A DNA stretch of 64,000 nucleotides from assembly GCF_001684955.1 (NCBI RefSeq), contig NZ_MAYF01000013.1, positions 1-64,000 on the forward strand, in the 5' to 3' direction. Each line of letters starts with the position of its first letter. The first letter of the stretch is position 1. This DNA is from Chryseobacterium contaminans. GTDB lineage: Bacteria > Bacteroidota > Bacteroidia > Flavobacteriales > Weeksellaceae. The notes under the pieces are model-generated. The model was not told where the DNA came from, ran no database searches, and was given only the letters and a program-made list of their open reading frames with translations. A program made the position numbers and the translations under genes. Shown here in pieces: positions 1 to 64,000 of the stretch.

Positions 1-103
1 TTCACCCCATCAAAAATTCTTTGAATTTTCGACACCCCTCCAAAGGATGGAAAAATGAAGGCTACTCTTTATAGAGAAGTTAATATCATTATTGATACCA
101 CTC

Positions 104-134
104 TATTACCTATTACCTATTACCTATTACCTAT
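104..134. repeat. Tandem heptamer repeat (TATTACC, about 4.4 copies)
   Basis: Four perfect copies of TATTACC followed by TAT lie in non-coding DNA. It looks like a slippage-prone simple repeat. It is far upstream of the first gene and no role can be assigned. Confidence 0.85.
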
Positions 135-152
135 CATTCACCCTCCTTCTCT

Positions 153-260
153 AGCCCCGATAGGAACGGTTACCCCGCAACAGGGAGTTGGAGTGCCGGA
201 GGGTTTGAGCGTAGGAGTGTAAGGCGTGAGGAGTATGAGTGGATAGCGGGAAATAGCTCC
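153..260. repeat. REP-like intergenic element
   Basis: A GC-richer block in AT-rich DNA starts AGCCCCGATAGGAACGG and ends GGATAGCGGGAAATAGCTCC. The two ends are loosely inverted, with a G-rich centre lacking an open frame. From memory this resembles dispersed intergenic repeats of Flavobacteriia that begin AGCCCCGAT and end GCGGGA..AGCTCC. Only one copy is present here, so its repeat status rests on family knowledge. The rest of 1-610 is AT-rich and holds no gene I can support. Confidence 0.4.
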
Positions 261-498
261 TAATAGATTTGAAAGTTGAATTATCCGTAATAAGAACATT
301 TAAAATTCATTTAGATTTGAAGAAATTTATTTTTTAGCTAGGGTTATTAAAGACTTTATATCTTAGTATATGTTAAAAAAGAGGAATGGAGTAAATATAA
401 GTCCTAATTGAAATAACTTTTCAAAGTATCATTAATTAATTGATCCTTATCTATTAAAGCAATAAATAGCATATTTATTTTTTCTTAAATGGTAGTAC

Positions 499-515
499 TA
501 TTTTTGTTAAATTTG
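499..515 (+). promoter_or_regulatory. Two overlapping -7 boxes upstream of the DUF5686 gene
   Basis: TATTTTTG (499-506) and TAAATTTG (508-515) both match TAnnTTTG. They would give a leader of about 90 nt for the gene at 611. A weaker TACTTTTTG-like box near 576 is closer, so which promoter is used is unclear. Confidence 0.4.
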
Positions 516-610
516 CCGTTTTACATAGAAACGTAAGAATATTTTATTTTTTTATATATTTTTTAAAAAAGTGCATACTTTTTGTTTGTGCTAATTGCCT
601 GAAGAAACGA

Positions 611-3145
611 ATGATGTTAAACAAGAACTCCAAAAAACACTATTTTTTATTTTTTTTCCTGACCATTACCAGCTTTGCATATGCTCAAAACAGGGCCAGT
701 GGAAAGATTGTTGATGCCAAAAATAACAAAGAAGTGAGCAAGGTTGATATTTTTATCAATGACAATTCAGCTCCTTCTCTTACTACAACTTCGGGAAGCT
801 TCACCGTTCAGTCAGATAGCATTATCCAAAGATTAAGATTTGTTAGAAAAAACTATACTACAGAAATTCTTGATATTACTCCTGAGAATGCAGAAAATAT
901 TTTTGTTCAGCTATCCCAAGCGAAGGTAAGCAATATCCAGGAAGTGGTTATCCAGGCAGGAAAACCTAAATACAAAAGCAAGAAGGAAAACCCGGCTTAT
1001 GCGATTATGCAAAAAGTTTGGGCTCAAAAGAGAAATAACGGTCTGGAAAAATTTGATACTTATACCTATAAGGAATATGAAAAAACCCAGTTTGACCTTA
1101 ACAATATAGACAGTGCCTTTATGAAGAAAAAAATCTTCAATAAGCTTGACTTTATTTTTGATTATGCGGATTCTACTGCCAGCGGCAGGCTTGGTCTTCC
1201 TATTTTTCTGAATGAAGCTGTTTATGAAAATTATGGTAAAAACAGACCGGATAAAGACAGCAAAAGAACTTTAGTCGCTCAAAAAACATCAGGATTTCAA
1301 GATAATCAGGTAATTACGGTCTCCGCAAAGAACCTTTACCGGGATATTAATATTTATGATAATACATTAAATTATTTTGATATCGGATTTCAAAGTCCGG
1401 CAGGAACAGATGGGTTCGGAACTTATGATTATAACCTTGTAGACACCATTTCTATTCGTGGAGAGAAGGCTTTTCAAATAAGATATCAGCCAAAGCGTAA
1501 GGATGTACTGGCATTTCAGGGAAACCTTTATATAGATACGGATACTTATGCTGTTTTGGGAGCGACTTTAAGATCAACACAAAAAATCAATGTTAACTTC
1601 GTCAACAGTGTTTATACCCAACTGGAATATGATAATCCGGATGAAACAACCTTCCTTCCAAAGAAATTGGTTACGGAAGTTGAAATGAGTCCTTTTTCTA
1701 AGAAAAAAGGCTCCAAAAGCATTATTGCCAGAAAATCTGTTGATTATTCTAATTATGAGTTCAATATTCCACTTGACCCCAAAGTTTTCAAACGAAAGGA
1801 GGAGGAATATGAGGATAAATTTACAGATAAAGATGAAGCTTACTGGACAAAAGCAAGACCAGATACATTGTCTAAATCCGAACAGGGTGTTTATAAAATG
1901 TTGGATCAGTTACAACAAACGCCAAAGTTCAACCGCATGGTAAAATTATTTGAAACTCTTGGCTCACGTTATTATAACGCTTTTAAAGGAGTAGATTTCG
2001 GCCCTATCTTCTCTGTATATGGTAGAAATGAAGTGGAAGGAGACAGAATCAGACTAGGAGCAAGATCCTATTTTGGACTGAATGATCCATGGAGAGTTCA
2101 ATTCTATACTGCTTATGGCTTTAAAGATCGTCAGGTAAAATACGGTGCGGAAGCACGATATATGTTCAACAGGCTTAACCGATTTATGATTGGTGCCGGG
2201 ACCAGCAGGGATATTGTTCAACTTGGAGGACAGCTTACTTCCGGAGACGGAGTAGCATCACGTTCTTTATCTTCAAGTACTTTTTTTGCAAGAGGAGAGA
2301 ATATTTCTTTAAGTTCTGTAAACCAAACGAGCGTTTTTGCAGCCATTGAACCATGGAAAAACATACAGATAAGAGTTGATGGAGTGATGCAAAGTATTAA
2401 ATCTGCGATTCCAGAAAAATTTAACCTTATGTATTATCAGCCTGATGGGCAATTAAGAAAAACGGTAAATGATTCTCACGTTACCATTAGTTTAATTGCA
2501 AAGCCAGGCGCAAGATTTTCTCAAACCGGAATTGACAGATACCAGGCAAAAAACTTAGCTCCTACAATAGTATTAAGATACACCAGAGGTATTGAGGGAT
2601 TATTCAATGCTGATTTCAACTACGACAAGCTTCAGTTTATGTTCTACAAGCCGTTTTTAATTGGAACATTAGGTAAAACCATTGTCAACTTTGAAGCAGG
2701 AAAGAACTTCAATACAGTTCCTTTGGCTTTACAGAATATTATTCCCGCTAATCTTTCTTATGGTTTAGCCCCGAATACATTCTCACAGCTTAATTATTAT
2801 GAATTTGTGGCTGACGCTTATACAACTCTTCACCTGGAACATCACTTTAATGGTAAAATATTGTCTTATATTCCTTTAATCAAGAAATTAAAATTCAGAG
2901 AAGTTGCTTTTATAAGAGCGGCATACGGAACTTTAAGTGATGCATCCAAAGCTATTAATGTGGAAGGATTTAAATATTCAGCACCAAGCGAGCATATTTA
3001 CTATGAATATGGATTTGGAATTGAAAACATTGGTATCGGAAACCTAAGACTATTCAGAGTAGACTTCAACTGGAGAGGAAATTATCTTGACAGGCCTGAT
3101 ATTTCAAAATTCGGTGTTAAAGCCGGCATCCAGGTAGGATTTTAA
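611..3145 (+). CDS. DUF5686 family outer-membrane protein with N-terminal carboxypeptidase-regulatory-like domain
   Basis: 844 residues. A signal peptide ending near AYA-Q (residue 26) is followed by a beta-sandwich of the CarboxypepD_reg-like type (about 27-105), then the long DUF5686 region. The C-terminal half is rich in alternating aromatic strands and ends in GIQVGF, as in an outer-membrane beta-barrel. DUF5686 proteins are widespread in Bacteroidota and resemble SusC-like proteins without the plug; their substrate is unknown. Two adjacent ATGs (611 and 614) could both serve as start. The gene is monocistronic and ends at a strong bidirectional hairpin at 3167-3199. The family call is firm, the function is not. 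Confidence 0.85.
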   Translation: MMLNKNSKKHYFLFFFLTITSFAYAQNRASGKIVDAKNNKEVSKVDIFINDNSAPSLTTTSGSFTVQSDSIIQRLRFVRKNYTTEILDITPENAENIFVQLSQAKVSNIQEVVIQAGKPKYKSKKENPAYAIMQKVWAQKRNNGLEKFDTYTYKEYEKTQFDLNNIDSAFMKKKIFNKLDFIFDYADSTASGRLGLPIFLNEAVYENYGKNRPDKDSKRTLVAQKTSGFQDNQVITVSAKNLYRDINIYDNTLNYFDIGFQSPAGTDGFGTYDYNLVDTISIRGEKAFQIRYQPKRKDVLAFQGNLYIDTDTYAVLGATLRSTQKINVNFVNSVYTQLEYDNPDETTFLPKKLVTEVEMSPFSKKKGSKSIIARKSVDYSNYEFNIPLDPKVFKRKEEEYEDKFTDKDEAYWTKARPDTLSKSEQGVYKMLDQLQQTPKFNRMVKLFETLGSRYYNAFKGVDFGPIFSVYGRNEVEGDRIRLGARSYFGLNDPWRVQFYTAYGFKDRQVKYGAEARYMFNRLNRFMIGAGTSRDIVQLGGQLTSGDGVASRSLSSSTFFARGENISLSSVNQTSVFAAIEPWKNIQIRVDGVMQSIKSAIPEKFNLMYYQPDGQLRKTVNDSHVTISLIAKPGARFSQTGIDRYQAKNLAPTIVLRYTRGIEGLFNADFNYDKLQFMFYKPFLIGTLGKTIVNFEAGKNFNTVPLALQNIIPANLSYGLAPNTFSQLNYYEFVADAYTTLHLEHHFNGKILSYIPLIKKLKFREVAFIRAAYGTLSDASKAINVEGFKYSAPSEHIYYEYGFGIENIGIGNLRLFRVDFNWRGNYLDRPDISKFGVKAGIQVGF

Positions 3146-3166
3146 AGTAAAATGATTATAATAAAC

Positions 3167-3205
3167 AGTTCGGGCGGCTTCAAAGAAGCCGCCCGAACTT
3201 ATTTC
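3167..3205. terminator. Bidirectional terminator between the DUF5686 gene and the peptide genes
   Basis: A perfect stem AGTTCGGGCGGCTT / AAGCCGCCCGAACT (3167-3180 / 3186-3199), extended by one C-G pair round a 3-nt loop. It lies between two convergent transcription units and can serve both. Confidence 0.9.
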
Positions 3206-3211
3206 TATTAC

Positions 3212-3382
3212 CTAAGAGCAATTACAAGACTCCTCTAAAGTATTCAGACAATATTGCTTCTGCCAGGAGCTCAACCCACACCATTGTGCACAGGTGGTTA
3301 TTATAAAATCCGGACATATATAGTCATTTCCTGCAGCGATTGATTTCAACTGCTTCTTTGTAATTCTTTTATAATTCTTCAT
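3212..3382 (-). CDS. Bacteriocin-like leader peptide, six-Cys core (second of pair)
   Basis: 56 residues starting MKNYKRITKKQLKSIAAG, a double-glycine-type leader, followed by a Cys-rich core ending ESCNCS. Core spacing is C-x7-C-x3-C-x9-C-x7-C-x-C with a conserved WCGxxxWQK block and CLN. The neighbour at 3393-3557 has the same six-Cys order. An extra ATG one codon upstream (3385) is possible. It lies 10 nt after that neighbour, so both are likely on one transcript. Such peptides are common in Chryseobacterium and annotated bacteriocin-like. No exporter or modifying enzyme is nearby, so antimicrobial activity is unproven. Confidence 0.75.
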   Translation of the reverse strand: MKNYKRITKKQLKSIAAGNDYICPDFIITTCAQWCGLSSWQKQYCLNTLEESCNCS

Positions 3383-3392
3383 CATCTATTGG

Positions 3393-3557
3393 CTAGCAAT
3401 TACAAGGCATTTCATCAATAACAGCATTCAGGCAATGGGCTTTTTGCCAGGCTGTCCAGCCACACCATTCACTGCACCATGAAGCAGGAATCGGACATCT
3501 TTCTCCTCCGGCAATTGTTTTCAACTGTCTTTTCGTTAGTTTTTTCAGATTTTTCAT
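3393..3557 (-). CDS. Bacteriocin-like leader peptide, six-Cys core (first of pair)
   Basis: 54 residues: leader MKNLKKLTKRQLKTIAGG, then a core with C-x6-C-x3-C-x9-C-x9-C-x-C ending PCNC. It shares WCGxxxWQK and CLN with the downstream peptide, although the leader-core junction and loops differ, so the pair are diverged paralogues. Cleavage after GG by a C39-type peptidase is the family expectation, but none is encoded here. A TATATTTG box on this strand (3640-3633) and a conserved leader motif (3607-3580) precede it. The core might form disulfides; this is inference. Confidence 0.8.
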   Translation of the reverse strand: MKNLKKLTKRQLKTIAGGERCPIPASWCSEWCGWTAWQKAHCLNAVIDEMPCNC

Positions 3558-3579
3558 ATTATTTAGTTTTAATGTGTTG

Positions 3580-3607
3580 CCTACTCTTTATGCTTTTCGG
3601 CTTCCGC
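3580..3607 (-). promoter_or_regulatory. Conserved 5' leader motif shared with the peptide gene at 27821
   Basis: On the minus strand: GCGGAAGCCGAAAAGC, four variable bases, then AGAGTAGG, ending 22 nt before the ATG. The same arrangement (GCGGTATCCGAAAAGC, four bases, AGAGTAGG) precedes the peptide gene starting at 27821. The two differences in the first part fall in the loop of a possible CGG-xxx-CCG mini-hairpin. Confidence 0.55.
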
Positions 3608-3632
3608 AACTGATTTGTTATTTGATATATAA

Positions 3633-3640
3633 CAAATATA
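3633..3640 (-). promoter_or_regulatory. -7 box of the peptide pair
   Basis: TATATTTG on the minus strand, a perfect TAnnTTTG. It predicts a leader of about 70 nt containing the motif at 3607-3580. An inverted repeat TTTGTTA/TAACAAA (3614-3636) overlaps the predicted start site. Confidence 0.55.
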
Positions 3641-3699
3641 TAAATATTTCACCTACCATAGAATATTTATAATAAATTTAACTTTTTGATATAAAAACA

Positions 3700-3730
3700 A
3701 AAAAAGCCTCAGCAAGATGCCGAGGCTTTA
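3700..3730 (-). terminator. Terminator of the rplU-rpmA operon
   Basis: Stem AAAGCCTC / GAGGCTTT around AGCAAGATGC, followed on the minus strand by a T-run. It lies just beyond the rpmA stop codon. Confidence 0.85.
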
Positions 3731-3750
3731 ATTTTTATAAAACGCCTGAA

Positions 3751-4008
3751 TTATGCGTTTGGCTCTACAGATACGAAAGATCTGTTGTTTGCTTTCTTTC
3801 TGAAAACTACTTTACCGTCTACTAATGCAAACAAAGTGTGGTCTTTACCGATACCAACGTTATCACCTGGGTGGTGTTGAGTACCTCTTTGTCTAACAAT
3901 AATATTTCCTGCAATAGCAGCTTGTCCTCCGAAAATCTTCACACCTAATCTTTTAGAGTGAGACTCTCTACCGTTCTTGGAACTACCGACTCCTTTCTTG
4001 TGTGCCAT
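3751..4008 (-). CDS. rpmA: 50S ribosomal protein bL27
   Basis: 85 residues starting [16 protein letters not shown], the canonical bL27 N-terminus (no N-terminal cleavage extension), followed by the conserved LGVKxFGGQ and RQRGTxxHPG blocks. The protein binds 23S rRNA beside the peptidyl-transferase centre. It lies 12 nt downstream of rplU, the conserved L21-L27 operon, and ends at the hairpin at 3700-3730. Length and motifs are fully normal. Confidence 0.98.
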
Positions 4009-4020
4009 TTTATTACTGGA

Positions 4021-4596
4021 TTATTTGTTAAGTGCTTTAAATTGATCAATATTCTTAATGATAGCAGCATCTACTTCTTCATGAGTAAGAATATTCTTTT
4101 CTAATTCAACTTTAACTGCTTTACCTAAAGTAATTAAAGTTTCTCTGTTCTCTTTAGACTGAGACAAGTTGTTTTTCTTTAAGTGATAGTTCAACTCGTG
4201 ATCTTCGCTAAAGTTAACAGTTGCGTTGTCAGAAAGAACCTCAGACTTTACAGTTTCTTTTTTAGCAGCTTTTTTAGCTCCTGCTTCAAATCCTGTAATA
4301 CCAGTGATTACGATTTGAGTTAAAGATTGTCTGTGACCATTTTTCACTTTGTAACCTTTTCTTCTTTTCTTTTTGAAAACGATTACTTTATCAGCTTTAA
4401 CATGGTCTAGGATCTCTGCCTCCACAGTGATACCGCTTACAGCTGGGGCGCCTACAGTGATTGCTCCGTTTACAGTAAGAAGAACTTTATCGAAAGAAAC
4501 TTTCCCTCCTTTATCTCCTTTTAAACGGTTCACAAACAACTTCTGGTCTTGCTCAACTTTGTATTGAAGCCCTGCTATTTCTACAATTGCAAACAT
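4021..4596 (-). CDS. rplU: 50S ribosomal protein bL21 with long C-terminal extension
   Basis: 191 residues. The first roughly 103 are a standard bL21 (MFAIVEIAGLQYKVEQ; KKKRRKGYKVKNGHRQ), which binds 23S rRNA. The remaining roughly 88 begin with a Lys/Ala-rich linker (GAKKAAKKETVKSE) and continue as a predicted helical, charged domain ending FKALNK. Bacterial L21 is usually close to 100 residues; extended forms occur in flavobacteria. The tail resembles an adaptor-type helical domain but I cannot name it. It is first gene of the rplU-rpmA operon, with a minus-strand TATATTTG box at 4634-4627 about 30 nt upstream. Confidence 0.95.
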   Translation of the reverse strand: MFAIVEIAGLQYKVEQDQKLFVNRLKGDKGGKVSFDKVLLTVNGAITVGAPAVSGITVEAEILDHVKADKVIVFKKKRRKGYKVKNGHRQSLTQIVITGITGFEAGAKKAAKKETVKSEVLSDNATVNFSEDHELNYHLKKNNLSQSKENRETLITLGKAVKVELEKNILTHEEVDAAIIKNIDQFKALNK

Positions 4597-4626
4597 TGTT
4601 TATAAATTTTTAGTTATTTCGAGGTG

Positions 4627-4634
4627 CAAATATA
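4627..4634 (-). promoter_or_regulatory. -7 box of rplU-rpmA
   Basis: TATATTTG on the minus strand, with TTG at 4660-4658 (23-nt spacing) as candidate -33 element. The predicted leader is about 25 nt. Confidence 0.65.
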
Positions 4635-4778
4635 CAAATAAAATTCTAAACACCTTACAATCAAAGCAATGTTTTTTTGTTAAAAATATATTCACTATGT
4701 TTTGAATAATTTTTAACACTAAAGTGCTCATACATAAAAGATAATTTCTTACCTTCGTTTCACCAACTAAATAATTAT

Positions 4779-5666
4779 ATGAAAAGAAACTTTAATCTCT
4801 GCTTAATAGCAGGCGCCATTGCTGCAACATTCCTGACAGCATGTAGTGATGACAAAATGGAAGAGACTGTTCTTCCTCAAAAGGAAAGCCTTAGTGCAAA
4901 AATTGAACAACCAGGAACTGTTGAAAAAAACTGTTCTTACGTAGACAACAACTGGAGCTCATCTTCTGTTTTATTGACAGGACTTCAGAATTCCACAGAC
5001 ACCAATTTTATGAATGCTCAAATGACTAAAATTGCAAGTTTATGGGGAAGAAGCAATCCTACTTTGAGATTTGTGAACGATCCTTCCAATTTCAATTCAA
5101 CCTACAATGCCATTTCCTACTCTACAGGAAAGATCTATTACGGATACGCCATCTATTATGATGCGAAAGCAAAAGGTGGTGATATTGTAAATGCAATGAT
5201 CCTTGCTCATGAGTACGGGCATCAGTTACAATATATCTTTGGACTTCCTTCAGTAAGTGAAAACACAGCAAGACCCAACGAGCTTGAAGCAGATGGTTTT
5301 GCAGGATATTACTTAAGAAGGCCAAACGGTTACAATAAAACCAGTTTCCCGGAAATTGCTGCAGCTTATGAATTTGCACAAAGCATTGGAGACTATCAGA
5401 CTAACAGTCCAGGACACCACGGAACTCCGGCACAGAGAAGATCTGCGGTTCGTTTAGGTTTCCTTTTAGGGCAATATGATCTTAATGCCTCCAACTTCGA
5501 TTACAACTTCTTCTATTATTATCAGGGAGTTCTTAACGGAACTTACAAAATGGCTAAAAACACTGTAAACCCAGAAATTGATACTTACATGAGCCAATAT
5601 ATAGATGAATTGAGAAAAATTCAGTCCGGAGAAATTTCAGCCGAAGAATTTAAACATCTTCAATAA
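4779..5666 (+). CDS. Neutral zinc metallopeptidase, lipoprotein
   Basis: 295 residues. Signal peptide with lipobox (FLTAC, Cys22), so probably a lipid-anchored envelope protein. The zinc site HEYGHQLQ and the downstream NELEADGFAGYYL match the PF04228-type neutral zinc metallopeptidases (HExGHxxQ ... ELxAD). These are envelope or secreted proteases or protease-like proteins of unknown substrate. A near-consensus -7 box (TACCTTCG, 4750-4757) precedes it. The gene is monocistronic, closed by the hairpin at 5699-5729. No active-site residue appears missing. Confidence 0.87.
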   Translation: MKRNFNLCLIAGAIAATFLTACSDDKMEETVLPQKESLSAKIEQPGTVEKNCSYVDNNWSSSSVLLTGLQNSTDTNFMNAQMTKIASLWGRSNPTLRFVNDPSNFNSTYNAISYSTGKIYYGYAIYYDAKAKGGDIVNAMILAHEYGHQLQYIFGLPSVSENTARPNELEADGFAGYYLRRPNGYNKTSFPEIAAAYEFAQSIGDYQTNSPGHHGTPAQRRSAVRLGFLLGQYDLNASNFDYNFFYYYQGVLNGTYKMAKNTVNPEIDTYMSQYIDELRKIQSGEISAEEFKHLQ

Positions 5667-5698
5667 AGAAACATTCATTTTTAGCATATTTAAGAAAG

Positions 5699-5729
5699 GA
5701 GGCAGACAATTGGGTTCTGCCTCTTTTTA
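5699..5729 (+). terminator. Terminator after the metallopeptidase gene
   Basis: Stem AGGCAGA / TCTGCCT (5700-5706 / 5716-5722) followed by CTTTTTATTTG. Confidence 0.85.
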
Positions 5730-5735
5730 TTTGTT

Positions 5736-5766
5736 TTGAAAAATAACAGAAGTTTATTTACTTTTG
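5736..5766 (+). promoter_or_regulatory. Promoter of the acyltransferase gene
   Basis: TTG at 5736-5738, a 20-nt spacer and TACTTTTG at 5759-5766: a full Bacteroidota promoter. Its position excludes TTG 5764 as a translation start, because that codon lies within the -7 box. Confidence 0.75.
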
Positions 5767-5784
5767 ACCCTATATCCAATACTC

Positions 5785-6879
5785 ATGAACAGAGACCTCT
5801 ATATTGATTTCGCCAAAGGACTGGCTACTCTATCTATTATCTTCATCCATACAGCTTTCTGGTCGGGTCAGTTTTATATTCCAGCTGAAGTAAGGGTCTT
5901 TTCCCTTGTCTTTGATGTTGCACTATTTTATGCATTGAGTGGAATAACTTCGGGAGCTAATATTGAGAAAACATTATACAGACTGCTTAAACTTCAGATC
6001 ACCTACATGATCTTTGTAACCTTTCTGTTCTTTCTGGATTATTTCTTTAAGGTTTTTGGACTTTCATTCTTTTCTTTGGAATGGCTACAAAGCTTTTATT
6101 CAACATTTGGTTCAAAATATTCAACCACAAGCATCTCATCAATACCTCAATGGCAAAACCTTGGTAACTGGTATCTTCATCAATATACCAATGCTGATAC
6201 ATTTCCTGTTGTCATGGGAAGCTTCTGGTATTTAAAAGTATATTATATTCTTACTGTTCTTGGTGTACTCATCTTAAGGTTTTTCCCAAAACATATCAAT
6301 TGGTTCATTGGACTTTGTATTGGCTTAACCCTATTAATCAACATTTTCCCTGAATATTACCCAACCGGACAAGTTGGTTATGTTGCTTTTTATATGGCAG
6401 TCTTCTTAATTGGAAACAGAATGCGCGGAAAAAAAATCGCAACCAAACTAATCCCTGTCTTATATGCGCTTGTAGGAGTGGCTTTAACATGGATGTTCTG
6501 GTACTATGGAAATGAAATTTTCTACAAAATCAATAAGAATAAATTTCCACCACAAATTCCTTACATTATTTGGGCACAGTTCTCATTGGTTACTTTATTT
6601 GTTCTTTACAACAGATTAAAAGTGACCAAAGATAATATCATAACATACATTGGTAAAAATGCTATTTTCTTCTATTTTGCACAGGGGCTAAGCTCATCGT
6701 TGGTTTATTTTCTGGTAGTTCCTCTGAAGGGAAATATACCATGGTGGCTTTTAATGATCATTATTTATGTTATTAATATCATTTTAGCATTCATTATTTC
6801 TGCGTGGTTGAAAAAAGTAGATGCATTGGGATGGAATATCCTTGAGTTTTTAAGAAAAAAAACAGCTATTAAAAATTGA
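5785..6879 (+). CDS. Acyltransferase-3 family integral membrane protein
   Basis: 364 residues from ATG 5785 (MNRDLYIDFAKG). An in-frame TTG at 5764 is rejected because it lies in the promoter. The opening RDxxxDxxKGxxxxxxxxxHT, with the catalytic-type His, and about ten hydrophobic segments are typical of acyltransferase 3 proteins. These move O-acetyl or other acyl groups onto surface or periplasmic sugars. Neither neighbour is a polysaccharide gene, so the acceptor cannot be guessed. No terminator is evident before 6998. Confidence 0.82.
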   Translation: MNRDLYIDFAKGLATLSIIFIHTAFWSGQFYIPAEVRVFSLVFDVALFYALSGITSGANIEKTLYRLLKLQITYMIFVTFLFFLDYFFKVFGLSFFSLEWLQSFYSTFGSKYSTTSISSIPQWQNLGNWYLHQYTNADTFPVVMGSFWYLKVYYILTVLGVLILRFFPKHINWFIGLCIGLTLLINIFPEYYPTGQVGYVAFYMAVFLIGNRMRGKKIATKLIPVLYALVGVALTWMFWYYGNEIFYKINKNKFPPQIPYIIWAQFSLVTLFVLYNRLKVTKDNIITYIGKNAIFFYFAQGLSSSLVYFLVVPLKGNIPWWLLMIIIYVINIILAFIISAWLKKVDALGWNILEFLRKKTAIKN

Positions 6880-6997
6880 TTGTTTCATAAATTCGTATAG
6901 CCTACCGATTATATAAAACTTAACAGAAAGTAAATTCTATCCATCCAGAAGCATTGAATATGTCTAATTTGTATTAAATTTACAAAAATTTTAAAAC

Positions 6998-7576
6998 ATG
7001 TTTAAGTTGAAACTTCCTACCGATCCAAGGTGGGCAAACATTGCGGAAGGAAACATCGAAGAAATTTTAACGGATCATGCATGGTGTGAACAAAAAGCAG
7101 CTACCAATGCAATAGGTCTTATCACAATGCTTCCTGAACATCCTGAAATCGTTACAGAACTTCTTGCCATTGCCCAGGAAGAACTGGATCATTTTAATCA
7201 GGTCCACGAGATCATCAAAAAGAGAGGCTATAAATTTGGAAGAGCAAGAAAAGATGATTACGTGAATGAACTGGCAAAATTTATCATTCAGGGAAGCAGG
7301 GAAGACCTTATTGTAGACAAAATGCTTTTTGCTGCTATGATTGAGGCCAGAAGCTGCGAAAGATTCAAAGTTCTTACTGAAAATATCAAAGATGAAGAAC
7401 TTAAAGTCTTCTACAGGGAACTTATGATCTCAGAAGCCAACCATTATACAACCTTTATTGGTTTCGCAAGACAGCTTGGTAATCCTGAAAAGGTTAACGA
7501 AAGATGGGATGCATGGTTGGAATATGAAGCCAGCATCATTAAATCCTACGGAAATAAAGAAACTATCCACGGGTAA
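6998..7576 (+). CDS. miaE: tRNA-(ms2io6A37) hydroxylase MiaE-like diiron protein
   Basis: 192 residues, usual family length. Four-helix ferritin-like fold with diiron ligands recognisable as Glu in ITDHAWCEQKA-like helix 1, EELDH in helix 2, EARSCER in helix 3 and EANHY in helix 4. MiaE hydroxylates the isopentenyl group of modified A37 in tRNA, in the cytosol. The DUF502 gene follows after 24 nt and is probably co-transcribed. The family call is firm; activity on a ms2i6A substrate is inferred. Confidence 0.9.
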   Translation: MFKLKLPTDPRWANIAEGNIEEILTDHAWCEQKAATNAIGLITMLPEHPEIVTELLAIAQEELDHFNQVHEIIKKRGYKFGRARKDDYVNELAKFIIQGSREDLIVDKMLFAAMIEARSCERFKVLTENIKDEELKVFYRELMISEANHYTTFIGFARQLGNPEKVNERWDAWLEYEASIIKSYGNKETIHG

Positions 7577-7600
7577 AAATAAAACAGTAAAGAATAAACA

Positions 7601-8218
7601 TTGAAGAAACCAAGCTTTGAAAGTATTGCCAATCTATTCCTGAAAAACTTTTTTCAGGGGCTGGTTATTATTGGACCAATAGGACTCACAATTTTTGTGA
7701 TCTGGTATATTGTAAGCGCTATAGACAATCTTATTCCTTCGCTTGCAAAACAGGTTCCAGGGCTTGTTTTCGTTTCAATCATATTACTTACTGCTATTTT
7801 AGGGTATCTGGGAAACAAATTTGTGGTAGGAAGATTCTTTTTCGACACCATGGATAGTTTACTGGAAAAAACACCGGGAGTAAAGCATATTTATACTCCT
7901 ACCAAGGACGTGATGTCCTCTTTTGTGGGTGATAAGAAAAAATTCAACGATCCTGTATGGGTAAAAACCAACGAAAATCCGGAGATCTGGAGAATCGGTT
8001 TTTTAACCCAAAAAGAAATGTCGGACGTTGACAAACATAATTACGTTGCGGTATATTTACCCCATTCCTATGCCATTTCGGGCTGGGTAATTGTTACTGA
8101 AGAAAAAAACATCAAACCTGTAGTGGGGATGACTGCTGCTTCTGCCATGAAGTTTGCAGTAAGCGGCGGTGTTGCCGGATTCCATTCTGATGAAAATATA
8201 TTTAAAGCACCGGAATAA
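7601..8218 (+). CDS. DUF502 family membrane protein
   Basis: 205 residues, starting at TTG 7601 (MKKPSFESIANLF); no ATG is suitably placed. Two transmembrane helices near the N-terminus (about 18-38 and 53-75) precede a soluble domain containing the DUF502 hallmarks PGVxxIYxxxKD and VAVYLPxSYxxSGWVIV. The family is widespread in bacteria and plants and has no assigned enzymatic function. It follows miaE by 24 nt. Confidence 0.85.
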   Translation: MKKPSFESIANLFLKNFFQGLVIIGPIGLTIFVIWYIVSAIDNLIPSLAKQVPGLVFVSIILLTAILGYLGNKFVVGRFFFDTMDSLLEKTPGVKHIYTPTKDVMSSFVGDKKKFNDPVWVKTNENPEIWRIGFLTQKEMSDVDKHNYVAVYLPHSYAISGWVIVTEEKNIKPVVGMTAASAMKFAVSGGVAGFHSDENIFKAPE

Positions 8219-8310
8219 CACCTATTCTGCTTTAGATGTACATTGATGAATTTGAAAATTATTTTCAAACAGATTTTTCTTTTACATACAATTTAAAAAC
8301 ATACCAACCC

Positions 8311-9687
8311 ATGAATTTACCGTACGCGGAGCCTTTCCGCATTAAAATGGTGGAAGAAATCCGCCAATCCACAAGAGCTGAAAGAGAACAATGGCTTAAA
8401 GAAGCTAATTATAATCTCTTTAACTTAAAATCTTCACAAGTTTTTATTGATCTTTTAACAGATTCCGGAACTGGAGCCATGTCCGACAGGCAATGGGGAG
8501 CATTGATGACCGGAGACGAAAGTTACGCAGGTTCCCGTTCTTTTGAACAACTTCAAAATAGTGTTGAAAGAATTACAGGGTTCAAATATTTATTACCTAC
8601 TCACCAGGGAAGAGCCGCAGAAAATGTACTTTTCTCAGTATTGGTGAAAGAAGGGGATATTGTTCCCGGAAATTCACATTTTGACACAACAAAGGGACAC
8701 ATTGAATTCAGAAAAGCCCATGCTATTGACTGTACTATAGATGAAGCTTTTGATATTAACAATCCTCATCCTTTCAAGGGAAATATCAATCTTGATAAAT
8801 TAGAAGAGGTTTATAAAAGCTATCCTAAAGAAAATATTCCTTTCTGCCTCATTACCATTACATGTAATTCTTCAGGAGGACAGCCTGTTTCTCTAGAAAA
8901 CATGAAAGCTGTAAAAGCGCTTTCTGACCAATATGGAATTCCTGTATTCTTTGATTCTGCAAGGTTTGCTGAGAACGCTTATTTCATTAAGAAAAGAGAA
9001 CAAGGCCAGGAAAACAGAACCATCAAAGAGATCTGTAAAGAAATTTTCTCTTACGGTGACGGAATGACCATGAGTTCTAAAAAAGATGGTTTAGTAAATA
9101 TTGGTGGTTTTATCGCCTTAAATAATGAAGACGTTTTCAGAAGAGCTTCTAACTTTACGATCATTTATGAAGGATTCATTACTTATGGTGGAATGGCCGG
9201 AAGAGATATGGCAGCACTGGCAGTAGGCCTTGATGAAGCTACAGAATTTGCCTATCTGGAAAGCAGAATTTCTCAGGTAGAATATCTTGGAAACAAGTTA
9301 ATTGAATATGGAATTCCGGTACAGAAGCCAATTGGCGGGCATGCGGTTTTCATTGATTCCCTAAACTTCCTTCCTAATGTTTCCCGTGAAGAATATCCGG
9401 CACAGACTTTAGGTCTTGAAATCTATAAGGAAGCAGGAATCAGAACTGTAGAGATCGGAACTTTACTGGCCGACAGAGATCCGAAGACAAGACAAAACCG
9501 TTATCCGAAACTGGAACTGGTACGTCTTGCTATCCCTAGAAGAACCTATACCAACAATCATATGGATTATATTGCTGCAGCAATTAAAAATGTATATGAA
9601 AGACGTGATGAAATCGCGAAAGGATATAAAATCACCTGGGAACCTGAAATATTAAGACATTTTACTGTTCAGCTTGAAAAAGCTTAA
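8311..9687 (+). CDS. tnaA: Tryptophanase (tryptophan indole-lyase)
   Basis: 458 residues from ATG 8311 (MNLPYAEPFRIKMVE). An in-frame ATG 25 codons upstream adds residues unlike the family, so I chose the later start. PLP enzyme converting L-Trp to indole, pyruvate and ammonia in the cytosol. PLP-site motifs SSKKDG and FDSARFAENAYFI are present. HFDTTKGH carries the Asp typical of tryptophanase where tyrosine phenol-lyase has Thr, and the C-terminus LRHFTVQL also fits TnaA. No leader peptide tnaC or permease tnaB is present. A hairpin at 9698-9726 ends the gene. Confidence 0.92.
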   Translation: MNLPYAEPFRIKMVEEIRQSTRAEREQWLKEANYNLFNLKSSQVFIDLLTDSGTGAMSDRQWGALMTGDESYAGSRSFEQLQNSVERITGFKYLLPTHQGRAAENVLFSVLVKEGDIVPGNSHFDTTKGHIEFRKAHAIDCTIDEAFDINNPHPFKGNINLDKLEEVYKSYPKENIPFCLITITCNSSGGQPVSLENMKAVKALSDQYGIPVFFDSARFAENAYFIKKREQGQENRTIKEICKEIFSYGDGMTMSSKKDGLVNIGGFIALNNEDVFRRASNFTIIYEGFITYGGMAGRDMAALAVGLDEATEFAYLESRISQVEYLGNKLIEYGIPVQKPIGGHAVFIDSLNFLPNVSREEYPAQTLGLEIYKEAGIRTVEIGTLLADRDPKTRQNRYPKLELVRLAIPRRTYTNNHMDYIAAAIKNVYERRDEIAKGYKITWEPEILRHFTVQLEKA

Positions 9688-9697
9688 GGATAAAAGC

Positions 9698-9726
9698 AAA
9701 ACCGGAATTCATTTCCGGTTTTTTTA
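9698..9726 (+). terminator. Terminator after tnaA
   Basis: Stem AAACCGGAA / TTCCGGTTT around TTCAT, followed by a T-run. Confidence 0.9.
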
Positions 9727-9864
9727 TACCACTTATTAATAAGACCAATTATCTTTCTCAAAATCTTATCTTTATCCTAAGATGTTTCTTATACTTTCAT
9801 CTTATTTTTCAATAATCAGGAATCAATTTAATTTATTTTTTAAAAATAATGAATGATTTTAATT

Positions 9865-9872
9865 TACTTTTG
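9865..9872 (+). promoter_or_regulatory. -7 box of the FAD monooxygenase operon
   Basis: TACTTTTG, perfect match to TAnnTTTG, 64 nt upstream of ATG 9937. No clear -33 TTG is seen. Confidence 0.6.
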
Positions 9873-9936
9873 TATCCATAAAAACGGACCGAAAAAGTAT
9901 TTAAACACCAACCTGAAAAAAACCATTATTCCGAAC

Positions 9937-11013
9937 ATGAACAAAATTGCTGTCGTGGGCGCTGGTATTTCCGGCTTAAGCATGGCGAACTATCTCGAAA
10001 GACACAAAATTGATTATCACATTTACGAAAGAAGAAAAAAAGAGGACCTTGCCGGCCACGGCTTTCTTATTCCACAGGAAGGCATAGAGTATCTTACCCA
10101 AATTATAGATCCTGCTCTTCTTTTCGAACACGGAAGTTTTCTCAAAAAGTATATCCAGTATTCCCACACAGGAAAAAAACTTGCAGAAAAGAACCTCAAC
10201 AATGTATTTGCCATTTCCAGACAGGCACTTATCTATCTTTTATCTGAAAATATTTCTTCTGAAAAAATATCATACAATACAACATTAGCTCCATCCGATA
10301 AAGAAAAAGGGAAGCTGAAACTTCCTGACGGAAACACTATAGAAGCTGATATCATTATTGTTTCGGATGGCTCTAAAAGCCGCATAAGGAAATGCCTATT
10401 CAAAGATGAAAAAATGAGGCAGGTACAGGAAAATGAAGTAGTCAATATCATTAAAGACGAAGCCATCGCTGCTTCTGTTGAAAATGATTTCATGAAATTT
10501 CATCACGATCAGGGTGGGCTTACTTTTGGAATCCTTAAACTTTCTCATGATACCATTCTTTGGTACTCACAGTTTGACAATAAGAAATACAAGATCAACG
10601 AGTGCACTCCAAACAATCTGAAGAAATATATGCTTGAAGTTTTTGTGGACTGGCATCCTCTAGTCTCATCAATTATCCAAAAATCGAGTTATGAAAATGT
10701 ACATTTATGGTGTGTTTATGAACTGGAAGAACTAAATCCTTTTTATAAAGATGATATTGTATTCATAGGTGATGCAGCACATCCCCTCATTCCTTTTACA
10801 AGCCAGGGAGTAACCTCAGCACTGAAAGATTCTTATATACTGACGAAATATTTAGTTGAAGAACCTTCCGTCGCAGAAGCTTTCCGTAAATATGAAGCAG
10901 AAAGAAAGCCTGAAATAGAAACCCACGTCAAGAATGGAAGAATATTATTGAACCACTTTCTTCTCCCTATAGACCAACAAACAGACAATATTTTACCCAT
11001 ATCATATAAATAA
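9937..11013 (+). CDS. FAD-dependent monooxygenase (aromatic hydroxylase / TetX-like superfamily)
   Basis: 358 residues from ATG 9937; the longer in-frame start overlaps the promoter. The dinucleotide-binding GAGISGLSMANYLERH, the DG motif (IIVSDGSKSR) and the GD motif (VFIGDAAHPLIPFTSQG) place it in the class A flavoprotein monooxygenases. These use FAD and NAD(P)H to hydroxylate aromatic or related substrates in the cytosol. Only 3 nt separate it from the aminotransferase-fold gene downstream. An amino-acid or indole substrate is conceivable given tnaA just upstream, but tnaA has its own terminator and the link is speculative. Confidence 0.82.
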   Translation: MNKIAVVGAGISGLSMANYLERHKIDYHIYERRKKEDLAGHGFLIPQEGIEYLTQIIDPALLFEHGSFLKKYIQYSHTGKKLAEKNLNNVFAISRQALIYLLSENISSEKISYNTTLAPSDKEKGKLKLPDGNTIEADIIIVSDGSKSRIRKCLFKDEKMRQVQENEVVNIIKDEAIAASVENDFMKFHHDQGGLTFGILKLSHDTILWYSQFDNKKYKINECTPNNLKKYMLEVFVDWHPLVSSIIQKSSYENVHLWCVYELEELNPFYKDDIVFIGDAAHPLIPFTSQGVTSALKDSYILTKYLVEEPSVAEAFRKYEAERKPEIETHVKNGRILLNHFLLPIDQQTDNILPISYK

Positions 11014-11016
11014 GAA

Positions 11017-12174
11017 ATGTTTACCAATAACAATATCAATTTTGAAGCTTTAAAAAGAAAAGCCTACAATGGCAGATGGGCAACTGTGGAAGATGGAATA
11101 ATCCCTTTAACAGCTGCCGATCCGGATTTTAGAATGGCTCCTGAAATAGAACAGGGAATTATTGACTATATAAAAGACGGTTATCTGAGTTATGGTCCGT
11201 TCTCTGGAATCCCTGAATTTAAGAAAAGTGTTGCAGATCATTTTAATCAGGAAAAACATGGCACTTTTTCTCCTGAAAATGTACTGGCTGTTAACAGTGC
11301 TGCCCAGGGAATGTTCCTCATTGCTAAATATGTTTTAAATCCCGGTGATGAAGCTATCATTCTGGATCCTGTAGACTTTTTATTCAAGAAATCTATAGAA
11401 ACGGCTGGTGGAACCGTTAAACTGTGCCCTATAAATACTCAAACCGGGGAAATTGATTTTGAAAAGCTGGTTTCTTTAATTAATTCCAAGACAAAACTCA
11501 TCAGTATATGTAATCCACACAATCCGCTTGGGAAAGTATATTCCAAAGAAGTTTTGAAAAAGGTTTCTGAAATTGCCGCGGCTCATGATTTATGGACCAT
11601 GAGTGATGAAATCTGGAGTGATATTATTTATAATGACAAAGATTTTCATACCTATTCATCGGTATCCGAAGAAGCGAAAAGAAAAAGCTTCACCGTCTAC
11701 GGATTTTCAAAGTCATTTGGGATTGCAGGATTGAGGATTGGTGCTGTTCTATGTAACGATCAGGAAATCCTGGAAGATTTTACTGAGAAATCCAATTTCA
11801 ATTCTACCATAGAAGGTGTTTCAACGTTATCACAAATTGCCGGAAGTGTTGCATTGGAAAAGGCTAAGCCTTGGTATAAAGAGTTTTTAAGCCATCTGCA
11901 ACAGAACAGGAATCTGGCTTTCCAAATTCTGAACGGATCAGGACTTGTAACTCCTAATCTTCCTGAAGCCACTTTTGTATTATTTCCAAAGATTGAAAAC
12001 GGCATGTCTAGCGATCAGTTTGCTCAGCATGTTCTGCTACATGGTAAAGTAGCTATTGTTCCGGGATCAGAAAGATGGTTTGGAAAAGGAGCCGAAGGTC
12101 ATATCAGAATATGTTTTTCCACGTCACAGGAAATTCTTGAAGAAGGCCTTAACAGAATCATTACCAGCTTTTAA
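11017..12174 (+). CDS. PLP-dependent aminotransferase-fold protein, MalY/PatB (cystathionine beta-lyase-like) type
   Basis: 385 residues, fold type I. AADPDFRMAPEI, NPHNPLGKVY and the PLP-lysine motif GFSKSFGIAGLRIG match the MalY/PatB C-S lyase branch better than classical aspartate aminotransferases. Members cleave cystathionine or cysteine conjugates, or transaminate amino acids. PHNPTG is replaced by PHNPLG, a conservative variation. It is second gene of an operon with the FAD monooxygenase. The exact reaction cannot be decided from sequence. Confidence 0.8.
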   Translation: MFTNNNINFEALKRKAYNGRWATVEDGIIPLTAADPDFRMAPEIEQGIIDYIKDGYLSYGPFSGIPEFKKSVADHFNQEKHGTFSPENVLAVNSAAQGMFLIAKYVLNPGDEAIILDPVDFLFKKSIETAGGTVKLCPINTQTGEIDFEKLVSLINSKTKLISICNPHNPLGKVYSKEVLKKVSEIAAAHDLWTMSDEIWSDIIYNDKDFHTYSSVSEEAKRKSFTVYGFSKSFGIAGLRIGAVLCNDQEILEDFTEKSNFNSTIEGVSTLSQIAGSVALEKAKPWYKEFLSHLQQNRNLAFQILNGSGLVTPNLPEATFVLFPKIENGMSSDQFAQHVLLHGKVAIVPGSERWFGKGAEGHIRICFSTSQEILEEGLNRIITSF

Positions 12175-12279
12175 TATTAAAATTTTTCGCCAATTAATGT
12201 ATTTTGATTATTATTTTACTTCTATTTAACACAAACACTATTAAATTAAGACATTCATAACAAATAATTAATTTAAGTG

Positions 12280-12309
12280 TTGATTTAAAAATAAATATTG
12301 ATAATTTTG
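12280..12309 (+). promoter_or_regulatory. Promoter of the TonB receptor gene
   Basis: TTG at 12280-12282, a 19-nt spacer and TAATTTTG at 12302-12309. Predicted leader is about 19 nt. The -7 box is inside the inverted repeat at 12295-12336. Confidence 0.75.
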
Positions 12310-12336
12310 AGTACCATCACTCAAAATTATCAATAT
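12295..12336. promoter_or_regulatory. Perfect 18-bp inverted repeat over promoter and start codon (candidate operator)
   Basis: Left arm ATATTGATAATTTTGAGT (12295-12312), spacer ACCATC, right arm ACTCAAAATTATCAATAT (12319-12336), without a mismatch. The left arm holds the whole -7 box; the right arm ends in the start codon. The predicted transcript would begin near the spacer, so an mRNA hairpin is unlikely and a dimeric repressor site is more plausible. Confidence 0.7.
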
Positions 12337-14785
12337 GAAGATAAAATACATAAGCATCATTTTTCTTACAGCATCTTCTCTATCTTACGCTCAACAGGCA
12401 AAAGATACGCTGACAAAAGAATCCAAAATAGACGAAGTAGCTATTACCGGAAGCCGGAACAAGAAAAGAACAGTCATTAACACTCCCGTTCCTATTGATG
12501 TTATAGATATTAAACAGGTAAGCCAGTCTACGGGGCAGGTGGAAGTAAATCAGCTTTTACAGTTTTCCGCACCTTCTTTTAATTCCAATAAGCAATCAGG
12601 ATCTGATGGTGCTGACGCAGTAGATCCGGCTACATTAAGAGGGCTTGGTCCGGATCAGACTCTTTTACTTCTTAATGGAAAAAGATATCATCAGTCTTCC
12701 CTGATTAATCTTTTCGGAACCAAAGGAAGAGGAAATACGGGCTATGATATGAATACCATTCCTATCGGAGCAATCAAGCGTGTAGAAGTACTTCGTGACG
12801 GAGCTTCGGCCCAATACGGCTCTGATGCTATTGCCGGTGTTATTAACGTTATCCTTAATGACAGGGATAAAGGCTTTGAAGGAAACGCCTTCTATGGAAT
12901 GAATCTTTTTAAAAGTCCGGGAAATAATGACGTAGTCTCCGATCATAAGGTAGATGGAATTACTTTTGATTTCAGTGGAAATCTGGGAACAAAAATTGGA
13001 AATAAGGGCGGTTTCGGTAATTTCACAGCAGAATTCGTCAACAAGGATTACGCTATCAGAAATGCTAACCCAGATATTTACAATGATCCCAATCCGGCCC
13101 CAAGACAACGTTTTGGAGATGCAAAGGCTCAAAATGTCTATTTCTTTGGAAATATTGAACTTCCATTAACCGATGGTTTGAAATTCTATTCACGCCAGGG
13201 CTTTTCGCATAGAAATACCAAAGCCTATGCCTGGACACGAACGCCCGAAGCTAATGGTAACATCCCTGAGATTTATCCAATGGGATTTGATCCTATTGAG
13301 GATACCAGCATCAGTGATTTCACCTTTGATAATGGCCTAAAATTCAAATTGGCCAATTGGGACATTGACTTTTATAATGCTTTTGGAAATAACAGATTTA
13401 CTTACGACATTACCAACACTGTTAATGCCACTTTAGGTCCTAAATCTCCAACTCAATTTTATGCGGGAGGGCATTCATTATTACAAAATACAACAGGTTT
13501 TAATGCAGTAAGACAATTTAAGGTACTTGAAGGTTTAAATATTGCTTTCGGATCAGAGTTCAGATATGAAAAATTCAATATTATTAAAGGGGAAGAAGCC
13601 TCCTATACGATGTATGACATCAACGGCCATCCTGTAACCCCTAATACTCCGGATAATTTATTGGTTACTAATCCTCTTGCTGATCCGGATGATAATATAA
13701 GACCGGGAGGTTCACAGGGATTCCCTGGCTATTCTACAGATATCGGTAAAAGCAGAAATAATTTTGCAGCATACGTAGATACTGAGCTGGATATTACCAA
13801 AAACTGGATGATAAGTATAGCCGGAAGATTTGAGAACTACAATGATTTCGGAAGCACTTTAAACGGTAAGTTTGCTACGCGATATGCTTTTACCCCACAA
13901 TTTGCCTTCCGTGGATCTGTCTCTACAGGGTTCAGAGCTCCTTCCCTTGCCCAGAAATATTATAGCCAGCAGTTCACCAATTTCCAGGGTGGTAAATTGG
14001 TTACCATTCAACTGGCTTCTAATGACAGCGATCTCGCCAGCAGATTAGGTATTGAACAACTGAAACAGGAAACATCTGTAAACGGGAGTGCCGGGTTTAC
14101 TTTTAATACAGGTAAATTCACCGCAACAATTGACGGATACTATATCAGTGTAAAAAACAGGATCGTTCTGACAGGGAATTTCTCAAGAAGCGATTTACCT
14201 ACTGATGTTCAGGTTGATTATCCTTATATTGACCAGGCACAATTCTTTTCTAATGCCATAGATACAAGAACTAAAGGAGTTGATGTTATCCTGAGTTATA
14301 GCGACAATCTAGGATCGGGAAAATTAACAGCTACATTAGCCGGAAACTATAATGACATGGAAATTACCAAAGTCAATACCTCTCCCCAATTACAAGGTAT
14401 GGAAGATGTCTATTTAAGTCCCAGGGAAAGAGCTTTTATTCTGGCTTCTGCACCCAAAACAAAGGTTAATCTCAACCTCAACTATAAGATCAAAAAATTC
14501 AATGCGAATCTTCAGTTAGTGAGGTTTGATAAGGTTACCCTAGTTGGATATGATGATGCTGAGCAGGTATATAATCCTAAAGTGACCACTGATATTTCTT
14601 TTGGATATGAGATTTCAAATAACCTCAACTTTACGCTGGGAAGCAAAAATATATTCAACAGATACCCAACTCTGCAAAAAACACAGGTAACTGACGGAAA
14701 CACTGAATCCGGTGGGATTTTTGATCCGGTACAGATGGGATTTGCAGGAAGACAGGTTTTTGCCAGACTGAATTTTAAGTTTTAA
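12335..14785 (+). CDS. TonB-dependent outer-membrane receptor
   Basis: 816 residues. Signal peptide (cleavage near SYA-QQ), TonB-box-like DEVAITGS, plug domain (about 45-165; TLRGLGPDQTLLLLNGKR, IERVEVLRDGASAQYGSDAIAGVINV-type signature) and a C-terminal barrel ending FARLNFKF. It imports an unknown ligand across the outer membrane using TonB energy. It lacks an N-terminal carboxypeptidase-like domain and a SusD partner, so a SusC role is unlikely. The gene stands alone between its own promoter/inverted repeat and a bidirectional terminator. The ligand is unknown. Confidence 0.9.
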   Translation: MKIKYISIIFLTASSLSYAQQAKDTLTKESKIDEVAITGSRNKKRTVINTPVPIDVIDIKQVSQSTGQVEVNQLLQFSAPSFNSNKQSGSDGADAVDPATLRGLGPDQTLLLLNGKRYHQSSLINLFGTKGRGNTGYDMNTIPIGAIKRVEVLRDGASAQYGSDAIAGVINVILNDRDKGFEGNAFYGMNLFKSPGNNDVVSDHKVDGITFDFSGNLGTKIGNKGGFGNFTAEFVNKDYAIRNANPDIYNDPNPAPRQRFGDAKAQNVYFFGNIELPLTDGLKFYSRQGFSHRNTKAYAWTRTPEANGNIPEIYPMGFDPIEDTSISDFTFDNGLKFKLANWDIDFYNAFGNNRFTYDITNTVNATLGPKSPTQFYAGGHSLLQNTTGFNAVRQFKVLEGLNIAFGSEFRYEKFNIIKGEEASYTMYDINGHPVTPNTPDNLLVTNPLADPDDNIRPGGSQGFPGYSTDIGKSRNNFAAYVDTELDITKNWMISIAGRFENYNDFGSTLNGKFATRYAFTPQFAFRGSVSTGFRAPSLAQKYYSQQFTNFQGGKLVTIQLASNDSDLASRLGIEQLKQETSVNGSAGFTFNTGKFTATIDGYYISVKNRIVLTGNFSRSDLPTDVQVDYPYIDQAQFFSNAIDTRTKGVDVILSYSDNLGSGKLTATLAGNYNDMEITKVNTSPQLQGMEDVYLSPRERAFILASAPKTKVNLNLNYKIKKFNANLQLVRFDKVTLVGYDDAEQVYNPKVTTDISFGYEISNNLNFTLGSKNIFNRYPTLQKTQVTDGNTESGGIFDPVQMGFAGRQVFARLNFKF

Positions 14786-14790
14786 TAATG

Positions 14791-14910
14791 CTGGAATCTG
14801 GAAGAGAGAGGCTGGAAGTTCCTAGTTGCCCTATATTCATTTAAAGTTTCTTTAATCATCAATGAGAACTTGTTTATGATAACTGCAATAACTTCCCTCT
14901 TCCTGCTTCC
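14791..14910. repeat. Intergenic inverted-repeat element (GGAAG...CTTCC)
   Basis: Left arm GGAAGAGAGAGGCTGGAAGT (about 14800-14819) and right arm ACTTCCCTCTTCCTGCTTCC (14891-14910) are imperfectly complementary across a 70-nt AT-rich middle. From memory, purine-strand CTGGAAG-type repeats are scattered through Chryseobacterium genomes; a second copy is not present here. Confidence 0.4.
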
Positions 14911-14914
14911 TTAC

Positions 14915-14950
14915 AAAACGCCTGCTGAAGATTTTCAGCAGGCGTTTTTA
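14915..14950. terminator. Bidirectional terminator
   Basis: Stem AAAACGCCTGCTGAA / TTCAGCAGGCGTTTT (14915-14929 / 14934-14948) between convergent TonB receptor and sugar dehydrogenase genes. It overlaps the last base of the latter's stop codon. Confidence 0.92.
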
Positions 14951-16165
14951 TTTCTTTGAAATTTTATATAATTTTCCGCTATCTGTTACGGCATAAAGAT
15001 TTCCATCCATACCGTCCAATACATCCCTGAATCGTTCATTCTGATCTACCAGAAGACGCTCCTCTCCTACCACTTTCTTATCTTTCATTACAATTCTGTT
15101 GATATGCTCACCACTCAGGCATCCAATGAAAAGGTTTCCTTTCCACTCCTCTATAGTTCCGGTGTAGAAAGTGACTCCGCTTGGAGAAATTACAGGGTCC
15201 CAATAATACACAGGTTGCTCCGTGCCTTCTTTCTGGGTAATACCGTCTCCTACTTTGGCTCCGGAATATTCAATTCCATAGGTTACATCTCCCCAGCCAT
15301 AGTTTTTCCCGGGCTGGATAAGGTTGATTTCATCACCTCCTCTTGGACCCATTTCCACATCCCAAAGATTTCCGTTGGGATCAATTGCCAACCCCTGAGG
15401 ATTACGAACCCCATAAGCATAAATTTCCGGTTTATACCCCTGTTTTCCTATAAATGGATTACCGGGAGCAGGTAGCCCTTCTTTGGTAATTTTGATGATT
15501 TTACCTAAATAATTATCTGTTTTCTGAGCATAAACACGGGTTACCTTATCAGACCTTTCACCAGTACTCACAAATAAATTCCCGTCTTTATCAAAAACCA
15601 GCCTGCTTCCGTAATGTTTGTCTCCGTCATATGACGGCTCCGCACGGAAAATTACTTTCACTTCTGAAACAGAGGTAAGATCATCTGATAATTTTCCTTT
15701 AGCTACAGAGGTAAGATTTCCCTTCCCAAAAGGTTCTGAAAAGCTGAAATAAATAATGGAATTGGTTTTAAAATCCGGATCCAAAGCTACATCCAGCATC
15801 CCACCCTGCCCTCTGGCATCTACCTTCGGAAAACCTTCAATTTTAGTAATCTGTTTTCCATCCTGTGATACAACATTCATATATCCTCTTTTATCTGTAA
15901 TGAGAAATCTTCCATCCGGTAGATTAATAATTCCCCAGGGTTTCCCAAGATCTTTATTCAAAACCTCAACATTGTAGGCCGTATTTGTTTTTACTGCCTT
16001 AATTCTTGTTTGTCCCTTAAACGCCGGCTGATAATCAGAATTAGGCTTTTCAGTTTCTACACTGCCATCATTTCCGACCTGCTGTGCATTCGCATTACTC
16101 TTTTTACATGAAGATAAAATGAGAAAAAGACTCAATGCCGGAATATAAAATTGATTGATTTTCAT
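14948..16165 (-). CDS. PQQ-dependent soluble aldose sugar dehydrogenase, lipoprotein
   Basis: 405 residues. Lipobox LILSSC (Cys20) then a Ser/Asn-rich linker and a six-bladed propeller of the soluble PQQ glucose-dehydrogenase / YliI type: PWGIINLPDGRFLITDKRG near the start, GGMLDVALDPDF, GERSDK, YAYGVRNPQGLAIDP and EMGPRGGDEIN. Members oxidise aldoses in the periplasm using PQQ. No pqq genes are in the window, so cofactor supply is external or elsewhere. It is divergent from the blaI-type gene, with 105 nt between them. Confidence 0.87.
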   Translation of the reverse strand: MKINQFYIPALSLFLILSSCKKSNANAQQVGNDGSVETEKPNSDYQPAFKGQTRIKAVKTNTAYNVEVLNKDLGKPWGIINLPDGRFLITDKRGYMNVVSQDGKQITKIEGFPKVDARGQGGMLDVALDPDFKTNSIIYFSFSEPFGKGNLTSVAKGKLSDDLTSVSEVKVIFRAEPSYDGDKHYGSRLVFDKDGNLFVSTGERSDKVTRVYAQKTDNYLGKIIKITKEGLPAPGNPFIGKQGYKPEIYAYGVRNPQGLAIDPNGNLWDVEMGPRGGDEINLIQPGKNYGWGDVTYGIEYSGAKVGDGITQKEGTEQPVYYWDPVISPSGVTFYTGTIEEWKGNLFIGCLSGEHINRIVMKDKKVVGEERLLVDQNERFRDVLDGMDGNLYAVTDSGKLYKISKK

Positions 16166-16216
16166 AATATTATGATTAAGTGTTAAAAAATGAATGGAAA
16201 AATAATGCCATAATAT

Positions 16217-16246
16217 TTGTATAATTAAATTTTTATTCTACATTTG
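16217..16246 (+). promoter_or_regulatory. Promoter of the BlaI-M56 operon
   Basis: TTG at 16217-16219, a 19-nt spacer and TACATTTG at 16239-16246, matching TAnnTTTG. Predicted leader is about 18 nt. Confidence 0.75.
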
Positions 16247-16268
16247 TAGAACAAATTACAACATTGTA
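16238..16268. promoter_or_regulatory. Two BlaI-type operators over the -7 box and leader
   Basis: CTACA-TT-TGTAG (16238-16249) fits the BlaI/MecI consensus TACAnnTGTA and coincides with the -7 box. A second dyad TACA-ACAT-TGTA (16257-16268) ends two bases before the start codon. Repressor binding would block RNA polymerase directly, implying autoregulation. Confidence 0.75.
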
Positions 16269-16270
16269 GA

Positions 16271-16642
16271 ATGAAAGAGATTAAACTTACTGATTCTGAA
16301 AAAGTTCTAATGGATATTCTTTGGGAGAAAAAGAATATTTTCATGAAGGATATTCTGGAAGCTTATCCGGAGCCTAAACCAGCACCCACTACAATAGCAA
16401 CCTTATTAAAAAGAATGCAGAATAAGGAACTTGTAGGTTATAAATTATATGGAAATTCCCGTGAATACTATCCTATGGTAGAGAAAGGGGACTATTTCAA
16501 GGAAGAAATGACTTCTATGATTGATCGTTTTTTTAACAGTTCTGTGGCACAGTTTGCTTCATTTTTCACCTCCAATGCTAAACTCAGCCAAAAGCAGTTG
16601 AAAGAACTCCGTGATATTATTGACGATCAGATAAAAGAGTAG
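16271..16642 (+). CDS. BlaI/MecI/CopY family transcriptional repressor
   Basis: 123 residues. N-terminal winged helix (LTDSEKVLMDILWEKKNIFMKDI; PAPTTIATLLKRMQNKELVGYKLYGNSREYYP) and a C-terminal dimerisation helix rich in Phe and Lys. Family repressors bind TACAnnTGTA dyads and are inactivated by a cognate M56 protease, here encoded 2 nt downstream. Operators on its own promoter support autoregulation. No beta-lactamase is adjacent, so the inducing signal is unknown. Confidence 0.92.
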   Translation: MKEIKLTDSEKVLMDILWEKKNIFMKDILEAYPEPKPAPTTIATLLKRMQNKELVGYKLYGNSREYYPMVEKGDYFKEEMTSMIDRFFNSSVAQFASFFTSNAKLSQKQLKELRDIIDDQIKE

Positions 16643-16644
16643 CC

Positions 16645-18042
16645 ATGTTACCTATTATTCTAAAAATAGTTCTGTGTTCATCGCTTTTCATTGCAGTCTA
16701 TTATTTGTTTTTGGAAAAAGAGAAGATGTATAGATTCAATCGGATCTATCTTCTAAGCTCGTTGATCCTTTCCTATGTAATTCCATTCATTACATTTACT
16801 ATACAGGCACCAAAAACAACCCGTCCGCAACTGATTATTGAAGAGGTAACACAATATGTTTCCGTAGTACAAACAAAACAGGAAAATTTTAATTGGATCA
16901 ATCTGATATGGGCAATCTATATAACTGTCACTCTTTTTATATTGGTTAAGAACCTCTTGGCTATTATAACTATTACAAGAATACAGGGAGAAAAACGTAT
17001 CTATCAAAATTATAATATCATAATCACCAAAAAAAATCTCTCTCCGTTTAGCTTTTGGAATACCATCTATATGGGAAAAGGGTATGTGAAAAATGGTACT
17101 ATTGATCCAAGAATCTTTCTTCACGAGAAAAGCCATCTTGACCAGATGCATAGTATAGACCTTATCCTTATACATCTTGTAAAAATCTTTACATGGTTTA
17201 ATCCTGTTCTTTTCATGTATAAAAATGCAATCATTTCCAATCATGAATTTTTAGCAGATGAAGCTGTGTTGAAAGGCCAATTTAACCTTAAGGAATATCA
17301 AAGTCTTATTCTGGATGAACTTATGGGCAGTCAAAATATGACTTTTACTCATTCTCTTAATTTTAACAACACCAAAAAACGATTTATCATGATGAAAGCT
17401 CAAAAAACCAAATTCAGCTTATTTCGAAAAATTGTAGGTATCACGACTCTTGTAGCAGCTACAGCACTACTTTCAGAAAGAACCTATGCTAATATCTCTG
17501 TTCAACCTGAGCACCATAAAAGTTTATCTCCCCATATATCGAATAAAGCTATCCCTAAGGAAACTCCAAAAGTTGTACAGTATTTTATAAAAAATATACC
17601 AGAAGATATTCTTCAGGAAAAAGAAACTGTTACTCCTACAGCATTAAATAAAGAAGCTGTAAAATCTGTTACTGACACCATTTCTCCGAAAAAAAGCCAA
17701 GAAGGTAAAAACACAAACACTCCTGAAGACGAGAACCTGGTCAGCGCAGAATACCCAAATGGAATGAAGAGTTTGAGAATAAAGATAAGCCAGACTATGG
17801 ATTTAAGCAATATTGATGTTTTTAAAGGACTGATAAAATCTATGGCTTACATCCATATAGACGAAACAGGAAAAGCAACTAATATAACAACTTCTGGTGA
17901 CAATGACATTTTCAACAAGGAATTCCTCAGAACAATGACTGCCATCAGCAATGAAACAAGCTGGAAACCCGCAACAAAGAATGGACAACCCATTGCATCC
18001 GTGTTAAAGATTCCGGCAACCATGAACTTCACACAACCATGA
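16645..18042 (+). CDS. M56 (BlaR1-like) membrane metallopeptidase with TonB-type C-terminal domain
   Basis: 465 residues. Three or four N-terminal membrane helices surround the cytosolic zinc protease domain with HEKSH (His160/His164) and [10 protein letters not shown] supplying the third ligand. A further helix follows near 265-285 ([17 protein letters not shown]). The tail (about 380-465) resembles a TonB C-terminal domain: VDxxGK, then [20 protein letters not shown]56-TonB fusions are common in Bacteroidota. It presumably senses an envelope signal and cleaves the upstream repressor; it lacks a penicillin-binding sensor domain. A short hairpin at 18048-18069 ends the operon. Confidence 0.88.
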
Positions 18043-18047
18043 GAACG

Positions 18048-18069
18048 AAGCGCTTTTAAAGCGCTTTTT
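18048..18069 (+). terminator. Terminator after the M56 gene
   Basis: AAGCGCTTTTAAAGCGCTT is self-complementary and is followed by TTTC. Confidence 0.7.
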
Positions 18070-18194
18070 CATTTCTAATTCTGATCGTTTTCTCTTAAAA
18101 GCAAGAAATGAAAAGCATATAGAACAACCACTCATTATTTTGACAATCAAAATATTCCTCACCAAAACTTTAGCACGCCTAACTATTTCTTTCG

Positions 18195-18202
18195 TATTTT
18201 TG
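18195..18202 (+). promoter_or_regulatory. -7 box of uvrB
   Basis: TATTTTTG, perfect match, 18 nt upstream of ATG 18221. It rules out the longer in-frame start at 18140. Confidence 0.65.
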
Positions 18203-18220
18203 TTCTATACATTCTTTCTT

Positions 18221-20212
18221 ATGGATTTTAAGCTTCAATCAGAATATAAACCCACCGGGGATCAACCCCAAGCCATCGAAAAACTAACTGCAGGAATAGA
18301 AATTGGTGAAAAATACCAGACTCTTCTTGGGGTAACCGGATCCGGAAAAACCTTCACAGTTGCCAATGTTGTTCAAAATGTTCAGCGTCCAACTTTGGTT
18401 CTGGCTCATAATAAAACCCTTGCGGCACAGCTTTTCATGGAATTCAAGGAATTTTTCCCGGAAAATGCCGTGGAGTACTTTGTGAGTTACTATGACTACT
18501 ATCAGCCGGAAGCCTACATTGCTACTACCGGAACTTATATTGAAAAAGACCTCAGCATCAATGAAGAAGTTGAAAAATTGCGTCTTTCCGCAACAGCAAG
18601 CCTTCTGTCAGGAAGAAGAGATGTCCTGATTGTAGCTTCCGTATCATGCATCTATGGTATAGGAAACCCCACAGAGTTTCACAAATCATTAATTTCTATT
18701 GCTATTGGTGAAAAAGTAACGAGAACCGCATTACTACATTCTTTAGTAAATGCTTTGTATGCAAGAACATTAAATGAGTTTCAGAGAGGAACATTCCGTG
18801 TAAAAGGAGATGTTATTGATGTTTTCCCTGCCTATGCTGATAATGCAATCAGAATCCAGTTTTTTGGAGATGAAATTGAAAAAATTCAAAGTTTTGATCC
18901 TGTAACCGGAAATGTAGAATCTAATTTTGATCAAATTCAGATCTATCCTGCGAACCTTTTTGTTACCTCAAAAGAAACACTGAACGGGGCCATCAAAGAG
19001 ATTCAGGATGATATGCTGAAACAGGTTGATTTCTTTAGTTCTATTGGAAAACCACTGGAAGCAAAACGACTTCAGGAAAGAACTGAACTTGATCTTGAAA
19101 TGATAAAGGAACTGGGCTACTGCTCGGGAATCGAGAACTATTCCAGATATCTTGATGGTAGACTTCCGGGTACAAGACCTTTCTGCCTGATTGACTATTT
19201 CCCTAAAGATTTTTTAATGGTAATAGATGAAAGCCACGTAACCGTTCCCCAGGTTCATGCCATGTATGGCGGCGACCGAAGCAGAAAGGAATCCTTGGTG
19301 GAATATGGCTTCAGACTTCCTGCCGCTATGGATAACAGGCCTTTGAAGTTTGAAGAATTTGAAGCCATGCAGAATCAGGTGATTTATGTTTCTGCTACTC
19401 CGGCAGATTATGAGCTTGAAAAAACGGGTGGAGCCTATATTGAACAGATTATCCGTCCAACAGGACTTCTTGATCCTATTATTGAGGTAAGGCCATGTTT
19501 AAATCAGATTGATGATTTAATGGAAGAAATCCAAAAAAGAGCAGATGCCGACGAAAGGGTTCTGGTGACTACTCTAACCAAGAAAATGGCAGAAGAACTC
19601 ACGAAATATTTTACAAAATTTGGGATCAGAACAAGATATATCCACTCTGATGTAGAGACGTTGGAACGTATTCAGATTATGCAGGATCTCCGTTTAGGCC
19701 TTTTTGATGTTTTGATTGGAGTAAACTTACTTAGAGAAGGGCTAGACTTGCCGGAAGTTTCATTAGTGGCTATTTTAGATGCTGACAAGGAAGGAATGTT
19801 GAGAAGCAGAAGATCCATGATACAAACGGTAGGACGTGCCGCTAGGAATATCAACGGAAAAGCCATTATGTATGCCGATAAGATCACAAAATCTATGCAG
19901 GCCACATTGGACGAGACCGAATACCGCCGTGCGAAACAGATGAAATACAATGAAGACAACGGACTGGTGCCAAAAGCACTGAATAAAAAGATCTCTGAAA
20001 ACCTTGTAGGAAGAAGCAAAGATTTCCCTGATGAAAAATATACTCAGAAAGAAATTCTTCAAAAGGTTGCTGAGGTAAAAGCAACCTATGCCAGCGAAGA
20101 TGTGGAGAAAATAATCGAACAGAAACAGAAAGAAATGGAAGCGGCAGCTAAAAGTCTTGATTTTATTAAGGCGGCAAAACTAAGAGATGAGATTGCAGCG
20201 CTGAAGAATTAA
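18221..20212 (+). CDS. uvrB: Excinuclease ABC subunit B
   Basis: 663 residues from ATG 18221 ([19 protein letters not shown]), the typical UvrB start and length. Walker [11 protein letters not shown], the DNA-wedging hairpin [10 protein letters not shown], helicase motif [14 protein letters not shown] and the C-terminal UVR helix pair ([14 protein letters not shown]) are all present. UvrB verifies damage after UvrA2 loading and recruits UvrC in nucleotide excision repair. It is monocistronic, with its own -7 box and a strong hairpin downstream. uvrA and uvrC are not in the window. Confidence 0.98.
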
Positions 20213-20225
20213 AAGATTGAATAAA

Positions 20226-20264
20226 AAGTGTCGGCGGCTTCTTCGAAGCCGCCGACACTTTATC
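20226..20264. terminator. Bidirectional terminator after uvrB
   Basis: A 16-bp perfect stem AAGTGTCGGCGGCTTC / GAAGCCGCCGACACTT (20226-20241 / 20245-20260) with a 3-nt loop, between convergent genes. The inner GGCGGCTTC/GAAGCCGCC resembles the hairpin at 3167-3199. Confidence 0.92.
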
Positions 20265-20287
20265 TAAAACAAAAAATGTTTTCTTTT

Positions 20288-20524
20288 TTACAGTCCATTT
20301 CTAACTGAAGCTCTGATAGGTATTAACAGCTCCATCAATCCATTCAACTTAATCTCATAGATTGTTGCTAACTGCATTCCCAGTTTTCCTTTAGGCATTC
20401 CACTTCTATGAAACCATTCAAGGTAACTTATAGGAAGATCTGCTAAAACCGTTCCTTCATATTTACCAAATGGCATTTTAGCAATACAGATCTCTTTTAA
20501 TATTTCCGGATTTATTCCCTCCAC
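20288..20524 (-). CDS. DUF3820 family protein
   Basis: 78 residues with the family core MPFGKYEGTVLADLPxSYLEWF and a C-terminal helix. DUF3820 proteins are small cytosolic proteins sometimes labelled quorum-sensing-regulated virulence factors; no activity is established. It is last gene of a minus-strand run, 11 nt after the AI-2E family transporter gene. Confidence 0.85.
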   Translation of the reverse strand: MEGINPEILKEICIAKMPFGKYEGTVLADLPISYLEWFHRSGMPKGKLGMQLATIYEIKLNGLMELLIPIRASVRNGL

Positions 20525-20535
20525 TTTTTATATAA

Positions 20536-21615
20536 TTAAATCAATTTATCATTTACTTCAGGCTGATTGGGTAATTCCAGATCAGGAGGTGCATTTTCAT
20601 CAGCGAATTCATTTCTGTATACCTGTATCAAAAGAAGGGTCAAAGAGATCAGAATAGGACCAAAAATAAGCCCCATAAAGCCAAAAAGATTCATTCCCAT
20701 GATAATTCCAAAGACGGTATTCAGAGGGTGGATATTTTCAAGCTTCTTTAAAAGCGTAAAGCGAAGCAGATTATCTGTAAGTCCTACTACCACTACACAA
20801 TAGATGGCAAGACCAATTCCCTGGGCTGTATTCCCTTCTGCAATCATAAAGATACAGACGGGAACATACACAATGGCTGTTCCTACAACCGGAATAACAG
20901 ACGCTGCAGCCGTTAAAGCAAAAAGAAGAACAGCTCCCGGTGCTCCAAATATCAGATATCCGATAAGAGAAACGATCCCCTGACCAATAGCAACCACGGG
21001 AATTCCTATAGCGTTAGCCATAATAAGTTTTCTCAACTTTTCGCCCAGCAATGAAACATTGGATCGCTTTAAAGGAGCTGAATTGGTCAGAATTCTCTCA
21101 AACAATCTTGGTTTTTCAAGCATGAAATAAAGAATAAAGTACATGGACATTATTACGGTAAGCGTATTGAATGTTCCACTCAAAGCTGAAGTAGAGAATT
21201 TCCCGACAAAGCTTTTCAGCTTATTCATATTTTCCTGGCTCAGGATATCAAAACCTGTTTTTGATTCAATATAAGAATGTATTTTATCTAAAAACACATT
21301 GAATTTATCCATATAAGCCTGAGCATTTCCCAGTTTATCAATAATCAGATCTGCAATAAAATAAATTGGCAGGATCAGAACGATAAGACTCGCAAACATT
21401 AAGGCAAAAGCAGCAAGAGAAGGTTTCCATTTCTTTTCTTCCTGAAGGTAGAAGTTATACTTTCTGCAAACCACATAAATAGTAATAGCTCCTAAAACTG
21501 ATGGAATAAACAATGCAAGGTTAAAGCAGATTAAACCTGCCAGCACCAAAATAATGGCGAGCAAAGAAACCTGCTTTATGGCAACACTGCTTATTTGATT
21601 GTCTTTATTCATCAA
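20536..21615 (-). CDS. AI-2E family transporter
   Basis: 359 residues with about eight membrane helices, a family-typical amphipathic segment (about 100-150) and conserved LIGYLIFGAPGAVLLFALTA-like and IPVVGTAIVYVP motifs. The family (TqsA/PerM) includes a proposed AI-2 exporter and Na+/H+ antiporters, so substrate is uncertain. It lies between a membrane protein (12 nt upstream) and the DUF3820 gene (11 nt downstream), probably one operon. Confidence 0.9.
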   Translation of the reverse strand: MMNKDNQISSVAIKQVSLLAIILVLAGLICFNLALFIPSVLGAITIYVVCRKYNFYLQEEKKWKPSLAAFALMFASLIVLILPIYFIADLIIDKLGNAQAYMDKFNVFLDKIHSYIESKTGFDILSQENMNKLKSFVGKFSTSALSGTFNTLTVIMSMYFILYFMLEKPRLFERILTNSAPLKRSNVSLLGEKLRKLIMANAIGIPVVAIGQGIVSLIGYLIFGAPGAVLLFALTAAASVIPVVGTAIVYVPVCIFMIAEGNTAQGIGLAIYCVVVVGLTDNLLRFTLLKKLENIHPLNTVFGIIMGMNLFGFMGLIFGPILISLTLLLIQVYRNEFADENAPPDLELPNQPEVNDKLI

Positions 21616-21627
21616 AAGTTATTTATC

Positions 21628-22365
21628 TTATTGTTTGTTATACATGATCTGCCTAGGCTTTCCAACAAATGCACAATACGCAGAATACATTACGACCATA
21701 ATAAATGGAGCTGTAAGAATAATCCCAATTCCACATAAAATCACTCCGGCTAATGAGATTAAAAGCCCTAGAAAACTTACTCCCAAAAATGTTCCGTAAT
21801 TCTCCTTTGCAATATTAAATGACTTGCTTAAGGCATCAATCGCTGATGAATTTTCAAATAACAGGATAGGATATCCTAGTAAAAGAAACGGATAAATAAA
21901 AATAAACGGAAGAAAACAAAGCGTTAGTGCAACCGAAGAAATAAGCCCTGAAAGGAAGCTATAAATCAGTATATTAACAAAATTCTGGCGGTATCCAATA
22001 AAAAGATCTGAAAATTCAATCGGATTTTTAGTATTGAATTTATTCACCATGTAAATCAAGCCTACATACAGAGGAGTCAATAACAGTAAAAAAAGGCTGG
22101 AGAACGTCATATACATTGAGAATCCTGGGGTTTCCCAATATCTAAAACTTCCATAATCACCTGAAGATTGCATTTCTTCCACAATAGCAGCAGAATTGAA
22201 GCCGGTAATACTTTGGATAATCATCCCTCCAACGATATAGACAATCATGGCAACAATAGCATACCCAAAAACACCCTTATACATATCAAAGGCATGTGAA
22301 ATGATGGATCCCGTTTCTCTGTTGGGTACAGAACCTTGCTGGTCAAATTCGTTAAATTCAGACAT
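21628..22365 (-). CDS. Multi-pass membrane protein, unknown function
   Basis: 245 residues with about six hydrophobic segments after a polar N-terminus (SEFNEFDQQGSVPNRETG). It carries FSDLFIGYRQNF, echoed by GDLFVGYNGVNF in the next gene upstream, so the two are probably distant paralogues. The glycerophosphodiesterase-type or DUF975-like membrane fold is possible. Homologues are sometimes annotated as beta-carotene monooxygenases, which nothing here supports. A minus-strand TAAATTTG box (22397-22390) lies 25 nt upstream. Confidence 0.65.
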   Translation of the reverse strand: MSEFNEFDQQGSVPNRETGSIISHAFDMYKGVFGYAIVAMIVYIVGGMIIQSITGFNSAAIVEEMQSSGDYGSFRYWETPGFSMYMTFSSLFLLLLTPLYVGLIYMVNKFNTKNPIEFSDLFIGYRQNFVNILIYSFLSGLISSVALTLCFLPFIFIYPFLLLGYPILLFENSSAIDALSKSFNIAKENYGTFLGVSFLGLLISLAGVILCGIGIILTAPFIMVVMYSAYCAFVGKPRQIMYNKQ

Positions 22366-22389
22366 AGTTTAAATATTTAATGATTTTAC

Positions 22390-22397
22390 CAAATTTA
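22390..22397 (-). promoter_or_regulatory. -7 box upstream of the membrane protein / AI-2E operon
   Basis: TAAATTTG on the minus strand, perfect match, between two co-oriented genes. Confidence 0.55.
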
Positions 22398-22437
22398 ACT
22401 TTTTTTGATAAAAAAACATATTAAACCTGGCTGAATT

Positions 22438-23163
22438 TTAGCTTTTCTCTGAAAATATTGTTTTATACAACGAATAAATCATCGCATTCCAGAAAGGAAA
22501 TGTGAAAAGTCCCCCTATCAAAAACAAACTGAAACCCAGATATTTAAACAAAACCGCAACGAATATGCACACCATGATCTCCACAAAATACATTTTAAGA
22601 GCTTTAAAGTTTAAAGAAATGGCTTCAAATATCCTTTTATTGGTAAAAAACATCAGTGGCGCGACAAATACCGTTACTGCCACCCATATAATCGCCAACA
22701 GAATTGTAGGAACTGTAAGCCTGTAGATCATAAACCAGAAAAGATAATATCCCAGATATTTAAAAAAGTTAACTCCGTTATAGCCAACAAACAAATCCCC
22801 AAGTTCAATTTTCTCATTAAGATCCAGCTTTCTGAAGATCTGGAACATCCCAAGATTCAGAGGATAGAGAAATGCTGTGGTAGCCCAGATCGCAAGGGTA
22901 AACATCTGATAGGCTTCTGTAGCACTTAATTCCGCAATCTTTTCCATATAAGCCTTTGTACCTTCTTTTAAAGCCTCTGTCAGCACTTGATTTTGCTCCC
23001 ATATGCCGTACCTGCTCCCGAAAAAGAACAAGGAGGTAAGAAAGATTCCAAAAAAGATCATTGAAAACATCAACTGAAAAACCAGTGTTTTATTCCAGTA
23101 GAAAAAAGCCTGCTTCAATATAAAATCAATTCCCGGTTTCTGAGGATATTTACTCTGCATCAT
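22438..23163 (-). CDS. Multi-pass membrane protein, unknown function
   Basis: 241 residues from ATG 23163 (MMQSKYPQKPGID) or the next ATG at 23160. The longer in-frame start at 23178 falls inside a perfect -7 box (TACTTTTG, 23183-23176) and is rejected. Five to six hydrophobic segments and a central KIELGDLFVGYNGVNFF, similar to the gene at 21628-22365. No enzymatic motif is visible. It shares its upstream region with divergent pabB. Confidence 0.6.
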   Translation of the reverse strand: MMQSKYPQKPGIDFILKQAFFYWNKTLVFQLMFSMIFFGIFLTSLFFFGSRYGIWEQNQVLTEALKEGTKAYMEKIAELSATEAYQMFTLAIWATTAFLYPLNLGMFQIFRKLDLNEKIELGDLFVGYNGVNFFKYLGYYLFWFMIYRLTVPTILLAIIWVAVTVFVAPLMFFTNKRIFEAISLNFKALKMYFVEIMVCIFVAVLFKYLGFSLFLIGGLFTFPFWNAMIYSLYKTIFSEKS

Positions 23164-23175
23164 AAAAATTTTATG

Positions 23176-23203
23176 CAAAAGTAAACATCAATAATTATTT
23201 TTG
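23176..23203. promoter_or_regulatory. Divergent -7 boxes between membrane protein gene and pabB
   Basis: Minus-strand TACTTTTG (23183-23176) and plus-strand TATTTTTG (23196-23203) are both perfect matches. The plus-strand box ends only four bases before the pabB ATG (23208), which predicts a leaderless pabB mRNA if that ATG is used. Confidence 0.65.
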
Positions 23204-23207
23204 CCGA

Positions 23208-24185
23208 ATGTTTTCAGTGAATCATCAAAAATTTATGGAAATGGATGAGCTTTCTCTTCAGAAGGTTCCTTATTTCTTTGTTATCGATTTTCTTTCAGAG
23301 AATGTTGAAATCTATCAGGAAGAAGAGATTGAAAAATCAGGCTTATTAATTGATTTTCAAACATTTTCAAACACAAAAAAAGAACATAAACTTAATAAAA
23401 AAATAGAATGGAAAGCTTTTCCGGAAACTAAGGAAAGCTTTAAAACAGGTTTTGATAAGGTTCAGAAAAATATTCGCCTCGGAAATTCCTATCTTGTAAA
23501 TTATACCCGGAAAACTGAAATTGAGACCAATTTGAGCCTTGAAGAAATTTTTTATCACTCTGAGGCCAAGTACAAGGTTTTTTATAAAGATTTTTTTGTA
23601 TTTTTTTCTCCTGAAACTTTTGTAAAGATTATTGACGGGAAAATTCTGACGTATCCTATGAAAGGCACTATTGACGCCTCCATAAAAAATGCTGCAGAAA
23701 TCCTAAAGAGTGATCCCAAGGAAAAAGCCGAGCATTATACCGTAGTGGATTTACTCCGCAATGATCTGAGCATGGTTGCAGATGATGTATATGTAGACCA
23801 ATTTCAGCATATTGACTTCCTTAAAACCTGGCAAAAAGATTTATATGCCATGAGTTCTGAAATTTCAGGAAAGTTAAAACCTGAATTTGACGGAAAAATA
23901 GGAAGTATTATGCAAAAGCTTCTTCCTGCAGGTTCTATTTTAGGCGCTCCAAAACCTAAAACACTGGAAATAATACTGGAGGCAGAAGGTTATGACCGAG
24001 GCTACTACACAGGTGTTTGCGGCTGGTTTGACGGTAAGAACCTAGACAGCTGCGTAATGATACGTTTTATTGAAAGAGAGCATGATAAGCTCTATTTCAA
24101 AAGCGGAGGCGGTATAACGCACATGAGTAAATTAGAAGACGAATATCAGGAAATGAAAAATAAAATCTATGTCCCAATTCATTGA
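23208..24185 (+). CDS. pabB: Aminodeoxychorismate synthase component I
   Basis: 325 residues, the short flavobacterial form that lacks most of the N-terminal subdomain of E. coli PabB. Chorismate-binding motifs YPMKGTIDA, DLLRNDLSMVA, LPAGSILGAPKPKT and GYYTGVCGWFDG are intact. It aminates chorismate to 4-amino-4-deoxychorismate for folate. pabC overlaps its end by 17 nt, supporting the assignment over isochorismate or anthranilate synthase. Alternative starts at Met10 (23235) and Met12 exist if the promoter box makes ATG 23208 untranscribed. Confidence 0.9.
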   Translation: MFSVNHQKFMEMDELSLQKVPYFFVIDFLSENVEIYQEEEIEKSGLLIDFQTFSNTKKEHKLNKKIEWKAFPETKESFKTGFDKVQKNIRLGNSYLVNYTRKTEIETNLSLEEIFYHSEAKYKVFYKDFFVFFSPETFVKIIDGKILTYPMKGTIDASIKNAAEILKSDPKEKAEHYTVVDLLRNDLSMVADDVYVDQFQHIDFLKTWQKDLYAMSSEISGKLKPEFDGKIGSIMQKLLPAGSILGAPKPKTLEIILEAEGYDRGYYTGVCGWFDGKNLDSCVMIRFIEREHDKLYFKSGGGITHMSKLEDEYQEMKNKIYVPIH

Positions 24186-24795
24186 AAGCATTAAGGTAGA
24201 AGATCAGGAGATTTTTCTATTGGAACTCCATCAAAAACGTGTCAATCAAACCTTTTCTCATTTTGGAAAAGAAGATTCTATTGATCTGGCCAAGATCTAC
24301 AAAAATCTGGAGCATGATGAAGACGGGCTTTTCAAGCTGCGAATCTCTTATGATTTAGATAAAAGGATCCGAACCCAGATGATTCCTTATGCTATTCCTG
24401 AAATTCAGGACTTCCAGCTTGTTGAAAACAACAGCTTTGATTACTCGTTCAAGTTTGAAGACCGTAAGGAATTAGACAAAATGAAAATGAAAGCCAAGGC
24501 TGAAGAAATCATTATTGTTAAAAATAATCATATCACTGATACCTCTTTTTCCAATCTTCTATTTTTAAAAGGCAAAGACTGGTTTACTCCAAGCTCTTAT
24601 CTTCTGAATGGGGTACAAAGACAGCATCTTTTAAAGCATAAAAAAATAAAAGAGGCTGAAATTACCTTACAAAATATAAAGCAGTTCAGCCACTTTCAAC
24701 TCATCAACGCTCTAAACGACTTTGATGATATGTTTATCTATCCTATCGACAGAATTATGAATCTGCCGGGAAATGAGGAATATCTTGACCTTTAG
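24169..24795 (+). CDS. pabC: Aminodeoxychorismate lyase (class IV aminotransferase fold)
   Basis: 208 residues, rather short for class IV. ITDTSFSNLLFLKGKDWFTP corresponds to the class IV E-x-S-x-S-N signature, and the PLP lysine is probably within the preceding KMKMKAKAEE stretch. It releases pyruvate from aminodeoxychorismate to give p-aminobenzoate. The 17-nt overlap with pabB suggests translational coupling. It is convergent with menD, whose stop codon overlaps its end by a few bases. Confidence 0.87.
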   Translation: MSQFIESIKVEDQEIFLLELHQKRVNQTFSHFGKEDSIDLAKIYKNLEHDEDGLFKLRISYDLDKRIRTQMIPYAIPEIQDFQLVENNSFDYSFKFEDRKELDKMKMKAKAEEIIIVKNNHITDTSFSNLLFLKGKDWFTPSSYLLNGVQRQHLLKHKKIKEAEITLQNIKQFSHFQLINALNDFDDMFIYPIDRIMNLPGNEEYLDL

Positions 24796-26468
24796 CTTTC
24801 TTTCATGAAATTAAAGTAAGCTTTCTGAACATCAGCGCTATTCTTCCCGTAAGTATTCACTTCCAGGATTTTTGGCTGTGCATCCGGTTTGAAGAAATTC
24901 TCCAATACCCTGTCAAGCGTTAGCTCATCTTCCACTTTGATATAAGAGAATCCGAAGTGCTTAGCCAGATGTTCAGCATTTTTACGGTGTTTAGTTGCAA
25001 TAAATTCATCTAAGGTATTGGGATTAGCATTTCCTGGCCCCGGAATGATTTTAAAGATATTTCCTTCCCCATTGTTGAAAATCATAATTCTTACAAAAGG
25101 TGGAATATATTGATTCCAAAGACCGTTAATGTCATAGAAGAAACTTAAATCTCCGGTAATCAACAAGGTAGGATTCTGATTTTTAATGGCAAAGCCCATT
25201 GCTGTAGAAGTAGAGCCGTCAATACCACTGGTTCCTCTGTTACAGTATATTCTTCTTTTTCCAAAATCAAACAGCTGTGCATATCTGATTCCTGATGAAT
25301 TACTGAAATGGATATTATAATTTTCAGGAACAGTCTGTGCCGCTTTATTGAAGAAATAAAAATCTGAGAATTCAACGGTATTTAAAAACTGTTGATGCCT
25401 CGCATCTTTTTTATCTCTCAGAACATCCCAAAGATTGAAATAAGGCCTTGGTTCCAGATTAATAAATTTCAATAATTTGGAGAAGAACATTTCCGGTTTC
25501 ACCTCTATTTTTTCTGTCAGAGAGAAATAAGTATCCGGCTGCCATACTTCATCCAGATGCCAGTGCTGCTTTGGTCTTGCACTTCTCAGGAACTGTTTTA
25601 CTTTTTTAGACACTACATTCTGCCCCACAGTAATCAAAAGATCCGGAGCATAGGTTTTAAAATCTTCTTCTGTAAAGTTGAAGATATAACGGTCTATATG
25701 TCTGAAAAACTTTTCATGATATAAATTAGAATTTGCTTCACTCAAAACAACCACAGAATGGTTTTTAACCAGTTGTGTCAACTGATTTTCCAACTCCGGA
25801 CTATAATCTCTGGTTCCCACCAATATCATAATTCTCTGAGAGGTATGCCACTCTGCAATCAGATTGGATGGAATTTCATAGTCTTTATGTTTAATGGTCT
25901 TTTCAACCGTTGGGAAGGTTGGAAGTTCTGATACCAATTCATACAATGGTTCTTCCAGAGGAATATTGATATGTACCGGACCTTGCTTTTCAAAGCAAAG
26001 CTCAATCGCCTTTTTTATCGTATCGAAATTAATATCTTCCGCATTCTCTTTACTGTCTTCCAGCAATTGGAAGTCTCCATAAGAATGCTGGTGAAAAACA
26101 TCTTTCTGCCTGATAGTCTGCCCATCAAAAATATCAACAAAATCCGTTGGTCTGTCAGCCGTTAGAACTAAAAGCGGAATATTCTGATAAAATGCTTCTG
26201 TAATGGCAGGATAGTAATTCACCACCGCAGATCCGCTGGTACAGGTAACTGCTACTGGTTTTTTCTCACTCTTAGCCATTCCCATTGCAACGAAGGCAGC
26301 ACTTCTTTCGTCTACGATACTGTAGCAGTTGAAGCTGTCTATTTCTGAAAAATGAATCGCCAAAGGAGCATTCCTTGATCCCGGTGAAATGACAACATCT
26401 GCAATTCCGTACTGCTGAAGAAGATGTGCAAGTATTTGGATACTTCTCTTAGAAGAATATTTTTTCAT
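24792..26468 (-). CDS. menD: 2-succinyl-5-enolpyruvyl-6-hydroxy-3-cyclohexene-1-carboxylate synthase
   Basis: 558 residues, normal MenD length. ThDP-enzyme features: catalytic-Glu region VDERSAAFVAMGMAKSE, CTSGSAVVNYYPAITEA, RGTSGIDGSTSTAMGFA, and the ThDP/Mg motif TGDLSFFYDINGLWN ending in FNNGEGNIF. It joins isochorismate and 2-oxoglutarate in menaquinone synthesis. No other men gene is present. Its ATG lies four bases after a perfect minus-strand TAAATTTG box (26480-26473), so the mRNA may be leaderless. Confidence 0.97.
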   Translation of the reverse strand: MKKYSSKRSIQILAHLLQQYGIADVVISPGSRNAPLAIHFSEIDSFNCYSIVDERSAAFVAMGMAKSEKKPVAVTCTSGSAVVNYYPAITEAFYQNIPLLVLTADRPTDFVDIFDGQTIRQKDVFHQHSYGDFQLLEDSKENAEDINFDTIKKAIELCFEKQGPVHINIPLEEPLYELVSELPTFPTVEKTIKHKDYEIPSNLIAEWHTSQRIMILVGTRDYSPELENQLTQLVKNHSVVVLSEANSNLYHEKFFRHIDRYIFNFTEEDFKTYAPDLLITVGQNVVSKKVKQFLRSARPKQHWHLDEVWQPDTYFSLTEKIEVKPEMFFSKLLKFINLEPRPYFNLWDVLRDKKDARHQQFLNTVEFSDFYFFNKAAQTVPENYNIHFSNSSGIRYAQLFDFGKRRIYCNRGTSGIDGSTSTAMGFAIKNQNPTLLITGDLSFFYDINGLWNQYIPPFVRIMIFNNGEGNIFKIIPGPGNANPNTLDEFIATKHRKNAEHLAKHFGFSYIKVEDELTLDRVLENFFKPDAQPKILEVNTYGKNSADVQKAYFNFMKES

Positions 26469-26472
26469 ACAG

Positions 26473-26480
26473 CAAATTTA
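26473..26480 (-). promoter_or_regulatory. -7 box of menD, adjacent to the start codon
   Basis: TAAATTTG on the minus strand, then CTGT and ATG. This leaves essentially no 5' leader. Confidence 0.65.
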
Positions 26481-26524
26481 ACTTATAAATAATGATTTTA
26501 AAATCATTTAATTTAAAAAAAATG

Positions 26525-26532
26525 TAATTTTG
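26525..26532 (+). promoter_or_regulatory. -7 box of the 2OG-Fe(II) oxygenase gene
   Basis: TAATTTTG, perfect match, 20 nt before ATG 26553. Confidence 0.65.
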
Positions 26533-26552
26533 CTATTCGTAAATTTCTAAAA

Positions 26553-27503
26553 ATGGATAAAATACCTAGTGTAGACCTGCGTGATTTCCTTTCGGACAAC
26601 CCGGAACGCAAACAGAAATTTGTAAATGAAATCGGAAAAGCTTATGAAGAAATTGGTTTTGTAGCCTTAAAAGGCCACTTTCTTGATGACAACCTTGTAG
26701 AAGATTTATATGGAGAGGTAAAAAACTTTTTTGACCAGCCAGTGGAAACGAAACAAAAGTATGAGATTCCAGGAATTGGTGGCCAGAGAGGATATGTAGG
26801 ATTCGGTAAAGAAACTGCAAAAGGTTTCAAAAAAGGAGACTTGAAAGAATTTTGGCACTTCGGGCAGTATCTGTCTGATGATTCAAAATACAAAGCTGAG
26901 TATCCAGACAATGTCATCGTTGAGGAACTTCCAAAATTCAACGAAGTAGGTAAACAAGCCTTCCAGATGCTTGAAAAAACCGGGCAGTATGTTTTAAGAG
27001 CACTAGCTTTACACCTTGGTTTAGATGAGTTTTATTTTGACGATAAAATCGCTGAAGGAAACTCCATCTTAAGACCTATTCACTACCCGCCAATTACTGA
27101 AGAACCAGATGATGCGGTAAGAGCAGCAGCCCACGGAGATATTAATCTTATCACTCTTTTAATGGGAGCACAAGGAAAAGGTCTTCAGGTTCAGAACCAC
27201 AACGGAGAATGGATCGATGCTATTGCAGAACCAGATGAGTTGATGATTAACGTTGGAGATATGTTATCAAGACATACTAACAACAAATTGAAATCTACGA
27301 TTCACAGAGTGGTAAACCCGCCAAGAGAATTGTGGAGTACTTCAAGATATTCAATTCCTTTCTTTATGCACCCAGTAAGTGCGATGTCATTAAACGCTCT
27401 TGAAAACTGTGTAGACGAAAACAATCCAAAGTTATACGAAGACACTACTGCAGGAGAATTTTTACATGAAAGACTTATCGAATTAGGATTGATTAAAAAA
27501 TAA
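26553..27503 (+). CDS. Isopenicillin N synthase-like 2-oxoglutarate/Fe(II)-dependent oxygenase
   Basis: 316 residues. Iron ligands are visible as HGD (AAHGDINLITLL) and the distal His in KSTIHRVVNPP; the 2OG-binding R-x-S appears as SRYSIPFF. The N-terminal DIOX_N-like region includes IGFVALKGH. The family oxidises diverse small molecules; the substrate is not predictable. Single gene with its own promoter and a strong palindromic terminator. Confidence 0.85.
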   Translation: MDKIPSVDLRDFLSDNPERKQKFVNEIGKAYEEIGFVALKGHFLDDNLVEDLYGEVKNFFDQPVETKQKYEIPGIGGQRGYVGFGKETAKGFKKGDLKEFWHFGQYLSDDSKYKAEYPDNVIVEELPKFNEVGKQAFQMLEKTGQYVLRALALHLGLDEFYFDDKIAEGNSILRPIHYPPITEEPDDAVRAAAHGDINLITLLMGAQGKGLQVQNHNGEWIDAIAEPDELMINVGDMLSRHTNNKLKSTIHRVVNPPRELWSTSRYSIPFFMHPVSAMSLNALENCVDENNPKLYEDTTAGEFLHERLIELGLIKK

Positions 27504-27515
27504 TCATAAATGAAT

Positions 27516-27550
27516 AATAGTCAGTAATTAAATTACTGACTATTTTTTTA
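27516..27550. terminator. Bidirectional terminator
   Basis: AATAGTCAGTAATT-A-AATTACTGACTATT, a perfect 14-bp stem with T-run, between the oxygenase gene and the convergent peptide gene. Confidence 0.9.
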
Positions 27551-27551
27551 T

Positions 27552-27821
27552 TTATCCCGTTATACAGTAAAACTCCGGACAAGGAGTAGACTGTATAAAA
27601 GTTCCCCACGGGCAAATACAGGTATAGCTACTTCCACCACCGGTGCCGCCACCGCCGCCCGGATCAATTACATAGGGTACACATTTTCCTCCGGAACATA
27701 TATATCCGGGCGCACAGCCACCTTCACCAGGCCCACCTCCTTCAAAACAATAGGCAGGTCCTATGTCACCCGCTATCATTTTCTTTTGTTCATCTCTGGA
27801 AAGTTTTTTGAAATTTTTCAT
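27552..27821 (-). CDS. Bacteriocin-like leader peptide with Gly-rich core
   Basis: 89 residues: leader MKNFKKLSRDEQKKMIAG, then a core with eight Cys, including the EGF-like or knottin-like GGCAPGYICSGGKCVP, a (Gly/Pro)-rich hinge and YTCICPWGTF. It differs from the six-Cys pair at 3.2-3.6 kb but shares the leader type and the 5' leader motif (27868-27841). No export gene is adjacent. Function is unknown; membership of the Chryseobacterium bacteriocin-like leader group is inferred from the N-terminus. Confidence 0.75.
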   Translation of the reverse strand: MKNFKKLSRDEQKKMIAGDIGPAYCFEGGGPGEGGCAPGYICSGGKCVPYVIDPGGGGGTGGGSSYTCICPWGTFIQSTPCPEFYCITG

Positions 27822-27840
27822 AGTTTGATGTTTCGTTTTT

Positions 27841-27868
27841 CCTACTCTATCAGCTTTTCGGATACCGC
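27841..27868 (-). promoter_or_regulatory. Conserved 5' leader motif (second copy)
   Basis: Minus strand: GCGGTATCCGAAAAGC, TGAT, AGAGTAGG, ending 19 nt before the ATG; 23 of 28 positions match the copy at 3607-3580. Weak TAATTTTA -7-like box lies directly upstream. Confidence 0.55.
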
Positions 27869-28007
27869 TTTTCTAAAATTAGAATTTATTTATCTAATAT
27901 TCAAATATTTACAATTGAAATTTACGTTGGATTAAATTTTTAGTAACATTTTAAATAAATTCCATTTTTTAATACCCATCACTTTATTTAATTGAAAACA
28001 TTTTAAT

Positions 28008-28015
28008 TAATTTTG
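28008..28015 (+). promoter_or_regulatory. -7 box of the peptide gene at 28046
   Basis: TAATTTTG, perfect match, 30 nt before the ATG. Confidence 0.6.
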
Positions 28016-28045
28016 TTTTACTATCAAATTTTTAATTAAAACAAT

Positions 28046-28210
28046 ATGAAAAATCTAAAAAAACTAAGAAAAGACCAATTGAAAGGTATTTCCGGAGGAG
28101 CTAATTTCCCAGGAGTTGAATACTGTCTGTATGCTTGTAATGGTACGATCATTTGTGCCGTCTGCAGTGATGATTTCAAATGCCCTGTTACAGGTGAGGA
28201 AATAATGTAA
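28046..28210 (+). CDS. Bacteriocin-like leader peptide, four-Cys type (copy 1)
   Basis: 54 residues: leader MKNLKKLRKDQLKGISGG, core with C-x3-C-x8-C-x5-C (plus one extra Cys within) and a following Pro (KCP). The next gene shares this spacing, so they form a second core family distinct from the six-Cys pair. It has its own -7 box and terminator. Cleavage after GG is expected from the leader type. Confidence 0.78.
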   Translation: MKNLKKLRKDQLKGISGGANFPGVEYCLYACNGTIICAVCSDDFKCPVTGEEIM

Positions 28211-28231
28211 TTCTCTTATTAGAATGTAATT

Positions 28232-28260
28232 AACCGTTTCTTATGAAGCGGTTTTTTTTA
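28232..28260 (+). terminator. Terminator after peptide copy 1
   Basis: Stem AACCGTTTC / GAAGCGGTT (one G-T pair) around TTAT, followed by eight Ts. Confidence 0.85.
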
Positions 28261-28355
28261 TTGTCCAGTATTCTCACGCAACAACGAAATAAAAAACTCA
28301 TAAACAAATACTTAAGAATATTTTCATATCTTTATTTAAACCAAAATCAAACTAT

Positions 28356-28526
28356 ATGAAAAATTTAATAAAATTAAGTAAAGACAAATTGAAAATAATT
28401 TCCGGGGGAATAAGTTATCCATATCCCGGTGAATGTTTTTATGTGTGCAGCGATGGAATACAATATAGAGCACTGTGCAGATTGGAATTCATTTGCCCCG
28501 ATGGCGAACAGCCTATTATTTACTAG
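28356..28526 (+). CDS. Bacteriocin-like leader peptide, four-Cys type (copy 2)
   Basis: 56 residues: leader MKNLIKLSKDKLKIISGG, core C-x3-C-x9-C-x5-C-P, paralogous to the peptide at 28046. Separate transcription is suggested by the terminator before it, a TATCTTTA box near 28325 and its own terminator after it. It is convergent with the radical SAM gene. Confidence 0.78.
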   Translation: MKNLIKLSKDKLKIISGGISYPYPGECFYVCSDGIQYRALCRLEFICPDGEQPIIY

Positions 28527-28533
28527 AACTAAT

Positions 28534-28562
28534 AACCGCTCCTTTTTTGGGCGGTTTTTTAT
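28534..28562. terminator. Terminator between peptide copy 2 and the radical SAM gene
   Basis: Stem AACCGCTCC / GGGCGGTT with T6 loop and T6 tail. Confidence 0.85.
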
Positions 28563-28565
28563 ACT

Positions 28566-29612
28566 TTAATCAAACAGTCTCAACTGCTGGTCCTTCGTTC
28601 CTGTAAAGTTGGCTATTGATAGTTTGGGAAACTCTTTTCCTTCAAAAAACTTTTTCCTCCCTATTTTAAAGGTCGTATGTATCATTTCAGCAATATTCCC
28701 CTCTCCTCTCTGTCTTTCAAAATATCTTTTATCACCTAACTTTCCGCCACGCATAGAACGGATCAAATTTAATACTTTCTGCGCCCTGTCCGGAAAGTGA
28801 GATTCAATCCAATTGACAAAAACAGGCTCTACAGTATCATTTAGTCTCACCAATGTATATCCGAATCCCAAAGCACCTGCATCAGAAATAGATTTCAGAA
28901 TATTCAAGGGTTCATCACTGTTCAACCCAGGAATAATAGGCGCTACCATGACATGAACGGGGATTTTATTTTCAGAAAGAATTTCAATGGCCTTCAGTTT
29001 ATTGGGAGCAGAGCTTGTTCTCGGCTCCATCTTTCTTCTTAATTCCTCGTTTATGGTAGGAATGCTTAAAGAAACTGAAACAAGATTCTGTTCAGCCATT
29101 GGCTTTAAAATATCCAAATCCCTCAATACCAATGCGTTTTTTGTCAGAATATTGACAGGATGTCTGTAATCAAGACAAACCTGCAGAAGTTTTCTGGTAA
29201 TTTCGAATTGTCTTTCGGCAGGCTGGTAGCAGTCGGTATTTCCGGAGAGCAAAATAGGAGCGGCTTTATAGCCTCTTTTTTGAAAAAACTTTTTCAGCAG
29301 TTCAGGAGCATTTTTCTTTACCATGATCTTTCTTTCGAAATCAATTCCGGCACTGTATCCCCAATATTCATGAGTAGGTCTGGCAAAGCAGTAAGAACAA
29401 CCGTGTTCACATCCTTGATAAGGATTCATAGAATACTCCATAGGAAGGTCTTCACTTTTCACCTGATTCACAATGGTTTTTGGAAATACTTCAGTAAAAG
29501 AGGTCTTCACCGTTTCGAAATCTTCATCTTCAGGTTCATAGGTATACCTGTCGAAACGGTTAATAACGTTTCGCTGAGCTCCCTGACCTTTTATGAAATT
29601 TTCGTTTGACAT
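28566..29612 (-). CDS. PA0069 family radical SAM protein
   Basis: 348 residues. The 4Fe-4S motif CEHGCSYC sits in MNPYQGCEHGCSYCFARPTHEYWGY-like context typical of this spore-photoproduct-lyase-related family; SGNTDCYQPAE and MVAPIIPGLNSDE also match. No SPASM or peptide-recognition domain is evident, so a role in maturing the nearby peptides is unlikely. Reaction is unknown for the family. Monocistronic, with a hairpin upstream at 29680-29709. Confidence 0.9.
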   Translation of the reverse strand: MSNENFIKGQGAQRNVINRFDRYTYEPEDEDFETVKTSFTEVFPKTIVNQVKSEDLPMEYSMNPYQGCEHGCSYCFARPTHEYWGYSAGIDFERKIMVKKNAPELLKKFFQKRGYKAAPILLSGNTDCYQPAERQFEITRKLLQVCLDYRHPVNILTKNALVLRDLDILKPMAEQNLVSVSLSIPTINEELRRKMEPRTSSAPNKLKAIEILSENKIPVHVMVAPIIPGLNSDEPLNILKSISDAGALGFGYTLVRLNDTVEPVFVNWIESHFPDRAQKVLNLIRSMRGGKLGDKRYFERQRGEGNIAEMIHTTFKIGRKKFFEGKEFPKLSIANFTGTKDQQLRLFD

Positions 29613-29679
29613 TCTGATGTAAAATTAGAATGGATTTTTTATAAAATAATGAACTTTAACATTTAAGTTTTCCACAAAA

Positions 29680-29709
29680 AAATCCAACACTTTCAAAAGT
29701 GTTGGATTT
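29680..29709. terminator. Terminator downstream of the small membrane protein gene
   Basis: AAATCCAACACTTT / AAAGTGTTGGATTT, a 14-bp stem with minimal loop. Confidence 0.85.
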
Positions 29710-29734
29710 AAACATAATTTAATATATTTTTTTA

Positions 29735-29929
29735 CTACTTCAGCGCGTAAAACTCCACTCCGTGTGTTTCGTCGTCGTGGTTTTTTTCATCAAAGTGTCT
29801 GTGATAGTCTGAATAACTGTCACTATATTTTTTATCTTTTTTAGTCAATATTTTTTTGATGCTTATTAAACTTAATACTGCCAAAAGACCAACTCCCCCT
29901 GCCAGTAAAACTCCAACTTCTTTTTTCAT
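29735..29929 (-). CDS. Small single-pass membrane protein, hypothetical
   Basis: 64 residues. One N-terminal helix (about 6-26, VGVLLAGGVGLLAVLSLISI) with Lys-rich stop-transfer, then a hydrophilic tail rich in Tyr, His and Asp. I do not recognise the family. A dedicated hairpin terminator follows it, which supports a real gene. Confidence 0.6.
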   Translation of the reverse strand: MKKEVGVLLAGGVGLLAVLSLISIKKILTKKDKKYSDSYSDYHRHFDEKNHDDETHGVEFYALK

Positions 29930-30103
29930 ATTTTCTTTGATTTATTGTGATGAGTATTGCAAAAAGTGTACCTATTTGACTGTTCCGAATTATAAATTTT
30001 GTTAACATTAAACTCTATTTTTAAGAAAATTATAATCCACTATTTTTCTTATCTTTAGAAAAGCAATGGTTTAATTATTGTACTTATTAACAAAAATTGT
30101 ATT

Positions 30104-30454
30104 ATGGAAAATCCAGAAAACATCGATCAAATGACCACGTTAAGTCAGGTCATGAAAAAGCTCTCTGAGAGAGGGATACAGAGGGAATTCAGAATGAATG
30201 AAAACTGTGAAATGAAATTTGAAAATTCTGAAAAAATTTATCAGCCTTCCGAATTAACCATTTTAAAAACCTACCGTTTTGAAGGAGACAGCAATCCCGA
30301 TGACAATGCGGTATTATATGTGGTAAAAGATGATGCCGGAAACCGTGGAATGATCATTGATTCCTATGGTGCAGACAGCAATTATCCTGGCGAAAAGTTT
30401 GATGAATTCCTAAGAGATATCCCAGTTCACGAAAGTGATGAGTTCAATTTCTAG
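30104..30454 (+). CDS. Small conserved Bacteroidota protein, unknown function
   Basis: 116 residues. MTTLSQVMKKLSERGIQREFRMNE, followed by a small beta-rich domain (AVLYVVKDDAGNRGMIIDSYG), matches a short Bacteroidota family often labelled phosphoribosylpyrophosphate synthetase. No PRPP-synthase motif is present and the protein is one third the size, so I do not adopt that name. Monocistronic. Confidence 0.65.
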   Translation: MENPENIDQMTTLSQVMKKLSERGIQREFRMNENCEMKFENSEKIYQPSELTILKTYRFEGDSNPDDNAVLYVVKDDAGNRGMIIDSYGADSNYPGEKFDEFLRDIPVHESDEFNF

Positions 30455-30480
30455 ACACAGAACCCAATATATTATTTTTT

Positions 30481-30551
30481 AAACCATTAAGGCGATTTTA
30501 ATTAAAATAAAATTACTTCCTGCTAATTTTATGGTTACACTTTAATGGTTT
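30481..30551. terminator. Long-range inverted repeat between convergent genes
   Basis: AAACCATTAA (30481-30490) pairs with TTAATGGTTT (30542-30551); an inner ATTTTAATTAAAAT is also self-complementary. The shape is looser than other terminators here. Confidence 0.45.
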
Positions 30552-30557
30552 AAAAAA

Positions 30558-33215
30558 TTATTTCTCTTCAGCATTCTCTTTCTTTTTAAAAATACCATTC
30601 AAGAACCCTGTTTTCTCCTTTTTATCTTCCGGAGATGGTGAAGCATCTTTTTTATGCTTGATTTCTTCTTTGATACTTTTTACCGACTGTTTCATGTCCT
30701 TTACTGATGAAACAGCATTTTTAACTTTCTGCTCTGTTTTTTCTACATTTTTTCCAATGAGAGTTTTCTTCAATCCCTGTTCTATCCCCTTCCAAAAAAG
30801 GTTAAAGAAGGATTTTGTTGGATCACGCTCCACATTTTCTACCGTTACTGATTCCGGATAATTTCCTGAGTTTGATTTTAAAAAAACATTAGCCACTGCC
30901 GTTAAAAAACCTTTCTTTTCGTGATTATTTTTGTTCAGGACAGCAATCTTCAGGTCTTTATGCTTTAAATTAAATGTTCCGTGTAATCCGGCCGGATTTC
31001 CTTTAAAATTAAATAACATCTCCTGAATAGTTCCCGCAGTAGCCGTTACATGCAAATAAGGTCTGATAAACGGATTAATTCCATTCGCAGGAAGGTTGGA
31101 GGTTTTTCCTGAAATCGTAAAAGTATCATGCTGATCTGCAACATCAAAACCCCAGTTCACAGAAAGCGGCGATAAATTCATGAATGAACAGTTAATATTG
31201 ATATCCACTTTGGTGGGTTTTCCTTTTGCTTTTGCCGAATTCAGATTCTTAACATTCATATTAAAATTACTGAATGTAAGTTTCCCCGGCCCCATACTTT
31301 CGGGAGTATCTTCCTCGTACACTAAAACAGAGTTCTTCAGATCCAGCGTATTGATATTCATAGGGATTTTAATGGAACGAAGCATTTTAGAATACAATGC
31401 CTTGATCTTTGGGTCATCCTTTGGAATTTTACTTCTGAAAATATTAGCATCCGCAGATTGAACCACCATATGAGAAGCATTGATGAATTTATGATCGGAA
31501 AATAAGTCCCAATCACCTTCTGCTGTTATCTGACCTGCTTTCAAATCATACAAATCCCTCTCCACAGGGATCATTTTGATAAACTGGCTTCTTGAAACGA
31601 GAGGTTTCATTGCAAAGTTATTGATCTGGACTTTATTCTTGTTCAGTTTTAAAAGCCCAAGACTGAGATTGTAAAATTGAGTTCTGTAAGCAAAATTACG
31701 TGTTGTCAGAAAGTAATCTTTGACCCTAAAAGAAAGCCCTTGATGATTTGTTTTGGGGCTTATTTCAATATCATTTACAGTAGCATTCAAATCATGGAAT
31801 GCTAATGGCTCTTTTCCTTTATCATAAGTAATATTAGAGTTCTTTAAGGAAACTTTTCTGATGATGGCAGATTGTAAAATACCCGGGCTGGTCGTTTTCT
31901 TCGGTTTACTTTCCCCTGCATTAATGATTCCGTTTGCATTTTCAATCAGAACGTCTTTAATGTCAAGATTCAGTTTTTTATTAATGAATTCCAGTTTATT
32001 GATATTAAAAGCAATATGATTGGATTTTAAATCTATTGTTGTTTTTCCGTTGGCTTGTGCTCCCGGAGTTAATGAAAGATCTTTAATTTCTCCGCTGGTA
32101 GGCTTCAGTGCAATACTTCCAATGGCAATATTCTGATGATCAGCATAGATAATATCTTTCCCGGAGAATGTAAAATCCTTATATCCAACCGGAATCACCT
32201 GCTCGGAAGTCTCTTTATTGAATCTAAGCTGATTGATATTCAGATTCAGGTTTCCTGCAGATAAAAACCTGCTTCCGTCAGCCTTATTGACTTGTGCTAC
32301 AGCATTTTTAAGTTTTATATTCTCTAAATTAACTTCAAAGTTCGACTTCTTCTCTTCCTTCTTAATGTTTTTCACGCCGGTATTATAGACCGTAAAAACC
32401 GGATTTTGAAAATCTGCATCAGAAAGGGAAACTTTATTTTTATTCAAAACCACATCCTTAAATTCCATTTTAGGAATGGTAAATTCAAAAAGCTGAGTTT
32501 TTTGAGGATAAAACCTTTTAAACTGGGCAAAAGACAGGAGCGGAATCAGCTTAAAATTCTCAACAGCCATCTGCCCATCTGTTGTGTTGATAGAGCGAAT
32601 GGTAACTGCATATACATCATCCGGTCTGAAAAAGAAGTTTTGTCCTTTAATACTGTATCGGTCAAAAACAACCGGCAGCTTATCTTCTACAGACTCTTCC
32701 GTCATCTGTAAATTTTCCACCAGGAGATCAAGCTGTTGTACAGATAAAAATTTCTGCTTGGTATGCTTGAAAATGGCAATTTTCCCTGTGTTGATCCTGA
32801 TATTCTCAAATAAGAAAGGATTTCTTTTTTTTCCTGTTTTCTGGTCCACAGGTTTTGCCAAAATGACATTTAGGTTAGGTTTTGCCAGCAGCAGATCAGA
32901 TGAACTTATTGTTTTATTGAAAATAGCATCATAAATCCCAAAACGGCTGACCTTTAATGTATCAATGGTTCCTTGAAGCCCAATAACATTAGCATTTTGT
33001 GGATTTTTACTGTTGACGGAAATTCCGGTTGCCAGAATATTTCCGGTGCTAAAATCCACATCCAGACTTTTGTAGGAAACTCTATAATCCGTATTATTTT
33101 TTATATACGTCGGAAGCTGGGTTTTAAGCCAAAAGTTCAGCCCGAAATTCGCAGCAAGAAGAAGAGCTGCAAGGATTCCGAAACTGATTAATAGTCTTTT
33201 AACCCATTTTTTCAT
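30558..33215 (-). CDS. AsmA/DUF748-like large periplasmic protein
   Basis: 885 residues. One N-terminal signal-anchor helix (about 8-30) is followed by a long repetitive beta-strand region with the family-like NTDYRVSYKSLDVDFSTGNI and LKNSNITYDKG repeats, then a Lys-rich C-terminal tail (about 820-885). Bacterial AsmA/TamB-like proteins form lipid-conducting grooves between membranes; DUF748 members are related. The exact role is inference. The DUF2797 gene lies 30 nt upstream, probably in one operon. Confidence 0.7.
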   Translation of the reverse strand: MKKWVKRLLISFGILAALLLAANFGLNFWLKTQLPTYIKNNTDYRVSYKSLDVDFSTGNILATGISVNSKNPQNANVIGLQGTIDTLKVSRFGIYDAIFNKTISSSDLLLAKPNLNVILAKPVDQKTGKKRNPFLFENIRINTGKIAIFKHTKQKFLSVQQLDLLVENLQMTEESVEDKLPVVFDRYSIKGQNFFFRPDDVYAVTIRSINTTDGQMAVENFKLIPLLSFAQFKRFYPQKTQLFEFTIPKMEFKDVVLNKNKVSLSDADFQNPVFTVYNTGVKNIKKEEKKSNFEVNLENIKLKNAVAQVNKADGSRFLSAGNLNLNINQLRFNKETSEQVIPVGYKDFTFSGKDIIYADHQNIAIGSIALKPTSGEIKDLSLTPGAQANGKTTIDLKSNHIAFNINKLEFINKKLNLDIKDVLIENANGIINAGESKPKKTTSPGILQSAIIRKVSLKNSNITYDKGKEPLAFHDLNATVNDIEISPKTNHQGLSFRVKDYFLTTRNFAYRTQFYNLSLGLLKLNKNKVQINNFAMKPLVSRSQFIKMIPVERDLYDLKAGQITAEGDWDLFSDHKFINASHMVVQSADANIFRSKIPKDDPKIKALYSKMLRSIKIPMNINTLDLKNSVLVYEEDTPESMGPGKLTFSNFNMNVKNLNSAKAKGKPTKVDININCSFMNLSPLSVNWGFDVADQHDTFTISGKTSNLPANGINPFIRPYLHVTATAGTIQEMLFNFKGNPAGLHGTFNLKHKDLKIAVLNKNNHEKKGFLTAVANVFLKSNSGNYPESVTVENVERDPTKSFFNLFWKGIEQGLKKTLIGKNVEKTEQKVKNAVSSVKDMKQSVKSIKEEIKHKKDASPSPEDKKEKTGFLNGIFKKKENAEEK

Positions 33216-33245
33216 ATTTGTGATTTGGTTGAATATTTAATGAAA

Positions 33246-34043
33246 TTAATTTTTGATTTCCAGCTCTATCACATAGCCTTCATGTCCTCTTACATTGATA
33301 AAATTTCCACCTTCAAATCCCAGATACTGTCCTTTTACTCCGGTAAGTCTCCCTGTAAATTCCGGTTTCTTATCTAATGTAAATGAAGTTACTTTCTCTG
33401 GTTTTTCAAAAGGATAATCAAATCTCCACAATTCTTCTCCTTCACTGTAGAATTTTTGGAAATCTTCTGGGAAATGATCTTTTATCTTTTGTCTGAAATC
33501 TGCAAGATCCACTTCATCTTCAAAATCATCCTGAAGCATTTTTCTCCAGTTTGTTTTATCTGCTAAGTGCTCTTTTAGGGCAACTTCTATCATTCCTGCT
33601 TCATAGCGGTTTTCAGTTCTGGCAATAGGCAGTGCAAATGTGGCTCCTTGATCAATCCATCTTGTTGGGATCTGGGTATTTCTGGTCACCCCCACTTTTA
33701 CATCTCCGGTGTATGCCAGGTATACAGTGTGAGGCTGAAGCTGAATTTCTTTTTCCACTTCCAGATCACGTTCTGCTACACCTAAATGAGCAGTGGAAAG
33801 CTCCGGACGGATGATCGTATCACTGGCATAAGGGCTTTCAAAAAAGCAGTTTTTACAGAAGCCCATTCTATAGATAGGCTTATTTTCACCACAGTTTACA
33901 CATTGAAACCCTACATGCTTAATGCTTAATTCCTTTCCCAATAACTCATTAATATGTATTAAATCTCCTGAAAGATTCAGATAATATTGGATGGGTTTAG
34001 CATCATAGCTTATCATTTTTAAAATTTGCCCTTGAAACTGCAT
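33246..34043 (-). CDS. DUF2797 domain-containing protein
   Basis: 265 residues. A four-Cys zinc-finger-like site (CVNCGEN...GFCKNCF) precedes the conserved YLAYTGDVKVGVTRNTQIPTRWIDQGA-type block, which resembles the GIY-YIG nuclease core sequence style. DUF2797 has no demonstrated activity. Upstream of the AsmA-like gene by 30 nt; the two share direction. Confidence 0.85.
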   Translation of the reverse strand: MQFQGQILKMISYDAKPIQYYLNLSGDLIHINELLGKELSIKHVGFQCVNCGENKPIYRMGFCKNCFFESPYASDTIIRPELSTAHLGVAERDLEVEKEIQLQPHTVYLAYTGDVKVGVTRNTQIPTRWIDQGATFALPIARTENRYEAGMIEVALKEHLADKTNWRKMLQDDFEDEVDLADFRQKIKDHFPEDFQKFYSEGEELWRFDYPFEKPEKVTSFTLDKKPEFTGRLTGVKGQYLGFEGGNFINVRGHEGYVIELEIKN

Positions 34044-34106
34044 ATTATATTTATATTACTTTTTTACGTAAATTTAATGATTATATTTTTCAAAAAGTAA
34101 AATTTA

Positions 34107-34114
34107 TATTTTTG
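34107..34114 (+). promoter_or_regulatory. -7 box of the epimerase gene
   Basis: TATTTTTG, perfect match, 19 nt before ATG 34134. Confidence 0.65.
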
Positions 34115-34133
34115 TATACATAAAAAACCATTG

Positions 34134-35162
34134 ATGATTTATCTTGTAACAGGCGGTAGCGGGTTCATCGGTTCCCATTTAGTTGAACAATTATTAAGAA
34201 ATGGACATTCTGTCATAAACATTGACAATTTTGATGATTTCTATAGCTATCAGGTAAAAATTAAAAATACTTTAGAGTCTATTGATAAAATTTCGGATTT
34301 TGAATTTTCAGATAAAGAAGCTGATATTCAACGTCTGATTTCCCTATCTCATTCCGATAAATATTCCCTCTACTATCAGGATATCAGAGACAAAAAAGGA
34401 CTTGAAAACATTTTCAGGAGCCACCCTATCGATATGGTAATCCATCTGGCTGCATTAGCAGGTGTTCGCCCTTCTATTGAAAGGCCTTTGGAATACGAAG
34501 AAGTCAACGTTCGTGGTACGATGAATCTTTGGGAACTCTGTAAAGACTTCGGCATTAAAAAATTTGTTTGTGCGTCTTCATCAAGCGTTTATGGAAACAA
34601 TGAAAAAACTCCTTTTGCAGAAACAGACAATGTAGACAACCCCATTTCTCCTTATGCTGCTACAAAAAAAAGCGGGGAAATCCTGGGCCATGTTTATCAT
34701 ACTCTTTATCATATTGATATGATCCAGCTTAGGTTCTTTACAGTATATGGGCCAAGGCAGCGTCCGGACCTTGCCATTCACAAGTTTACAAAGCTTATTT
34801 CAGAAGGCATTGAAATCCCTTTTTATGGTGATGGAACAACGGCCAGAGATTATACGTATATTGATGACATTATTGACGGAATCATTAAATCTGTCTTTTA
34901 TTTAGAAACTCATTCCGATGTATATGAAGTCATTAATCTGGGAGAAAGTCAGGTAGTCACTTTAACGGAAATGGTTGCTGCCCTAGAAGATGCTTTAAAA
35001 ATGACAGCCCATCGAAAAATTCTGCCAATGCAGCCGGGAGATGTCACAAAAACCAATGCCGATATTACCAAAGCAAGGACATTAATAGGATATAAACCTG
35101 ACACAGACTTCCAAAATGGCATAAAAAAATTTGTGGAATGGTTTTTGAGAAAACGACAATAA
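34134..35162 (+). CDS. NAD-dependent epimerase/dehydratase, UDP-glucuronate 4-epimerase-like
   Basis: 342 residues from ATG 34134 (TTG at 34131 is the alternative). Extended SDR: TGGSGFIGSHLVEQLL binds NAD, SSSVYGN supplies the catalytic Ser and YAATKKSGE the Tyr-x3-Lys. LRFFTVYGPRQRPDLAIHKF is typical of the UDP-GlcA 4-epimerase / GalE-like branch. It probably supplies nucleotide sugars for surface glycans. It stands alone, so the in vivo substrate is uncertain. Confidence 0.88.
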   Translation: MIYLVTGGSGFIGSHLVEQLLRNGHSVINIDNFDDFYSYQVKIKNTLESIDKISDFEFSDKEADIQRLISLSHSDKYSLYYQDIRDKKGLENIFRSHPIDMVIHLAALAGVRPSIERPLEYEEVNVRGTMNLWELCKDFGIKKFVCASSSSVYGNNEKTPFAETDNVDNPISPYAATKKSGEILGHVYHTLYHIDMIQLRFFTVYGPRQRPDLAIHKFTKLISEGIEIPFYGDGTTARDYTYIDDIIDGIIKSVFYLETHSDVYEVINLGESQVVTLTEMVAALEDALKMTAHRKILPMQPGDVTKTNADITKARTLIGYKPDTDFQNGIKKFVEWFLRKRQ

Positions 35163-35273
35163 GTAAATTACTGACATGGCTGCCATACAGTTGGTGACAG
35201 TGATTTATAAGAAAAAATTATAAAAAGAATTGAAAATCAAGTATAAAAAAGTTTATTATACAACCTATTTTTA

Positions 35274-35281
35274 TACTTTTG
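35274..35281 (+). promoter_or_regulatory. -7 box of the DUF2795 gene
   Basis: TACTTTTG, perfect match, 17 nt before ATG 35299. Confidence 0.65.
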
Positions 35282-35298
35282 CAAAAAATTAGAAAATT

Positions 35299-35520
35299 AT
35301 GTACTGGACATTAGAATTAGCTTCATATCTAAGTGACGCACCTTGGCCAATGACAAAAGCAGAGCTTATTGACTACGCAATCAGAACTGGTGCACCTATG
35401 GAAGTAGTAGAAAACCTTCAGGCCATTGAAGATGAAGGAGAGATTTATGAATCTATTGAGGAAGTTTGGAGTGACTATCCTACTGACGAGGATTTCCTTT
35501 GGAACGAGGACGAATATTAA
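35299..35520 (+). CDS. DUF2795 family small acidic protein
   Basis: 73 residues starting MYWTLELASYLSDAPWPMTK, with strongly acidic C-terminus. The Bacteroidota DUF2795 proteins of this length are highly conserved and of unknown function. It lies 124 nt upstream of secA with its own -7 box; the intervening DNA (35521-35644) is low in complexity and contains no further gene. Confidence 0.85.
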   Translation: MYWTLELASYLSDAPWPMTKAELIDYAIRTGAPMEVVENLQAIEDEGEIYESIEEVWSDYPTDEDFLWNEDEY

Positions 35521-35644
35521 TAAAGCGATAAGCTTTAGGCTGCTGGCTTAGAGCTTTTTTGCCCTTTTTTATATAGTAACTACACGATAAGCGTGTCATT
35601 AAAACGCTTAAAGCATCTTGCATTAAGCATAAAGCAAAAAATTT

Positions 35645-38600
35645 ATGAGTTTTTTAAACAAAGTTCTTAAAGGGTTTTTGGGAGACAAAAAAGCGCAGGA
35701 CCTAAAAGAAGTAAAAAAAGTTGTAACAAAAATCAAGGCTGTAGAACCAAACATTCAACAATTGTCGGATGATGGTTTGAGACAAAAAACTGCTGAGTTT
35801 AAAGCAAATATTAAAAATGCTACCAGCAAGATCACAGCTCAAATAGAACAGATTAAAGAGCAGATAAAGAACTCAACAAATGTTGATGAGAAAGAAGCTC
35901 TTTTCACAAAGATTGAGTCTCTTAAAAAAGAATCATACGAAATTGAAGAGAAAGTTCTTACCCAGATCCTTCCGGAAGCTTTTGCATTGGTAAAAGAAAC
36001 GGCAAGAAGATGGGCACAGAACGGGGAGATTCGTGTAACAGCAACCGATTGGGATAGAGAATTAGCTGCTGCAGGAAAAGATTTCGTTAGCATTCAGGGA
36101 GACCAGGCTGTTTGGAAAAACTCATGGGATGCTGCCGGAACTCCAGTAGTTTGGGATATGGTCCACTATGATGTTCAGTTTATCGGAGGTATTATTCTTC
36201 ACAGCGGTAAAATTGCCGAAATGGCAACCGGTGAAGGTAAAACTTTGGTAGGAACATTACCTATTTACTTAAATTCACTTCCGGAAAGAGGGGTTCACGT
36301 AGTAACCGTGAATGACTATCTTGCGAAAAGAGACTCCGCTTGGATGGGACCTCTTTACCAGTTCCATGGAATGTCTATCGACTGTATCGATAACCACCAG
36401 CCGAACTCAGACGGAAGAAGAAAAGCATATAACTCAGATATTACTTACGGAACAAACAACGAATTTGGTTTCGATTATCTGAGAGATAACATGGTGACTT
36501 CACCTTCAGAACTGGTACAAAGAGAATTGAACTTTGCGATCGTGGATGAGGTGGATTCTGTATTGGTGGATGATGCAAGAACACCGTTGATTATTTCAGG
36601 TCCGGTTCCTCAGGGAGACAGACAGGAATTCGACGTTCTTAAACCTTCTATCGACAGAATTGTTGAAGTTCAGAAAAAAACGGTTTCTGCCATTTTCAAT
36701 GAAGCGAAAAAACTAATCGCGGCAGGAAATACCAAAGAAGGAGGATTCAAATTGCTTCAGGCATACAGAGGTCTTCCTAAAAACAGACAATTAATCAAAT
36801 TCTTATCGGAAAGCGGAAACAGAGCATTGCTTCAGAAAGTTGAAGCTCAATACATGCAGGATAACAACCGTGACATGCCGATTGTAGATAAAGACCTTTA
36901 TTTCGTAATTGAGGAGAAAAACAACCAGGTAGACCTTACAGACAAAGGTGTTGAATACATGTCTCAGGGGAATTCTGATCCAAACTTTTTCGTTCTTCCG
37001 GATATCGGAACTGAAATTGCAGAAGTAGAAGCTAAAAATTTATCTAAAGAAGAAGAATTTGAAGCTAAAGAAAAACTTTTCAGTGATTTTGCTGAAAAAT
37101 CTGAAAGAGTTCACACGATGAGCCAGCTATTGAAAGCGTACACATTATTTGAAAAAGATGATGAATATGTAGTAATTGATGGCGAGGTAAAAATCGTTGA
37201 CGAGCAGACTGGTCGTATCATGGAAGGAAGACGTTATTCTGACGGTCTTCACCAGGCGATCGAAGCGAAAGAAAATGTAAAGATTGAGGCTGCTACTCAA
37301 ACTTTTGCAACCATTACGCTTCAGAACTATTTCCGTATGTATAACAAACTTGCGGGGATGACTGGTACTGCTGAAACTGAGGCTGGTGAGCTTTGGGAGA
37401 TCTACAAATTAGATGTTGTGGTAATTCCAACCAACCGTCCTATCTTAAGACATGACAGACAGGATTTAGTTTTCAAAACTAACAGAGAAAAATATAACGC
37501 TGTAATTGAAGAAATTGAAAAATTAACGGCAGAGAAAAGACCTGTACTTGTAGGTACAACTTCTGTTGAGATTTCTCAGTTGCTTTCAAAAGCCCTTCAA
37601 TTAAGAAAAATCCCACACCAGGTATTGAACGCGAAGCTTCACAAAAAAGAAGCAGAAATTGTTGCAGGAGCCGGACAGCCGGGAGTTGTAACCATTGCAA
37701 CGAACATGGCAGGTCGTGGTACGGATATTAAATTATCTAAAGAAGTAAAAGAAGCAGGAGGTTTAGCAATTATCGGTACTGAAAGACACGATTCAAGACG
37801 TGTTGACAGACAGCTAAGAGGTAGAGCTGGTCGTCAGGGAGATCCGGGAAGTTCTCAGTTCTATGTATCTCTTGAAGATAACCTGATGCGTTTATTCGGT
37901 TCTGAAAGAATCGCTAAAATGATGGACAGAATGGGACATAAAGAAGGTGAAGTGATTCAGCACTCTATGATCAGCAAGTCTATTGAAAGAGCTCAGAAAA
38001 AAGTAGAAGAAAACAACTTCGGAACAAGAAAAAGACTTCTTGAGTATGATGACGTAATGAACAAACAACGTGACGTAATCTATAAGAGAAGAAAGAATGC
38101 TCTATTCGGAGATCACCTGAAATACGACATTACGAACATGATTTTCGATGTAGCGAACTCTATCGTTGCGAAAGGAAAAGCTACAGGAAACTATAAGGAT
38201 TTTGAATACGAAATCATCAAAACCTTTACCATGGAATCTCCTGTTTCTGAAAATGATTTTAAGAATAAAAATGTTCAGGACTTAACAAATATCTTATTCA
38301 AAGCGGCTCAGGAAGATTACCAGATGAAGCTGAACCTATTGAAAGAAAAATCATTCCCAATCATTGAGAATGTATACCAAAACCAAGGTTCAATGTTTAA
38401 GATGATTCAGGTTCCTTTCACAGACGGACATAAGACAATGACCATTGTGGCTGACTTGAAAGAAGCTTATGAAACTAAGTGCGAAAGTTTGATCAACGAC
38501 TTTGAAAAGAACATCACTTTATCCATCATTGATGAAAACTGGAAGCTTCACCTTCGTGAAATGGATGACTTAAGAAGATCTTCTCAGGGAGCTGTTTATG

Positions 38601-38719
38601 AACAAAAAGATCCACTTGTAATTTACAAACAGGAATCTTTCCATTTATTCAGTGAAATGATAGAGAAATTAAACAAGGAAATTATTTCTTTCTTATACAA
38701 AGGAGAAATTCCTGCATAA
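35645..38719 (+). CDS. secA: Preprotein translocase ATPase SecA
   Basis: 1024 residues, within the larger Bacteroidota size range. Walker [54 protein letters not shown] and [13 protein letters not shown] are all present. An extra charged, helical stretch near 33-100 and another near 225-290 account for the added length compared with E. coli SecA. The C-terminal zinc/SecB-binding tail is absent (ends FLYKGEIPA). It powers Sec-dependent export. It ends at the hairpin at 38744-38780. Confidence 0.98.
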
Positions 38720-38741
38720 GAAATAATTAACGATATTATTA

Positions 38742-38780
38742 AAAAAACCGCTCTGGCATTGGCCGGAGCGGTTTTTTATT
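38742..38780 (+). terminator. Terminator after secA
   Basis: Stem AAAACCGCTCTGG / CCGGAGCGGTTTT around CATTGG with T-run. Confidence 0.92.
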
Positions 38781-38813
38781 ATGAATTGTATAATAGTTTT
38801 ATGATAAATATCA

Positions 38814-38849
38814 ATATTGTTTTTTATTTAGAATAGTTAAAAACAATAT
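38814..38849. promoter_or_regulatory. 11-bp inverted repeat over the siderophore-receptor promoter
   Basis: ATATTGTTTTT (38814-38824) and AAAAACAATAT (38839-38849) are perfectly complementary across 14 nt. The right arm runs into the -7 box TATATTTG (38847-38854). The outer ATATTG/CAATAT is identical to that of the repeat at 12295-12336. A metal- or iron-dependent operator is plausible but unproven. Confidence 0.5.
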
Positions 38850-38854
38850 ATTTG
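38847..38854 (+). promoter_or_regulatory. -7 box of the iron-uptake cluster
   Basis: TATATTTG, perfect match, 17 nt before ATG 38872. No -33 TTG at normal spacing. Confidence 0.65.
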
Positions 38855-38871
38855 CATAAAATTTGAGTTTC

Positions 38872-41049
38872 ATGAAAAACGTACTGATCTGTGCTTCTAT
38901 TCTAGGTTCTATAATAACCTTTGCACAGGAAAAGGATTCTATTACATCTAATGATATTGAAGAAGTTGTTGTTAATGGAAGGTATTATCAGAAGTACAAA
39001 CTTAATGAGGTTTCAGGCTCGTTAAGAATTCAAACCCCAGTTCTTGAGCTTCCGCAGAATGTACAGTCAGTAAGTTCACAGGTTCTTTCCGATCAGATTA
39101 CATTAAACATGTCAGAAGGAATTGTTCGTAACGTAAGCGGTGCCAGAAAAGTAGAACACTGGGATAATGTTTACTCAAACGTTCATATGAGAGGTGCAAG
39201 TATTGCAACTTTTATGAATGGAATGAATGTATCCTCTACCTGGGGGCCAATTAATCCCGATACCTCTATTATTGACAGGATAGAATTTGTAAAAGGACCC
39301 GCAGGATTTATGGGTTCCATGGGAGACCCAGCCGGATTCTATAATGTAGTAACTAAAAAACCAACAGGAAAATTTGCCAACACTGTACGATTCACAACAG
39401 GAAGCTATAACCTTTTCAGAGGAGAAGCAGATTTAGATGGAGTTCTTGTTAAAGATGGTATTTTAGATTACCGCATCAACTTAATGGGAAGTTCTAACAA
39501 ATCCTGGGTAGAAAATGATAAGACAAGCAAAATTATTGTTGCGCCATCCATCACTTTCAGACCAACAAAAACAACTACGTTTACGGCTCAATATAACTAT
39601 CAGTATTTAAAATTCAATCAACCGGGAGCTTATCTGATGTCTAATGACGGCTATGCTTCACTGGATGTGCATACAAACTTTAATGATCCCAACTTCAAAC
39701 AGACTGAAGTAAGAGACCAGAGCTTATTCTTAAGCTTAGACCAGAAGCTTTCGCAAGACTGGGTTTGGAGCACACAATATGCTTATATGGACCTGAACTA
39801 TGACGGAGGTTCCTGGTGGGGAACTTTTGACTCAGCCAATAAAAATGTTTTAAACAGAACATTAAGCAACTGGCAGGCAAAAGGGAAAAATCATATTTTC
39901 CAGACTTACGTAAGAGGAAAGCTTAATACAGGAAACATTGTTCATAAAATTATTGCAGGATTTGATTACGGAGACAGAAAATACATTGCAGATTTTTCTT
40001 CCTACTCAAAAATTGTTGATGGTGAAGAAACCGCAGTATTCCCTATTGATATTTATAATGTACAGTATGGAATAGATCCTTCAAAACTTCCATCTTCTGA
40101 TTTTTATACATTAAACACTTCAGCCCCATTCTACAATGATCAGGGAGTCAAATACACTTCTTATTATGCTCAGGATCAAATTGAAATGCTTGATAATAAA
40201 CTAAGATTAACATTGGCTGGAAGATATACAAATGGTAAAACCTATTCTGCATATCCTAACCTTAGCCCAGGCACCCCTATTGTTCCTGATAGCGCCGGTG
40301 AGTTTACACCAAGAGTGGGAGTAAGTTATTCTATTAATGAAAACTTCTCAGCTTATGGTATTTATGATAAAACATTTACACCACAATCCGGAACAGGAAT
40401 TAATAAAACTAAGATTACAGATCCATTCAGAGGGCAGAATATTGAATTTGGATTGAAAAAAGACTGGTTCGGAGGAAAATGGAACACGACATTTGCCGTA
40501 TACGAAATAAGAAGAAAGAATATACTTGTTTCCGGGCCTAAAGAGCAAAACGACGGAAATCCATTCCAGATAGCTTCCGGAGAACAAAGAGCTAGAGGTT
40601 TTGAAACCGATATCAAAGGAGAAATTGTAAAAGGGCTGAATATAATTATCAACTATGCTTATACAGATGCCAAAACAATTAAAGATACAGATCCCGCAAG
40701 AATTGGCGTTCAGTCACCAGGAAATGCAAAAAATGTACAGAATACATGGGTAAACTACAGATTTGAGCATGGCCTTATGAAAGGTTTCGGGATTTCTGCG
40801 GGGTACCAGTATCAGGGGGGAAGGCAGTCATGGTATGGTGTAGATGCTAAAAAGGATCAAAGCCTGCCAGATTATTTTGATACCAACTTCGGGATTTCCT
40901 ATGTTGCTAAAAAATTTGATGTTAATCTAATGCTGAATAATGTACTTAATAAAAAGCTTTACAGTGGATACAGAGGAGATGCAGGTGAATATGCATGGAT
41001 ATATAATGCCCCTCGTAACTGGAGATTATCAATCGGATATAAATTCTAA
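38872..41049 (+). CDS. TonB-dependent siderophore receptor (first pair)
   Basis: 725 residues from ATG 38872 (MKNVLICASILGSIITFAQ); an upstream in-frame TTG is rejected because it precedes the signal peptide. Plug domain with SGARKVEHWDNVYSNVHMRG-like and VKGPAGFMGSMGDPAGFYNVVTKK segments typical of ferrichrome/ferric-hydroxamate receptors, then a barrel ending LSIGYKF. Imports ferric siderophores with TonB energy. A PepSY-type membrane protein follows after 39 nt. First gene of a four-gene iron cluster. Confidence 0.9.
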   Translation: MKNVLICASILGSIITFAQEKDSITSNDIEEVVVNGRYYQKYKLNEVSGSLRIQTPVLELPQNVQSVSSQVLSDQITLNMSEGIVRNVSGARKVEHWDNVYSNVHMRGASIATFMNGMNVSSTWGPINPDTSIIDRIEFVKGPAGFMGSMGDPAGFYNVVTKKPTGKFANTVRFTTGSYNLFRGEADLDGVLVKDGILDYRINLMGSSNKSWVENDKTSKIIVAPSITFRPTKTTTFTAQYNYQYLKFNQPGAYLMSNDGYASLDVHTNFNDPNFKQTEVRDQSLFLSLDQKLSQDWVWSTQYAYMDLNYDGGSWWGTFDSANKNVLNRTLSNWQAKGKNHIFQTYVRGKLNTGNIVHKIIAGFDYGDRKYIADFSSYSKIVDGEETAVFPIDIYNVQYGIDPSKLPSSDFYTLNTSAPFYNDQGVKYTSYYAQDQIEMLDNKLRLTLAGRYTNGKTYSAYPNLSPGTPIVPDSAGEFTPRVGVSYSINENFSAYGIYDKTFTPQSGTGINKTKITDPFRGQNIEFGLKKDWFGGKWNTTFAVYEIRRKNILVSGPKEQNDGNPFQIASGEQRARGFETDIKGEIVKGLNIIINYAYTDAKTIKDTDPARIGVQSPGNAKNVQNTWVNYRFEHGLMKGFGISAGYQYQGGRQSWYGVDAKKDQSLPDYFDTNFGISYVAKKFDVNLMLNNVLNKKLYSGYRGDAGEYAWIYNAPRNWRLSIGYKF

Positions 41050-41088
41050 AAAACAAAGGTTAGCCTTCTCGGGGATTAACTTTTTACT

Positions 41089-42291
41089 ATGAGAAAAAAG
41101 CATCATCATAAAAAGAAAATTTCTCCAACAAAGAAATGGTCTGCCAAACTGCATTTGTGGTTTGGTTTATCTGTTGGTATCATTGTTTTCATAGTCTCTC
41201 TTACAGGGACTTTGTATGTTTTTAAGGATGAAGTACAGAATATCCTCCGTAAAGATGCGATGTATGTACAACAAACAACCTCTGATCAAAAGCCATTACC
41301 GATTCATATCCTTCGGGAAAAGGTAAGCCTGGAACTCAATGAGAAATTCCCGATTAACTCTGTTGAAATATCATTGGACAAAGAAAAATCTTATCGCTTT
41401 TTATATTACGAAAAGAATAAAAAAGGCTGGAATTACTTTCAGGAAGTCCTTATCAACAAACAGGTCTATGTAAATCAATACACCGGACAAATTCTGGCAG
41501 TATACAATGAAAAATATGACTTCTTTAATATTTTAAAGTACATTCACTGGGGGCTGCTTTTAAATTCAGATTGGGGAAAATATGTAGTAGGAATTCCTAC
41601 TGTTCTTTTCATCTTGATGCTCATTACAGGAATCATTCTTTGGTGGCCTAAAAACAAAAATGCAAGAAAAGGCAGGTTCTGGTTCAACTGGGAAAATGTA
41701 AAAAACTGGAAACGCAAAAATTATGATCTTCATAATGTCCTGGGATTCTATGCTTCATTCATTGCATTGTTAATGAGCATTACCGGGATCTATTTTGCTT
41801 ATCCCTACGTGAAGAATGCTTTCAATTACACTTTATCCGGCTCCCTTGATCTTCCCAAAGAAAAACAGATCAAATCACCTGATTCATTAATGGCTAAAAG
41901 GTCTGATATTTTTGATTTAACAGCACAACAAACTGAAAAACTGTATGCAGCTTCATCCAGCTACAGAATTTCACTCAATGGAAAAAACAAGAAAGGAAAA
42001 GAGCTTAAAAACCTTCCGATCACCATTTACGGACAGGAAGGAAGATTCAGTGAGAGAAGCATCCTGACTTTTGATAAATATTCAGGAAAACTACTGGCCA
42101 ACAAACCTCATCAACAACTGAGCAATGCCGAGAAATATGCTAATGCCAATTATGACCTCCATACAGGATCCTACTTTGGATTATTTGGAAAAATCATCTG
42201 GTTTATTGCCGGTCTTATATGTACATCACTTCCTGTTACCGGATTTCTGATCTGGTGGGGAAAAAGAAAGAAACAAGGAAAGAAAATATAA
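41089..42291 (+). CDS. PepSY-associated membrane protein (first pair)
   Basis: 400 residues. Lys/His-rich N-terminus (MRKKHHHKKKI), then four membrane helices with LHLWFGLSVG, VPxVLF-type LLFILMLITGIILWWPK, YDLHNVLGFYAS and a C-terminal VTGFLIWWGKRKK. These match the PepSY_TM family, several of which act as ferric-siderophore reductases or heme-linked membrane proteins beside receptors. Conserved His residues (HWG, DLHNV, YDLHTG) could bind heme. Its TAA overlaps the next ATG (TAATG), indicating translational coupling. Confidence 0.85.
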   Translation: MRKKHHHKKKISPTKKWSAKLHLWFGLSVGIIVFIVSLTGTLYVFKDEVQNILRKDAMYVQQTTSDQKPLPIHILREKVSLELNEKFPINSVEISLDKEKSYRFLYYEKNKKGWNYFQEVLINKQVYVNQYTGQILAVYNEKYDFFNILKYIHWGLLLNSDWGKYVVGIPTVLFILMLITGIILWWPKNKNARKGRFWFNWENVKNWKRKNYDLHNVLGFYASFIALLMSITGIYFAYPYVKNAFNYTLSGSLDLPKEKQIKSPDSLMAKRSDIFDLTAQQTEKLYAASSSYRISLNGKNKKGKELKNLPITIYGQEGRFSERSILTFDKYSGKLLANKPHQQLSNAEKYANANYDLHTGSYFGLFGKIIWFIAGLICTSLPVTGFLIWWGKRKKQGKKI

Positions 42292-44402
42292 TGAAAAAGG
42301 CGCTTTTATCAGCTGCGTGCCTGGGAACAATAACAGTTTTTGCCCAGAAAAATGATTCTTTAAACACTCAAAAAGTTGAAGAAGTTGTCATGACGGCTTC
42401 CAGAAAAAAAGAGAGTATTAAAGAAGTACCAAGCTCTATTACCATTGTTGGGGAAAAACAGATTCAGTCTCAGTTGACAGTTAATTCGGATATTACAAGC
42501 ATATTGCAGTATACAGTTCCAAGCTTAGGAACTAATTCCGGACAAACATCCAACACCGGACAAACTTTAAGAGGACGCCAGGTATTGGTTTTAATAGATG
42601 GGATTCCCCAATCCACCCCTTTACGAAATGGGGCAAGAGACTTAAGAGTTATTGATCCTTCAGCCATTGAAAGAGTGGAAGTCATTAAAGGGGCTTCATC
42701 CATCTATGGAAACGGTGCAGACGGTGGTATTATCAATTATATTACGAAAAGAAATAAAACCAATAAAACGATTTCCGGGATTTCGCAGATCGGCTTCACC
42801 GGACAGCGCTCAGGAGGAACATTAGGAGTAAGAGCCAGCCAGCTTTTATCGGGAAAGATCAATAAATTCGACTATACTCTTTCCTTAGCCTATGAAAGAA
42901 CGGGTTATATGAAAGATGCCAACAAAGTCTATTTAAGTCCTACCTACAGTACTGCAAAAATGGATAACTACAACGGAATGTTGAAGTTAGGATATGATAT
43001 TAATGACAACCAAAGAATTGAAGCTTCATACATTGGTTATTCCTCAAAATCAGATCTTAATCTTGGGCTAAACACAGGAATATATGGTGTTAGGCCTACT
43101 ATTGGTGAAGGTCAGGGAAAAGGATTGGAAACAACTCCACAGGGAACTCCAAGGAACCATAACATTAGAGTAAGCTATGATAATAAAAATCTGTTTGCCG
43201 GAACCGCATTAAATGTGAACCTTTATTATCAGGATTTTAAAACTGTTTACGGATATAGTGATACCTTTTTCAATGGTGGACAGTCTAATGTTCTTTCTAA
43301 AAAAGCAGGAGCAAGATTCAATTTTGACACCCTGCTTTGGAATACTCAAAACTCTCAGGCAGAAATCATCTATGGAGCTGATATTCTGAACGATGAAACA
43401 GTACAAAAACTGGAAGACGGCCGTTTCTGGACTCCGAATATGAATATGACCAATATTGCCCCTTTCTTACTGGCAAAAATTGATCTGTTCAAAAAATTAA
43501 CCATTAAAGGAGGGCTTCGATATGAAAACATCAAAGTAAATGTAGATGATTTCAATACCCTTTCTGTTATTAAAAATAATGGAACATTTACCCCAAGCAT
43601 TCCGGTAGCAGGAGGAAAATTAAACTACAATGCACTGGTTGGAAATATTGGATTACGCTACAATATTGAGCCATTCATTAACCTCTTCGGAAGCTTTTCA
43701 CAAGCCTACTCTATCAATGAATTAGGCAGAATCCTGAGAACCTCAACCTCTGAAACCATTAAAAACCTTGAAACAAAACCCATCATTGTAAATAATTACG
43801 AATTAGGAGCTACAGGGCAGATTTCCAGCTGGATGAATTATGAGTTAACCTCTTACGTAAGCACCTCTAAGCTTGGAGCTACTTTTGTTCAGAGTGCAGA
43901 CAGAGCCTTAACCATCAAAAGAGCACCTGAAATCATCTATGGTGTAGAAGGATTTTTACATTTTACACCTCTTAAATGGCTTCAGTTTGGAGGTAGCTAT
44001 AGCTGGATGGAAGGAATTACTTCTCCTGATGATAACGGAAGCTACTCAGCTAAAATCAATAACAGCAGAATCTCAGCGCCTAAAGTTCTTGCCTATGTAC
44101 AGATAAAACCAATTTCTGAATTTTTCCTTGGAGTTGATATGCTTCATTCTTTTCAGCAGGACAGGTTTAAACCTAATGCCAATAAGCAATATGCATATGG
44201 GGAGGGATTTGTTCCTGATTACACTGTATTTAACCTAAAATTAGGCAGCGAGATCAATAAAAACTGGAAGCTTTCTATAGGAATTGAAAATTTATTCAAT
44301 AAACTGTACCAGCCCTCTATTGCATGGTGGTCAGCAAGAGACAGTGAGTTTGTTAATGCTCCGGGAACAAGAGGAACTCTTATCATTGAATACAAATTTT
44401 AA
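42291..44402 (+). CDS. TonB-dependent siderophore receptor (second pair)
   Basis: 703 residues from ATG 42291 (MKKALLSAACLGTITVFAQ); the longer frame starting at 42219 lies inside the preceding gene. TonB box KVEEVVMTASRKKES, plug with LVLIDGIPQSTPLRNG and ERVEVIKGASSIYGNGADGGIINYIT, and a barrel ending TLIIEYKF. It is not a close paralogue of the receptor at 38872, so the two may take different siderophores. The start overlaps the preceding stop by one base. Confidence 0.92.
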   Translation: MKKALLSAACLGTITVFAQKNDSLNTQKVEEVVMTASRKKESIKEVPSSITIVGEKQIQSQLTVNSDITSILQYTVPSLGTNSGQTSNTGQTLRGRQVLVLIDGIPQSTPLRNGARDLRVIDPSAIERVEVIKGASSIYGNGADGGIINYITKRNKTNKTISGISQIGFTGQRSGGTLGVRASQLLSGKINKFDYTLSLAYERTGYMKDANKVYLSPTYSTAKMDNYNGMLKLGYDINDNQRIEASYIGYSSKSDLNLGLNTGIYGVRPTIGEGQGKGLETTPQGTPRNHNIRVSYDNKNLFAGTALNVNLYYQDFKTVYGYSDTFFNGGQSNVLSKKAGARFNFDTLLWNTQNSQAEIIYGADILNDETVQKLEDGRFWTPNMNMTNIAPFLLAKIDLFKKLTIKGGLRYENIKVNVDDFNTLSVIKNNGTFTPSIPVAGGKLNYNALVGNIGLRYNIEPFINLFGSFSQAYSINELGRILRTSTSETIKNLETKPIIVNNYELGATGQISSWMNYELTSYVSTSKLGATFVQSADRALTIKRAPEIIYGVEGFLHFTPLKWLQFGGSYSWMEGITSPDDNGSYSAKINNSRISAPKVLAYVQIKPISEFFLGVDMLHSFQQDRFKPNANKQYAYGEGFVPDYTVFNLKLGSEINKNWKLSIGIENLFNKLYQPSIAWWSARDSEFVNAPGTRGTLIIEYKF

Positions 44403-44422
44403 CAGAACTAATCTACCATTAT

Positions 44423-45631
44423 ATGAAGAAACATCATCACAAAAAGAAACCGGGATTCTTTAAAAAGTGGTCCTCAAAACTCCATTTATGGTTTGGGCTG
44501 GGAATCGGATTTTTAATCTTTATCATCTCTATTACCGGTGCGCTGTATGTTTTTAAGGATGAAGTGGAAAATTATACCCGAAAGGATGTGATCTACCATC
44601 ACGAGCAGAATATTGAGCAAAAGCAGGTTCTACCCATCCGTGTAATGGAAAAAGCTGTTGCAGAACAGGTAAAAGAGAAATATCCGATCCACTGGGTTAA
44701 TATCCCTATGGACAAGAAAATGTCCTATATGTTCTTCTGGTACGAGCATAACACGGATGCCTGGAATTATTTTGATGAGTTTCCTATCTATAAGCAAGCT
44801 TATGTAAACCCTTATACCGGAAAGGTTCTGAGAGTATATGATGAAAAAAACGGATTCTTCAATATTGTAAAAATGATCCACTGGAGCTACCTCCTGAAGC
44901 AGGATTGGGGAACGTATGTGGTTGGAATACCCGTAATTATCTTTATCATTATGCTGATTACCGGAATTGTTCTATGGTGGCCTAAAAATAAAGCAGCAAG
45001 AAAACAACGTTTTTCATTTAAATGGAAGAATATCAAGAGCTGGAAAAGAAAGAACTATGATCTTCACAATGTATTAGGATTCTATGCTTCAATCTTTGCC
45101 CTTATCTTCTCAATAACAGGGCTCTTTTACGCATTCTTTGTCGTTCAGGCGATGATTTATGTGGTATTTTCCGGAGGGGAAACCGTATATCCTGATTTCT
45201 CGCATATTAAAACAAAAGCTCCCATCGAGATGAGGACTGAAACTACTCTGGATAAGATCATTAATACCGTTAAAGAAAAATATCCTGAATCCTACGGCTT
45301 TGCGATAGATCTTGGACATGAGCATATGGATGACCACGAGCATCCTAATTTTGAAGTATATGTAAAGCACCTTTCTTACTCCTATCACAAAAGCAGCAGC
45401 CTTATTTTTGATGAAAACTCAGGGGAATTACTTCATACCCATGACCCAAAAGACAAAAACTTTGGAGAAAAAGTAGTGAGCGCTAATTATGATATCCACG
45501 TGGGAGCTATTTTAGGGCTTCCTACTAAGATCATTGCTTTTATTGTAAGTCTTATCTGTGCCTCACTTCCGGTAACAGGATTTATGATCTGGTGGGGAAG
45601 AAGAAAGAAAAAACCGGTAAAAACAGCTTAA
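44423..45631 (+). CDS. PepSY-associated membrane protein (second pair)
   Basis: 402 residues, clearly paralogous to the protein at 41089: same MKKHHHKKK start, KLHLWFGLGIG, LITGIVLWWPKNKAARK, NYDLHNVLGFYAS and VTGFMIWWGRRKKK end. The central periplasmic loop differs and is His-rich (LGHEHMDDHEHPNFEVY), suggesting metal binding. Probably the electron-transfer or reductase partner of the preceding receptor. Ends the cluster 20 nt after the receptor stop. Confidence 0.85.
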   Translation: MKKHHHKKKPGFFKKWSSKLHLWFGLGIGFLIFIISITGALYVFKDEVENYTRKDVIYHHEQNIEQKQVLPIRVMEKAVAEQVKEKYPIHWVNIPMDKKMSYMFFWYEHNTDAWNYFDEFPIYKQAYVNPYTGKVLRVYDEKNGFFNIVKMIHWSYLLKQDWGTYVVGIPVIIFIIMLITGIVLWWPKNKAARKQRFSFKWKNIKSWKRKNYDLHNVLGFYASIFALIFSITGLFYAFFVVQAMIYVVFSGGETVYPDFSHIKTKAPIEMRTETTLDKIINTVKEKYPESYGFAIDLGHEHMDDHEHPNFEVYVKHLSYSYHKSSSLIFDENSGELLHTHDPKDKNFGEKVVSANYDIHVGAILGLPTKIIAFIVSLICASLPVTGFMIWWGRRKKKPVKTA

Positions 45632-45710
45632 TCTTTTAAATAATACGAGGTTAATAAGCTATTAATACAATCTTTTTTATAATTTTAGCCCTTAGAATTT
45701 AATAATAGAA

Positions 45711-46679
45711 ATGTCATTAATAGATTTATCAAAACAGGTTGCCCTTGGAGTTGACATCGGCGGAACCAATACTAAGTTCGGAATTGTAAACCACCGTGGT
45801 GAAGTTCTGGATAAAGGAAACCTTAAAACCGATGCCTATGATAAAGTTGAAGATTTCATCGATGCTTTATATGACCACGTATTCCCTTTAATGGAAAAAC
45901 ATGGTGCAGAAAAACACTTTGACGGAATTGGTGTAGGAGCTCCCAACGCAAACTATTATAAAGGAACTATAGAATTAGCCCCTAACCTGCCATGGAAAGG
46001 CGTAATTCCTTTTGCCGAACTGATGACTGCAAAATTCAATTTGCCATGTACGGTAACCAATGATGCTAATGCAGCAGCCTTGGGTGAAATGCTTTTCGGG
46101 GCAGCACGTGGAATGAAAGATTTTATCATGATTACCCTTGGAACAGGAGTAGGAAGCGGAATTATCGCCAACGGAAACCTGATCTACGGACATGACGGTT
46201 TTGCAGGAGAACTAGGACACACTATTGTAAAACCAGGCGGAAGAAAGCACTGGAGTACAGGATCTGAAGGAAGTCTGGAGGCCTATGCTTCTGCAACAGG
46301 AATTACCATCACTGCTAAGAAAATGAGAGCTGAATTCCCGGAATCTATGCTAAATCAATATCCTGAGGACGAGATCAATTCTAAAACAGTATATGAATGT
46401 GCTATAAAAGAAGATCCCATCGCTATTGAAGTTTTCAGATATACAGGACAGAAACTTGGAGAAGCATTAGCCAATTTCGTCATGTTTTCTTCACCGGAAG
46501 CTATTTTGTTATTCGGAGGCGTTATCAAAGCCGGAGATTTTATCTTAAAGCCTGCCAAGCTTCATATGGAAAGAAATCTACTTCCGATCTTCAGAAATAA
46601 GGTAAAACTGGTATTCAGTGAACTGGATGAAGCCGATGCTGCTATTCTTGGAGCAAGTGCTTTAGTTTGGGAAAAATAA
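45711..46679 (+). CDS. ROK family sugar kinase (glucokinase-like) lacking the zinc-site cysteines
   Basis: 322 residues. ATP-binding DIGGTNTKFGIV, TNDANAAALGE (catalytic Asp in the usual place) and TLGTGVGSGIIANG are standard ROK motifs. In the ROK signature GH...CxCGxxGCxE the His (170) and Glu (190) remain but all three Cys are replaced (GGRKHWSTGSEGSLE), with one extra residue. It presumably phosphorylates glucose or another hexose in the cytosol without the structural zinc. Single gene with a hairpin at 46702-46730. Confidence 0.87.
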   Translation: MSLIDLSKQVALGVDIGGTNTKFGIVNHRGEVLDKGNLKTDAYDKVEDFIDALYDHVFPLMEKHGAEKHFDGIGVGAPNANYYKGTIELAPNLPWKGVIPFAELMTAKFNLPCTVTNDANAAALGEMLFGAARGMKDFIMITLGTGVGSGIIANGNLIYGHDGFAGELGHTIVKPGGRKHWSTGSEGSLEAYASATGITITAKKMRAEFPESMLNQYPEDEINSKTVYECAIKEDPIAIEVFRYTGQKLGEALANFVMFSSPEAILLFGGVIKAGDFILKPAKLHMERNLLPIFRNKVKLVFSELDEADAAILGASALVWEK

Positions 46680-46701
46680 CTGATATACAAAAAATAATAT
46701 A

Positions 46702-46731
46702 AAAAGCGACTTCATAATGAGGTCGCTTTTC
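46702..46731 (+). terminator. Terminator after the ROK kinase gene
   Basis: Stem AAAAGCGAC / GTCGCTTTT around TTCATAATGAG. The rest of 46732-46870 contains nothing I can assign. Confidence 0.9.
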
Positions 46732-46879
46732 TATTTGTCATGAATTCATGAATGAATTGATCATTGCATTCATGGTCTAAGGTACAGCACTTTTATGCAG
46801 ATTCATACTTACTCTTATCATTAGCATTATCTATGAAAACAATTCACCGGAACCGTGTCAAAATCCATGAAGTTTTTCT

Positions 46880-46887
46880 TACTTTTG
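46880..46887 (+). promoter_or_regulatory. -7 box of msrA
   Basis: TACTTTTG, perfect match, 64 nt before ATG 46952. Confidence 0.55.
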
Positions 46888-46951
46888 ATTAGCATTTTTC
46901 ATACCCTTTGTGGGCAGAAGAAATGTCATAAAACAATATAATTACCAAAAA

Positions 46952-47506
46952 ATGGATAACAATAATTTAGAAACCATCGTTTTCGGTGGCGGATGTTTCT
47001 GGTGTGTAGAAAGCTGTTTCAATCTTTTAAAAGGTGTTGAATCTGCCATTTCAGGATATTCCGGAGGACACAAAGACAACCCGACTTATCAGGAAGTTTG
47101 CACAGGGGAAACAGGTCATGCAGAAGTAGTAGAAATCACTTATAATCCTTCGATAATTTCCTACGAGCAATTAATGGATGTTTTCTTCTTCCTGCACGAT
47201 CCTACTCAACTTAACAGACAGGGTAACGACATCGGAACTCAATACCGTTCCGTAATTTTCTACAAAGATGATGCGGAAAAGCAAAAGGCCGAACAAGCAA
47301 TCAAAGCCTCTCAGGAATCAGGAAGATGGGCAGGAACTTATGTCACTGAGCTCGCTCCTTTTGAAAAATTCTGGCCTGCGGAACAATATCACCAGGGATA
47401 TTACAATGAAAACCCTACTCAACCTTATTGCAGTGCTGTGGTAGGCCCTAAAATCCAGAAATTTAAAAAGTATTTTGGGGAATTAGGAATGCTGAATGCA
47501 AACTAA
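46952..47506 (+). CDS. msrA: Peptide-methionine (S)-S-oxide reductase
   Basis: 184 residues from ATG 46952 (MDNNNLETIVFGGGCFWC); an in-frame GTG at 46910 is less likely. Catalytic motif GCFWC (Cys15/Cys18), ISGYSGGHKDNPTYQEVCTGETGHAE and FFFLHDPTQLNRQGNDIGTQYRS identify the MsrA fold. It repairs oxidised methionine; no signal peptide, so probably cytosolic. No msrB is present here. Confidence 0.97.
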   Translation: MDNNNLETIVFGGGCFWCVESCFNLLKGVESAISGYSGGHKDNPTYQEVCTGETGHAEVVEITYNPSIISYEQLMDVFFFLHDPTQLNRQGNDIGTQYRSVIFYKDDAEKQKAEQAIKASQESGRWAGTYVTELAPFEKFWPAEQYHQGYYNENPTQPYCSAVVGPKIQKFKKYFGELGMLNAN

Positions 47507-47607
47507 AACCTTACATTTTAAGTTTGATTAAGCCAAATTTGTTGATATAAATTCTGTTAAAACGAACTTTAGTCAGTTCCTATTGATATTATTCCAGAAA
47601 GGTGACC

Positions 47608-47626
47608 TTGACATTTAAAATGTCAA
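47608..47626. repeat. 19-bp near-perfect palindrome downstream of msrA
   Basis: TTGACATTT-A-AAATGTCAA, 9-bp arms, in the gap between msrA and the convergent gene at 47709. Not followed by a T-run, so not an obvious terminator. Role unknown. Confidence 0.6.
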
Positions 47627-47639
47627 TATAAAATATAGT

Positions 47640-47668
47640 AGCGAAGAGGAAATCTCTTCGCTTTTTTT
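47640..47668. terminator. Bidirectional terminator between msrA and the accessory module
   Basis: AGCGAAGAG / CTCTTCGCT around GAAAT, followed by a T-run on the plus strand. Confidence 0.88.
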
Positions 47669-47708
47669 ATCGTGAATAGGTAAGGATTTGCTTTTAATTG
47701 AACTTTAA

Positions 47709-48521
47709 TTATTCTTCTAATATTGCATTTTGCCCTGCATAATTTTCCAATATTCTTTCTGAAACTTCTTTTAATGTTTTTTCATTTTCAGGGTGTCTTC
47801 CAAAACTTGTAAAGAATTCTACATGGTTTTTACTTTTGTTATACCACACTTTTCCTAAGGAATTTGTAGCGGTTAATGTGTCCGGTCTCGTAATTTTCTT
47901 GAAATACTTAAACATATATTCATTCATCGGAACAACCTCCACTTGAGAACCTAGAGAACTACTATCTGTTGCCATATATCTATCTTTATCCCAATACATA
48001 TAAGCTTTATTAATAACAGGAGAATTCCACCCGGACATAAATCCAAAAGATTTAGAATTTTTACCATTAGAGAAAACAACGCCTCCTGTAACCAAGAATA
48101 AAACTAAAGTCATTTCTAAAATACCCAATCCATTTTTCCTCATAAAATCAGGTAATAAAACGGTTGGTGTTACAGTGATAATTGTTTGCTGAATTTTATC
48201 CGATAGATCTTTAAAACTTAGAGTAAATGTCGTTTTACCGTCACCCTCTATGCTGACCCTATTACAAAAATCGTCAAAACTATCATATCCTATATACCTA
48301 CTTAAATAATATAGAGCATCATCATCAATATTATAATCTTTATTTTTTTGAACTAAATAGGTATAAAACCGGCTGTATGTTTTATCATCTCTTGAAAAAT
48401 CATACTGCTCTTCAAACAATAAACTCAAATATTTCGAAACAGCACTTTTATTCTTACGAGGAAGCACATTTTTAGCTGTTTCAAATACCGTTTTTATTAA
48501 AAATCTTTTCTTTTCGCACAT
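47709..48521 (-). CDS. Single-pass membrane protein of the two-component module, unknown function
   Basis: 270 residues. The N-terminal half (1-130) is soluble, helical and predicted cytosolic, with PRKNKSAVSKYLSLLFEEQ and LSRYIGYDSFDDFCN; similar N-terminal modules occur in unnamed Bacteroidota proteins. One membrane helix (about 137-158, LEMTLVLFLVTGGVVF) is followed by about 110 residues outside. The gene diverges from the operon region and carries the shared 16-bp operator 21 nt upstream of a TAATTTGG box. I cannot name a family. Its placement suggests a sensor or modulator for the neighbouring kinase. Confidence 0.6.
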   Translation of the reverse strand: MCEKKRFLIKTVFETAKNVLPRKNKSAVSKYLSLLFEEQYDFSRDDKTYSRFYTYLVQKNKDYNIDDDALYYLSRYIGYDSFDDFCNRVSIEGDGKTTFTLSFKDLSDKIQQTIITVTPTVLLPDFMRKNGLGILEMTLVLFLVTGGVVFSNGKNSKSFGFMSGWNSPVINKAYMYWDKDRYMATDSSSLGSQVEVVPMNEYMFKYFKKITRPDTLTATNSLGKVWYNKSKNHVEFFTSFGRHPENEKTLKEVSERILENYAGQNAILEE

Positions 48522-48549
48522 AATGTTTCAGGTCTTAGTTATTTGTTGT

Positions 48550-48594
48550 CCAAATTAGACAAAAACAAGACGTGAGAATTGCGGTTTTCCGTAA
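48550..48594 (-). promoter_or_regulatory. Shared operator (copy 1) with -7 box, minus strand
   Basis: Reading the minus strand: TTACGG-AAAA-CCGCAA (48594-48579), 21 nt, then TAATTTGG (48557-48550). The -7 box has one mismatch to TAnnTTTG. Same geometry as the copies at 51542 and 52354. On the plus strand no -7 box occurs at this spacing, so it serves the membrane-protein gene at 48521. Confidence 0.7.
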
Positions 48595-48672
48595 AAATCA
48601 AATACTTACACTACACCTAACTGTCCATCGCCTGTCTGAATATTTGAGTTTATATACAAGATATTTGTAAAA

Positions 48673-48785
48673 GAAATCAGGAACAAAAAATAACATAAAA
48701 AAAATCTAAAAACTGATTTCAAAAATCACCAGATAAAGCGGAGGAAAACTCCGGGTTGGGAAGCAGATGTTTCTCCTCCGTTTTT
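48673..48785 (+). ncRNA. Candidate small RNA or untranslated leader with two hairpins
   Basis: GAAATCAG (48673-48680) pairs with CTGATTTC (48713-48720) across an A-rich loop. CGGAGGA (48739-48745) pairs with TCCTCCG (48774-48780), followed by TTTTT, so the second hairpin could terminate transcription. An imperfect -7 box (GATATTTG, ends 48667) lies just upstream. No open frame fits. The remainder of 48522-48903 holds the operator at 48579-48594 and the hairpin at 48842-48863. Confidence 0.35.
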
Positions 48786-48828
48786 GAAGGTTCACTTCCC
48801 TAAAAAATTAAGAAGCGCTTCGAAATTT

Positions 48829-48863
48829 TAATTGTGTACAGCCTGAGATAAATACATCTCAGG
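48829..48863 (+). promoter_or_regulatory. Putative promoter and 5' stem of the gene at 48904
   Basis: TAATTGTG (48829-48836, one mismatch) would start transcription at about 48842, where a perfect stem CCTGAGAT / ATCTCAGG (48842-48849 / 48856-48863) begins. A 5'-terminal stem often stabilises mRNA. Speculative. Confidence 0.35.
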
Positions 48864-48903
48864 AGGAAGAAAAACAGTCAAAAAACTTCTAAAATTTTAA
48901 GGA

Positions 48904-49101
48904 ATGATCGAGATTATATTGATGCTAATTGGTTTAGCATTCTCAAACAATAATGCCCATACAACAACTGCAAATGATAATAACCCAACTACTGAAACTA
49001 TTCAAACTCAAAGTGGGGCTTCAGATCCTGGAGGTTCCACAGGAGAAAGTGTGGGAAGCGATACAGGAGGAGAAACAACTCAAACTCCACCAAAGAAATA
49101 G
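48904..49101 (+). CDS. Small protein with hydrophobic N-terminus and Ser/Thr/Gly-rich tail
   Basis: 65 residues: short hydrophobic start MIEIILMLIGLAFS, then low-complexity Asn/Thr/Gly/Ser sequence ending QTPPKK. No family recognised. A strong hairpin directly after it (49143-49170) and a possible promoter with 5' stem before it support real, separate transcription. It could be a short membrane-attached or secreted peptide; that is inference. Confidence 0.5.
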   Translation: MIEIILMLIGLAFSNNNAHTTTANDNNPTTETIQTQSGASDPGGSTGESVGSDTGGETTQTPPKK

Positions 49102-49142
49102 TTATTTGGAAAAGATTAAATCCATTAATTAATAAACTCAAT

Positions 49143-49178
49143 AAGAACAGGCATTATGATGTCTGTTCTTTTTTTTTA
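49143..49178 (+). terminator. Terminator after the 65-residue protein gene
   Basis: AAGAACAG / CTGTTCTT around GCATTATGATGT, followed by a long T-run. It ends 22 nt before the kinase start codon. Confidence 0.9.
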
Positions 49179-49199
49179 AATTTATGCTAAAACTTTTCC

Positions 49200-50834
49200 A
49201 TGAAAAAAATTTTAACTATTCTTCTATTGATGCTTTTATTCTCTTGCCAAAAAAGTAAAATGGCAATAAAGCCTAACTTATTCTATGACAAAGCATATGA
49301 GTTAAATAGCAAAGGAAGAACCGATAGCGCGTATGTATACTATGATAAAGCCGAGGATGTCTTTAGACTTCATAAAGATAGCATAGGAATGGGAAAATGC
49401 ATTGTTAATAAAGCAATTATTTTAACCGAAAAAGGAGATTATTATGCAGGGCAGGAACTATCACTTAAGGCACAACAATATTTTAACAAAAATAATAAAG
49501 ATCAATATGCTTATATCTGCTCAAATTACAATAACATAGCAATAGCAAGTAATAACGCAAAAGACTTTCGTAATGCTATAAAATATTATGATTTAGCCAT
49601 AAAATATGCCGATTCTGAAGAAAATGAACTTACTTATCAAAAGAATAAGGCCAATACTTATAAATATGAAAAGAAATATCCTGAAGCTATTAAAATTTAT
49701 GAAAGCATTCTTCCCCAAATAAAAAACACTAATAAAAAATTATATGCAAGACTACTTTCAAACCTTGAAAATGTAAAATCTCTAAACAATCCGCATTATA
49801 ACCCAGAACAGCAATTACTGCAAGCTATTGAAATTGAAAAAGAAATTGATGATAAATGGGCTCAAAATGCTGGATACGCACATCTCGCGGATTACTACAT
49901 GACTAATGACAAAAAAAAGGCTTTACTATATGCTGAAAATATGTACCAAATAGCAAAGGAAATTAGAAGTCCGGCTGACCGGCTAGAAGCATTACAGAAG
50001 CTCATTTTATTGGATTCTGAAAAAAGTGCAGAGAATTTTCAAACCTATTTGTCATTAAACGACAGTATCCAAAGAGAAAAAGATAAAAGTGACAGCAAAT
50101 TTGCCTTTATAAGATTTGATGTGGAAAAGATTAAAAGAAAAAATGCAGAAAAAGAAGTGGAATTACTATATAAAAATTTTGGCATTGGTGCATTAGTTTT
50201 AACATTAATTGGTGGTTTTTTTTGGTTTAGGAAGCGAAAGAAAAGACTTGAGCAAGAAAAAGAAATTGAGGTAAAAAACACACAGCTCAAAATGTCGAAG
50301 AAAGTTCATGATGTGGTTGCCAATGGGATTTACCAGGTGATGACAAAGATTGAGAACCAGGAAGATTTTGACCGGGATAAAGCACTTGACGAACTGGAGT
50401 TTGTATATGAAAAATCAAGGGATATTTCCTATGATAAAATTGAAGAAGAAAAAGAGTTCAGCAAAGTCATCTCAGAGCTTATCGCTTCCTTTAATAACGA
50501 TACGGTAAAAACCTTTACCGCAGGAAACAGTCCTACAATCTGGGAGTCCGTTTCTCCCACAGTAAAAGAAGAGGTTTACCAAATGGTCCGTGAGCTGATG
50601 GTGAATATGAAAAAACACAGCCACGCCAGTCATGTTGCTCTTAAATTTGAAAAAATAAACAATATCGTTGAGATTCAGTACAAAGACAATGGAATAGGAA
50701 TTCCGGGGGATCTTATTTATAAAAACGGCTTACTTAATGCGGCATCCCGTATTGAAGCAATCAACGGAACCCTTACTTTTGAAACGAAAACTGAAAAGGG
50801 GCTGAAAGTAAATATTTTATTCCCTGTTTCCTAA
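49200..50834 (+). CDS. TPR-containing sensor histidine kinase (NarL-type)
   Basis: 544 residues. Start MKKILTILLLMLLFSC reads as a lipobox-like signal or anchor. Residues about 25-300 form TPR-like helical repeats (ALxLAxxYY-type), expected outside the inner membrane. A helix at about 326-345 crosses the membrane, then an H-box SKKVHDVVAN (His370) and a GHKL ATPase with Asn469 (ELMVNMKKHSH) and DNGIGIPG near 496. This is the HPK7/NarL-type kinase layout common in Bacteroidota. The cognate regulator follows after 10 nt. No promoter is obvious; transcription may read through or start within 49180-49199. Confidence 0.9.
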   Translation: MKKILTILLLMLLFSCQKSKMAIKPNLFYDKAYELNSKGRTDSAYVYYDKAEDVFRLHKDSIGMGKCIVNKAIILTEKGDYYAGQELSLKAQQYFNKNNKDQYAYICSNYNNIAIASNNAKDFRNAIKYYDLAIKYADSEENELTYQKNKANTYKYEKKYPEAIKIYESILPQIKNTNKKLYARLLSNLENVKSLNNPHYNPEQQLLQAIEIEKEIDDKWAQNAGYAHLADYYMTNDKKKALLYAENMYQIAKEIRSPADRLEALQKLILLDSEKSAENFQTYLSLNDSIQREKDKSDSKFAFIRFDVEKIKRKNAEKEVELLYKNFGIGALVLTLIGGFFWFRKRKKRLEQEKEIEVKNTQLKMSKKVHDVVANGIYQVMTKIENQEDFDRDKALDELEFVYEKSRDISYDKIEEEKEFSKVISELIASFNNDTVKTFTAGNSPTIWESVSPTVKEEVYQMVRELMVNMKKHSHASHVALKFEKINNIVEIQYKDNGIGIPGDLIYKNGLLNAASRIEAINGTLTFETKTEKGLKVNILFPVS

Positions 50835-50844
50835 CTATGCAGCC

Positions 50845-51507
50845 ATGTTCAAAAAAGTTTTAATCGTTGAAGATCAGGAAATAATGAACCAGGGAATCCT
50901 GAACACGATAAAAGAGTTAAACATCCCGGATTTTGATTATGTAACCTATTGTGATGAGGCATTAAACAGAATCAGAACAGCTTTTGAAAGAAAAAATCCG
51001 TATGACTTGCTTATTGCTGATCTATCATTTGACAAAGACCATATTCCCCAGAAGCTTCATTCCGGGCAAGAACTTATTCTTGAAGCAAAAAAAGTTCAGC
51101 CGACTTTAAAAGTAGTGGTATTTTCTGTGGAAAAGAAAGCAAAAATAATTGACGACCTTTACAAAATCTATCAGGTAGACGGTTTTGTAAGCAAGGCAAG
51201 GCGTGACGGGCAAGATCTTAAAAGTACAATACGAAAAATCTTTAACGGAGAAACCGTAATTCCCCAGGAAGTTCTGAATACAATGCGCCATATTTCTTCC
51301 GAGTTTGATGCATATGATATCAAATTGCTTGATCTGTTAGCCAAAGGGCTCAAACAAAGTGAAATAAGTACTTCTCTGAAACAGTGCGGAATGATTCCGT
51401 ATGGCATAAGGTCTATTGAAAAGAGATTGAACGAACTCAGGGACAGCATCGGTGCAAAAAATAATATTGAGATGATCGTCATCTGCAAGGATATTGGCCT
51501 CATCTGA
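50845..51507 (+). CDS. Response regulator, receiver + LuxR-type HTH (first of two)
   Basis: 220 residues. Receiver with acidic pair Glu9-Asp10, phospho-acceptor Asp59 (LIADL), Ser94 and Lys117 (GFVSKA); C-terminal HTH (about 155-218) with LDLLAKGLKQSEIS and SIEKRLNELRDSIGAKN, a LuxR/GerE-like arrangement. An extra loop of charged residues follows Asp59. Presumed phosphorylated by the kinase encoded 10 nt upstream. A candidate activator of the TTACGG-N4-CCGTAA promoters. Confidence 0.92.
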   Translation: MFKKVLIVEDQEIMNQGILNTIKELNIPDFDYVTYCDEALNRIRTAFERKNPYDLLIADLSFDKDHIPQKLHSGQELILEAKKVQPTLKVVVFSVEKKAKIIDDLYKIYQVDGFVSKARRDGQDLKSTIRKIFNGETVIPQEVLNTMRHISSEFDAYDIKLLDLLAKGLKQSEISTSLKQCGMIPYGIRSIEKRLNELRDSIGAKNNIEMIVICKDIGLI

Positions 51508-51541
51508 TCAGGTCTGCTGAAATATCATTTTTTTGTCCCTT

Positions 51542-51586
51542 TTACGTGAAACCGTAATGACTAAAAATTAAATGAATATACTTTTG
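51542..51586 (+). promoter_or_regulatory. Shared operator (copy 2) and -7 box of the second regulator
   Basis: TTACGT-GAAA-CCGTAA (51542-51557), 21-nt spacer, TACTTTTG (51579-51586). No -33 TTG; the operator occupies that place, as expected for activation. Centre lies about 42 nt upstream of the likely start. Confidence 0.75.
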
Positions 51587-51622
51587 AAGTCTTAACCAAT
51601 TTTTTAATTAAACCGTATAACC

Positions 51623-52288
51623 ATGTTCAAAAAAATTTTAATTGCTGAAGATCATGAAAGCATCAATATTTCTGTTCAGAAAACCCTTGAGGAGCTGAAT
51701 ATCCCCACAGTAGATTACGTATATTACTGTGATGATGCTATAGGAAAAATTCAGAAAGCATTACGGGAAGAATATCCTTATGACCTGTTGATTACAGATC
51801 TGTATTATGACGATGATCATCATGAGCAAAACCTTAAAGACGGAAAAGAACTCATCAGAAAAGCAAAAGAGATACAGCCTGATTTGAAAGTCATTGTATT
51901 TTCGGCAGAACATAAAACGGGCGTAATAGAAAATCTTTTTTCAGATTATGAAATCAACGGATATATCCGTAAAGCCAGAAACGATTCAAAAGAACTGAAA
52001 AAGGCCATTGCATCTGTATATATCGGCGAAAATTATTTATCTTTTGATCTGAAACAGGATATGAAAAAGTTCAACAGCTATGAGTTTTCTACATTTGACA
52101 TTACCCTTGTTTCCCTTCTTTCTAAAGGAATCTTACAGAAAAACATACCTATTCATCTGGAAGAAAGGAATATTAAACCCTCCAGCCTGAGCAGTGTTGA
52201 GAAAAGATTAAATAGCCTGAAAGAAGACCTTGAAATAAATAGCAATGAGCAGCTGGTAGCCTTCTGCAAGGATATCGGGATTATATAA
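51623..52288 (+). CDS. Response regulator, receiver + LuxR-type HTH (second of two)
   Basis: 221 residues, paralogous over the full length to the regulator at 50845, with the same key positions (Glu9-Asp10, Asp59, Ser94, Lys117) and end KDIGII. HTH helix 2 region differs (GILQKNIPIHLEERNIKPS). Separately transcribed under its own operator-linked promoter and closed by the hairpin at 52311-52347. It may be an amplifier or antagonist of the first regulator; which promoter each binds cannot be told from sequence. Confidence 0.92.
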   Translation: MFKKILIAEDHESINISVQKTLEELNIPTVDYVYYCDDAIGKIQKALREEYPYDLLITDLYYDDDHHEQNLKDGKELIRKAKEIQPDLKVIVFSAEHKTGVIENLFSDYEINGYIRKARNDSKELKKAIASVYIGENYLSFDLKQDMKKFNSYEFSTFDITLVSLLSKGILQKNIPIHLEERNIKPSSLSSVEKRLNSLKEDLEINSNEQLVAFCKDIGII

Positions 52289-52310
52289 AAAACAATTCAT
52301 TTTGTATACA

Positions 52311-52347
52311 GCCTTTCAAATTTTTTGAAAGGTTTTTTTATTTTTTG
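52311..52347 (+). terminator. Terminator after the second response regulator
   Basis: CCTTTCAAA / TTTGAAAGG (52312-52320 / 52324-52332) followed by T-rich DNA. Insulates the next operator from upstream transcription. Confidence 0.88.
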
Positions 52348-52353
52348 CCCGTT

Positions 52354-52398
52354 TTACGGTTTTCCGTAATAGACTGAAATCTAATGCCCATATTTTTG
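52354..52398 (+). promoter_or_regulatory. Shared operator (copy 3) and -7 box of the ten-gene operon
   Basis: Perfect dyad TTACGG-TTTT-CCGTAA (52354-52369), 21-nt spacer, TATTTTTG (52391-52398). As at 51542, no -33 TTG. Predicted leader about 22 nt. Confidence 0.78.
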
Positions 52399-52426
52399 AA
52401 TTGTTAAACCAATAAAAATTTTTGTA

Positions 52427-52597
52427 ATGGAAAGAAAACCATTAGGAACAAAAGCGAAGACAGGAGAAACCTGTCCTGAATCCGGAATTTGGAAAGTCAT
52501 TGGAAATCCATCTACAACAGCTCCAATTTCAAAAGGAAATAGAATACCTCCTTATGGTGGTAAAGCGGTTACTTGGGAATTAATTCAGTACGCTTAA
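52427..52597 (+). CDS. Small YjzC-like protein, first gene of the module operon
   Basis: 56 residues. TGETCPESGIWKVIG, then ISKGNRIPPYGGKAVTWELIQYA; the T-G-x-x-C-P-x-S-G-x-W ... G-x-x-x-P-P ... W-x-L pattern resembles the small YjzC-like/zinc-ribbon-derived domain seen in diverse bacteria. Only two-thirds of that pattern's Cys would be kept (one Cys here). Function unknown. 67 nt separate it from the next gene. Confidence 0.6.
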   Translation: MERKPLGTKAKTGETCPESGIWKVIGNPSTTAPISKGNRIPPYGGKAVTWELIQYA

Positions 52598-52664
52598 CAA
52601 GTCTTTATTTCCAGTGATTATTAATAAATATAGTCACTGGATTATCTAATAAATAAAATTAATC

Positions 52665-53003
52665 ATGGGAAAATTCGTAATCACACAAAGAATCAACAAA
52701 GAGTATCAGTTTAACCTGAAGGCAGGAAATGGTGAAATTATTCTAACCAGCGAAGGCTATGTCCAGAAAGCTTCTTGTCAAAAAGGAATAGAATCCGTAA
52801 AAATTAATTCACAGGATCTCTCAAAATACGATAGAAGAATTGCAAAAAATGGAAAAGATTATTTCGTGTTAAAGGCAAGAAATGGTGAAATTATTGGAAA
52901 CAGTCAAATGTACAGTTCAAAATCTGGATTAGAAAATGGTATTGCTTCTGTAAAATTAAATGCCCCAACAGCAGAAATTGTTGATGAAACTTTAAAAAAC
53001 TAA
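52665..53003 (+). CDS. YegP/DUF1508 family protein (two tandem repeats)
   Basis: 112 residues, two DUF1508 repeats (about 1-50 and 57-108), each with F-x-L-K-A-x-N-G-E-I-I and S-E/S-x-Y-x-x-K-x-x-x-x-x-GI-x-S-V-K. YegP-like proteins are small alpha-beta dimers of unknown function. Only 5 nt separate it from the nuclease-like gene downstream. Confidence 0.9.
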   Translation: MGKFVITQRINKEYQFNLKAGNGEIILTSEGYVQKASCQKGIESVKINSQDLSKYDRRIAKNGKDYFVLKARNGEIIGNSQMYSSKSGLENGIASVKLNAPTAEIVDETLKN

Positions 53004-53008
53004 ATACT

Positions 53009-54079
53009 ATGGATCTTAAAATTAAACTGGAGCAATTGCATCAGAAAGTAATGGGGCTTAAAGACCAGATCGGAACGGAAGAAGCCACAAAAAATGCTTT
53101 TGTAATGCCATTTATACAAATTCTGGGGTATGACATTTTCAATCCCACAGAAGTGGTTCCCGAGCACGTTTGTGATATCGGAACAAAAAAAGGAGAAAAG
53201 GTAGATTATGTGATCAAAAATAATGATGAACCTATCTTCATTATCGAATGCAAGCACTGGAAGGAAAGCGCAGATGCCCATAATTCACAGCTTCACAGAT
53301 ATTATCATGTTTCTAAAACAAGATTTGGCGTTTTGACCAATGGAATTGTGTACAACTTTTATACAGATTTGGAAAAACCCAATATTATGGATGAAAAACC
53401 GTTTTTTACCATTAACATTGAAGACCTGAAAGACAGCTCCATTAAAATTCTGGAAAGCTTCACCAAGAAAGACTATAACCTTGAGAGCATTCTTGATTCT
53501 GCAGAAGCATTAAAGTATATCAAAGCCATCAGAAAGGAATTCGAAAAGGAAATTGAAAATCCATCTGATGAATTGGTAAAACTTTTGGTGAACCGTTTCT
53601 TTGAAAAGCCTTTAACAGCCAACAGAATGATTTCTTTCAAAGAATATGCTAAAAAAGCATTAACCACTTCTATTAATGAATCGATCAGTTTCCGGTTAAA
53701 ATCTGCATTGAGCATCAATGAACAGATAGAAAAAAAGGACGATGATGTGAAACCATCACAATCTATTGATCAAAATAATGATTCTAAAATTATCACCACA
53801 GAAGAAGAGCTGGAAGGATTTCAGATTGTAAAAGCAATTCTGAGAGAGAAAATTCCTTCTTCGAGAATTGCCTACCGGGATACTTTATCCTATTTCGGGA
53901 TCTTATTGGATGATAACAACAGAAAGCCACTTTGCAGGTTACACTTCAATACAACAAATAAATATCTGGAAACTTTCCACAACGGAAAGGAAGCCGGTGA
54001 AAAGGTTCTATTAAATACGCTTGACGAAATCTACAACTATAGGAACCAGCTTCATCAGACACTGGAAAACTACGCATAA
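53009..54079 (+). CDS. Type I restriction enzyme HsdR N-terminal-like PD-(D/E)XK protein
   Basis: 356 residues. The N-terminal domain (about 1-160) has the nuclease-type core Asp66...Glu80-Cys-Lys82 (KVDYVIKN ... IIECKHW) of HSDR_N. The C-terminal part (about 270-356) is an unnamed helical-beta domain seen in related stand-alone proteins. It lacks helicase motors and no HsdM/HsdS is nearby, so it is not a complete restriction enzyme. Possible roles are DNA cleavage or DNA sensing; neither is proven. Confidence 0.82.
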   Translation: MDLKIKLEQLHQKVMGLKDQIGTEEATKNAFVMPFIQILGYDIFNPTEVVPEHVCDIGTKKGEKVDYVIKNNDEPIFIIECKHWKESADAHNSQLHRYYHVSKTRFGVLTNGIVYNFYTDLEKPNIMDEKPFFTINIEDLKDSSIKILESFTKKDYNLESILDSAEALKYIKAIRKEFEKEIENPSDELVKLLVNRFFEKPLTANRMISFKEYAKKALTTSINESISFRLKSALSINEQIEKKDDDVKPSQSIDQNNDSKIITTEEELEGFQIVKAILREKIPSSRIAYRDTLSYFGILLDDNNRKPLCRLHFNTTNKYLETFHNGKEAGEKVLLNTLDEIYNYRNQLHQTLENYA

Positions 54080-54090
54080 AATTACTCATC

Positions 54091-54600
54091 ATGAAAAAAC
54101 TAATTCCATTTATCATACTTACCTTCAATATATTTATCTTAAATTCCTGTTTTAAGGCCAATGACAATGTAGGACATGGCGGAAGATGTACAGGTTCTGC
54201 TTATTGTACAGCTTGTTCTAACTGTTCAGGATGCGGGCATTGTAGCAGTGGTGGAACTTGTGGTGTCTGTCGCGGTGGTTCTTCCGGAAAAAGCTCTTCG
54301 AAAGACAAGACTAAAAAACATAAACCCTCGGATTCTTACAGATCTTCAAAGCCCCATACCGGTAAACCTCCAAAAGTATTTATTGATAAGGTAAACATCA
54401 ATCTTAACTCTAACAACAAATACATTGCAGGCATTGCAACAACAAATGTTTATGAGAAACCCACTTTTAAATCTAAAGTAATAACAACAGTGCCTAAAGA
54501 CACCAAACTAATACAGCTCTCAAAGGAAGGATCATGGTATAAAGTACAGGTTAAATCAAGTGGAAAAGTAGGATTTGTTTTCAATAAAGATGTAAAATAA
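54091..54600 (+). CDS. Cys-rich SH3-domain lipoprotein
   Basis: 169 residues. Lipobox ILNSC (Cys20). A compact Cys cluster follows (Cys33, 39, 42, 45, 48, 51, 57, 60), five of them at exact C-x2 spacing, then a Ser/Lys/Pro-rich linker (61-100) and a bacterial SH3 domain (about 112-169; YEKPTFKSKVITTVPKDTKL). SH3b domains often bind peptidoglycan or proteins. The Cys cluster could bind metal or form disulfides. It sits 11 nt after the nuclease-like gene. Confidence 0.8.
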   Translation: MKKLIPFIILTFNIFILNSCFKANDNVGHGGRCTGSAYCTACSNCSGCGHCSSGGTCGVCRGGSSGKSSSKDKTKKHKPSDSYRSSKPHTGKPPKVFIDKVNINLNSNNKYIAGIATTNVYEKPTFKSKVITTVPKDTKLIQLSKEGSWYKVQVKSSGKVGFVFNKDVK

Positions 54601-54617
54601 TCAAAAAACAAAATAAT

Positions 54618-55244
54618 ATGAACTTAAAGAAATTTTTAAATGAAGAACAGGATCCTCAAGCTGTTGAAAAGCTTTTAGGAAGAATCAACAGTTTACTTAC
54701 CTCACAAGAATTTGTAGAATATATAGCTGTTCAGAAGAAGCCTGTAATCAATTTATCTCCTGATTGTATTGCTCTAACCAACAGAAGAATTATTTTCTGC
54801 CGACCGAAAACCTTCGGCTTATCAATGGATTTTCAGGATTATAATTGGGTAGATATAGCTGATTGTCACATTAAAGAAGGAATTGTTGGCTCAACTTTTA
54901 CAATGAGAACAACAAAAAACTATACCAATATGATGGATTATCTCCCTAAAAACCAAGCAAGAAAACTATATCAGTTTGCACAGGAAGTAGAAGAAAGGAT
55001 GCGGGGGGTAAGAAGAGAAAAAAATCTTGAAACATTGAGAGCTTCCGCAGGAGGCGTTACCGTAAATAACGCTACACCTATTATCACTCATCCTCAACAA
55101 TTTCAACAGGAGAAAAATCCTCTATTGATAGAGAATGAAGATCCCTTTGCCTTGTTACAGAAATTGAAAGATTTAAAAGAGAACGGAATAATTTCTCCTG
55201 AAGAATTTGAAATAAAAAAGAACGAAATCTTATCCAGAGTTTAA
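54618..55244 (+). CDS. Bacterial PH-domain protein with C-terminal SHOCT
   Basis: 208 residues. Residues about 40-125 form a bPH-type domain (LSPDCIALTNRRIIFCRPKTFG; WVDIADCHIKEGIVGSTFTMRT). A linker leads to a SHOCT helix pair (about 173-208; DPFALLQKLKDLKENGIISPEEFEIKKNEIL). Such proteins commonly associate with membranes or stress systems; no catalytic activity. It precedes the TM2 gene by 3 nt, so both are probably co-translated. Confidence 0.87.
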   Translation: MNLKKFLNEEQDPQAVEKLLGRINSLLTSQEFVEYIAVQKKPVINLSPDCIALTNRRIIFCRPKTFGLSMDFQDYNWVDIADCHIKEGIVGSTFTMRTTKNYTNMMDYLPKNQARKLYQFAQEVEERMRGVRREKNLETLRASAGGVTVNNATPIITHPQQFQQEKNPLLIENEDPFALLQKLKDLKENGIISPEEFEIKKNEILSRV

Positions 55245-55247
55245 ATT

Positions 55248-55463
55248 ATGAAATCAAAATCTACCACCGCTCTGCTTGCATTTTTCCTTGGAGGATTAGG
55301 CATTCACAGATTTTACTTAGGTCAGAATGTTAAGGGAATATTTTACCTGGTGTTTTGCTGGACTTTTATTCCAACATTAATTTCATTCTTTGATTTCTTC
55401 GTCTTTATTTTTATGTCTGAAAGCAGTTTTAATTATAAATACAATCTCAAAACAGGATTTTAA
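55248..55463 (+). CDS. TM2 domain protein
   Basis: 71 residues. Two membrane helices with the TM2 signature LLAFFLGGLGIHRFYLGQNVKG. Function unknown; often found beside bPH/SHOCT proteins, as here (3 nt upstream). Confidence 0.92.
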   Translation: MKSKSTTALLAFFLGGLGIHRFYLGQNVKGIFYLVFCWTFIPTLISFFDFFVFIFMSESSFNYKYNLKTGF

Positions 55464-55472
55464 ACAAACTTT

Positions 55473-55874
55473 ATGAAACCATTTCTCACCTTCTGTGCGT
55501 TATGTTGCTTCATTGGTATTTTCAAACTTCCTATAGAATATTATACCTTTCTTAGAATTATTATTTCCATTGGAGCTTTAATGGTTTTATACAATACTCT
55601 AAGCTCTAAACAACATTATTTCAGTATAATATTTCTTGTTATTCTCATTCTTTTCAACCCCATCTTTCCTTTTTATTTATACAGGAAAGGAATATGGCTA
55701 CCCATTGATATTATAACGGGAATATTATTTCTGATGATCAATTTCGTAGAAAGAAAAGAGCTTAAGAAAGAAGAAGAGACTGTCGAAGAATCCTCAGAAC
55801 ATGCAATGCCAATCCATCAAAGAACTGTTTCCAGAGACAGAATTATTAATCCTAAAAAAACAACTCAAGAATAA
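55473..55874 (+). CDS. DUF6804 family membrane protein
   Basis: 133 residues, four short hydrophobic segments followed by a charged tail (about 95-133). NPIFPFYLYRKGIWLPIDI fits the DUF6804 consensus. No function is established. Nine nt after the TM2 gene and five before the TerB gene. Confidence 0.75.
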   Translation: MKPFLTFCALCCFIGIFKLPIEYYTFLRIIISIGALMVLYNTLSSKQHYFSIIFLVILILFNPIFPFYLYRKGIWLPIDIITGILFLMINFVERKELKKEEETVEESSEHAMPIHQRTVSRDRIINPKKTTQE

Positions 55875-55879
55875 CCATC

Positions 55880-56286
55880 ATGGAAAACAATCAAATAACA
55901 GAAAGCCTCAAAGCCCATTTTCTAAGACTCTATCAAATGGCGATCTGTGATGACGATTTTAGTGCATTAGAGCTGAAAATGCTTTATAAATGTGCAGAAG
56001 AAAGAGGAATTTCATCAAAAAATTTAGACGAAATCCTTTTAAATCCTATCAATTTAAAATCATTGATACCCCAAACGATCGAGGAAAAAATTGATATCTG
56101 TATGACCTCACCGTCATGATCTGGGCCGACGGAATCGTTTCTCCGAATGAATATTCTGCCATGCAAAAGTATGTTCTGATGTTCGGTTTTCTTGAAGAAA
56201 ATACAACAGCTATTGTAGATTACCTTATTGAAGCTATAAAAATCGGCAAGAATAAAAGCGAAATTTTATATGAATTAAAAAACTAA
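55880..56286 (+). pseudogene. TerB-like protein gene interrupted by a single-base frameshift
   Basis: The first frame encodes 79 residues (MENNQITESLKAHFLRLYQ...) and ends early. A T missing between 56095 and 56096 would restore KIDYLYDLTVMIWADGIVSP and lead to a 135-residue protein ending YELKN at 56286. Both halves carry the TerB acidic motifs (AICDDDFSALELKMLYKCAE; IWADGIVSPNEYSAM). The downstream half keeps normal codons and spacing, 6 nt before the next gene. Either a recent inactivating deletion or a sequencing error. Confidence 0.85.
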
Positions 56287-56292
56287 CTCATC

Positions 56293-57633
56293 ATGGATAC
56301 CACCAGTATAAAAAATTTATTTAAGCTAAAATCTATTCCGATAGAACCCCAGCAGGAACAACTTCCTAAAAACGAGAGTATTCCGGGGGATGAATCTTTC
56401 GAAGAAACCCGAAAAAGAACCTATCACGAATCGGGCTACAGAGACAGCTCGCGAACCAACGGAAATCATTCGACCCTATCTATATGTTTAGATGCTGTTT
56501 ATTCAAAATTTCAGAATGAAGAAAAAGAAATGGTTGAAAAACAGAAAAGTCTTAAAGAATCCTATGTAAACGAACAGAAAAACCGGGAAACTGAAATCAA
56601 AGCTTTATTCGTTTCACAGGAGACGAAAGAGGAACAATTACAAAGCAAGAGCACAGAAATTGAGAATCATCAGCACACCATTGAAACATTAAAAGCAGAG
56701 ATCCTTGATCTTCCCAGAAACCCAGAAAAATACAATATAAAAGCGACAAGAGGAGCTTCTGCAAAATTCTGGATCGGACTTTTTCTTTTGATTCCCATTA
56801 CCCTATATTTAGGAACATTCTATATCTCAACTTCCTACTCAGCGTTTTTCAAAAGTTTCGATGCAAAAAGTACGATTATCCAGAGTGTTCTAGATGCACA
56901 GGCTTTCAGCAAAGCATGGAACGAAGGAGTTATTGAAGGAGCTTTCGTAACATTGATTCCGTTTGTATTTTTAGGGCTGGGTTATTTGATTCACATGTTC
57001 TGGGAGAATAAAACGAGAACCAACTATATCAAGCTTGGTTTATTATTTATCGTGACATTTATTTTCGACTGCATTTTAGCTTACGAAATTGAATCAAAAT
57101 TATATGAATTAAACAAAACTTTTGAATCTCCACCCTTTGATATTAAAATTGCTTTTACCAAAATTCAGTTTTGGGGAATTATTTTTGCCGGATTCATTGT
57201 TTACATTATTTGGGGACTGGTTTTCGATTTCGTCATGAAAGAACATCGTGAAAAAGATAAGATTAAAAATGAACAGGAAATCAGACTGAAGAGAATTGAA
57301 TTCTTTCAGGATAAAATAAATGTTCTGAAAAAGGAAATTGAGGAAATTCTTACAGGTATCGGAAATATAAAAGAAACCATTATCAAAACACGAGGCAGAA
57401 TCGAAGAGCTTCAGAATATTATCGACGGAGTCATTATTCCAACCAAGGATTACAAACTCTATGCTTCAGAATACGTCCAGGGCTGGATCACGTTTATCGG
57501 CGAAAAAATCGCAGTATCGAGAACGGAAAAACAAACGATGATTGATGATTGTATTACCACCTACAATACCAGCCTGGAAGCTGTAGGCGCTAATTCCGAT
57601 AACCAAAATTTAGTGTATTTATCATCTTTATAA
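56293..57633 (+). CDS. Coiled-coil membrane protein with four helices, unknown family
   Basis: 446 residues. A cytosolic coiled coil (about 75-140) leads to four membrane helices (about 158-178, 217-236, 244-262, 292-315), then a second coiled coil (about 320-390) and a soluble tail. No nucleotide-binding or enzymatic motif. The layout suggests an oligomeric membrane scaffold or channel. I do not recognise the family. Confidence 0.65.
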   Translation: MDTTSIKNLFKLKSIPIEPQQEQLPKNESIPGDESFEETRKRTYHESGYRDSSRTNGNHSTLSICLDAVYSKFQNEEKEMVEKQKSLKESYVNEQKNRETEIKALFVSQETKEEQLQSKSTEIENHQHTIETLKAEILDLPRNPEKYNIKATRGASAKFWIGLFLLIPITLYLGTFYISTSYSAFFKSFDAKSTIIQSVLDAQAFSKAWNEGVIEGAFVTLIPFVFLGLGYLIHMFWENKTRTNYIKLGLLFIVTFIFDCILAYEIESKLYELNKTFESPPFDIKIAFTKIQFWGIIFAGFIVYIIWGLVFDFVMKEHREKDKIKNEQEIRLKRIEFFQDKINVLKKEIEEILTGIGNIKETIIKTRGRIEELQNIIDGVIIPTKDYKLYASEYVQGWITFIGEKIAVSRTEKQTMIDDCITTYNTSLEAVGANSDNQNLVYLSSL

Positions 57634-57643
57634 CCCGCAGATT

Positions 57644-58543
57644 ATGAAAAAAATACTTTATTTATTACTGTTTATTTCTTTGGCTTCTTGTTGTAAAAAC
57701 AAAGATGGCGGAAAAAACACTGTAAAGAAAGATTCTGTTGTTGCTGACCCAAACAATATTAATGTCAGCATTTTGATTGATTTATCCGACAGAATTGATC
57801 CTAATACCAATCCGAATCCCACAATGGAATATTACCAACGGGACACTGAATATATCAAGGCCATCGAAAAAGGGTTTGTCAATCATATTAAATCAAAAAG
57901 AATTATTACCTATGACGATCAGATGCAGGTTTTCTTCAATCCGGAACCTTCAGATCCGAAAATGAATGAGCTTACTAAAGAATTAAAAGTTTCCTTCAAT
58001 AAAGATACTCCAAGAAATTATTTTGATTCTGTTGATAAAAAATATTCGGAATTACCTTTAAAAATTTATAATTCAGCAATTAAAGATGGAAAATATGTTG
58101 GGTCAGATATCTGGGAATTCTTCAAAAATAAAGTGAAAGATTACTGTATAAAAGATGATCGCAGAAACATCCTTTTCATTTTGACCGACGGTTATATGTA
58201 TCATCAAAATACTAAGTTTGAAGAAAAAAACGAAAATTCATACAGAACATCCTATTTAACAACCAAACTTATAAAAGCCAATAACTTAACAACATCTAAT
58301 TTTAAAGATACCATTGAAAAAAATAGCTATGGTTTTGTAAAAGCAAATGAGAATCTGAGTAACCTTGAGGTCATCGTTTTAGGAATCAACCCGGAAAAAG
58401 GAAATCCTTTTGAAGAAGCTGTTATTAAAGAATACTGGGAAAACTGGCTTAAAGAAATGAAAATTAAAAATTACCAGATCAAATCTGCTGATCTTCCTTC
58501 CAACCTGGAACCCATTATCTTAAAAGCGATTTCAGGAAAATAA
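57644..58543 (+). CDS. VWA-like lipoprotein
   Basis: 299 residues. Lipobox LASCC (Cys16). A von Willebrand A-like domain follows, with SILIDLSDRI at the MIDAS site (Asp46-x-Ser48-x-Arg50; the last MIDAS Ser is Arg) and NILFILTDGYM supplying Asp182. Metal binding may therefore be altered. It ends the operon, 10 nt after the coiled-coil gene. TerB and VWA proteins occur together in known stress-response neighbourhoods, which fits the neighbour TerB gene. Confidence 0.78.
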   Translation: MKKILYLLLFISLASCCKNKDGGKNTVKKDSVVADPNNINVSILIDLSDRIDPNTNPNPTMEYYQRDTEYIKAIEKGFVNHIKSKRIITYDDQMQVFFNPEPSDPKMNELTKELKVSFNKDTPRNYFDSVDKKYSELPLKIYNSAIKDGKYVGSDIWEFFKNKVKDYCIKDDRRNILFILTDGYMYHQNTKFEEKNENSYRTSYLTTKLIKANNLTTSNFKDTIEKNSYGFVKANENLSNLEVIVLGINPEKGNPFEEAVIKEYWENWLKEMKIKNYQIKSADLPSNLEPIILKAISGK

Positions 58544-58572
58544 AAAACACACTCAAAATATTTAACTATTAA

Positions 58573-58604
58573 AAAAGCGAAGAATATATTTCCTCGCTTT
58601 TCTT
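58573..58604. terminator. Bidirectional terminator at the end of the module
   Basis: AAAAGCGAAGAA / TTCCTCGCTTTT (one mismatch) around TATAT, between convergent genes. Confidence 0.85.
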
Positions 58605-59053
58605 TATTTCCTAATCATTTCCGTATGCGGAATATCATCCTCCAGATATTTCTTCCCGGTATCCTGAAAACCAAAATCACCATAGAACTTCAACAGATAA
58701 TCCTGCGCAGAAATCCTGATTTCAGAAGTATGAAAACGGTTTTCTATAGTTTCAACAGCATATTTAATCAATAGCTTACCTAAGCTTTTACCTCTTGCCA
58801 GCTCTGTGGTAAGCACTCTTCCTATTGAGGTTTCCTCATATTTTATTCCCTTATCAAAAATACGGCAGTATGCCAATACTTCCCCGTTTTCCTCAGCCCA
58901 GATATGAACCGCTTTCTGGTCGTAATTATCCAAATCAGGGTAAGGGCAGTTCTGTTCAATAACAAAAACATCTATGCGGGCCTTCAGAACAGCATATAAT
59001 TCCGGAACTGTAAATTCATCAAAGGTCTTTATTTTCCACACAATATTACTCAT
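58604..59053 (-). CDS. elaA: GNAT N-acetyltransferase, ElaA type
   Basis: 149 residues from ATG 59053 (an in-frame TTG one codon earlier is unlikely). GNAT fold with YxVLKARIDVFVIEQNCPYPDLD at the start, VLTTELARGKSLGKLLI (acetyl-CoA loop) and FYGDFGFQDTG near the end, typical of ElaA. Acceptor unknown. Its start overlaps the engB stop by 8 nt, implying translational coupling. Confidence 0.9.
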   Translation of the reverse strand: MSNIVWKIKTFDEFTVPELYAVLKARIDVFVIEQNCPYPDLDNYDQKAVHIWAEENGEVLAYCRIFDKGIKYEETSIGRVLTTELARGKSLGKLLIKYAVETIENRFHTSEIRISAQDYLLKFYGDFGFQDTGKKYLEDDIPHTEMIRK

Positions 59054-59669
59054 CAAAGCTTACATTATTTTGGATTAAGAAATCATTCGTCGTTTGTATA
59101 AAATCTAAAATGGCATCTCCACCCTCCTTCTTTTCAGCTGAAGTAATATATAATTCAGGAAGATCTTCCCAAGTCTTGTGTAATTCCAGCTTATAATCTT
59201 CAACATTTTTGATAACAGCATTAGGTTTCAGCTTATCTGCCTTTGTAAACACAATTGAAAACGGAACACCACTCTCACCACACCATTGCATAAAATCAAG
59301 GTCTATAGCCTGAGGTTTATGTCTTACATCTACCAGTACAAACAAATTCACAAGATTTCTTCTGTTCAGGATATAATTGGTAATCAGTTTCTCAAAATCC
59401 TTTCTCTGAACTTTTGAAACCTTTGCATATCCATATCCTGGCAAATCGGTCAAATACCAGGTCTCATTCACCATAAAATGATTAATCAGCTGAGTCTTTC
59501 CTGGAGTCTGTGATGTTTTGGCAAGGTCCTTATGATTCATCATCGCATTGATTAATGATGACTTTCCTACATTAGATCTTCCGATAAAAGCATACTCAGG
59601 AATATTCGGTTCAGGACATTCCTGCCATTTTCCACTACTTTTTACAAACGTTGCTGTCTTAATAATCAT
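59046..59669 (-). CDS. engB: Ribosome biogenesis GTPase YihA/YsxC
   Basis: 207 residues from ATG 59669 (MIIKTATFVKSSGKW); a longer in-frame start is rejected. G1 GRSNVGKSSLINAM, G3 DLPGYGYAKV, G4 TKAD and G5 SAEK are intact. EngB assists assembly of the 50S subunit and is essential in most bacteria. Co-transcribed with elaA downstream. Confidence 0.97.
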   Translation of the reverse strand: MIIKTATFVKSSGKWQECPEPNIPEYAFIGRSNVGKSSLINAMMNHKDLAKTSQTPGKTQLINHFMVNETWYLTDLPGYGYAKVSKVQRKDFEKLITNYILNRRNLVNLFVLVDVRHKPQAIDLDFMQWCGESGVPFSIVFTKADKLKPNAVIKNVEDYKLELHKTWEDLPELYITSAEKKEGGDAILDFIQTTNDFLIQNNVSFDE

Positions 59670-59733
59670 TTTTGAATATATTTTAGAAAAATAAACCACT
59701 AAGAAAAGCTCTTAATGGTTATTTGTTATGTAT

Positions 59734-60495
59734 TTAAACTTTATCTTTTATCCAGTTATAAAGGATTTCATTGAATTCATCAGGTTTTTCCATCATGGCT
59801 GCATGGCCGCAATGATCTATCCAGAATAAATCTGAGTTGGGAATAAACTTATGCATATCCTCAGCTACTTCAGGAGGCGTTACATTATCCTGTTTACCCC
59901 AGATCAGGCACGTAGGAGTCTGGATCTTCGGAAGGTCGTTCAGCATATTGTGTTTGATGGCACTTCTTGCCAGCATAACTGTTTTGATTCCTTTCATTCT
60001 GTCATTCACCACAGCGAAAACTTCATCTACAAGATCTTCAGTAGCAACTTTCGGATCGTAAAAAACCTCTTCCGTTTTCTTTCTGATATAAGATCTGTCA
60101 TTCTTTCTTGGGAAACTATCCCCGAAAGTTCTTTCATATAACCCTGAACTCCCGGTTAGAACCAAATTCTTTACCAGATCAGGTCTTGCCAAAGTTAAAA
60201 TAAGCCCTACATGCCCGCCCATTGAGTTTCCTACAATGGTAACAGGTCCTGAAATATGACTTTCTATAAATTTGATGATATATTTTGCTAAAGTGGTGAG
60301 ATTCGTATTGAGTACCGGCAAATCATAGATGGGCAACTGAGGAACATATACTTTGAATCCTCTGTCCGAAAAAAAATCTACCATTTTATCGAAATTACTC
60401 AAACCACCCATTAATCCGTGCAACAGCACCAATGGATGTCCTTCCCCAGCCTCTACATAGGAATATTTCTTTTCTTTTTTTGTACTAAATATCAT
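59734..60495 (-). CDS. Alpha/beta hydrolase
   Basis: 253 residues from ATG 60495. The longer in-frame start lies upstream of the promoter box and is rejected. HGLMGG oxyanion segment, nucleophile elbow VGNSMGGHVG (Ser), Asp in WGKQDNVTPP and His in DHCGHAAMMEKP form the catalytic triad. Resembles MhpC/BphD-like hydrolases or esterases; substrate unknown. Monocistronic. Confidence 0.87.
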   Translation of the reverse strand: MIFSTKKEKKYSYVEAGEGHPLVLLHGLMGGLSNFDKMVDFFSDRGFKVYVPQLPIYDLPVLNTNLTTLAKYIIKFIESHISGPVTIVGNSMGGHVGLILTLARPDLVKNLVLTGSSGLYERTFGDSFPRKNDRSYIRKKTEEVFYDPKVATEDLVDEVFAVVNDRMKGIKTVMLARSAIKHNMLNDLPKIQTPTCLIWGKQDNVTPPEVAEDMHKFIPNSDLFWIDHCGHAAMMEKPDEFNEILYNWIKDKV

Positions 60496-60517
60496 ATAAT
60501 GCCTTAATAAAGCCCTG

Positions 60518-60525
60518 CAAAAATA
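60518..60525 (-). promoter_or_regulatory. -7 box of the alpha/beta hydrolase gene
   Basis: TATTTTTG on the minus strand, 22 nt before ATG 60495. Decides the start choice. Confidence 0.65.
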
Positions 60526-60718
60526 CAAATTAAACCTCAAAAATATTTTGATTATCCTAATTTAAGATAAAAATAATACAATATTCCCCTTTTTAACTTT
60601 TTTTTTCAAAACCCCTTTATTATGGCTTGAATAGCAGTTTTAACAACCGTCTACATATCAATCAATTACATTCTTAGAACTCAATCTTTGATAAAACTTA
60701 TTAACATTGAGTCAAAAA

Positions 60719-60743
60719 GTGGGAAAAAGTGGGAAATTTTGGA
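60719..60743 (+). promoter_or_regulatory. MraZ box (three repeats at 10-bp spacing)
   Basis: GTGGG at 60719, GTGGG at 60729 and a degenerate TTGGA at 60739, each starting 10 bp after the previous one. MraZ proteins are known to bind such repeats in front of their own dcw operon, so autoregulation is likely. Confidence 0.75.
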
Positions 60744-60753
60744 AATTATTATA

Positions 60754-60761
60754 TAAATTTG
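60754..60761 (+). promoter_or_regulatory. -7 box of the dcw cluster
   Basis: TAAATTTG, perfect match. Only six bases separate it from the mraZ ATG (60768), which predicts a leaderless mRNA. Confidence 0.7.
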
Positions 60762-60767
60762 TCCCAA

Positions 60768-61226
60768 ATGAAAAATTTCATTGGGACATATGAGTGTAAA
60801 ATTGACGACAAAGGCCGCTTAAAAGTTCCTTCATCTTTAATCAAACAGATGGAAAACTTCGACGATAAGGCGTTTGTAGTCAAAAGATCTGTGTTCCAAC
60901 CTTGTCTGGAAGTCTATCCGATGAATGCATGGGATAAGCTGATGGGCAAAATTAATAAACTGAACAGATTCATAAAAAAGAATGCTGATTTCATACGAAT
61001 GTTTACGGCAGGAGTAAAAACAGTAGAACTGGACAATGCCGGGAGATTACAGATTTCTAAAGACCTGATGACCTTTTCAAATCTTCAGAAAGATGTAGTA
61101 ATCACCAGCGCAGGAGAACTTTTCGAAATTTGGGATAAAGAAGCCTACGAACAGGTAATTTCTACCAATGAAACTGATTTTGCCAGCCTTGCCGAAGATG
61201 TAATGGGCTCTTTTGACGAAGAATAA
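60768..61226 (+). CDS. mraZ: Transcriptional regulator / division protein MraZ
   Basis: 152 residues from ATG 60768 (MKNFIGTYECKIDDKGRLKVPS). An upstream in-frame GTG is within the MraZ box and is rejected. Two SpoVT/AbrB-like repeats (about 1-50 and 75-125; second DNAGRLQISKDL). Autoregulator of dcw genes. Followed by rsmH after 46 nt. Confidence 0.96.
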   Translation: MKNFIGTYECKIDDKGRLKVPSSLIKQMENFDDKAFVVKRSVFQPCLEVYPMNAWDKLMGKINKLNRFIKKNADFIRMFTAGVKTVELDNAGRLQISKDLMTFSNLQKDVVITSAGELFEIWDKEAYEQVISTNETDFASLAEDVMGSFDEE

Positions 61227-61272
61227 CTGTAAAGGCTATTAAAATTTTATTGAATAAAAAACACAATTAAGC

Positions 61273-62166
61273 ATGTATCATAACCCCGTTTTGTTGAAGC
61301 AGAGTGTAGATGATTTGGTGACGAATCCTGACGGAATCTATGTGGACTGCACCTTTGGAGGTGGCGGCCACTCAAGGGAGATTTTGAGCAGACTTTCTGA
61401 CAAAGGAAAACTGTTCAGCTTCGATCAGGATCTGGATGCGCTTAAAAATACAATTGATGATCCCAGATTTACATTGGTGAATCAGAATTTCAGATTTCTG
61501 GAAAATTCATTACTGATGTACGGGATTTCGCAGATTGATGGTGTTTTGGCAGACTTAGGGGTTTCATCCCATCAGTTTGATGAAGCAGACCGAGGCTTTT
61601 CTACAAGAAGCAACGCTCCTTTGGACATGAGAATGAACGTGATGCAGAATCTTGATGCCAAAAGAGTGATTAATGAATACGGAGAAGAAGAACTTGCAGA
61701 CATCTTTTACCATTACGGAGAATTGAGAGAAGCGAGAAAGCTGGCAAGAGAAATTGTTCATCACAGAAAAACAAAAAGCATAGAAACCACCGAGGACCTG
61801 AAAAAGCTGTTCAGCTACATTCCACCTCATAAGGTTAATAAATTTTATGCACAGCTTTTCCAGGCAGTAAGAATAGAAGTAAACCAGGAACTGGAAGTAT
61901 TAAAAGAAATGCTGGTTCAGGCTTACAACGTTTTAAAACCGGAAGGAAGACTGGTAGTGATTTCTTACCACTCTCTGGAAGACCGCTTGGTAAAAAGATT
62001 CCTTAAAAACGGAATGTTTGAAGGAGAGCCGGAAAGAGATATCTACGGAAATTATAAAAAGGCATTTGAATTGCTGAAGAGCAAAGCAATCATCCCGGAC
62101 GATCAGGAGATTGAAGAAAACTCAAGAGCAAGAAGTGCAAAAATGAGAACAGGAATAAAGGTATAA
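61273..62166 (+). CDS. rsmH: 16S rRNA (cytosine1402-N4)-methyltransferase
   Basis: 297 residues. SAM-binding DCTFGGGGHSREIL, GVLADLGVSSHQFDEADRGFS and PLDMRMN, and the C-terminal VVISYHSLEDRLVK-SRARSAKMR pattern are all typical. N4-methylates C1402 in the decoding centre. Standard second gene of the dcw cluster. Confidence 0.97.
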   Translation: MYHNPVLLKQSVDDLVTNPDGIYVDCTFGGGGHSREILSRLSDKGKLFSFDQDLDALKNTIDDPRFTLVNQNFRFLENSLLMYGISQIDGVLADLGVSSHQFDEADRGFSTRSNAPLDMRMNVMQNLDAKRVINEYGEEELADIFYHYGELREARKLAREIVHHRKTKSIETTEDLKKLFSYIPPHKVNKFYAQLFQAVRIEVNQELEVLKEMLVQAYNVLKPEGRLVVISYHSLEDRLVKRFLKNGMFEGEPERDIYGNYKKAFELLKSKAIIPDDQEIEENSRARSAKMRTGIKV

Positions 62167-62231
62167 TGATAAACCATAAGTGATAAGTGATATCAATGAT
62201 CTTTTATCATTAATCAATTATAAATAAAGCT

Positions 62232-62597
62232 TTGGCAAAGAGAACAACAAATCGCCCTCAGAAAAGACTCACTTTTATAGACATTATAAAAGGAAACTTT
62301 CTGAATCGTGATGAGATCAAAATACATTACAAGTATTTTCTTCTGTTGTTTGTCCTGATGATGGCTATGATTTACAGTAACCATCTCGTCAATAAAAAAA
62401 TTAAAATTGTAAACGCCTTAAAGGAAGAGACGGAAGAATACAAATCAAGAAACGCTTACGCCCAGAGTAAGCTGATCAAAGTAAAAATGGAATCAGAGCT
62501 GGGGAAAGAGGTTGCCCGGGACTCTTTGATGACCCTCGAAAACCACCCTCACAAATTGCTAATAAAACTGGACAGTACAGATGCAAAAGCAAAATGA
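62232..62597 (+). CDS. ftsL: FtsL-like cell division protein
   Basis: 121 residues from TTG 62232 (MAKRTTNRPQKRLTFIDI). One membrane helix (about 35-53, YFLLLFVLMMAMIYSNHL) followed by a short periplasmic coiled coil. Position between rsmH and the penicillin-binding protein gene supports FtsL although sequence conservation is low. The next gene starts 17 nt before its stop. Confidence 0.85.
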   Translation: MAKRTTNRPQKRLTFIDIIKGNFLNRDEIKIHYKYFLLLFVLMMAMIYSNHLVNKKIKIVNALKEETEEYKSRNAYAQSKLIKVKMESELGKEVARDSLMTLENHPHKLLIKLDSTDAKAK

Positions 62598-64000
62598 ATA
62601 CGACAATAAACGTAAAAAAACGTTACGATGGGGCTACCTCTTTGCAGTGGTAGCTTTGTGCGTGTTTGTAATGTTCTTGGCAAGGATTGTAATCCTTCAG
62701 AATACCAATGTTCAGGAAATTAAAGACGATTACATTAATAAAAATTACCGTGAAGCTACCCTAAAGGCTGCCCGTGGTAATTTATTTGCCTCCGATGGAT
62801 CTATTTTGGCCACAACAGTAATGCGCTATGACATCTATCTTGATTTCAAAACAATGAAAGATACGATCTACAGCAACAATATCGGAGCATTAACGGATTC
62901 TCTGAGCAAAATGTTCGGAAAGTCCAGAGGAGAGTTCAGACAAAAATTCGACGAACAGAAGAAAAAGAAAAATCAATACTACACCCTGGTAAAAGGACTT
63001 GATTTTGACCAGTATGACAGAATCAGGAAGTTCCCAATCTTCAAAAGAGGTAAAAATAAAGGCGGATTCATTGTAGATAGAAACTACAAAAGAGAGCTGG
63101 CTACTTCAGAGATCGGAGCCGGAACCATCGGAATTGATAACGGAGAGCTTAAATCCGGGCTGGAAGGAGCTTTCTCAAAATATTTAACGGGTACTGACGG
63201 AAAAAGATTAGAACAAAGAATTAATTCTTCTCAATGGAAACCCATCGACTTCTGGAAGGTACAGGAACCTATTGACGGAGAAGATGTATATACAACCTTA
63301 GATCTTAGGATTCAGGATATTGCACACTCCGCATTAGAGAAACAGCTAACCCATTACGAAGCCAAACACGGAACTGTAATTGTAATGGAAGTAGAAACCG
63401 GAAAAGTACGCGCTTTGGTTAACTTAAGAAGAACTGAATCAGGAGAATATGAAGACTCTTACAACTATGCGCTAAAAGATAATATTGAACCGGGATCTAC
63501 CTTCAAAACCATTTCTCTTTTAGCCGCAATGGATGATGGATTCATCGATGAAAATACAACCGTAAATGTAGGAAACGGCGTCTGGACCTATGCAAAACAG
63601 AGAATTTCAGATGGACATGGCGGAGGTACTTATGACATTAGTGATGTCTTGGCTAAATCAAGTAACGTAGGAACAGCAAAGCTCATCACCAAGTTTTATG
63701 CTGAGAAACCGCAGATTTTCTTAGACCATTTGAAGCGTTGGAAATTATTCGATAAAATGAATATTGAGCTTCCCGGAATCACAAAACCGAAGATCGTAAC
63801 CCCGGAAAATAAAAGATGGAATGCCGCAACACTGGCTTCTATCTCTTACGGATACTCTTCAAATATCAACCTGCTGCAGCTGGCAACCTTCTACAATGGG
63901 GTAGCCAACGGAGGTAAAATGCTTAAACCATTATTCATTGATAAAATCATGAAAGACGGAAAGGTTATGTACAGTGCAAAACCTGAAGTAATGGTAAACA
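62581..64000 (+). CDS. ftsI: Penicillin-binding protein FtsI/PBP2-like (cut by window end)
   Basis: 473 residues visible from ATG 62581, no stop before the window end. Short cytosolic start, one membrane helix (about 17-37), dimerisation domain (ARGNLFASDGSILATTV), then a transpeptidase domain with GSTFK (active Ser of SxxK) and SSN. The KTG motif lies beyond the window. Division-specific septal peptidoglycan transpeptidase by position in the dcw cluster. Overlaps ftsL by 17 nt. Confidence 0.93.
   Translation, partial: MQKQNEYDNKRKKTLRWGYLFAVVALCVFVMFLARIVILQNTNVQEIKDDYINKNYREATLKAARGNLFASDGSILATTVMRYDIYLDFKTMKDTIYSNNIGALTDSLSKMFGKSRGEFRQKFDEQKKKKNQYYTLVKGLDFDQYDRIRKFPIFKRGKNKGGFIVDRNYKRELATSEIGAGTIGIDNGELKSGLEGAFSKYLTGTDGKRLEQRINSSQWKPIDFWKVQEPIDGEDVYTTLDLRIQDIAHSALEKQLTHYEAKHGTVIVMEVETGKVRALVNLRRTESGEYEDSYNYALKDNIEPGSTFKTISLLAAMDDGFIDENTTVNVGNGVWTYAKQRISDGHGGGTYDISDVLAKSSNVGTAKLITKFYAEKPQIFLDHLKRWKLFDKMNIELPGITKPKIVTPENKRWNAATLASISYGYSSNINLLQLATFYNGVANGGKMLKPLFIDKIMKDGKVMYSAKPEVMVN

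Follow-up and report, generated by a model that had tools for sequence, protein, structure and literature searches.

A leader type of Chryseobacterium peptides is already known to NCBI as family NF047798 (leader_Chryseo, 'bacteriocin-like protein'), whose model spans the 18-residue leader only. A comparison of another kind is offered by the prochlorosin-type libraries, in which one leader type precedes cores that are cyclised by a lanthipeptide synthetase. Among the Bacteroidetes, small peptides with the role of toxins are represented by the bacteroidetocins, which the accessible parts of their reports describe as related to class IIa bacteriocins (PMC6671954, PMC8546649). Six-Cys peptides of similar size have been recorded as actinodefensins (NF038042) and bacterial cis-defensins (PMC11561630); the part of the latter source that was available reports a GXC motif for all cis-defensins and a discovery pipeline that demanded a signal peptide. 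In the open-licence literature searched for double-glycine-leader bacteriocins of Chryseobacterium, the single match deals with graspetides (PMC8939145), and none of the literature on DUF805 dealt with an RNA by title.

The present work examines two adjacent genes, P2 and P1, on the minus strand of the window, i.e. the whole 64,000-nt stretch of Chryseobacterium contaminans DNA that was analyzed. As the leader type is known to NCBI, both are additions to a kind of peptide already described. P2 (3393–3557) codes for 54 residues, comprising a GG-ended leader (codons 1–18, 3504–3557) and a 36-residue six-Cys core, and P1 (3212–3385) for 57 residues, with an AG-ended leader and a six-Cys core of 38; P1 starts 7 nt past the P2 stop codon. 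P2 scores 33.9 bits with NF047798, over the curated cut-off of 23.5, and P1, at 17.7 bits, falls under it, yet its kinship with P2 is plain (54% identity, E 2.9e-12). The cores lie outside that model and follow the pattern C-x6-C-x3-C-x9-C-x9-C-x-C in P2 (spacing 6-3-9-9-1) and C-x7-C-x3-C-x9-C-x7-C-x-C in P1 (spacing 7-3-9-7-1). A preliminary description of this DNA had claimed two tiny genes at 3212–3557 with a common leader type, a common order of six Cys and WCG, WQK and CLN blocks, and it was borne out: both ORFs are present at exactly these coordinates, and 26 of the 58 columns of the P1/P2 alignment are invariant, among them a large part of the leader and the WCG, WQK and CLN blocks. 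No family of NCBIfam or Pfam reached its cut-off with the core, and a search of PHROGs gave a weak match to the uncharacterised phrog_23768 (E 0.017).

By its sequence, the P2-P1 pair is a unit of its own, bordered by terminator-like hairpins and headed by a DUF805b RNA. A terminator-like hairpin with a T tail (3703–3729, minus strand) divides it from rpmA, and another (3167–3199, both strands) lies behind P1 and also behind the gene for a DUF5686 protein; three such hairpins were called in the region, with 0.6 expected. The conserved upstream neighbours, recognized from the ORF list and by synteny, occupy 3751–4008 and 4021–4596 on the minus strand and are presumably rpmA (L27) and rplU (L21), while the convergent DUF5686 gene occupies 611–3145 on the plus strand (Pfam PF18939, 201.9 bits). 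The ORF list shows no apparent immunity gene beside P1 and P2 within the unit, and no modification enzyme between the genes that flank them. A -7-like box, TATATTTG (3633–3640, minus strand), matches TAnnTTTG, which we take to be the Bacteroidota -7 promoter box consensus. The longer pattern TTG-N19-TAnnTTTG, tried at this single spacing, gave no match upstream of P2, and thus only the -7-like box is claimed.

The RNA at the head of the pair belongs to Rfam family RF02914 (DUF805b) and lies at 3578–3610 on the minus strand, in the 5' UTR of P2 and 20 nt before its start codon. Its cmscan score of 41.5 bits exceeds the gathering score of 35.6. Over the 64-kb window, Rfam gave two matches over threshold, both of them DUF805b and both directly before leader peptide genes; the second (27839–27871, minus strand, 42.9 bits) is 17 nt before a gene for an 89-residue leader peptide with eight core Cys (27552–27821, minus strand; leader 27780–27821). 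No RNA element was found in front of P1, nor before two further leader peptide genes on the plus strand of the window, which code for 54 residues with five core Cys (28046–28210) and 56 residues with four (28356–28526). In 52 loci, the element was sought with a loose pattern of 23 bases that tolerates as many as 7 errors. It lies before 69 of the 96 six-Cys family genes considered (of 101 core ORFs, 5 lacked a clear leader start and were omitted), and none of these 69 follows another leader ORF within 100 nt; the genes without the element follow another leader ORF in 20 of 27 cases and do not in 7. DUF805b thus heads the six-Cys arrays.

Three genomes, namely that of the window, a second one (G144) and a third (G121), contain 24 DUF805b matches over cut-off (8, 3 and 13, respectively). 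The gene behind the element is a leader peptide in 17 of these 24 (7/8, 1/3 and 9/13), a count in which two that the pattern missed were read by eye and one pattern-called leader was not counted. The other seven genes comprise two for tail-collar proteins, two for small DUF6520-like proteins (one scoring below the Pfam cut-off), one for a different GG-ended precursor and two without a Pfam match, and none of eight scanned non-leader proteins downstream of DUF805b matched Pfam DUF805. At 23 bits, which is below cut-off, the element further precedes a gene for a PixA inclusion-body protein. On contig C223 (L266, ~1501–1730), another below-cut-off element (29.5 bits) stands before a seemingly decayed leader peptide gene. 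The exporter regions that are discussed below also contain DUF805b: two elements lie in that of the window's genome, the exporter gene of G121 has one on either side, and that of G144 has a single one next to it. In each of the three genomes examined, the exporter region is hence marked by DUF805b, but only a minority of the leader peptides is. By a simple pattern, the element precedes 8 of the 50 leader peptides recovered in the window's genome and 4 of the 36 recovered in G144, where one of the four sits in an unlikely place, so the notion that all leader peptides have it was rejected in favor of a marked subset. In 30 of 33 contexts, the element ends 17–25 nt before the assigned start codon, a distance that would fit control of translation.

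The printed consensus of RF02914 is a single 4-bp hairpin, and it is here that the present elements differ. In the window element, stem 1 consists of U3-A20, G4-C19 and C5-G18, and stem 2 of G10-C32, C11-G31 and C12-G30; the two interleaved stems would form an H-type pseudoknot. Covariation was assessed on 30 of 33 sites from the three genomes, sites below the cut-off included; the three omitted are an exact duplicate and two sites that carry a long insertion. Paired bases fill 98.3% of the 180 cells versus 80.4% (sd 1.6) in shuffles; all six pairs have changed on both sides, and 28 cells are compensated versus 5.3 in shuffles. Covariation scores 0.500, where shuffles reach 0.154 and slid versions no more than 0.133, the latter comparison being favored by the fact that the stems were read off the same 30 sequences. 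The number of pair types, 9 versus 8.2, is not above that of shuffles. When the elements of the six-Cys family were added, each of the six pairs was paired in 80–86 of 87 distinct elements, parsed from the 71 of 121 upstream regions with exact GAAAA and GAGTA loops. A fourth pair of stem 1, the outermost in the Rfam hairpin, was rejected, since it is paired in 35 of 87 elements versus 32.6 in shuffles. The outermost pair of the Rfam hairpin is thus unsupported, and the second, interleaved stem covaries.

It could still be argued that the 5' element is a duplicated remnant of a promoter or leader, or a protein-binding site in DNA, instead of a structured regulatory RNA. Within the six-Cys family alone the stems barely vary, being nearly invariant, and pairing there is no better than in shuffled sequences; moreover, the element and the -7-like box occur together upstream of 72 of the 121 family genes. 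The compensatory changes in all six pairs at 30 sites of three genomes, with the covariation score of 0.500 against 0.154, make such an origin unlikely. As for the function of the RNA, it may be suggested tentatively, as a possibility that we rate below even, that DUF805b is a pseudoknot regulator of the H-type, about 35 nt long and either riboswitch-like or protein-bound, which from its place near the start codon co-ordinates the operon of a C39 exporter, the adjoining VKOR-DsbA oxidase and several leader peptides, the six-Cys family among them. Neither the assignment of DUF805b to peptides and an exporter nor its second stem turned up in the open-licence literature searched. An orphan regulatory RNA thereby gains a genetic context, with target genes and a second stem open to experiment.

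Among the genomes searched, the six-Cys family is widespread in the genus and nearly confined to it. Of 173 genomes from the genus, the window's own included, 112 have relatives of full-length P2 at E <= 1e-4, of which the weakest may rest on the leader. A core-only profile, built from 18 cores without their leaders and with both window cores among its rows, matched 107 of 320 genomes of the family Weeksellaceae, in 2 of 33 genera (104 genomes from the genus of the window and 3 from a second genus). Another core profile, applied to a sample of the order, matched 25 of 395 genomes, all from the window's genus (1 of 108 genera). A contig scan seeded with the leader pattern recovered 79 loci from the best 80 of 137 candidates, all titled as Chryseobacterium. 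From 127 distinct sequences extracted, six without a clear start codon were removed; 118 of the remaining 121 have exactly six Cys. The Cys pattern, for which related genomes had been proposed as the place to look, is therefore kept well beyond the initial pair. The commonest spacings are 6-3-9-9-1 (33), 6-3-9-8-1 (27) and 7-3-9-7-1 (22), with 6-3-9-5-2 (18) and 6-3-9-5-4 (3) being rarer. Trp precedes Cys3 in 118 of the 121 sequences, and Gln stands four residues before Cys4 in 117.

Selection on the coding sequence appears to be purifying. Close orthologs, taken as 26 disjoint pairs, gave a dN/dS of 0.13 for the leader and 0.08 for the core, or 0.12 once the Cys of the core are excluded. Pairs were admitted at a protein identity above 60% and a pS of 0.03–0.45, a choice that favors low values. 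Two clades picked by motif gave dN/dS of 0.07–0.14, with dS near saturation. Paralogs at the same locus are far more different (core pN 0.373). Taken together with the distribution of the family, these ratios indicate that the six-Cys genes are real and conserved. No diversifying selection was found in the ortholog pairs, whose choice leans against finding any, and the coding sequence bears no sign of an arms race in these comparisons.

The order of the Cys raises the question of whether P1 and P2 are true CS-alpha-beta defensins, homologous to the actinodefensins or to the defensins of eukaryotes. They share with NF038042 and with the cis-defensins, as the available part of the report presents them (PMC11561630), six Cys, the order C..CxxxC..C..CxC and a similar size; the spacing fits in both P1 and P2, and the same order recurs in 93 of the 118 six-Cys members. 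In the remaining 25, Cys5 and Cys6 are separated by two or four residues (CxxC or CxxxxC) and not by one. P1 matches NF038042 over residues 19–56 with an E of 0.0017, yet at 18.8 bits it falls far under the cut-off of 65, and P2 is unlisted for that family. Gly two residues before Cys4, i.e. the GxC of the gamma-core, occurs in none of the 118.

The predicted structures point in the same direction. The two cores were modeled with AlphaFold2 from 38 and 47 aligned rows, with a mean pLDDT of 84.8 and 82.4 and a pTM of 0.49 and 0.52. The helices are modeled at residues 10–14 and 18–23 in P2 and at 13–17 and 21–26 in P1, with no strand of three or more residues in either core, so that the mature product would be a compact two-helix miniprotein. 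Such models, with two helices and no sheet, are unlike the helix on a beta sheet of a defensin. Neither model was matched to a PDB entry by Foldseek, and VIA-align had nothing to compare with the P2 model, results that have little weight at such length; at the sequence level, P1 had a single PDB hit, at chance level (E 0.86). Because GxC is absent, the models are helical and the NF038042 score is under its cut-off, a defensin identity was rejected, and we consider it very improbable. The two peptides would further depart from the cis-defensins, insofar as these are characterized in the available part of the source (PMC11561630), in their GG leader and presumed C39 export, in the variable distance between Cys5 and Cys6, in the missing GXC and in the absence of a modeled sheet.

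P1 and P2 do not stand alone in their genome. The leader model finds 58 places there at E <= 1, of which 30 are over the curated cut-off, and a leader pattern blind to Cys, applied to the DNA around all 58, recovered 50 complete peptide ORFs while missing some. Their cores contain 2 Cys (1 peptide), 3 (1), 4 (19), 5 (1), 6 (25) or 8 (3), the count thus being even in 48 of 50. In G144, where 42 of 47 leader places were used and the five weakest left out, the count is even in 33 of 36 recovered leader ORFs, and for one of the three odd ORFs the cut was probably placed too late. When the 86 peptides of both genomes were pooled and each similarity cluster was represented once, 48 of 51 were even. 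Among 40-residue segments of long ordinary ORFs with at least three Cys, 14 of 51 were even, a weak control that includes only counts of 3 and 4; among ORFs of the same DNA, 38 of 47 were even, in a control contaminated by real peptides and with about half of its members having just two Cys. Even counts are what disulfide-bonded products need, and P1 and P2 thus probably belong to a large genome-wide set of disulfide-stapled peptides. The 'bacteriocin-like' leader peptides of Chryseobacterium may accordingly be mostly even in their Cys, as counted in two genomes. A leader peptide with five Cys in the same spacing was observed in both the window's genome and G144 (L194, L218), and it could form a covalent dimer.

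A route for the export of such peptides can be recognized in the same genome. The preliminary description had advised locating a C39 exporter, and two C39 peptidase genes were found, both within ABC exporters, one of them with similar leader peptides on its two sides. The latter lies on contig C57, where the order is a gene for an AraC-type regulator, one for a 502-residue protein with VKOR and Thioredoxin_4 domains, a leader peptide, C39-ABC, a second leader peptide and HlyD, the HlyD protein matching HlyD_3. The VKOR and DsbA-like fusion (L141, 6822–8327) thus adjoins the exporter. Its N-terminus, before residue 146, has no Pfam match and by eye resembles a degenerate C39 domain. Near the other exporter, on contig C1, lie genes for an HlyD protein and for an efflux protein of the outer membrane. 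The C57 region encodes the likely exporter of P1 and P2, and the C1 exporter is a second candidate.

The oxidase and the peptides tend to occur together. The VKOR-thioredoxin gene is present in 162 of the 173 genomes of the genus (E <= 1e-30), and a C39-ABC relative, possibly a paralog, in 169 (E <= 1e-100). Six-Cys matches are missing from all 11 genomes that lack the VKOR gene and occur in 112 of the 162 that have it (Fisher p 5.6e-6, shared ancestry ignored), and by eye none of these 11 is in the list of the core profile either. Similarly, 10 of the 11 genomes without the gene have no match to the leader model, compared with 3 of the 162 with it (p 6e-13, shared ancestry again ignored). The exception among the former is G068, which has four leader hits and no oxidase or exporter match; those among the latter are G088, G137 and G029, the last with a weak oxidase match. 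An exporter region that encodes its own disulfide oxidase, co-occurring with the peptides across the genus, is thus suggested. The folded, disulfide-linked product that had been proposed from the two genes alone, and its leader-directed export, find indirect but independent support in the six Cys of 118 of 121 sequences, in the C39 exporter with its leader peptides, in the VKOR-DsbA-like neighbor with its co-occurrence and in the even counts of 48 of 50 cores.

The Cys might instead be engaged in thioether-like links, P1 and P2 being precursors of RiPPs modified by a radical-SAM or other enzyme. The leader of P2 weakly resembles TIGR04149, a family of rSAM-modified RiPPs (E 0.0071; 16.2 bits against a cut-off of 25). 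No modification enzyme is encoded between the flanking genes, however, the conserved neighbors being rplU, rpmA and the DUF5686 gene, and the exporter region encodes the VKOR-thioredoxin protein in its place. Such a modification therefore seems scarcely probable at all. In having one leader type and few exporters for dozens of divergent cores, the peptides resemble the prochlorosin-type libraries, but they differ in that a disulfide oxidase, and not a lanthipeptide synthetase, is encoded with the exporter.

On balance, P1 and P2 are probably precursors of secreted peptides that come from a unit headed by DUF805b, are exported by C39-ABC-HlyD and are oxidized by VKOR-DsbA, with a bacteriocin-like role as the likeliest use. 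Homology, Cys conservation, synteny, purifying selection, the co-occurrence of the oxidase, the RNA family and its covariation are established, and from there a pathway can be proposed in which the cleavage, the export route, the disulfides, regulation by the RNA and, most of all, what the peptides do are deduced. Transcription would start just downstream of the box at 3640–3633, and the DUF805b pseudoknot at the start of the mRNA would set the expression of P2 and P1. The leader would then dock on the C39 peptidase of the ABC exporter on contig C57, and the C39 domain would cut after GG in P2 or AG in P1 during export, whereupon a core of ~36–38 residues would exit through the ABC-HlyD channel. 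The VKOR-DsbA-like fusion may oxidize the six Cys to three disulfides. The product would be two compact released peptides within a set of dozens that is served by very few exporters. If this is true, the genus holds a large set of disulfide-stapled peptides, part of which is switched via an unrecognized small RNA sensor, and a large collection of small folded peptides could be reached from one export system. The six-Cys syntenic family, its link to a VKOR-DsbA exporter and the even-Cys set did not turn up in the open-licence literature searched. The wider peptide set, the RNA element, the exporter operon and the distinction from defensins all go beyond the preliminary description.

What the peptides do outside the cell can be approached from their sequences. 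Competition with other bacteria, in a bacteriocin-like manner, would be the likeliest use of P1 and P2, at somewhat less than an even chance, with signalling or another extracellular role close behind. The bacteroidetocins, which according to the available parts of the sources are likewise small peptides from Bacteroidetes, are toxins (PMC6671954, PMC8546649). The net charge of the cores averages -1.7 (n=118), and is -3 in P1 and -2 in P2. Most membrane-active bacteriocins are not acidic, unlike these cores. Acidic cores, the absence of an apparent immunity gene and purifying selection disfavor a classical bacteriocin, and the same observations would suit peptides that do not kill but, secreted by the same route of export and oxidation, act as signals or pheromones or have a structural or public-good role. 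Strong purifying selection on ortholog pairs, a single conserved chromosomal site in 51 of 52 loci and the fact that P2 had no match in plasmid or phage collections also speak for such roles, which we regard as possible rather than probable. The many divergent paralogs in each genome and the 1–4 core ORFs per locus would be unusual for a single signal, and the conserved neighbors are rplU, rpmA and the DUF5686 gene, with no receptor or kinase. A bacteriocin-like use in competition stays the preferred reading.

The genes rplU and rpmA each lie upstream of the array on the same strand in 51 of the 52 contig loci, and the DUF5686 gene is convergent on the opposite strand in 50. The number of core ORFs per locus is one in 18 loci, two in 23, three in 7 and four in 4. 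Of 21 genomes that the core profile did not match, G013 and G034 carry weak full-length matches to P2; the DUF5686 gene lies 281–1051 nt behind rpmA in 20 of the 21. The gap between rpmA and DUF5686 holds a different Cys-rich leader peptide in 7 of these 21 genomes (L143, L146, L150, L154, L155, L156, L163); compared with the six-Cys family by hhalign, this second Cys-rich type gave a probability of 6.2% and an E of 0.006.
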